Source: a virus. From it: DNA of 24,673 nt. Of this stretch, positions 1 to 24,673 are shown piece after piece. The DNA lies in IMG/VR virus record IMGVR_UViG_3300038626_000004, positions 1 through 24,673 of that record. One strand, 5' to 3'. Below the pieces are notes generated by a model that worked only from the letters and a program-made list of their open reading frames with translations, was not told the DNA's origin and made no database searches. The position numbers and the translations under genes are program-made. The first letter of the stretch is position 1. Each line of letters begins with the position of its first letter.

Positions 1-489
1 GGTGCCTGCCACGGTGCATTGATAGACGTTTCCGCCGTTGCTAACGCGGTCGCCAGCGGCATAGGCAGTGGTGGCACCCCACACATCCACAGCCACGATC
101 GTGGCGTCGGCTGTGGTGGTGAAACGCTCACCGCTCACCTGGTTGGCCGCCTGACTACCCGTGGTGACTGATGTGGCGTCTGTCCCGGTGAGCGTGAGGG
201 TCACGGTTGATGCAGAAGCCGGCTCCCGCGTCGTGCCTGTGAGGGCGCAGATTGATTCCAGCGCTGCGCCTGTTGCCTGATCAGGATCTTGGCTGGCGTA
301 CGTGGCCTCGGCCAGCTCCCACAGCAGGGCGAACCGCTCAGCGAGAATGCCGATCCACTTACCCAAGGGGGTATCATCTGACAAATCCAATGAGGACCCG
401 TACTGATCGCGGAACGCCTGATTGATCTCACCCCTAATTACTTCAAGAGTCTTGGGTACGAATCCAGTTGTTAGCAGCCCATAACTCAT
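1..489 (-). CDS. Baseplate J-like wedge protein, N-terminal part (runs off the left edge)
   Basis: Only the first 163 codons are present. The ATG at 489 overlaps the stop of the upstream gp25-like gene (ATGA), so the two are probably translationally coupled. Residues about 15-110 look like the N-terminus of phage baseplate J proteins, including a segment with ALESICALTGTTREPAS followed by Thr/Val-rich strands. These proteins link wedge and hub in contractile-tail baseplates. Residues about 137-162 (WGATTAYAAGDRVSNGGNVY and on) have the aromatic, Gly and Asn spacing of a CBM5/12-type carbohydrate-binding insertion, which is an odd addition to a J protein. The family call rests on motif recognition and on its position after the gp25-like gene. 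The C-terminal half is not visible. Confidence 0.82.
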   Translation of the reverse strand, partial: MSYGLLTTGFVPKTLEVIRGEINQAFRDQYGSSLDLSDDTPLGKWIGILAERFALLWELAEATYASQDPDQATGAALESICALTGTTREPASASTVTLTLTGTDATSVTTGSQAANQVSGERFTTTADATIVAVDVWGATTAYAAGDRVSNGGNVYQCTVAGT

Positions 490-869
490 AGTGTGAACTC
501 CCCGGTTAGTGGCCCGAACGCGGTATCTACTACGTAATCCAGAGCGAACACACGAGTGTCGGCGGTGAATACCGGCGTGATCGACAGGATGGTATCCACG
601 TAAGTCACCCCGAGGATCCTACTGCGGAAGATATCGAGCACCCGACGCTCGCTGTACTTCTGCCCCAAGACGTCCTGAAACCAAGGCGTCCCGTTTTCTA
701 GGTCCAAGAAATACTCGCCCTTGAACGTACCTAGAGCCTCGTCCAGGTTATCGGCTACGGCTTCTAGGCCCGACGTTAGTCGGATACCCGCACCCGCGCC
801 CGTGGTGGTGATCTCTAGGTCGCCGTCTGCGGTAAGCGCAAAACCAAGCGGGTCAGTCTCAGATGCCAT
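486..869 (-). CDS. Baseplate wedge protein, gp25/GPW-like
   Basis: This 127-aa protein matches the size of T4 gp25/Mu gp46-type wedge subunits, which sit at the sheath-baseplate junction and nucleate sheath assembly. Seen in the sequence: an N-terminal DPLGFALTADGDLEIT strand region, a central GLEAVADNLDEALGTFKGEYFLD helix-turn typical of the fold, and a C-terminal beta-rich tail ending in GPLTGEFTL. The gene starts directly after the stop of the spike gene with no gap, and its stop overlaps the J-like start. The order spike, gp25-like, J-like is the standard wedge order in this kind of phage. An alternative is another small baseplate protein of the same fold. Confidence 0.78.
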   Translation of the reverse strand: MASETDPLGFALTADGDLEITTTGAGAGIRLTSGLEAVADNLDEALGTFKGEYFLDLENGTPWFQDVLGQKYSERRVLDIFRSRILGVTYVDTILSITPVFTADTRVFALDYVVDTAFGPLTGEFTL

Positions 870-1490
870 CTATTCGATCTCCACTTTGGTGGATCCGCTA
901 GGGGTCCATGCAGCCAGGATGTTTGCCTTGAGCGCTGCGCCACCGTCGCCAGCTACTACAGCAGCGCTCGTTATGGCAGACTTCAGGGCGTCGAGGTGGC
1001 TTTTACCCACCGCTGGATCGCTGGCGTCTTTGCTGCCTAGTTTGATGTCCCCCGAGAGGACCATCGCCCCGTCCGCTACCTGGTCGGAAGCCCCGCCGAA
1101 GAAATGAAGGCCGGGAATTGCTACCGCGTCGCTTGGGTCGTGGTGGCGGTCATCGTTGGGGTTCACTACACCGCCGTTCTTCAACCATTTGGCGATGCTG
1201 GAGTGACAGAACACCAGCAACACCAGATCTCCTTTTACGATCGGGAACGTGATCCTGAAGCCGCCGGCCCCCATGAACTGCACAGGCACACCGGGCACTA
1301 CTGGGGGTGTCTCCGCTACGCGTGCGCCGGTCTCGTCCGTGTAGGGCCGCTGGATGAGTGGCTGCACATCGGCTTTCTGAGTGGCGCTGTCGTAGCTCTC
1401 CACGCGCCCTGGGATCGCGGTCATGATCTCGCGATTGCGAGACTCGATCAACCCATCGATCGCCTCTACTAGTGTTCCGTCGTCGCTCAT
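870..1490 (-). CDS. Gp138-type membrane-puncturing spike protein
   Basis: This 206-aa protein resembles the Gp138 N-terminal OB-fold family: the central spike at the tip of the tail tube that pierces the cell envelope. The region around residues 27-115 contains PGRVESYDSATQKADVQPLI, then PPVVPGVPVQF and FPIVKGDLVLLVFCHSSIAKWL, the usual order in gp138-like spikes. The C-terminal part is a repetitive Gly/Ala/Ser-rich region ending in PSGSTKVEIE, as expected for a trimeric needle or the piece next to it. The HHDPSDAVAIPGL segment is typical of family members. It overlaps the hub gene by 4 bp (1487-1490) and abuts the gp25-like gene. Confidence 0.85.
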   Translation of the reverse strand: MSDDGTLVEAIDGLIESRNREIMTAIPGRVESYDSATQKADVQPLIQRPYTDETGARVAETPPVVPGVPVQFMGAGGFRITFPIVKGDLVLLVFCHSSIAKWLKNGGVVNPNDDRHHDPSDAVAIPGLHFFGGASDQVADGAMVLSGDIKLGSKDASDPAVGKSHLDALKSAITSAAVVAGDGGAALKANILAAWTPSGSTKVEIE

Positions 1491-2362
1491 AGCTGCCTAG
1501 CCTGTATCTCAGAGTACCACGGCTGCCCATGCGTATCACCCGTGTGCCGCACCTCCAACACCTTGAAGTTGCCACTGATGGTGCGGGACTGCACTTGGAT
1601 CAGGCCGCCGGGCATGATGTCGGGGGAGAGCAGCATCTTAGTGGACAGGATCGGGGCCTTGCCTTTGGCCTCGGGGGTGCCCAGCTCGGGGGACCCGATC
1701 ATGCCCGTGGACTGGGATACCACCACCGCGCGCACTAGGTTGGTGTCACCCTCGCGCAGGAGCACGAGCTGATCATCCTGAATGGATGCGCTGAACCCGT
1801 GGGGGTGCACCATCTTGGATAGCTGCTCCATTGAGGGGCCTTGGAGGGATACCCCATTCTCGATCGTGGTGAGGAACTCGCGGGCATCCTCCGCGTTCTT
1901 GGGGAGCTTCAGCCCCATGCTGTCCGCGGTGGCCTTCATCATGTCGCGCACGTTGGCGCCTACTTTAAATGACCTATTGATGCGGGCGAACTTTATCGCG
2001 TTGCTGCCTGTGCCGGCGGCGATATCGGTCATCCACTCGGTGCCGTCCCGGCGGCTCTTGCCGTCCTGAATGTCCCCCTTGAAGATCGTGCGGATGTCCC
2101 CCTCGTGCCCCGCGTCAAGTGTGACGTGCGCCGGTAGGGTCTGGAACTCGGCCCTGTTGCGCTCGCTCAGATTCGTGATCACGATCGACGCTGAGTTGGC
2201 GTCCTTCTTCAGCGTCTTGAGGATATCGAACTGCACGCGCAGATCCTCGATCGTGGTCAGTTGGGTGTAGGCGTTAAAGAACCGTCCCGCCTTACCCTTG
2301 ACCTCGCCCCGTAACCTTGAGGCCACGGTCACGCGCACCTTGCGCCCGAACCTAGTCGACAA
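1487..2362 (-). CDS. Baseplate hub protein (gp27/gp44-like)
   Basis: This is a 291-aa protein. The N-terminal region shows alternating strands (FGRKVRVTVASRLR, then LRVQFDILKTLKKDANSASI and ITNLSERNRAEFQTL) typical of baseplate hubs of this phage type, in which a trimeric ring closes the tube and carries the spike. Later segments GGLIQVQSRTISGNFKVLEV and HTGDTHGQPWYSEIQ are also family-like, with the C-terminal HTGDTHGQPWYSEI motif being characteristic. It overlaps the baseplate-plug gene by 11 bp upstream and the spike gene by 4 bp downstream, so it belongs to a tightly packed baseplate operon. The assignment is from motif and gene order. Confidence 0.75.
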   Translation of the reverse strand: MSTRFGRKVRVTVASRLRGEVKGKAGRFFNAYTQLTTIEDLRVQFDILKTLKKDANSASIVITNLSERNRAEFQTLPAHVTLDAGHEGDIRTIFKGDIQDGKSRRDGTEWMTDIAAGTGSNAIKFARINRSFKVGANVRDMMKATADSMGLKLPKNAEDAREFLTTIENGVSLQGPSMEQLSKMVHPHGFSASIQDDQLVLLREGDTNLVRAVVVSQSTGMIGSPELGTPEAKGKAPILSTKMLLSPDIMPGGLIQVQSRTISGNFKVLEVRHTGDTHGQPWYSEIQARQL

Positions 2363-2690
2363 GGCCCGCCAGCTCCTCGGGGCTGTAGTAGAGCAGCAGC
2401 ACCCGCGTTCCGATGTCCTCGTAGGTGGCTTCCACGCCTGCGCCGGACGCGTCCAACGTCAGAAAAGCCCCTGCTGGGAACCTAGAATCTGACGAGCGTA
2501 CGCCAGGAGATGAGCCTAGTGTGACCTTGTTACCCGCGCGTATCATGTCTTCATCTGCGTCCAGCAGATCGAAGTACCAGGCGCCATCACGCCCGTTCCA
2601 CCTAACATCAAACAGATACTCTGTACCATCAAGCGTGGTTGAGAAGCTGTAGTGAGCATTGCTGGGCTCTAGGGGCAGTTGTTGGGGCAT
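2352..2690 (-). CDS. Baseplate plug family protein
   Basis: A small 112-aa protein starting MPQQLPLEPSNAHYSFSTTL, with the strand-rich pattern LDGTEYLFDVRWN ... GAWYFDLLDADEDMI seen in the phage baseplate plug family (DUF6983-like). In related phages it lies between the Dit-like protein and the hub, which is its position here. It probably forms part of the central baseplate cone. No catalytic or membrane features are visible. It starts 2 nt after the upstream gene's stop and overlaps the hub gene by 11 bp. Confidence 0.7.
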   Translation of the reverse strand: MPQQLPLEPSNAHYSFSTTLDGTEYLFDVRWNGRDGAWYFDLLDADEDMIRAGNKVTLGSSPGVRSSDSRFPAGAFLTLDASGAGVEATYEDIGTRVLLLYYSPEELAGLVD

Positions 2691-2692
2691 GG

Positions 2693-3235
2693 TTAGAATA
2701 GGTCCACAAGTGATGCGGCCACGGTCTTACCGTTGCTGCTGGTAGCTACAGGGGTTTTTTCGGGGTCGAGTTCTTTGGTAGGCTTAGCCCCTCGGCGTTG
2801 CTTCTTGCGTGCCCGTGGGATCTCCACCAGTGTTTCTCTAGCCTCTGAGGCCACGGCCACCAGGTTTATACTCTGGAAGGTGGCCCGGAAATCTAGTGAG
2901 TCTTTGGGCCCGGTCTTGGCGGTGCTGAGCGATACCAAGGCCATGTCGGTGAACGTCGGAAATGAATCCGATCGGATCTCCACCAGGCGTTTGGTTTTTT
3001 GGATGTCGCGCAGGATGCCGTAAGCGTCCCCGACCGGCACCTCGTTCGCGTTGCGTTTGGCGCCTGTGAGGGGGGTGGCGCTCACCACGCCAGTGATCGC
3101 CACGGTATCCGGGCGCGTTATAATGTGGTCGGTGACGTCCGTTCCCTCATCCACGGGGTGGTTGGTGACCTCTGAGGTAGACGAGGGGTCAAGACTTACG
3201 ACCGCATCGATCCGGTATCCGTCGATCGTGATCAT
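2693..3235 (-). CDS. Dit-like baseplate/tail protein
   Basis: This is a 180-aa protein. The N-terminal two thirds fit the Dit-like N-terminal domain: ITIDGYRIDAVVSLDPSSTS, then VTNHPVDEGTDVTDHIITRP and DTVAITGVVSATPL. The NHPVEEG...V.DHV pattern is a strong family signature. The tail after residue about 135 is Lys/Arg-rich (RARKKQRRGAKPTKELDPEK) and probably flexible. The gene follows the tape measure with a 4-bp overlap (3232-3235) and starts the baseplate block. Dit-like proteins connect the tape-measure/tube end to the hub. Confidence 0.78.
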   Translation of the reverse strand: MITIDGYRIDAVVSLDPSSTSEVTNHPVDEGTDVTDHIITRPDTVAITGVVSATPLTGAKRNANEVPVGDAYGILRDIQKTKRLVEIRSDSFPTFTDMALVSLSTAKTGPKDSLDFRATFQSINLVAVASEARETLVEIPRARKKQRRGAKPTKELDPEKTPVATSSNGKTVAASLVDLF

Positions 3236-4770
3236 CGTGGGGTTGCCTCTTTGACGGATCTAGCTAGTGCGGCCTCTACTTCGCGTCCTGTAGCTTGCGC
3301 GCTGGTGGTCTCGTTGATCGTGATCTGCGCGTTGACCGTAGGGGCCAGTGGGGCGCCCCCTGCATTCAAGCCCGGGTATAGCTCCACCGATGGGGGAGTA
3401 GTAGCCGCACCTGGGGCGAACACACCGCGCGACCTAGCAGCGGATAGGGTGGATGCAATCTCGGCCTCCCGCTGGGCGGCGGCGGCCTGTCGCTGATTGA
3501 AGCCGATAGAGTAGGATGCAGCCTCGGCGAAACCCTCCATAGCCTTGGCGCGCTCTGCCTCGGCTCGCTTCTCTTTCATGGTCTTTCGCCCAGTGAGCCC
3601 TGAGATCAGGGCATCGCCCCACTCTACAGCCTCCCTGATGCCGTCTCGAAACCACTTGAGGAATGAGATGATATCCTTACGCCACTGGTCGGCAGAGTCT
3701 CCGAACATGCGACCGATCACGGAATCCTTACCAGTCAGAAAGCCGATGAAGTCCTCGATCGCAAGGGCCAGCAGCGCGACCAAGGCCACCATGAGGAACA
3801 GAGGTGCAGCTGCGGTAGCCCACGCGATCGCCATCTTGATTGCGGCGCGAATGCCACCGGCGGCCATGATCGCCTGTGCGGCGGTGATCGCCATGATCGC
3901 CAGCTTCCAGGCCACGAAGAGTCTGATCAGCGACTCGCCGTGATCAAGCAGGAACACGATCGACTTGCCCAAGAACACCACTGCCTTGATCAGCAGCTGC
4001 ATGAACTTCAAGAGCTTCTGCTTCAGCATCTCTCGGTTGGCCTTGACCCACGCGAGGAACTGCTTAGACATCTTCTTGATGTGGGGGAGTAGCGCCACCA
4101 CTGCCTGATTGCGTAGGCCTATTAGTGACGTTTTGATCCGTAGAACAGTGTCGTTGTACTCCTCGAACGCCTTGGCATCTTGTGAACTGATCTGCGCGCC
4201 GGTCTTGGCGAACTCAGCACGCATGCGCTCGATCCCGCCGCTGCCCTCGTTCAACAGCGGGATCAGCTCGGCACCGGCACGGCCAAATGCCTTCATTGCT
4301 AGTGCGGTCTTTTCTGTCCCGTTAGGCATCTCCGCGAATCTATCGGAGGCCTCTAGCAGAAGCGTGTCTAGATCTTTGATCTCCCCGCTGGTGTCTTTGA
4401 TGTCGATGCCCAGCCGCTTGAAAGGCTCTTGGGCAGACTTCAAGCCCTGCCCTGCGTCGTCTGCAGTGCGCGCGAATCGTTGTAGCCCGGTGCGCAGCGT
4501 GCCTATGTTGGTGCCGCTAAGCTCGGCGGCGAATTCCAGCTGTTGTAGTTTCTCAATCGAGATCCCCACCTTGCGAGACATCTTGGCGAACTCATCAGCT
4601 GTGTTGGCCACCGCACCGATTGTCTTGTGTAGTGCTGCGGCTGCGCCAACCCCAGCAACAGCCACGGCGGCGGCTGCCTTCTTGGCAGACTGTAGCAGTT
4701 GCTCAGCCCTACGAAGCGACTTCGGATCGGGCTTGATCCGCAGCACCGCGAATAGGTCGGCTACCTTCAT
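3232..4770 (-). CDS. Tail tape measure protein
   Basis: This 512-aa protein sets tail length and is ejected ahead of the DNA. Features seen: an N-terminal start DLFAVLRIKPDPKSLRRAEQ; an Ala-rich helix; the region TADEFAKMSRKVGISIEKLQ followed by QLEFAAELSGTNIGTL, which is typical of phage tape measures; and several hydrophobic helical stretches around residues 260-340 that could insert in the inner membrane. The C-terminus is Ala/Pro-rich. The size is small for a tape measure and implies a short tail. It overlaps the frameshifted chaperone extension by 4 bp, the classical chaperone/tape-measure arrangement. A 338-codon ORF on the opposite strand inside it is a shadow. Confidence 0.88.
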   Translation of the reverse strand: MKVADLFAVLRIKPDPKSLRRAEQLLQSAKKAAAAVAVAGVGAAAALHKTIGAVANTADEFAKMSRKVGISIEKLQQLEFAAELSGTNIGTLRTGLQRFARTADDAGQGLKSAQEPFKRLGIDIKDTSGEIKDLDTLLLEASDRFAEMPNGTEKTALAMKAFGRAGAELIPLLNEGSGGIERMRAEFAKTGAQISSQDAKAFEEYNDTVLRIKTSLIGLRNQAVVALLPHIKKMSKQFLAWVKANREMLKQKLLKFMQLLIKAVVFLGKSIVFLLDHGESLIRLFVAWKLAIMAITAAQAIMAAGGIRAAIKMAIAWATAAAPLFLMVALVALLALAIEDFIGFLTGKDSVIGRMFGDSADQWRKDIISFLKWFRDGIREAVEWGDALISGLTGRKTMKEKRAEAERAKAMEGFAEAASYSIGFNQRQAAAAQREAEIASTLSAARSRGVFAPGAATTPPSVELYPGLNAGGAPLAPTVNAQITINETTSAQATGREVEAALARSVKEATPR

Positions 4771-5404
4771 CGTCGGCCCTTCTTACTGCGCTGTGCGGCC
4801 TTCTCCTGGGCGCGGCGCTGTGCCCCTTGCCACGCATCCAGCGCCCTGTTGGACAGGTCTACGTCATCTAGAGACACTGCATCCATGTTGGCCACGTCTA
4901 ATCGATCTTCGCACACCAGCCGGTACACCGGCCAGGCTTCTTCAACAGTTGGATCTAGCCGGAGGGGCTCGCCTTTACCGCCGCCTCGGGGGGTGTCATC
5001 TCGGAGACGGCGCCGATAAAATCCGCGAAATTCAACTCCACAGAAAACCACAGCGTTTGAAAAAGCGCCGGGAGGTTGCCTTCAAAAGCCTGATCAATCT
5101 TCGCCCCGCTGGTGAGGTCGAATAGATCACCGTCCTTGATCACAGATGTTGAGGACAGCAGCTGCATCATAAGCTTGTCAGCGTCGGCGTCCTCGAGGGC
5201 TTGAAAGAAGCGCTGGAAGGCTGGCCCAACGGCAGACAAATCCACGGCACCAAGATCCTTGATCTGGGATGTCTCCAGCTCGGCTAGGGCGGGGGCCATG
5301 ATGGCGCCCAGCTTCGGGACAAGCGCATAGGCCCGCCTGGCTGGCAGCTGAGTGCAACGCACTGTTAGCCCGCGGATGTCGCGGGTCTCGGTCTGTAGTC
5401 CCAT
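4767..5404 (-). CDS. Tail assembly chaperone long form, by -1 frameshift (G-T type)
   Basis: The ORF at 4955-5404 and a second ORF open to 4767 overlap, and the second lies exactly one base back (-1) on the minus strand. In the overlap, two in-frame CCC codons form a C6 run (plus-strand G6 at 4988-4993). Slipping back one base on it joins ...EMTPP to RGGGKGEPLRLDPTVEEAW and yields a protein of about 212 aa whose last 73 residues end in the basic QRSKKGRR. This matches the conserved programmed frameshift of tail chaperone genes just upstream of the tape measure. The frame relation is seen. That slippage occurs, and at C6 rather than elsewhere in the overlap, is inferred. Confidence 0.68.
4955..5404 (-). 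CDS. Tail assembly chaperone, short form (gpG-like)
   Basis: This 149-aa protein lies between the tail tube gene and the tape measure, the standard site of the tail assembly chaperone, which coats the tape measure during tail assembly. It starts MGLQTETRDIRGLTVRCTQL and has the RxAYALVPKLGAIMAPAL helix common in this group. A clear Shine-Dalgarno (AGGAG, 6 nt before ATG) supports the start at 5404. It contains a DGDLFDLTSG segment and ends in SEMTPPEAAVKASPSG. Normal termination gives this short form; -1 slippage near its end gives the long form annotated separately. Confidence 0.8.
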   Translation of the reverse strand: MGLQTETRDIRGLTVRCTQLPARRAYALVPKLGAIMAPALAELETSQIKDLGAVDLSAVGPAFQRFFQALEDADADKLMMQLLSSTSVIKDGDLFDLTSGAKIDQAFEGNLPALFQTLWFSVELNFADFIGAVSEMTPPEAAVKASPSG

Positions 5405-5425
5405 TCTGTGCTCCTATGATAAAGG

Positions 5426-5848
5426 TTAGAGTACGGATCCGCCTACGTACATGTCCAGTTTGGCGCAGCGGATAACCCACTCTCGGGCGGTGGATGCGTC
5501 GGCCGTCTCCACATTAGCGGGTTTCATCACCCACGCCTCAGAGGCGGTGCATAGGGTGGTACCATTCAGATCCACAAGCTCCACGTTGCCATAGCCCAGG
5601 CCGCTCAGCTTATCGGCCAAGAGCTGCTGACTCAGGTAGTCATTGGATGGCGATGCATCTTGCAGGTTGATCGTGACGGTGCCTCGGTCGTCGTGCTTTC
5701 GCACGCGCACTACTTCACCGTCTATGCCCACCTGGTCCTCGAAGGTGTCGGTTTCCTGCTCTACAGTGATGCCGGTGCCCTCGAAGAACCCTTGGATCTG
5801 GACACCCTTATAAGTGAGGATTACTTTTTTTGGGTCGTAGTTTTTCAC
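5426..5848 (-). CDS. Tail tube protein (DUF3277-like)
   Basis: This is a 140-aa protein with a GTG start preceded by AGGAG. It matches the DUF3277 tail tube family: YDPKKVILTYKGVQIQGFFE, then GTGITVEQETDTFEDQVGID, GEVVRVRKHDDRGTVTINLQ and the SPSNDYLSQQL motif. These proteins polymerise as stacked hexamers to form the inner tube inside the sheath. It lies 12 nt after the sheath gene, giving the usual sheath-tube-chaperone-tape-measure order. The C-terminal half (VMKPANVETADASTAREWVI) also fits the family. No anomalies. Confidence 0.87.
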   Translation of the reverse strand: MKNYDPKKVILTYKGVQIQGFFEGTGITVEQETDTFEDQVGIDGEVVRVRKHDDRGTVTINLQDASPSNDYLSQQLLADKLSGLGYGNVELVDLNGTTLCTASEAWVMKPANVETADASTAREWVIRCAKLDMYVGGSVL

Positions 5849-5860
5849 GCTCTGCTTCTC

Positions 5861-7183
5861 CTACGCGGTCACGGATCCGGTGATGGTGCTCTTGTGGATG
5901 GCACCTGCCAGGGTGCCAGAGAACTTCACATCTGGTAGGGTTCTGGCGGTCTTGTCGGCCGTGCTGACATCCGCCACCTTGGGGGCAGTCACCACCGGAG
6001 CGGGGTCAGCAGCTAGGCCACCTCGGGCAATACCTCGCTGCAGGCTGGCGCTGACTCCACTTGTAATGACTCGTACGCCGGCATCCGTGAAAGGCACTTT
6101 ACCGGACGCCGCCATGTTCTCGAACACGGTCTTTTGCGTGTCGTCTTCTAGCCAGTCCAGAAAGCGCTGAACGTCCACGTAATCACCATCGGCCGTGGTC
6201 CCCTCAGCGAAGATGTCGAGGCCCGCTACGGTTTCGAGGAAGTTAGCGGATCGCGCGACCAGGTTAGCGCGTTGGGTAGCGGTGAGGTTGCGCACACCAG
6301 GGCCGGATACGCGCTTGAACTTCCAGGTGATGGATCCAGGATCCTCTGGGAGACAGCGCCCTGAGATCGCGGCATCAAGAAACTCCACTGGTGAGGGGTG
6401 GTAGATGGGGATCGTGCGAGCTCTATTGGCCGTAGCCAGATCGTCTAGGGTGTCACTGTTACCGGCTGCGGTATTGATCGCGTCGGTCTCGTTGACTGCG
6501 ACGGCATAGATCTTTTTGTTGCTCTCTACCCAAGTGGCTGCGGCCAGCACGTATGCATTCGAGTTGTATGCCGTCTTAAGATCGTACCAGTCGTTATCCT
6601 CAAGGGAGATGGCGGCCAGGTCGGTAGCGACACCGGGATCCGAATGGGTCTGCTCGATCTTCATGTTCACGTTGTCGAGAACCTCGAGGCTGAACCAGTC
6701 GCCGGCTGCGGTGGCGGTGATGGTCACTTCGGTGGTGCCATCCACAGCGGTGTAGTTTTTTCCCGTGACGCCGTTGAGCGCGGTGGTGAGGCCTGCGGTG
6801 ATCTCAGCCACGGTGGCGGAAGCGTCGGACGTGAAAGACACTTCTTCAGAGGTCACGCCTTCGCCGTCCACCTGGATCGCGTATTCGTGCGAGTCCTGGG
6901 CCAGTGGGGTGATAACGTACACCTGCGTTGGCTGCAGAGCCGCACGCCCGATCTTTACCCTCTCCGGGCGCGGGTTTTGGCTAAAACAGGCCTGCGCAAT
7001 AAGGTATTCGGGGGAGTCTGTGGCAAACCCGTCTGAGACAATCCCGGTAAGTCCAGTGTATTCCCGCACGCGTTCAGCAAAGCTAGCGTTATGGGACAGG
7101 ATCAGGGGCGTTCCAAAGCCGGCACGCGAGACCCCCACAGAGTCCTGGGAGATGGTGATGGATACGTGGTTTGAAAGGGTCAT
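5861..7183 (-). CDS. Contractile tail sheath protein (DUF3383-like)
   Basis: This 440-aa protein matches the DUF3383 family of sheath-like proteins in Mu-unrelated myophages. Segments include HVSITISQDSVGVSRAGFGT, the YLIAQACFSQNPRPERVKIG region, an inserted beta domain around residues 100-165, and a C-terminal region with GVRVITSGVSASLQRGIARG. The sheath surrounds the tube and contracts to drive it through the envelope. The ATG at 7183 has a strong GGAGG 6 nt upstream, and a plausible promoter lies just before it. A sheath gene proves a contractile tail. Confidence 0.88.
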   Translation of the reverse strand: MTLSNHVSITISQDSVGVSRAGFGTPLILSHNASFAERVREYTGLTGIVSDGFATDSPEYLIAQACFSQNPRPERVKIGRAALQPTQVYVITPLAQDSHEYAIQVDGEGVTSEEVSFTSDASATVAEITAGLTTALNGVTGKNYTAVDGTTEVTITATAAGDWFSLEVLDNVNMKIEQTHSDPGVATDLAAISLEDNDWYDLKTAYNSNAYVLAAATWVESNKKIYAVAVNETDAINTAAGNSDTLDDLATANRARTIPIYHPSPVEFLDAAISGRCLPEDPGSITWKFKRVSGPGVRNLTATQRANLVARSANFLETVAGLDIFAEGTTADGDYVDVQRFLDWLEDDTQKTVFENMAASGKVPFTDAGVRVITSGVSASLQRGIARGGLAADPAPVVTAPKVADVSTADKTARTLPDVKFSGTLAGAIHKSTITGSVTA

Positions 7184-7198
7184 TGATCCTCCAGGGCT

Positions 7199-7227
7199 AT
7201 ACTAGCACAATGCATGCCTAGTTGTAA
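7199..7227 (-). promoter_or_regulatory. Candidate promoter of the sheath/tail operon
   Basis: On the minus strand TTACAA (7227-7222) and TAGTAT (7204-7199) are separated by exactly 17 bp, followed by a GGAGG ribosome-binding site and the sheath ATG at 7183. It sits in the only gap (59 bp) between the lipoprotein gene and the sheath gene, so the tail genes can be transcribed separately from the surface cassette upstream. The call rests on eye matching to sigma70-type elements. Confidence 0.45.
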
Positions 7228-7242
7228 TACGTTGCAATATGT

Positions 7243-7725
7243 TTACCAGTCTCGGGCGCATGCCTCTTTGTGCGCCACGCCTGCCAGGCTCCACAAGGAA
7301 TCCGACAGGTGGGCCCCGTCGTAGTTGCCCGACATCATGTAACTCAAACAGTGGGCATACTCGTGGATCAGTGCAGTTCCGCACGTCTTCTGGGGGTTTA
7401 GATGAGACACAGCCACGTAGATCTCATCACATGAGAACATCAGCCCGTGGTAGCACTTGCCGTCGTAGACGACAGCAGTATCATCGTCGTGAGGGCATTT
7501 GGTGATCACCCAAAATGGATCGGGGATCTCTGCAAACAGATCTCCAAAACGTACACCATATGCACCTTCCACCAGTGACTGAAAAAGAAGCATGGATTGC
7601 CTTTGTCCATACATGCGATAGCGACTAGCGCCTTCGATCCCCCGGTACTCGGGGGCTCGGTCGTTGTCAATATCGCCACAGGCGACCAGGGCAATCAGGA
7701 ACACTAGCAATATCATCGTCTTCAC
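7243..7725 (-). CDS. Secreted lipoprotein with HExxH metalloprotease motif
   Basis: This is a 160-aa protein. Residues 1-16 form a textbook lipoprotein signal: Lys, a hydrophobic core, then LVAC with C16 as the lipidated Cys. The exported part contains six Cys (77, 91, 99, 115, 126, 156), consistent with three disulfides. The zinc motif HEYAH lies at 121-125, with Glu122 the expected catalytic base and H139 or D142 in YDGAHLSDSLW possible third ligands. The family is not recognised beyond a putative zincin. The GTG start at 7725 overlaps the upstream stop (GTGA). It lies inside the virion gene cluster between a LamG-like protein and the sheath. Possible roles are remodelling of the infected cell's envelope, superinfection exclusion, or a virion-associated protease; none is shown. 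Confidence 0.72.
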   Translation of the reverse strand: MKTMILLVFLIALVACGDIDNDRAPEYRGIEGASRYRMYGQRQSMLLFQSLVEGAYGVRFGDLFAEIPDPFWVITKCPHDDDTAVVYDGKCYHGLMFSCDEIYVAVSHLNPQKTCGTALIHEYAHCLSYMMSGNYDGAHLSDSLWSLAGVAHKEACARDW

Positions 7726-8108
7726 CCTACGTTGTTGGGATTCCGCAAGAATGGCGACTGCCCCGCGATGACATGAGGCAGGCGCAAGACCTCTTCGCCG
7801 TCGATGACCTCGCCGACCAGGCCGAGGTTTGCCAGCGCGGCTTTATTGTTCTGCCACCGCTGCCAGGTCAGCTCGTAGACGTCGGCGCCGACTCGCTCCT
7901 CAAGCCACAGGAAGGCCCGAGCAGGAGCGGCCACGAACGCGATCCAGCGATTCGCGTTGCTCAAGAGCACCTGCGCAAAGAGCGTGTGTTCTCGGTAGGT
8001 GATGCGCCACAGCTTCCCGTTGCGCTTGACCACGGCCTCGGCTGGCAAGTTAAGCAGTGGGTTGCCACCGCTCTTGGGTACGTCCACTATTGCAATGCGC
8101 TTGCTCAT
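7722..8108 (-). CDS. Uncharacterised 128-aa protein of the surface cassette
   Basis: Not recognised. The start at 8108 is chosen because the ATG overlaps the stop of the 650-aa gene (ATGA) and is preceded by a strong GGAGGAG at 8 nt; a longer frame reading upstream would overlap that gene by 97 nt. The protein starts MSKRIAIVDVPKSGGNPLL, has a compact mixed alpha/beta look with ITYREHTLFAQVLLSNANRW in the middle and a Trp-rich stretch (FLWLEERV ... YELTWQRWQNN), and ends GQSPFLRNPNNVG. No signal peptide, membrane span or Cys is seen. Its stop overlaps the lipoprotein start, so the three genes 10057-7243 are translationally linked and may act together, for example as accessory or assembly factor of the large protein. 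Confidence 0.6.
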   Translation of the reverse strand: MSKRIAIVDVPKSGGNPLLNLPAEAVVKRNGKLWRITYREHTLFAQVLLSNANRWIAFVAAPARAFLWLEERVGADVYELTWQRWQNNKAALANLGLVGEVIDGEEVLRLPHVIAGQSPFLRNPNNVG

Positions 8109-10057
8109 GCCGCAATCTCCTCCGCCGCGTCGTATGCCTTCACGCTCTGAATAAAGCCATCCAGCGCGGTATCCGCCGTGCTTCCGCTCGCTCCGATGCA
8201 AATCTCTGCGGTGTAGCCGCCGCCGCTGGTGAAGCTTGCCCCGCTAGAGACCTTGGCCGCGCTGTTGAGCTTGCCCCGCACCGAGTTGCTATCGAGTCCA
8301 GCGCTCTCATCCCACTGACACCGGGCCGTGTACTCGGTATCGATTGCGACAGTGCCGAGCGTTATTGTTGCGACCGCTGAGCCTGTGCTGTCGTTGACCA
8401 AGAATTTGAGCGCGCCGGTGTCGTCGACGTACAGCGCGCGGCGATCCGCAGCTGTCACCGTGTCGAAGACATAATGAGTCTCTCCTGTCGGAGGAAGCAC
8501 CTTGAGCGCGAAGACGGCTTCAATCTCGCCCGTTGACTCCTGCACGTAGTCGCCCGCCGCTCGGTAGTCGGACTGCACGACACTGGCGCTTGCGCCACTG
8601 GTGCGGATGTCGGCGCCGTCTCCAGCGCCTTCGCGCAGGCCCCAGAGCCACGCGATGACTGTCTCTGTACTCGTGTCCACCTCGACGCGGACGCTGGTAC
8701 TCAGTCCACCGGCGATGGTCGATGCCGTGACGCTCACCTTCTGCGGCGTGCCGGTGCCGGTGAAAGCCTGTGCGCCGAGCTCGGCGCTGTTGCTCTCGTC
8801 GTACATGATGACGCGTCCGGTGACGCCTGCGCTCACCTCTTCGATCCACACCGTGGCGGTGTATTGCGTGGACGCAGACGTGGTGCAGGTCTTGGCGAGG
8901 TAGCCGTCTGCTGCGGTGGCTAGCAGTGTCGAGGCGGCTCGGAAGCCGTCTGCTGCGTCTGCTGCGTCGTCTGTCGCAGTAATATTGCTGGCCGTCGCTC
9001 CCGTGGTGTCCTCTGAGTAAGGCACCAGGCTGGTATGCGCGTTGTTGCAGTACAACCCCAGCCCGCTCGTGAAAGCCGCGTCGTATCCGATCGGAAGCGT
9101 GTCGTCAGTTAAGTGGGCGACATACCCCTCCTCTACGGGGACGCTGATGAGGCTTGCTCTGGTCGCGGTAGTGAGTAGACCGGTCGGGTCGGTGGCGTGC
9201 TGCCAGACGGTATCGATCTCATCGTACATAGCTTGCGCATCGGCGCCGACTGTGAAGCCAAAATATAGATACTGGTTGCCCTGTGTCCCTTGTGCGCCGC
9301 CTGAGCTGTAGCCGTTTAGGTTGATCGGAGTCGTACTGTCGATGCCGCCGGTCAGCGCTGCCGTGCTGGTACTTGCCTCCGATGTAATATCCGTCTTGAG
9401 ATACAGCAGGTCGTTGGTGCTGTCGTAGTAGATGGTCGCGTAGTGAGGCGCGCCGTCGGAGAAGCTGGCACTAGGGACCCCGGAGTTTAGCGTAACGCTC
9501 GCTGCAGTATCGGTATATAGGCTGGCTTGCAGCTGACCTGAGAATGCTGTGTACAGCCGCCACCCCCCATCTGTCAGATTGAATTTGCTGAACAGGTAGT
9601 CTCCAGAGACAAACTCTTTAGGCGCCCGCCACACGATGCGCGCGCAGAAGTCCTCAGATCCCAGCGTCACGTTTCCGGCTGTCGCAGAGTCACACTCTAA
9701 CCGGTCGCCGCCGTCAAGCGCCTCCCACGCCTTGCGAGCGGTGTAGCTAGATCCGTCGTAGACGCCGACGGCGGTCTGCCCGGTGAGTCCACCGGCGCCG
9801 TTGTCCACTAGCTTGACCGTGCTCTCACTGCTCGTGTAGCCGGTCGAGTAGGTCTGCATGTCCCACTGTTCGTCTGCGTAGGCCGACGAGAAGCCGGTGC
9901 GGCCCGTGAACCAGGAGGTGGACGGCGTGCTGAAGTCTAGGTCGGCTAGGGTTTGTGTCCCGCCCTCGAACAACGGGCGAGGGACTAGTGAGCCGACCAG
10001 TATAGGCGCCGGCAACAACCCTGGGATCAGTTTTTTGAGTAATCCAAATCTGCGCAT
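8105..10057 (-). CDS. Large LamG/carbohydrate-binding-like virion surface protein
   Basis: This is a 650-aa protein. The basic/hydrophobic N-terminus (MRRFGLLKKLIPGLLPAP) looks like a short anchoring segment. Three beta-rich modules follow: a concanavalin/LamG-like domain around residues 100-290 (FSKFNLTDGGWRLYTAFSG and later HYATIYYDSTNDLLYLKTD); a CBM4/9-like sandwich around 330-500 (YSEDTTGATASNIT ... YTATVWIEEVSAG ... IAWLWGLREGAGDGADIRTS), a pattern common in phage minor structural proteins; and a second LamG-like domain to the C-terminus (YVFDTVTAADRRALYVDDTG). It probably decorates the neck, head or tail, or binds host glycans. It lies between the tail-completion gene and the sheath, not in the usual fibre position after the baseplate. 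It may be horizontally acquired. Confidence 0.65.
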   Translation of the reverse strand: MRRFGLLKKLIPGLLPAPILVGSLVPRPLFEGGTQTLADLDFSTPSTSWFTGRTGFSSAYADEQWDMQTYSTGYTSSESTVKLVDNGAGGLTGQTAVGVYDGSSYTARKAWEALDGGDRLECDSATAGNVTLGSEDFCARIVWRAPKEFVSGDYLFSKFNLTDGGWRLYTAFSGQLQASLYTDTAASVTLNSGVPSASFSDGAPHYATIYYDSTNDLLYLKTDITSEASTSTAALTGGIDSTTPINLNGYSSGGAQGTQGNQYLYFGFTVGADAQAMYDEIDTVWQHATDPTGLLTTATRASLISVPVEEGYVAHLTDDTLPIGYDAAFTSGLGLYCNNAHTSLVPYSEDTTGATASNITATDDAADAADGFRAASTLLATAADGYLAKTCTTSASTQYTATVWIEEVSAGVTGRVIMYDESNSAELGAQAFTGTGTPQKVSVTASTIAGGLSTSVRVEVDTSTETVIAWLWGLREGAGDGADIRTSGASASVVQSDYRAAGDYVQESTGEIEAVFALKVLPPTGETHYVFDTVTAADRRALYVDDTGALKFLVNDSTGSAVATITLGTVAIDTEYTARCQWDESAGLDSNSVRGKLNSAAKVSSGASFTSGGGYTAEICIGASGSTADTALDGFIQSVKAYDAAEEIAA

Positions 10058-10058
10058 A

Positions 10059-10604
10059 CTAGGCCTCAGAATCCAAGATCAGGAGAGTACCATTGATCAA
10101 GTTCTCTACCTCCACGATCTGGATGTATGTGGCGGTCCCGGTGAGTTCCGAGCTGGTTATCCCGTGGCACGTCGCTATGGCGCGGGGCTCAAATACAGAG
10201 CCCCCGATAACACCACTAATTTTTGTTATCGGATCCTTTCGCGCTGGGGTCCACCCAGCGGTGCTAAGACCATCCCTCACGGCGTCTAGCTCGGCGCTGT
10301 CCATCACGTGATCGAGCACAGCAACGGGGCTTGTAGTGCCTGTAGCGCCGCCCTCGAAGCACTGGAGAGTGAGGGTCAATTCCTTCACCTGATAGCGGGT
10401 CTCGATCAGTTCTTCGCCGGGGTCTCCGCCCGCGTCAAACTCGTGGGTGCCCCAGCCCTGGCCGACATTCCGCACGATGGCAGATAACGCGATGTAGGAA
10501 TCATCCGGGCGCGGGGCGCCTTGCTCAGCCCAGATCGTGGTGAGTCCGCTAGCGGTAGCCACCCAGCTCTGGATCGCGTCCTCGAGTGTCGCCCAGCTAA
10601 GCAT
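10059..10604 (-). CDS. Tail completion/neck terminator protein
   Basis: This 181-aa protein fits the phage neck terminator/tail completion proteins (LIC_12616-like): an N-terminal helix WATLEDAIQSWVATASGLTT then IWAEQGAPRPDDSYIAL, strands GEELIETRYQVKELTLTLQC, and a late region KISGVIGGSVFEPRAIATCH with a final strand. Such proteins cap the tail tube or sheath and join it to the head. The segment QGAPRPxxSYIAL is the strongest family cue. It overlaps the upstream head-closure gene by 8 bp and is the last gene before the surface cassette. Confidence 0.68.
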   Translation of the reverse strand: MLSWATLEDAIQSWVATASGLTTIWAEQGAPRPDDSYIALSAIVRNVGQGWGTHEFDAGGDPGEELIETRYQVKELTLTLQCFEGGATGTTSPVAVLDHVMDSAELDAVRDGLSTAGWTPARKDPITKISGVIGGSVFEPRAIATCHGITSSELTGTATYIQIVEVENLINGTLLILDSEA

Positions 10605-10968
10605 TGACGATCCTCCCCACGATCACCTTGTAGTGGTCGCCGCCGACCTTGGATCGCGTCCACGTCTCCACAATCAGCACCTTCCAAGACTCACCGGCGA
10701 TAGAGACCACATCGGCGGGGGTGCCGGTGTCGCCCATGCGCTCTGTGAAGAGCTGAGATCTGGTGTAGAGCTTGCGGGTGTTTTCTGCGTGGAAACCCTC
10801 GGGGAGTAGCTGTAACGCATCACCGGTGACCGGTTGAACGCACGCCTCGATGCTCACCACGCTGGTGCTACCAGGGACCCACCGACCGCTGACGTAAGAT
10901 CCTGCTGACCCTCTGGTTACCGAGTAGGTGCCCTGGGCAAATCGATCTATCACTCCAGCGAGGCTCAC
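10597..10968 (-). CDS. Head closure/head-tail joining protein
   Basis: This is a 123-aa, beta-rich protein: TYSVTRGSAGSYVSGRWVPG, then SIEACVQPVTGDALQLLPEG and the RKLYTRSQLFTE segment, ending KVLIVETWTRSKVGGDHYKV. The ACVQPV...ELQ.LPEG...K.lyT pattern is common in head-closure proteins between the HK97 gp10-like gene and the tail terminator in this phage group. It plugs the connector after DNA packaging. It overlaps both neighbours by 4 and 8 bp, so it is part of one translationally coupled connector operon. Confidence 0.66.
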   Translation of the reverse strand: MSLAGVIDRFAQGTYSVTRGSAGSYVSGRWVPGSTSVVSIEACVQPVTGDALQLLPEGFHAENTRKLYTRSQLFTERMGDTGTPADVVSIAGESWKVLIVETWTRSKVGGDHYKVIVGRIVNA

Positions 10969-11447
10969 CCGTCGCTCACTTCGTAGCTGACTGCTTGTAG
11001 CATACGCCCAGTGTCGATAAGCGGGCGGCTGCTCTTCTTGCGCGCTATGGTCGCTGGCTTCAGTGGCTTCAGATTCGCCCCTTGACGGACGTATTTATTG
11101 ACCTCTGAGACGCCGGCTTGTCCCAGGATCTCCAGCGCTTTTTTGTGTGTCAGGCGACCATCCACCACCGCCTTGGCCAGCTTTTTCATGAGGGCGCTGA
11201 TTGTCCTGTTGTCACCCCGCAAGGGCGCGCGCAGAAATGAGCGCTCGGGGATGCCGGCTGCGGGCGACCCGAACTCATGGATTGCGGCGAGCTCCACAAG
11301 CGAAATACTGCCTTTTTCCGCTTTCTGTTTGCCTCCCTTGGACGCTAGCACACCCACTTTAACGTGAGACCCCTCGGCACGCTTTAGCTTCCGCTTTAGC
11401 TTCCGCCACACCTTATCATTGACTAGTACACCTTTTGGATTTGGCAT
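10965..11447 (-). CDS. HK97 gp10/Mu gpG-like head-tail morphogenesis protein
   Basis: This 160-aa basic protein carries the signature GVLASKGG ... ISLVELAAIHEFGSPAAGIP followed by ERSFLRAPL, typical of HK97 gp10-like and Mu virion morphogenesis proteins. These take part in joining the tail to the filled head. The N-terminus is Lys-rich (DKVWRKLKRKLKRAEGS), and the C-terminal half ends in LIDTGRMLQAVSYEV, where the DTG-x-M/L-x-x-A-V/I motif is also family-like. It is coupled to both neighbours (4-bp overlap downstream, 1-nt overlap upstream). Confidence 0.83.
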   Translation of the reverse strand: MPNPKGVLVNDKVWRKLKRKLKRAEGSHVKVGVLASKGGKQKAEKGSISLVELAAIHEFGSPAAGIPERSFLRAPLRGDNRTISALMKKLAKAVVDGRLTHKKALEILGQAGVSEVNKYVRQGANLKPLKPATIARKKSSRPLIDTGRMLQAVSYEVSDG

Positions 11448-11830
11448 TAGTACCCCCCGAGCACTATGGGGGAGCGTGCTGCGGACGTGCGGATCATGGA
11501 CAGGTAAAGAGCACCATAGCCGGTCATCGCCAGGTAGGCAGGATCCATATCAAAGGATCCATACGAGCGGGCCTCATCCCCTAGCGACTCTGCGGTTAGG
11601 GGCCCGCCTGCCCCGCCTGCCCCTCCGGGTAGTGCTAGTGTGCCTAGGTGCGCTGCAAGGTAGACACGGGCCAGCTTCACTCGGGGGCTGTCCTCACCGG
11701 CATCACCTCCCACACAAGTAACGTCTAGCGTCGCGTTAACGAACGCTAGGATGTTGGTCTGCGCACCAGCGCTCACAGAGGATAGTTCTGCTGCGTGGTC
11801 CTCTACATCACTCCACGTGATATCAGCCAT
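11447..11830 (-). CDS. Head-tail connector protein (DUF4054-like)
   Basis: This 127-aa protein looks like a DUF4054-type/gp6-like connector that docks onto the portal. It has an acidic start, ITWSDVEDHAAELSSVSAGA, a helical segment SPRVKLARVYLAAHLGTLAL, a Gly-rich loop (PGGAGGAGGP), then TAESLGDEARSYGSFDMDPA and YLAMTGYGALYLSMIRTSAA. The helix-glycine linker-S.G..SRSY pattern and the final YG..Y..L.R are typical. The start overlaps the preceding stop by one base (TAATG). Confidence 0.72.
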   Translation of the reverse strand: MADITWSDVEDHAAELSSVSAGAQTNILAFVNATLDVTCVGGDAGEDSPRVKLARVYLAAHLGTLALPGGAGGAGGPLTAESLGDEARSYGSFDMDPAYLAMTGYGALYLSMIRTSAARSPIVLGGY

Positions 11831-12549
11831 TATCGCGCCTCTTGTACCGGATATAGATCCGCTCGTAGAGCTACTGCTGCGCTGAGAGTACCCTCTAGTG
11901 CATACAGCACGGTGCGTGGTCGGTGCCCAATCCTAGTGGCGTACCCCTTTAGAGCGGTGAGACTAACTGCGCCATCTGCGGCGGGGCCCAGCAGTCCATA
12001 CGACAGCGCCTCAACCTCGAATGCGTTATTGCTACCACTCATGTAATCCCCTGACTCTGAGCCCTCGAAGCTGTGCGTGCCGGTGCCCGCGTCGGTGATG
12101 TCGATCGCCGTTCCTTCGATTGCGTCCTCTAGCGATGCTGCCAACTTGAAGTTGTCAGCGTCCACATAGATGATCCAGTAGTCCGTGGTTAGGGTTAGCC
12201 CTGCGGGCAGGGTGTCGGTGGTGGTCAACTGGATTGGACCGTCACCTTTTGCCAACCCGTGGGACGCTGCGGTGATCGTGTCGGTGCCCGCAGTCACCGT
12301 GTCCATATCATCGCTAGCGATCTGCGTTTGGTTCTGGACGTATCCTTGGAGCTCTAGATCGGTAAGGTCCACAGCACCGGCGGCGCTTAGTTCCAAATCA
12401 AACTCGGACGGGACGCTAGCACCAGCATTCCAAATGCTCTGTACGTCTGCCACCTCTATCCCATTGGTAGCGGATGCGGCGGGGAGTGACGTAGCCGCGC
12501 TCACAATGGACAGGCCTGCAAAGCCCTTATGTACCTTCAAATCGTTCAT
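11830..12549 (-). CDS. Structural protein with inserted beta domain, downstream of capsid gene
   Basis: This is a 239-aa protein whose overall family is not recognised. The middle (residues about 90-165) is a beta domain often inserted in phage structural proteins: TDTITAASHGLAKGDGPIQL, then TTTDTLPAGLTLTTDYWIIY, DADNFKLAASLEDAIEGTAI and DITDAGTGTHSF. The flanks resemble a small capsid-associated or decoration protein (NDLKVHKGFAGLSIVSAATS at the start). Removing the insert would leave about 160 aa. It is the first gene after the hairpin behind the major capsid gene and is coupled to the connector gene. Likely a minor head or neck component; confidence in function is low. Confidence 0.5.
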   Translation of the reverse strand: MNDLKVHKGFAGLSIVSAATSLPAASATNGIEVADVQSIWNAGASVPSEFDLELSAAGAVDLTDLELQGYVQNQTQIASDDMDTVTAGTDTITAASHGLAKGDGPIQLTTTDTLPAGLTLTTDYWIIYVDADNFKLAASLEDAIEGTAIDITDAGTGTHSFEGSESGDYMSGSNNAFEVEALSYGLLGPAADGAVSLTALKGYATRIGHRPRTVLYALEGTLSAAVALRADLYPVQEAR

Positions 12550-12569
12550 GTCGTTGGCCTCTTGGTAGA

Positions 12570-12613
12570 AACCCCGCGCGCCTAACCCGACTCGGGATGG
12601 GCTACGCGGGGTT
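12570..12613 (-). terminator. GC-rich hairpin after the major capsid gene
   Basis: The arms AACCCCGCG (12570-12578) and CGCGGGGTT (12605-12613) pair perfectly over 9 bp, with a second helix CCCGA/TCGGG inside. On the minus strand the hairpin is followed by only three T, so it would be a partial terminator or an mRNA-stabilising 3' structure. It lies in the 90-bp gap after the capsid gene, where phages often lower read-through so that capsid protein exceeds downstream products. Confidence 0.55.
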
Positions 12614-12639
12614 GCTCAGGTCAGGTAGCAGTGTGTGAC

Positions 12640-13626
12640 TTAGGCGCCGATTTCGTCACCGTAGCAGATGGCTTTTGGGTAATGCACCTCAACACCAGCC
12701 AGGCGAGAGTGACACAGGGTCACGGTCTTGAAGCCTCGGTTCTGCGGGGGGAGCTGCTCGAAGGGTTGCGGGGCAACACCTTGCAGAACCTCCTCTGCGC
12801 GGCGGTAGGCCACCATCCGTTTGCCAGTCCACTCCGATGCTGGTGCGGCTTCTAGTTTCGGGTCGGCTTCCACCTTGGTGATAGCGGTGGCGTTAGCCAA
12901 GAAGAACTGCAGAACAGTGCCGTCGATGCCGTCTCCCATGCGCAGCTTTGCGATGCGGTTCTTTTCGCTGAGGGGGAGAATCAGCGTATCGGGGCGCTCC
13001 ACCTCAAGGGTGGTTTCAATGATCGTGTTCTCCATGCCGAAAAGGTCGGTGAGGATCTCGTCTGGGGTCTTGGCACTCCAGTACTTGGAGCCGGCCGCCC
13101 CCGCCGGGGGAGTATACGTACAGGTGTTGGACAGGGTGTAAAGACCCTTCAGCCCCCAGGTGCTATCCCCCAGCAGCATGACGCGATCAAGTTTCTGCTC
13201 GTGCAGCATGCGGGCTGCGCGCGCCTTGCGTGCGGGGAGTCGGTTACCAGCCATGGCGGCGGATCGAATCTCCTGAAGCGAGAAGCTGTATTTGTTCTTC
13301 ACTGCAAAGATGCTTTGAGCCTCGCGCGTCTTTTGCACGTTGACCTCGGGACCTTCGGAATCGTAATCCGAACTGATCTCGGCGTCGCCCAGCTCTTCGT
13401 AGGACTCAAAGGCCACGGTCTCGGCACCGGTGGGAACACTGGTGTCAATGGGCACGAACATACGAGCCTTGAACTGGGGGAACTTGATGTCATAGGTTTG
13501 AGCACGGACGTGCTCAAGCTCGTGGCGCAGGTTGAGGGTCTGAGCCGCATCGAGTTTAAGTTGTGCGGCCTCTGCGGCATCGAAACGCATAACCGCGTCA
13601 GAGAATTTGGTGTCTTTGGGTGCCAT
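12640..13626 (-). CDS. Major capsid protein (DUF2184-like)
   Basis: This 328-aa protein has the size and sequence style of DUF2184-type major capsid proteins with the HK97 fold. Seen: an N-terminal helix MRFDAAEAAQLKLDAAQTLN, then LEHVRAQTYDIKFPQFKARM and FVPIDTSVPTGAETVAFESY, IFAVKNKYSFSLQEIRSAAM with AGNRLPARKARAARMLHEQK, and a late LEAAPASEWTGKRMVAYRRA. The E-loop/P-domain order fits the family. It follows the two small head genes and the protease/scaffold gene, the standard head order. A hairpin in the 3' gap probably tunes its expression. The start is ATG with a weak AAGGA about 10 nt upstream. Confidence 0.87.
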   Translation of the reverse strand: MAPKDTKFSDAVMRFDAAEAAQLKLDAAQTLNLRHELEHVRAQTYDIKFPQFKARMFVPIDTSVPTGAETVAFESYEELGDAEISSDYDSEGPEVNVQKTREAQSIFAVKNKYSFSLQEIRSAAMAGNRLPARKARAARMLHEQKLDRVMLLGDSTWGLKGLYTLSNTCTYTPPAGAAGSKYWSAKTPDEILTDLFGMENTIIETTLEVERPDTLILPLSEKNRIAKLRMGDGIDGTVLQFFLANATAITKVEADPKLEAAPASEWTGKRMVAYRRAEEVLQGVAPQPFEQLPPQNRGFKTVTLCHSRLAGVEVHYPKAICYGDEIGA

Positions 13627-13646
13627 CTTTTTGGGGTCCTTCTGGC

Positions 13647-14048
13647 CTACTGAATGTAGCGGCCTTCGATCTGGATTCGGCCAGCTGGGAGGGTTGCAGT
13701 TCCGGTTTCGTCAAACTGGATGCTGAGCACATCGTCTGCGTCAAATACTCGAGCGCCGTCCACAGAGGACAGCGTAAAGTCAACGAAAGTATCCGCAGCT
13801 ACAGTGCCTTCCTGCCCGGTCTCAGTAGACCAATCTGCGGCCTCAGTGGCGCCGTTGTTGATCTTGAGGTGGAAGAAGTTAGCGGCGTCAGCAGCCAAAC
13901 CAGTTGGGTTGACGTAGCGAACCTGCTCTACCACGAATTTGCGACGGACCTTGAAGAGTTTGATCTCTTCGTCGGCGGTCTTGCTGGCGTGGTCGTAGAA
14001 AAAGACGACCCTTTCAGCTTCGTGGTTATTTGGTCTGCGGATACTCAT
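13647..14048 (-). CDS. Small head structural protein (putative decoration)
   Basis: This is a 133-aa beta-rich protein beginning MSIRRPNNHEAERVVFFYDH. It contains KVRRKFVVEQVRYVNPTGLA then ADAANFFHLKINNGA, and ends in LPAGRIQIEGRYIQ. The motif VVEQVxYVNPTGLAxDxxNFF recurs in small proteins next to capsid genes of this phage type, so a head decoration or minor capsid role is likely. The jelly-roll-like strand pattern supports this. It sits 20 nt upstream of the capsid gene. The family name is uncertain. Confidence 0.6.
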   Translation of the reverse strand: MSIRRPNNHEAERVVFFYDHASKTADEEIKLFKVRRKFVVEQVRYVNPTGLAADAANFFHLKINNGATEAADWSTETGQEGTVAADTFVDFTLSSVDGARVFDADDVLSIQFDETGTATLPAGRIQIEGRYIQ

Positions 14049-14058
14049 GGTCTACCTA

Positions 14059-14565
14059 CTAGGTAAGCGGGTTGAGGAAGTCGAATCGAAGCCAGGCAAG
14101 GCCACCCGCGCTAGCACTGGTCTCCCACACACCACGACCGGTCATGTCGATGGTGTCGGTGCCATCTGCGGCGGCCAGCAGCGCTCCAGCATCCTCTGCG
14201 CCTGCAGCCACTGCTCGGACGTGGAGGGGGTCACCGACGTTGCAGCCGTCTTCGCAGGCGACTAGCATACGACCGGACACAGCCACGTTAAGGCGCTCAC
14301 CAGACAACACACCATCGTCATCGAGTTGCTCAGAATCGTAGGCGTGCGAGTGCACCACAATGCCGGGAACTTTCTCGCCGGTGATGGCGGTTAGCAGCTT
14401 AGCGCTGGTGGGGTCGGTGGTGGATGCACGCTTGACCGCAAGGCCAAACCCGATAGAGGCGCTAGCCTCATCGTTTCGCATGGTCATCACTTCGCTGCGG
14501 TACTCCCCGTCTAGCATGCCGGCGAATCCAATGGTTCTGGTGTTGCTGTAGCTGGTCTGTGCCAT
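14059..14565 (-). CDS. Capsid cement/decoration protein (DUF2190-like)
   Basis: This 168-aa protein matches the style of DUF2190/structural-cement proteins that stabilise the expanded head: NTRTIGFAGMLDGEYRSEVM, GFGLAVKRASTTDPTSAKLL, PGIVVHSHAYDSEQLDDDGV, LSGERLNVAVSGRMLVACED and GCNVGDPLHVRAVAAGAEDA. The run of short beta segments with GIV.HSH.Y and V.V.G...V near VGDPLHVR is typical. It lies between the protease/scaffold gene and the capsid gene. Confidence 0.72.
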   Translation of the reverse strand: MAQTSYSNTRTIGFAGMLDGEYRSEVMTMRNDEASASIGFGLAVKRASTTDPTSAKLLTAITGEKVPGIVVHSHAYDSEQLDDDGVLSGERLNVAVSGRMLVACEDGCNVGDPLHVRAVAAGAEDAGALLAAADGTDTIDMTGRGVWETSASAGGLAWLRFDFLNPLT

Positions 14566-14570
14566 CTTGT

Positions 14571-15635
14571 TTATTCCTTGTCGCTATCGCCCTTCCAGGC
14601 GGTGCGGTATCGATCGTTCATCCGCTGCTGTGCGGTTTCTGAGGGGCTGAGCTTGCTGCGCTTGTTGGTGTGATCGACTCGGCTTTGGCCGGCGTAGATC
14701 TTCTCCTCTGCCTTGCCTTCGGCAAGTGCTTCAAGGGCAAGATCGAAACGCGCTTGCACGTAATCTTCCGACTTACCTTCGCAGTCAGCTTTGATGCAGG
14801 CTTCCTTGATCTCGCGGTCGGTCTTTCCGTCTGACTCGAAACCCTCGCCAAGAATTTTGGCGGCGGTGCCTTCCAGCTCTACCCGAGCTCGGACGGCGGC
14901 GGCAAACCCTTCGGCGGCGTCGGTGCGGGATTTCTCGGCGGCTTCAAACTTGGTCTTGAAATCGTCGCGCTCGGCTTCAGCCTTATCAAGGCGAGTCTTC
15001 AAATCGTCGCGTTGAGTTTCGGCAGTGTCTGCACGCTGGCATGCCGCCGCTAGTTTTTCCGCCAGCTGGATCATGGTCTGGTCTTTCATAGTGTCCTGTT
15101 CCTCAGTCTGATAGGCCGCGCCGTCCATGCGGATACGGGCTTGTGGACCTGCGCGGCCCACGGTTACTAGAGCAACATGGTTGCCCTTAATATTGCGTTG
15201 GATCGCGTCGTACTTTTCGCCCTCGGGGGTAACCCCGGGGGTGTACTCAAGATCGCAGGTGTACCCGCAACTCAATTGAGTTTTGCCGGCGTCCAGCTTG
15301 CGGACGGCTTCGGCGTCGTTGATCGCGAGGGGCGCGATCATGAGGTTGCCATCCTGTCGGACGTTTTCCCCCACGGTGCCGATCGCGATCTCTTTGACAG
15401 ACTCAGCAGTCACCATGCCTTTTGGGTGGTCATCGGTGACGGGTGAGAACTGGAAAGTACTCATGCTACCCGCGTTGAACACCTCTTCAGGGGGGCGATA
15501 CTCAAGGCGCTCGCTTCCGTCGTCGTTGCGGTACTTGAAGACTCCGGTACGAGTCAAGGCACCGTCAACGATAACTCGCCCGTCGTCCAATCGACGAGGA
15601 GATCGCAGCGTGCCTTTGTCAGTGCGGAATACCAT
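14571..15635 (-). CDS. DUF2213-type head maturation protease with fused scaffold
   Basis: The start at 15635 gives 354 aa. A GTG at 15719 would overlap the preceding gene and is less likely. Residues about 1-170 look like DUF2213: GVFKYRNDDGSERLEYRPPE, the TDDHPKGMV motif (H70), QLSCGYTCDLEYTPGV (S122) and GNHVALVTVGRAGPQARIRM (H153). The His-Ser-His spacing resembles U9/U35-type prohead proteases, so these are the likely catalytic residues; this is inference. Residues about 185-260 form a charged coiled coil (AEKLAAACQRADTAETQRDD and on), as in scaffold segments. No Shine-Dalgarno is visible and inverted repeats precede the ATG. Confidence 0.75.
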   Translation of the reverse strand: MVFRTDKGTLRSPRRLDDGRVIVDGALTRTGVFKYRNDDGSERLEYRPPEEVFNAGSMSTFQFSPVTDDHPKGMVTAESVKEIAIGTVGENVRQDGNLMIAPLAINDAEAVRKLDAGKTQLSCGYTCDLEYTPGVTPEGEKYDAIQRNIKGNHVALVTVGRAGPQARIRMDGAAYQTEEQDTMKDQTMIQLAEKLAAACQRADTAETQRDDLKTRLDKAEAERDDFKTKFEAAEKSRTDAAEGFAAAVRARVELEGTAAKILGEGFESDGKTDREIKEACIKADCEGKSEDYVQARFDLALEALAEGKAEEKIYAGQSRVDHTNKRSKLSPSETAQQRMNDRYRTAWKGDSDKE

Positions 15636-15676
15636 TTGCAATGCAAAGGCTAGCACGCGTTTTGCAGGAAATGCAA
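15635..15676 (-). repeat. Two TTGCA inverted repeats before the protease/scaffold gene
   Basis: TTTGCA-A-TGCAAA at 15635-15647 touches the ATG, and TTGCA-N5-TGCAA lies at 15662-15676. Both are perfect and share the half-site TTGCA, with centres about 28 bp apart. They could be operator sites or coincidence in an otherwise short intergenic gap (15636-15690). Confidence 0.35.
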
Positions 15677-15690
15677 GAGGCGATCCAAGA

Positions 15691-16104
15691 TCACTCCCAC
15701 GGCTCGCACGCCAGCCCACACGCCTCTAGTACGTCATGATATCTAGGCCAGCGCCAGGTACTCGCAGCCACCGTGTCCCCCCTGGAGATCACACCGGCCC
15801 CCATCAGCGAGTGTAGCAGGGATGTGATCACCAAGGTAGCCACGCCTCGACCCCGGTGCTCCTCGCTGACATAGGCACCTATTACAGGCTGACCATCCCA
15901 CTCATAGGTAAGCGCGGCCCACCCGGTGATCTCTCCATCCTCAAGCGCTAGAGCGGTCCATGTGCTGCCGTCGTGGTGCGTGAGGCTCCACAGACCCCAG
16001 GCCACTGGACCGATCGTCAACTCGCGCAGGCGCGCGCGGTAGCCTACAGGCAGGTCACCCATTTTTGAGATCAGGATCTGATTCGATTTTCGCGGCGCGG
16101 CCAT
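15691..16104 (-). CDS. GNAT-family N-acetyltransferase
   Basis: This is 137 aa from the ATG at 16104; a GTG at 16128 would add 8 residues but lies inside a 15-bp block conserved at the other hairpin element. The GNAT acetyl-CoA motif A is clear: PVIGAYVSEEHRGRGVATLV followed by ITSLLHSLM, with RGRGVA as the pyrophosphate-binding R/Q-x-x-G-x-G/A signature. An upstream strand pair (TWTALALEDGEITGWAALTY) and a C-terminal RYHDVLEACGL complete the fold. The substrate is unknown. Such enzymes in phages can acetylate host proteins or inactivate small molecules. It sits inside the head-gene cluster between the Mu-F-like gene and the protease gene. Confidence 0.8.
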   Translation of the reverse strand: MAAPRKSNQILISKMGDLPVGYRARLRELTIGPVAWGLWSLTHHDGSTWTALALEDGEITGWAALTYEWDGQPVIGAYVSEEHRGRGVATLVITSLLHSLMGAGVISRGDTVAASTWRWPRYHDVLEACGLACEPWE

Positions 16105-16115
16105 TCCCTGAAGGG

Positions 16116-16130
16116 TACCACTGAGCACTT
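16116..16130. repeat. Upstream box shared with second hairpin element, copy 1
   Basis: TACCACTGAGCACTT here matches TACCACTGAACATTT at 24066-24080 at 13 of 15 positions. It lies 20 bp before the TTGACG of copy 1 but only 5 bp before that of copy 2, so it is a separate conserved block. It overlaps the alternative GTG start of the acetyltransferase gene and may be a protein-binding site. Confidence 0.4.
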
Positions 16131-16148
16131 GCCAGTATTAGTTTTTCA

Positions 16149-16270
16149 TTTGACGTTTCATGTTTCAACGTGGTAGGTTAAGCGACCAGCACGGTGGCGG
16201 CGGTGAGGCCCCAGCCAAGGCACCCCACCCGCATCCGTTCCTGGTCGCTTACCTGATACTACCTAAGGTG
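16149..16270 (+). ncRNA. Duplicated covarying hairpin element, copy 1 (candidate structured RNA)
   Basis: A long hairpin: AGGT (16175-16178) pairs with ACCT (16251-16254); after a one-base bulge AAGCGACCAG (16180-16189) pairs perfectly with CTGGTCGCTT (16241-16250); then ACGG (16191-16194) pairs with CCGT (16235-16238). The apex 16196-16236 is 40/41 identical to copy 2, as are the flanks (16149-16182 and 16253-16270, three differences in all). The stem arms differ but stay paired. TTGACG at 16150-16155 would serve as a -35 on the plus strand, but the implied start falls inside the left arm. The strand, and even whether the active form is RNA or single-stranded DNA, is therefore unsettled. Not a tRNA or any RNA family I recognise. 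Confidence 0.65.
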
Positions 16271-16285
16271 TACACGGATCCTGTT

Positions 16286-16299
16286 GTAGTGCGCTTGTA
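16286..16299 (+). promoter_or_regulatory. GTAGTGC-N-Y-TTG-Y-A control motif, site A
   Basis: GTAGTGCGCTTGTA overlaps the -35 of the ribbon-helix-helix gene. Three other intergenic sites share it (19011, 21339, 23859). It reads as two TTGTAGT-type half-sites with an 11-bp period (16284 and 16295). Confidence 0.55.
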
Positions 16300-16311
16300 G
16301 TTGTACTACAA
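16295..16311. promoter_or_regulatory. 17-bp palindromic operator TTGTAGT-TGT-ACTACAA
   Basis: Perfect 7-bp inverted repeat with a 3-bp centre, overlapping the spacer and -10 of the promoter for the ribbon-helix-helix gene. A further direct half-site TTGTAGT lies 11 bp upstream. The arrangement suits dimers of a ribbon-helix-helix repressor bound side by side, so negative autoregulation is likely (inference). Confidence 0.6.
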
Positions 16312-16318
16312 TCGCACT

Positions 16319-16516
16319 ATGGTTAAGAACAGGCCCATCCAGATACGATTGAACGAGGAAGAGCGCGCCGCCGTGGAGGCCCGCGCAGAGTCCGAGGGGA
16401 CCTCTATCAGCGCCGTCATTCGGAAGGCTATGGAAGTACACCTGAAGAGGCCGTGTGCCCGGTGCGGTGGTAGCGGTCGCGAGCCCCGCGCGTCGAGGCT
16501 CCTACCTGATGGATGA
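16319..16516 (+). CDS. Ribbon-helix-helix (CopG/Arc-like) DNA-binding protein with CxxC tail
   Basis: This is 65 aa from the ATG at 16319; the frame is open from 16301, but the promoter -10 ends at 16312. Residues 5-12 (RPIQIRLN) form the DNA-contacting strand, EEERAAVEARAESEG helix A and SISAVIRKAMEVHL helix B, the classic ribbon-helix-helix layout. After it comes RPCARCGGSGREP, a CxxCxGxG zinc-binding-like knuckle, unusual for Arc-type repressors. A palindromic operator overlaps its own promoter and similar sites recur in other control regions, so it may be a phage-wide regulator. It ends 20 bp from the convergent Mu-F-like gene. Confidence 0.8.
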   Translation: MVKNRPIQIRLNEEERAAVEARAESEGTSISAVIRKAMEVHLKRPCARCGGSGREPRASRLLPDG

Positions 16517-16536
16517 TCGGACAACGGTTTCGCTCG

Positions 16537-17397
16537 CTAGCCTACTAGGTCATCTAGCACCGGCTCCGCGTAGCACCTGCAGTTGACCGGCTGCCCGGGG
16601 CCACCCTCGGGGGGGTTGCCCCAACTGTACTCCACGCCCTCTCGAGCCGCGTGCTCGGGCCGCACGCGCTCATCGTTGGATGTGCGCCAAATGAACCGCT
16701 CCACGCCTAGGGCCTTCTGCCGCTGCTCCTGGACGGCGCCGTAGTACTTCCCCACCTGATCCCGGGCGATAAGCTTGGCGCGGCGCTCGGCGATCCCAAA
16801 GCGATCCTGAATCTGCTTCGCGATGTCCTTGTGTAGCGCCCCCACGCGCACCTGCTCCTGCACGAGGGTCTCGATCTCGTCATACATCCTCTGTGGCAAG
16901 TTGCGGATCAGGGATACGTTGGACGCTGTAAACGCCTCCGACGCTGCGGCTAGCCCCGGGTCACCGGCGAACACGTCGACGCCCAGGACAGAGCGCACTT
17001 GCTTGCCCATCTGAATTCGCTGCCAGGTCTCGACCTTTTGCGCGAACTCCCGAGACAGGGCATCCAGCGCACCGACCGACATGGCGCGGCGCAAGCTCTC
17101 GCGCGCGATCTCGATCAGCTCGTAGATGCGCCGGCCCTCGCCAGCGTCCAGGCGCGCGGAGTCCAGCACTGTGCGGTCGTGCGCTGCGGCCTCCACCATG
17201 GAGGGCAGCTCCTCGAGTAGCGGCTTTAGTTGATCCTGGGCCTGCCTAACGATACGCAGTAATGCACGCGCATACTCGCGCTCTACTCCCTTCGGGTAGA
17301 TCTGCCTTGGCACTCGCTTGCGTCGTCTACGCTTACCACCGAACGCGCGACGGATCGCTACCTCTGCGCGCGTGCGCGCGGCTCGTCGGTTAGGCAT
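16537..17397 (-). CDS. Head morphogenesis protein, Mu F/SPP1 gp7-like
   Basis: This is 286 aa from the ATG at 17397, which overlaps the portal stop by 8 bp; a GTG at 17448 would place extra basic codons inside the portal's acidic tail. The N-terminus is strongly basic ([20 protein letters not shown] and on). The C-terminal 90 residues carry the Mu F-like minor head signature: RAKLIARDQVGKYYGAVQEQ, FIWRTSNDERVRPEHAAREG and GQPVNCRCYAEPVL, with the NCRC cysteines. These proteins sit inside the head near the portal and may be injected with DNA. The position right after the portal is standard. Confidence 0.85.
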   Translation of the reverse strand: MPNRRAARTRAEVAIRRAFGGKRRRRKRVPRQIYPKGVEREYARALLRIVRQAQDQLKPLLEELPSMVEAAAHDRTVLDSARLDAGEGRRIYELIEIARESLRRAMSVGALDALSREFAQKVETWQRIQMGKQVRSVLGVDVFAGDPGLAAASEAFTASNVSLIRNLPQRMYDEIETLVQEQVRVGALHKDIAKQIQDRFGIAERRAKLIARDQVGKYYGAVQEQRQKALGVERFIWRTSNDERVRPEHAAREGVEYSWGNPPEGGPGQPVNCRCYAEPVLDDLVG

Positions 17398-18937
17398 CCT
17401 CGTCTTCCTCGTCTTGCTCCTCGCCCTCTGTGGGCTCACCTTCGGCACTCACGTTGTCACCGGGTGCCGGCGGGCTTTCGTCTCGGGGGTCTTCGCCTTC
17501 TTGAGTCTTGAGCCTTTCCATCTCGAGAGCGTCTGCCTCTGCCTGTGCTTGGTCCGCTTCGAGCTCTAGCTTTTCTCTCTCTTTCCAGTCTACCACGATC
17601 TCTGGTGAGTAGGCATCCCCCCCAAACAGCGACTGCGCCACCTCTTCCGGGTAAAGCACGCCAGCCTCGATCAGCACCTTCGCAGTCTCTGCATGTATCT
17701 GGCGCGTCTCTGCGATCTCCTTGTCGCTGGCCTCCTTGATCGGACGACCTTGAATTGACCATCGATCGGGGGTAGAACCCGCTTCTGCAAGAAGAGCCGC
17801 AGTAAGCTTTTCTAGTGCTGGTATTGGTTTATGATCTCGGTAAGTGCCTAGCGTGTCGTACCAGATCTGCAGATCACTCTCGCCGGTGGCGTTCAGACCT
17901 GCCGGGGATCTACCAAAAAGCACAGTGACGGGCATACCTACTGCGGCGGCAACGCGTGATTCAAAGCGATCCAGCAGGTCGGGGAGGCCGGTCAGCGGGG
18001 TCGCTTTGCGCTCGAATTCTTCTTCCCCGTCGATCACCATGGCGCGTACTATGGATCGGGACAGGTCCAGGGCTTGGAGTCGCCTTCGGAAGGCTTGATC
18101 GTCATCGTTGGCGAGGATCTGGGCCAGGCCTTGGATTTTAAAGACGCTCTGGGAGAAGTCTTGCGTTAGTGTGGCTGCCGCGTCCCACACGCCGTTAAAA
18201 TCTCTGAGTACACGGTACATCAGGGTCAGTGCAGAGTCGCCCCAGCCATCTGTGGTGCTGTCGGCGTTCACCACGCGCCCGCCGAAGCTGATCAGTCTAG
18301 ATTCGTGGATCTCGAATGGTTCCGCCCCCCACTGGCCATCCTGCTCGACGCCTCTAGAGATGGGGGACACCTGGAAGATACTGGGCTTGCGAAAGTTGGG
18401 CGCTAGGGGGTTGGAGTAGTACCACAGAGGGGTGCACTCTCGAGGCTCGAGGACGGTCAGGTAATCCACACTGCGGACGCCATCCAGATTCAGCGGGGTG
18501 CGTAGATCCTGCCCGTCATCCGCGCCGATGATGATCGCCCCACCACCGTACGCGCGCTCATAGTGTAGGGCCGCTCTGATCGTGCCCACAGCCCCCAGAT
18601 CTTTCCAGCGCTGCTCAATCTTTTCCTGCGTGTCCTTCGCGTCGTCCCCGGAGATCAGCAAGTCGAAGCCGGGTGCGATCGCGTCGTCAGGCAGCTTCTC
18701 AATCGCTCTAGCTGCGGTGTCGTCACCACGCATGAGGGCCACAGCCTGGTCATAGTCTACGATATCGGCCGCAAAGCTCGAGTGCGTGCGCTTATCTAGC
18801 GTGGTCCCCACACCACTGAGAGCGCTCGTCCACCCGTCCTCACGCCTAAGTAGTGGTAGACCATCCTTGCGCGGGCGTCCCCGGGGGTTACCGCTGATTC
18901 CCTTGACGTATCGGCCTGTTTTTGGGTCTCGTCCCAT
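17390..18937 (-). CDS. Portal protein (DUF1073-like) with GRP-rich N-terminal tag
   Basis: This is 515 aa from the ATG at 18937; the frame also opens at 18994, but the residues before MGRDPKTG look non-coding. The dodecameric portal is the DNA channel of the head. DUF1073 hallmarks are clear: [44 protein letters not shown] and [20 protein letters not shown] followed by [11 protein letters not shown]. The C-terminal 40 residues are extremely acidic ([12 protein letters not shown]). Oddly, the first 25 residues ([19 protein letters not shown]) mimic a DUF5681-type tag also found on the small terminase of this phage. No Shine-Dalgarno is seen; CACAAT lies six bases before the ATG, so the start may be leaderless. 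Confidence 0.87.
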
Positions 18938-19010
18938 GCACGGATTGTGCCATAAATTAGCGGTGGGATCCCTGTTTTCTGGGCAAGAATGCATTAACAG
19001 GCTGTACAGG

Positions 19011-19024
19011 GTAGTGCGTTTGTA
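19011..19024 (+). promoter_or_regulatory. GTAGTGC-N-Y-TTG-Y-A control motif, site B
   Basis: GTAGTGCGTTTGTA lies in the 100-bp divergent gap between the portal (minus) and the pentapeptide gene (plus). TATACC follows at 19031-19036, two bases before the ATG at 19038, so the promoter is not a clean sigma70 match. The motif could control both divergent genes. Confidence 0.5.
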
Positions 19025-19037
19025 TTACGGTATACCA

Positions 19038-19586
19038 ATGACCGACACGGATCTGAAACAGACACTAAAAATGCACTCTAAGTGGCTGCGCGGCGAAGCC
19101 GAAGGCGAGCGCGCGGACCTTCGACACGCGGACCTTCGACGCGCGGACCTTCGACGCGCGAATCTTCAAGGCGCGGACCTTCGACACGCGACCCTGTACG
19201 GCGCGGACCTTCGACGCGCGGACCTTCAAGGCGCGAACCTTCGATACGCGACCCTTCGACGCGCGGACCTTCGATACGCGACCCTGCACGGCGCGGACCT
19301 TCAAGGCGCGAACCTTCGACGCGCGGACCTTCGACACGCGACCCTTCAAGGCGCGGTCTACAGCTGGCAGTCTCATTCGTTGATCGCCGAGACACTGAGA
19401 CAAGCTGCCGGGGACTCAATCTCACGCAGATCCCTAGCGGGTCTGATCCTAGTCTCACATGATTGGTGCTGGGATGTGTGGGATACACTCGATCATCCTG
19501 AGAGGGCCTGGGCGCTAGATGTCTTGCGAGGGTGTGTACAAGACGGTGATGAAGCGCCTGAGATTTTGAAAGGAACCGACAAATGA
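19038..19586 (+). CDS. Pentapeptide-repeat protein
   Basis: This is 182 aa from the ATG at 19038; the open frame extends back to 18786, but that part is antisense to the portal. After a 25-residue helix ([18 protein letters not shown]), residues 26-105 are 16 uninterrupted A-[DNT]-L-X-X repeats, enough for four turns of the right-handed quadrilateral beta-helix used by DNA-mimicking Qnr/MfpA proteins. A C-terminal globular part ([20 protein letters not shown], then [17 protein letters not shown]) follows. The function is unknown; DNA mimicry or gyrase protection is a family-based guess. No Shine-Dalgarno is seen. It is the first gene of a coupled chain leading to the amidase. Confidence 0.85.
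19113..19352. repeat. Sixteen-copy 15-bp tandem repeat encoding the pentapeptides
   Basis: The coding DNA is itself a near-perfect tandem repeat with consensus GCGGACCTTCGACGC. All sixteen units begin with the same GCG Ala codon, and Leu is only CTT or CTG. Codon homogeneity this high points to recent expansion by slippage or unequal recombination rather than only protein-level selection. The repeat also creates long false ORFs on both strands. Confidence 0.9.
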
Positions 19587-19813
19587 GCAACACACACGAG
19601 ACGGTACCTCCAGGTGCTAGGGCTTGTGTCATCTGCGCTAAGCTCTTCGAGCCTTACACCCTGGGGCAAGAGGCATGTCACGCATGCACACAGATCGAGC
19701 GCCTCACGGCAAGGATCACCGAAGCGCTGGAGCACCTGGAGGGGTGCGAGGACATGGGGCGCGCTGCGTTGGTGGACGCAGCGCTTGCCGCTATGGAGGC
19801 GCTTGCAGAGTAA
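19583..19813 (+). CDS. Small zinc-ribbon-like protein
   Basis: This is a 76-aa protein with an AAAGGA ribosome-binding site; its ATG overlaps the stop of the pentapeptide gene. Two CxxC knuckles, CVIC (15-18) and CHAC (32-35), are spaced as in a compact zinc ribbon. They are followed by one long helix ([20 protein letters not shown] and on) that could dimerise. The family is not recognised. Such proteins in phages often bind nucleic acid or host proteins. It is part of the coupled chain 19038-20707; its stop shares a base with the next start (TAATG). Confidence 0.68.
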
Positions 19814-19989
19814 TGTCAATGCAATCATTTACAGGGTCTGTGTTCCGCATCGAGCTAGGGGATCATGCAGGAAAGTGGCGAGGACGTATCAACATCTCTT
19901 GTCTGGTAGCAGAGCAGGCCGTTTTCGACACGCGCGAGGAGGCTTGGGGCTGGATCATCAGGAAATTCGAGGAAAGGGCCGGGAAATGA
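19813..19989 (+). CDS. Uncharacterised 58-aa protein
   Basis: The ATG at 19813 overlaps the upstream stop (TAATG). The frame extends upstream to 19675, but the overlap favours this start. The sequence [20 protein letters not shown], then KWRGRINISCLVAEQAVFDT and REEAWGWIIRKFEERAGK, suggests three strands followed by an amphipathic helix. No membrane segment is seen, so it is not an obvious holin. The family is unknown. The context is lysis/accessory. Confidence 0.62.
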   Translation: MSMQSFTGSVFRIELGDHAGKWRGRINISCLVAEQAVFDTREEAWGWIIRKFEERAGK

Positions 19990-20030
19990 GCAACGAAGAA
20001 GAACTGGCGAAGGACGGTATTGAGCTATGA
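19986..20030 (+). CDS. 14-codon ORF bridging into the amidase gene
   Basis: ATG at 19986 overlaps the preceding stop (ATGA), and its own stop overlaps the amidase start (ATGA at 20027). It would encode MSNEEELAKDGIEL. Its most likely job is to carry terminating ribosomes to the amidase start, since the amidase has no separate ribosome-binding site that I can see. A functional micropeptide cannot be excluded. Confidence 0.45.
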   Translation: MSNEEELAKDGIEL

Positions 20031-20707
20031 AGATCGACATCGCGATCCAATGCCCCTCTAAGCGGTCCCTATTACACCGGCGCAAGCTAGAGCCATACGG
20101 TCTTGCGGTGCACACCAGCGGGCGGGGGATCATCAGGCGAGCCATGCGCAAGGGCGTGGACCCGATAGATCTGGCCTTGGCGTGGTATCAGCGCAAAGGA
20201 TCCGTGCACTTCGTGATCGACTACGACGGCACGATCTACCAGATCCTAGACACGGCTGTCCGGGGAGCTCACATCGGCGTGTCCAGACTCGAGCGTAGGC
20301 GCTACCTCAACGGCACCTGGCACAAACGCCTTAGTCATGAGGGCGTGGTGCGCTGGCATAAGCGCTGGCCCGGTTTCAAGAGCCCGCAACACCTCTACCC
20401 CGGCAAGAGCCCAAACGGCGCCTACATCGGTGTGGAGGTCCTACCGCTGTCCCATATGCGTGTGGTGACCGGTGGGGGGCATAAGGGGACGTGGTTTACT
20501 GAGCGGCAGTACTCAGCGGTTGCCCGCCTGTGGATTGCCCTGTGGGTACAGCACGGTACTTGGGGCTGCAACGCGCTATCCCCCGGCCCACGGCTGGTGG
20601 GTCATGAGGACGTGGACGCCTTCGGGCGGTGGGATCCGTTTGGCGGCTGGGACCCGGGCGCCATGCGTGTGCGGCCGCGCTTCGATTGGAATCTGGTCTT
20701 CGAGTGA
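20027..20707 (+). CDS. N-acetylmuramoyl-L-alanine amidase (Amidase_2), endolysin candidate
   Basis: A 226-aa zinc amidase that would cut the MurNAc-L-Ala bond of peptidoglycan. Amidase_2 features: H29 in AVHTSGRG; SVHFVIDYDGTIYQILDTAV (58-77) then RGAHIG with H81; IGVEV (134-138); and the C-terminal zinc site H193 in VGHEDV with D209 in GWDPG. H29, H193 and D209 are the predicted zinc ligands. No signal peptide or wall-binding domain is present, so export would need a holin, which is not evident here. An extra insert around 90-125 is rich in basic and aromatic residues. It is the last gene of the coupled chain. The likely role is host lysis, although a virion or prophage-exclusion role is possible. 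Confidence 0.85.
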   Translation: MKIDIAIQCPSKRSLLHRRKLEPYGLAVHTSGRGIIRRAMRKGVDPIDLALAWYQRKGSVHFVIDYDGTIYQILDTAVRGAHIGVSRLERRRYLNGTWHKRLSHEGVVRWHKRWPGFKSPQHLYPGKSPNGAYIGVEVLPLSHMRVVTGGGHKGTWFTERQYSAVARLWIALWVQHGTWGCNALSPGPRLVGHEDVDAFGRWDPFGGWDPGAMRVRPRFDWNLVFE

Positions 20708-20812
20708 TGCCCCCTGTACACTACCCCCGCAGTGCTGTGCTACCATGCACGGACAAATCAGGCGTCCCGTCACGTGGTGAGGGGGATGGCCTACAAGGAA
20801 AGGCAAAATACA

Positions 20813-21058
20813 GTGACCCATACAGCAAACGGCGTACTAATTCACAAACAAGTTTGTGGCGGTCGCCTCGAGATGCGCGTCAACGACAAGCGCGCAAAAG
20901 GCGCCTACGAGCTTTGGACCTGCGAGAAGGGGCAGGAGTGTAAAGGATCTCCTGCTGCTCGTGGCTACCCTTACGTAGGTAGAGGTAAGTGCCTGCGCGA
21001 GCCCGGCCCGGTGCCTGATAAAGATCTCGACTTTGATCTGAGCGACACCGAAGAATAG
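20813..21058 (+). CDS. Small Cys-rich protein with acidic tail
   Basis: The GTG at 20813 is chosen because AGGAAAGG lies 9 nt upstream; an in-frame ATG at 20786 is possible and would make 90 aa. The 81-aa product has four Cys (VCGG, WTCEKGQECKG, GKCLREPG) that may bind zinc, and an acidic end DKDLDFDLSDTEE. The last eight codons and the following bases are an exact copy of the end of the gene at 21373-21729. The family is not recognised. Confidence 0.58.
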   Translation: MTHTANGVLIHKQVCGGRLEMRVNDKRAKGAYELWTCEKGQECKGSPAARGYPYVGRGKCLREPGPVPDKDLDFDLSDTEE

Positions 21059-21064
21059 AGCAGG
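21034..21064 (+). repeat. 31-bp direct repeat, copy 1
   Basis: Identical to 21705-21735. It covers the final codons (LSDTEE and stop) of the Cys-rich gene plus AGAGCAGG after the stop. It may mark the junction of a duplicated or exchanged module. Confidence 0.85.
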
Positions 21065-21075
21065 GCCCTGGGAGA

Positions 21076-21300
21076 ATGGCTAGTATTCGGGGAAAGCTCA
21101 CACGAGAGTTGGTGTACCGGCTTGTTACAGCAGGTAACAACGTAACCGACATTGCCAGGCTCGCAGGAGTGTCTCGACCAACCGTTTACGCATGGATGCG
21201 AGGGCAGGGTGCGCACGCAAAGTCTCTTGTCAAACTGGCAGAATTGACTGATGCTCACCTTCCTAGCGAATTTGATGCATTGCTAGAGGAGAAGAAATAA
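21076..21300 (+). CDS. Helix-turn-helix DNA-binding protein
   Basis: This 74-aa protein is almost entirely a homeodomain-like helix-turn-helix: RELVYRLVTAGNNVTDIARL then AGVSRPTVYAWMRGQG (recognition helix SRPTVYAWM), followed by a helix SLVKLAELTD. It probably acts as a small transcription or recombination regulator. GGGAG lies only one base before the ATG, so the ribosome-binding site is atypical. A clear Rho-independent terminator follows immediately. It sits between the two copies of the 31-bp repeat. Confidence 0.76.
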   Translation: MASIRGKLTRELVYRLVTAGNNVTDIARLAGVSRPTVYAWMRGQGAHAKSLVKLAELTDAHLPSEFDALLEEKK

Positions 21301-21301
21301 A

Positions 21302-21323
21302 AGAGATCCCGGGGTCTCTTTTT
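21302..21323 (+). terminator. Rho-independent terminator after the HTH gene
   Basis: AGAGATCCC/GGGGTCTCT (21302-21319) forms a 7-bp stem with a CCGG loop and one G-U pair, followed by TTTTT. It ends the accessory-island transcript from upstream, so the gene at 21373 needs its own promoter. Confidence 0.72.
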
Positions 21324-21337
21324 GTGCAAGAAAGGTG

Positions 21338-21365
21338 TTGCAAACGCACTACAATCTGATAGAGT
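21338..21365 (+). promoter_or_regulatory. Promoter of the acidic-tailed gene, with control motif site D
   Basis: TTGCAA (21338-21343), 16 bp, TAGAGT (21360-21365), then seven bases to the ATG at 21373, again consistent with a leaderless message. The minus strand of 21339-21352 reads GTAGTGCGTTTGCA, one of the four copies of the shared control motif, and overlaps the -35. Confidence 0.48.
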
Positions 21366-21372
21366 CTTAGAC

Positions 21373-21729
21373 ATGGAAACGAAACACACCAACGAAATCG
21401 CCGCTCTCCCCATCACCGGGTACACCGCAAGGATCACCGCTCGCACCTATGACTCGACGGCACCCGACCGTCCCGGCGCGGTGGACGCTACTATCTACCT
21501 CGACGGAGTGGAAGTCGGCGAGGTGACCCTAGTCCCCGGGCATGATGGCCAGATCTCTACCTGGGGGCCGGGGCTAGATCACTGGGCCGACGACAGACTC
21601 TCCGACCACATCGAGAGGATCGGATACAACGGGCCCCTCGGCGAGATCGGCGAGATCGACGAGATCGTAGAGGCCGTGCGCAAGGCCGACACCGAAGACG
21701 ACTCTGATCTGAGCGACACCGAAGAATAG
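21373..21729 (+). CDS. Acidic uncharacterised protein
   Basis: This is 118 aa from the ATG at 21373; a TTG at 21322 lies within the terminator's T tract and is rejected. It begins METKHTNEIAALPITGYTAR with a beta-rich N-terminal half (ITARTYDSTAPDRPG ... IYLDGVEVGEVTLVPGHDGQ), then a short helical part and a strongly acidic end (KADTEDDSDLSDTEE). The end is shared at DNA level with the gene at 20813-21058. The family is not recognised. It is convergent with the terminase gene, separated by a perfect palindrome. Confidence 0.6.
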   Translation: METKHTNEIAALPITGYTARITARTYDSTAPDRPGAVDATIYLDGVEVGEVTLVPGHDGQISTWGPGLDHWADDRLSDHIERIGYNGPLGEIGEIDEIVEAVRKADTEDDSDLSDTEE

Positions 21730-21735
21730 AGCAGG
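21705..21735 (+). repeat. 31-bp direct repeat, copy 2
   Basis: Exact copy of 21034-21064, here forming the end of the acidic-tailed gene. The 671-bp spacing spans the helix-turn-helix gene, its terminator and most of this gene. Confidence 0.85.
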
Positions 21736-21756
21736 TAGACGTACTCGGCTACACTG

Positions 21757-21774
21757 AGCGCGCCTAGGCGCGCT
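21757..21774. terminator. 18-bp perfect palindrome between convergent genes
   Basis: AGCGCGCCTAGGCGCGCT lies between the acidic-tailed gene (plus) and the terminase stop (minus, 21773-21775). It can fold on either strand with a 7-bp GC stem. There is no T tract, so it would be a weak or Rho-assisted bidirectional terminator, or a protein site. Confidence 0.5.
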
Positions 21775-23419
21775 ACAGGTTCCCCAGGGCGCTCATACGC
21801 TGCCCTGGGGTCATGCCGGACATGTCCGCTAGGGCTTGGGTCACCATATCCACCTGGTCGTCATAGGCGCCGTTAGGGAACGTGGCGAACTCCTCCACAA
21901 AGTCCTCGCGCCACGCGGCGTGACGGGGTAGGTAAACGTCCCCGGCCTCTACCGTGGGCAGACACGCCACAGCCCTCGAGACCTTACCGCCCTGAGGGTT
22001 GCACGGTACGACGCCCGAGAATTCGCGCGTTAGGGTCTCTATAGCTGCGGAGCCGTTGGCCTTGTCCTCGATCAGGATCTTCTGAATCCAAGGGTACTTC
22101 GCCTTCAGCGCTCGGATCTCCCCTATCATTTCGTTGTACCCCATTTTTCGCGCGATCACCTCGATAACGAAGCGCTTAGGGCCTCGAGCGATGATCACGC
22201 CCAGCGCTACCTGTGAAGTTCCCTCCTCTTTGAAGGTCGCGTCAACGCTAAGCGTGCTCTTGTCAAACTTGGGCACGCCTGAGGCGTTCATCTCGAGATT
22301 GTCATAGGTGCGCCAGAATTTCTTTTTGAACAGCCCCCCTTCGAGGGGGCTGGGGCGCTGCTGGAGCTGTCCAGCGGAGCCGTAGGAGCCCAGCTTTCGT
22401 TTTGTGGCCGCCAGTACCTTAGGCGTGTTTCGATCGGGGTGCAACACCTCACCTTCGGCTCGAGCGTCCACCCACCCGATGAAGCTAGGACCGTGCTTCA
22501 CCTTGCACGCGGCGCACACGATCGGTTTGCCTTCGTCGTTGTGCTCTGGCTCCCTCTCCATGGGGATCACAAGGTGGTGCCAGTCCACGCCCTCAGCGTC
22601 GGAGGCGCCCTTATCGAAGATCGTCCCGGTCAAGTCTCGCTCGTGGATCCGCTGCTGGATGAGGATCCTGATCGCTACGCGCTCGTCGTTCACGCGGTTG
22701 GATGCTGCGCGCCACTTGTCGGCTACGGCCTGTAGCTTCACGTCCGAGACGTCTTTCGAGTCGTTGGGGTCGTCTACTAGGATCGCATCCCCGCGCAAGC
22801 CGGTCACGGTCGCGTTTAGGCCCCTCGAGACCCGGTAGCCGCCTCGGGTGTTGTGGAAGTTTCGTACCCCGTCCTTGTCTTTGCGGAGCGTCCATCTCTT
22901 GCGCTCGGGTAGGGTCGCGATGAACCGCTCGTGGTACCACTCAGAGGTGATCAGCTGTTTGCTCAAGTCGGCGTCACGGTCGGCGACGGTCGGGTTAGCG
23001 GACAACGCGAGGACGCGCCATTCTGGCTTATGGATCCACGCCCACGCGGGCGCGTACACGGAGAGGATCCGACTCTTGAGTGTGCCAGGGGGTACATTGA
23101 CCGCCAAATTCTGGCAGATCTGATCGAAGTTGGGATCTGCCTGGGCTTGCCACTGCCCCTCGATCAAGGCTTGGACGTGATCGCACAGCACGTCGATGTG
23201 CCAGCCCCACTCAAGCGGGGTGGAGGGCTCGAGCACGTGCCAGCCTAGGCGCAGAAACTCGGCTAGGCTCCGCCTGCACAATTCCGCCTCGGACTGTACT
23301 AGCAGCGCCTGAAGGCCCGCCAGGGTGACGCCTGTGGGCAGTTCAGGGGTTTCAGACTGTGGCGGGGGACAGATCGGACAAGGGCCGACTAAGGCCGCTA
23401 GAAGGTGCTCACATGCCAT
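21773..23419 (-). CDS. terL: Terminase large subunit
   Basis: A 548-aa ATPase-nuclease that packages phage DNA. ATPase motifs: Walker A-like NVPPGTLKSR (108-117), Walker B ILVDDP (213-218), and the coupling segment IRILIQQRIHERDLTG (250-265), which is highly characteristic of this terminase family. The nuclease domain starts around 388, with acidic residues D393 (LSVDATF), E451/D452 (ILIEDKANG) and D520/D521/D524 (YDDQVDMV) as metal ligands. The N-terminus has a small Cys cluster (C3, C13, C16). The length is typical. It overlaps the small-subunit gene by 11 bp. It is separated from the portal by the plus-strand island, which is unusual. Confidence 0.92.
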   Translation of the reverse strand: MACEHLLAALVGPCPICPPPQSETPELPTGVTLAGLQALLVQSEAELCRRSLAEFLRLGWHVLEPSTPLEWGWHIDVLCDHVQALIEGQWQAQADPNFDQICQNLAVNVPPGTLKSRILSVYAPAWAWIHKPEWRVLALSANPTVADRDADLSKQLITSEWYHERFIATLPERKRWTLRKDKDGVRNFHNTRGGYRVSRGLNATVTGLRGDAILVDDPNDSKDVSDVKLQAVADKWRAASNRVNDERVAIRILIQQRIHERDLTGTIFDKGASDAEGVDWHHLVIPMEREPEHNDEGKPIVCAACKVKHGPSFIGWVDARAEGEVLHPDRNTPKVLAATKRKLGSYGSAGQLQQRPSPLEGGLFKKKFWRTYDNLEMNASGVPKFDKSTLSVDATFKEEGTSQVALGVIIARGPKRFVIEVIARKMGYNEMIGEIRALKAKYPWIQKILIEDKANGSAAIETLTREFSGVVPCNPQGGKVSRAVACLPTVEAGDVYLPRHAAWREDFVEEFATFPNGAYDDQVDMVTQALADMSGMTPGQRMSALGNL

Positions 23420-23816
23420 CCGGCGGCTTGGCCTCAGCCATGGACAGGATCGCGCCTACCTGGTCTCGCATGGCCAGGATCGCTTCGGTGGGGACGTTGG
23501 ACAGATCCGGCATACCTTCCGCGTCCTTGGCGTCCAGCTCGATCGTTGTGTTGACCGCTTTACCGAAGCCGCGATCAGCAAGCCAGACGAATGCGTCCCA
23601 CACCTCAGAGTGCTTGTAGACATTTTCAGCGTTGCGGAATACCCCGAGCGCGAACCGCACGAGCTCTGCGCCGTCGTCGGTCTGGGCGCGGATCATGGCC
23701 GCTAGGCCTTTGAATTGCTTGGGCCTTCCTACGGGATTCGGGTTTGCAGTCCCTTTTAGGAAGCGTCCTCTACTGTCACGCGATACGGCGGGTGGTTTGT
23801 CTAGTACGTTGGCCAC
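23409..23816 (-). CDS. terS: Small terminase-like protein with DUF5681-type N-terminus
   Basis: A 135-aa protein with a GTG start and AAAGGA at 7 nt. Residues 13-33 (SRDSRGRFLKGTANPNPVGR, then PK) match the DUF5681 pattern seen on many phage small terminase-like proteins. The rest is helical (GLAAMIRAQTDDGAELVRFA and on). It immediately precedes and overlaps the large subunit, which is the main reason for calling it the small terminase, the DNA-recognition partner. No helix-turn-helix is obvious, so the role rests on context. Confidence 0.68.
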   Translation of the reverse strand: MANVLDKPPAVSRDSRGRFLKGTANPNPVGRPKQFKGLAAMIRAQTDDGAELVRFALGVFRNAENVYKHSEVWDAFVWLADRGFGKAVNTTIELDAKDAEGMPDLSNVPTEAILAMRDQVGAILSMAEAKPPDGM

Positions 23817-23834
23817 GGTTTTTTCCTTTAGGGA

Positions 23835-23863
23835 AGGATAGCACGATCCGTACCGACGTACAA
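23835..23863 (-). promoter_or_regulatory. Promoter of the terminase operon
   Basis: On the minus strand TTGTAC (23863-23858), 17 bp, TATCCT (23840-23835), followed by a Shine-Dalgarno and the GTG at 23816. The -35 overlaps control motif site C, so the regulator that binds the motif would control the packaging genes. Confidence 0.5.
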
Positions 23864-23872
23864 AGGCACTAC
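23859..23872 (-). promoter_or_regulatory. GTAGTGC-N-Y-TTG-Y-A control motif, site C
   Basis: The minus strand reads GTAGTGCCTTTGTA and overlaps the -35 of the terminase promoter. Two further GTAGTGC half-sites lie in the same gap on the plus strand at 23998-24004 and 24027-24033. Confidence 0.5.
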
Positions 23873-24083
23873 GCCCCGGCCTCTTCGATCTCGCTCATAG
23901 GTTCTCCCAGGTTTTGCCAATGCGGGGCGCTCGCCACGGGGGTGCGGGGACGGTTCCAGGGTGGGTTGCACGGTTTGGGCCCTACCGCGAATCTGCTGTA
24001 GTGCATCTGTCCGGCGTTGTAAAGGTGTAGTGCAGATAGACTACGCGCCGGGATCTTTTATTTGTTACCACTGAACATTTATA
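23873..24083. other. Non-coding divergent region with half-sites
   Basis: Together with its flanks this is the only gene-free stretch over 300 bp (23817-24246). It holds two GTAGTGC half-sites 29 bp apart (23998 and 24027), the second followed by an inverted GTAG...CTAC. An AT-rich tract lies at about 24052-24086, with TACCACTGAACATTT at 24066-24080 that is shared with the first hairpin element. I see no convincing ORF here. Confidence 0.5.
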
Positions 24084-24207
24084 TTTGACGTTTCATGTTT
24101 CAGCGTGGTAGGGTAAGGACACTAACCGGTTGGCGGTGGTGAGGCCCCAGCCAAGGCACCCCACCCGCATCCCGGCTTAGTGTCCTTCCCTAATACTACC
24201 TAAGGTG
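24084..24207 (+). ncRNA. Duplicated covarying hairpin element, copy 2 (candidate structured RNA)
   Basis: Same architecture as the element at 16149-16270. AGGG (24110-24113) pairs with CCCT (24188-24191); after the same one-base T bulge AAGGACACTAA (24115-24125) pairs perfectly with TTAGTGTCCTT (24177-24187); CCGG (24126-24129) pairs with CCGG (24172-24175). The apex 24132-24172 is 40/41 identical to copy 1, while the arms are rewritten by compensatory changes. The upstream region is AT-rich and carries TTGACG at 24085-24090. It lies between the divergent terminase operon and the plus-strand gene at 24247. Confidence 0.65.
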
Positions 24208-24212
24208 TGTAT

Positions 24213-24241
24213 TTGGGTTTTCTTTACATTTGGAGTACAAC
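24213..24241 (+). promoter_or_regulatory. Candidate promoter of the right-end gene
   Basis: TTGGGT (24213-24218), 17 bp, TACAAC (24236-24241), five bases, then ATG at 24247. This mirrors the arrangement at 16284-16319 and suggests a leaderless start. However, GGAG at 24232-24235 could also act as a distant ribosome-binding site. Confidence 0.42.
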
Positions 24242-24246
24242 AAAAA

Positions 24247-24673
24247 ATGAAAAAGAGTCTGAAGCTAGAACGTAATGGTTATGTAGTACATGTAGAGTCA
24301 GCTCCTGGCAGTCCAGAGGAGGCCGCGCGCCAACTGGTCACACAAGCCGAAGCAATCGAGCGTCAACTAATCGAATCCTTCGGCAAAGAGGCCTTCGGCA
24401 AGAAAGGCGGGGCCAAGGTAGATGCAGCGGTGGCCACCCAAGACGATGAGGCTGTGTCTGCATGGCTAGAGACCCAAGACGCCCCACGGTCTCGGCGGTA
24501 CATCGCGGAGCACTGTCCACTACCTACCCACCGTGTGAACGCCGCGGTCAAACGCATGCTGAAGTCCGGCGCTCTCGAGCTGCGCCCAGCCACGTTCACC
24601 GACGTGCGGGGTACAGATCGCCCCATGCAGGGTGTTTTCTTCGCCGATAGCAGCAGAACGCCCTTGCTACCAC
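24247..24673 (+). CDS. Putative DNA-binding protein, partial (runs off the right edge)
   Basis: 142 codons from the ATG at 24247 to the edge with no stop. It begins MKKSLKLERNGYVVHVESAP, followed by a helix (EEAARQLVTQAEAIERQLIE). The part EAVSAWLETQDAPRSRRYIA followed by HRVNAAVKRMLKSGALELRP looks like a winged helix-turn-helix, the second segment being the recognition helix, but this is weak. It follows hairpin copy 2 just as the ribbon-helix-helix gene follows copy 1. It may be the first gene of a rightward early or regulatory operon. Confidence 0.6.
   Translation, partial: MKKSLKLERNGYVVHVESAPGSPEEAARQLVTQAEAIERQLIESFGKEAFGKKGGAKVDAAVATQDDEAVSAWLETQDAPRSRRYIAEHCPLPTHRVNAAVKRMLKSGALELRPATFTDVRGTDRPMQGVFFADSSRTPLLP

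Follow-up and report, generated by a model that had tools for sequence, protein, structure and literature searches.

Genomic context of the duplicated element

The window analyzed here is a virus record of 24,673 bases from an uncultured tailed phage, in which the - strand carries the terminase, portal, head, capsid and tail genes and the + strand carries genes in small groups. The terminase large subunit gene (21773-23419; phrog_38, 262 bits) is a sure assignment. The nearest phage relatives found are L009/L031 (portal 48% and terminase 51% by alignment), L027 (terminase 44% identical) and MW202816 (34-40%). A + strand group located between the terminase and portal genes includes an amidase endolysin, an HTH gene, and the gene of a pentapeptide-repeat protein (19039-19586) containing 15-nt repeats.

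Two paralogous copies of an element of ~120 nt, which we refer to as C1 (16149-16270) and C2 (24084-24207), are found in the window. Both occupy gaps between divergent genes, with a structural-side gene on the - strand and a DNA-binding regulator on the + strand:

15691..16128, - strand: GNAT acetyltransferase gene, divergent from C1 (PF00583, 34.8 bits; alternative ATG near 16104)
16319..16516, + strand: ribbon-helix-helix (RHH; CopG/Arc-like) regulator gene downstream of C1 (PF01402, 22.2 bits, cut-off 20.5)
23409..23816, - strand: putative terminase small subunit gene, divergent from C2 (assigned by position only)
24247..24673, + strand: winged-helix/MarR-like ORF downstream of C2 (weak assignment, PF12802 at 20.7 bits with a cut-off of 27; runs off the contig)

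The distance from the end of the hairpin described below to the + strand gene is 57 nt for C1 and 48 nt for C2, and the distance to the - strand gene is about 42-66 nt for C1 and 289 nt for C2. In the case of C1, ~2.5 kb lacking any + strand gene precede the next + strand cluster.

Parts and fold of the two copies

The two copies have a common fold of 34 base pairs, which form a single continuous hairpin of about 90 nt. The outer helix consists of GGTAG/CTACC and two additional pairs and is followed by a bulged base. Above it are the main helix, which has 10 or 11 pairs (the arms of C1 and C2 differ by one pair), the inner helix, and at the top an apical helix, whose 13 pairs are interrupted by one mismatch and a two-base bulge and closed by a loop of six bases. 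The parts are as follows, all given on the + strand:

16116..16130, +: C1, outer left common motif TACCACTGAGCACTT, recurring at 24066-24080
16149..16170, +: C1, unpaired conserved left flank TTTGACGTTTCATGTTTCAACG
16172..16178, +: C1, outer helix left arm GGTAG+GT (partners 16259-16263 and 16251-16252; 16179 is the bulged T)
16180..16189, +: C1, main helix left arm AAGCGACCAG
16190..16240, +: C1, inner helix and conserved apex
16241..16250, +: C1, main helix right arm CTGGTCGCTT
16251..16271, +: C1, right foot and flank, containing TACTACCTAAGGTGT
24066..24080, +: C2, outer left common motif TACCACTGAACATTT, counterpart of 16116..16130
24084..24105, +: C2, unpaired conserved left flank TTTGACGTTTCATGTTTCAGCG
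24107..24113, +: C2, outer helix left arm (24114 is the bulged T)
24115..24125, +: C2, main helix left arm AAGGACACTAA
24126..24176, +: C2, inner helix and conserved apex
24177..24187, +: C2, main helix right arm TTAGTGTCCTT
24188..24208, +: C2, right foot and flank, containing TACTACCTAAGGTGT

The left flank of 22 nt is nearly identical in the two copies, and its first 19 nt are found exactly in C1 and C2 and nowhere else in the window. The likeness reaches further left, with TACCACTGARCAYTT at 16116 and 24066 separated from the flank by spacers of different length; this outer motif is weak on its own, as 26 of 100 shuffled sequences contain two such matches. The folding z-scores of the + strand are -3.1 and -4.5, stable structures are predicted for both strands folded as DNA, and C1 and C2 are the sole inverted repeats in the window with perfect arms of at least 11 bp and a loop of at most 90 nt. 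An initial annotation of this DNA had given the sequences, coordinates and perfect pairing of both copies just as we find them. A peptide reading frame across the apex (VRPQPRHPTRI, in both copies) was considered and dropped since it has no ribosome site; its conservation follows from that of the underlying DNA.

Paired changes in the stem

The - strands of C1 and C2 were aligned with MAFFT and one structure of 34 pairs was written on the alignment. Each of the 34 pairs is standard in C1 as well as in C2, and the differences between the copies consist of seven pairs changed on both sides and one inserted whole pair with no one-sided changes, figures which represent one comparison rather than repeated evolution because they come from a single pair of sequences. 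The "about eight" compensatory changes claimed earlier are recovered when the copies are aligned without gaps from the foot (six of the ten main helix pairs, one outer and one inner), and become seven double changes and one inserted pair in the MAFFT alignment. An alignment anchored at the top gives five double changes in the main helix alone.

The correspondence between the arms is unlikely to arise by chance in this comparison. Shuffled partners equaled the observed result in 7 of 500 trials, and sliding the partners by 1-3 columns reduced the paired fraction from 100% to 33-52%. When the changes of one arm were retained and the same number of 3'-arm changes was placed at random, all 15 pairs were kept in 2 of 200,000 trials. 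The differences are also concentrated in the helix, where they affect 16 of 32 columns as opposed to 5 of 86 elsewhere, that is, in the flanks and apex (Fisher p = 2e-7). The earlier proposal that pairing is preserved at the expense of sequence around a fixed apex and fixed flanks is supported.

We consider it probable that the hairpin fold is under selection. The earlier argument that random drift does not produce such a pattern is correct for independent drift, which cannot account for it; it does not extend to quasi-palindrome correction, which could also pair the changes. Quasi-palindrome correction by template switching is an established mutational process at imperfect inverted repeats and can copy changes from one arm to the other. 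C1 and C2 could accordingly be remnants of an old duplicated promoter or operator whose palindrome was perfected by such correction during replication, in which case the paired changes that we count would arise with no function of the stem and no selection on structure. This explanation appears improbable, because correction should have erased both bulges (the single T and the two bases) as well as the mismatch and internal loops, all of which are the same in C1 and C2, and it would not have spared the apex helix from change.

Search for related elements

Searches of Rfam, IMG/VR, GTDB, INPHARED, PLSDB and 97 related-phage loci revealed no relative of the element, so that the two paralogs constitute the whole data set. 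Absence from these collections is not proof, since they may lack the records closest to the window. The exact apex patterns (a 26-mer in IMG/VR and a 22-mer in GTDB) and a pattern combining the left and right foot had no match. An apex 16-mer matched 32 stretches in IMG/VR, none of them with a hairpin whose likeness extends past the core, and we read these matches as chance; a left-flank 16-mer matched two records of one sequence, which lacks the hairpin. Searches with blastn (C1 in INPHARED, C2 in PLSDB) and tblastn (both + strand regulators in INPHARED, the C2 gene in IMG/VR) returned nothing. A covariance model search, suggested in the initial annotation, was carried out with model R1 on 1.47 Mb comprising the window and the related-phage loci and on 20 whole records, and matched just the window's own copies.

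The earlier remark that no known RNA family is recognizable holds for Rfam 15, of which no family reaches the gathering threshold in the window. A permissive scan yielded a single family, the microRNA precursor mir-967, whose 26 and 37 bits compare to a threshold of 70; we take this to be a generic match to a long hairpin. The observation itself is confirmed, and the element is an orphan confined to a single contig.

Folding of the sequences upstream of terL in 27 relatives gave strong signals in L038 and L046, which overlap ORFs or are unconvincing. The gap before the small terminase gene of L009 contains a different hairpin among TTGCCACA repeats, and this hairpin of L009/L031 is not homologous to C1 and C2. 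Several TTGCCACA repeats, both direct and inverted, are found with the long hairpin at positions 4700-4870 of L009 and could represent an origin or a repressor array. A scan for paired hairpins with common surroundings detected one other strong case, in L027 (IMGVR_UViG_3300025652_000006). Like C1 and C2, the two L027 hairpins are upstream of genes running counter to the structural genes, beside a head gene; unlike C1 and C2, their arms are nearly identical between the copies, paired changes are absent, and similarity continues as far as the start codon; the sequence is unrelated. The L027 hairpins, TGTCGCTTTT...AAAAGCGACA, lie at 19380-19560 and 20185-20360, each before a different gene whose start codon ends the common stretch, and a palindrome-like GCACACTGCGTGC is present.

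Promoter-like sequences and terminators

A promoter-like sequence coincides with the left foot of each copy:

16150..16179, + strand: C1, TTGACG-N18-TAGGTT (TG precedes the second hexamer, and the final T is the one bulged from the hairpin foot)
24085..24114, + strand: C2, TTGACG-N18-TAGGGT (the final T is again the bulged one)

The pattern TTGAC-N(17-19)-TANNNT has just two matches in the window, counting both strands, and these are the two left feet, with a chance mean of 0.69, and the two matches count as one event because C1 and C2 are paralogs. A stricter sigma-70 scan found no promoter match at either left foot, and the -10 match is weak. No intrinsic terminator, that is, a GC-rich hairpin followed by a T-run, was called at C1 or C2 on either strand.

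Possible roles of the element

Tentatively, we propose that the element, which is duplicated in two phage control regions and appears constrained in structure, acts from the + strand as nascent RNA close to a promoter. RNA polymerase would start at or near the left foot (TTGACG-N18-TAGGNT) and the long hairpin would emerge among the first RNA. The conserved apex and internal loops might then be bound by RNA polymerase itself or by a phage or host factor, and this binding would alter elongation into the downstream regulator genes and, in the case of C1, across the ~2.5 kb that contain no + strand gene. The stem would serve as a scaffold whose letters are free to change provided that they pair. 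The transcription of the element, its strand, its binding partner and its antitermination-like effect are inferred. The RHH gene has a promoter-like sequence of its own near its ATG, which counts against the proposal. At normal spacing from the promoter-like hexamers, transcription would start at about 16184-16187 in C1 and 24119-24122 in C2, which is inside the left arm; the helix foot, including the outer T-A to G-C change, would be absent from that RNA, making a + strand RNA that contains the whole hairpin less plausible.

We lean slightly to the + strand as the functional one because of the promoter-like sequence and the similar spacing to the two regulators. The alternative that the functional RNA is the - strand, where the hairpin would be part of the leaders of the structural operons and would aid late transcription past counter-running genes, is unlikely but draws on several observations. 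C2 precedes the terminases while C1 precedes the GNAT, DUF2213-like and capsid genes, and a - strand transcript would contain the entire hairpin and the left flank. Two positions in the apex are A.C on the + strand and G.U on the - strand, which folds more stably, with lower energies; this evidence is weak because both copies have the same two positions, and two wobbles identical in both copies would favor the - strand by chance about 1 time in 4. With the - strand covariance model, the scores are 147 and 139 bits for its own copies and just 15-19 for the + strand, but the model was built on the - strand. Moreover, the - strand genes are located at differing distances from the two copies, and no promoter-like site for the - strand occurs at a constant place.

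It is also unlikely, in our estimate, that the element acts as DNA, in the form of a protein-bound cruciform or single-strand hairpin for replication, packaging or promoter control. The long unpaired flanks are conserved as well as the apex, which fits a DNA-protein site, the -10-like hexamer would become part of the hairpin foot upon extrusion, and the stable DNA fold is predicted for both strands. C2 adjoins the terminase genes and the corresponding gap of the relative L009 contains a long hairpin surrounded by TTGCCACA repeats, but two distant copies are ill-suited to a single packaging or origin site. GC-rich helices extrude poorly, and the inner helices of C1 and C2 are GC-rich. A DNA site also leaves the strand-asymmetric wobbles with no reason, although that is a weak point. 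Among known DNA hairpins, integron attC sites are marked at their two ends by GTTRRRY and RYYYAAC boxes, of which inspection by eye shows only the left one in C1 (GTTAAGC) and neither in C2, and the conserved apex of C1 and C2 is unlike attC.

The two copies could instead encode a separate phage small RNA that acts in trans via its conserved apex, a role suggested earlier. This would fit the apex and a possible promoter of its own but is quite improbable, and a cis role is likelier, because no intrinsic terminator follows the hairpin on either strand. A packaging RNA and a single-stranded DNA hairpin were likewise named as candidate roles in the initial annotation.

Comparison with known systems

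The put RNAs of phage HK022 are ~70 nt long, form two stem-loops, and bind the zinc-binding domain of the RNA polymerase beta' subunit; two such elements per genome are located downstream of early promoters, and it is the RNA itself that acts, not an encoded product (PMC9378689). This is the system nearest in logic to our proposal, in that a genome has two control regions, each with a similar structured element, and an RNA that acts on elongation. The position of C1 and C2 agrees with the put-like antitermination role raised in the initial annotation. With regard to a location downstream of early promoters, both feet have the promoter-like TTGACG-N18-TAGGNT but no strict promoter match. The fold differs: we do not class C1 and C2 as put because they form one continuous hairpin of about 90 nt instead of two stem-loops in ~70 nt, and the likeness concerns position and logic, with no sequence relation claimed.

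In the LoaP/dfn system, two leader regions contain nearly the same hairpin, to which an antitermination-promoting factor is recruited (PMC12691694). C1 and C2 are similar in being near-duplicated in two regions, if they are leaders; dfn, however, is a small UNCG hairpin followed by terminators (PMC12691694), whereas neither a NusG paralog nor a following terminator was seen here.

C1 and C2 may conceivably represent a new class of phage control element, acting as nascent RNA or as DNA and consisting of a single long hairpin whose apex is fixed while its stem covaries freely, which would reprogram RNA polymerase in an uncultured myovirus-like lineage, but we regard this as doubtful. To our knowledge, few phage RNA elements alter RNA polymerase alone or via one factor. 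The covariation is unusually clean for two sequences, and two paralogs from one contig amount to a lead, not a family. Two stems with one apex constitute a built-in natural compensatory experiment, which makes arm swaps an easy test.

Other repeated sequences in the window

The motif TGTAGTGCGYTTGTA with at most three mismatches occurs six times in the window compared to 0.68 expected occurrences:

16285-16299
16307-16321, - strand
19010-19024
21339-21353, - strand
23859-23873, - strand
23997-24011

A related sequence, TGTAGTGC, is found at 24026. All six sites are in or near the gaps before the RHH gene, the pentapeptide gene, the ORF at 21373 and the small terminase gene. They are candidates for a set of operators, which the ribbon-helix-helix protein might bind. 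In the first of these gaps, TTGTAG-N17-TACAAT at 16284-16321 lies just 6 nt before the RHH ATG, which lacks a Shine-Dalgarno site, and the mRNA is possibly leaderless. Finally, a 37-nt repeat (97%) at 21028-21064 and 21699-21735 ends two + strand ORFs that otherwise differ, giving both the common tail DLSDTEE followed by the stop codon.
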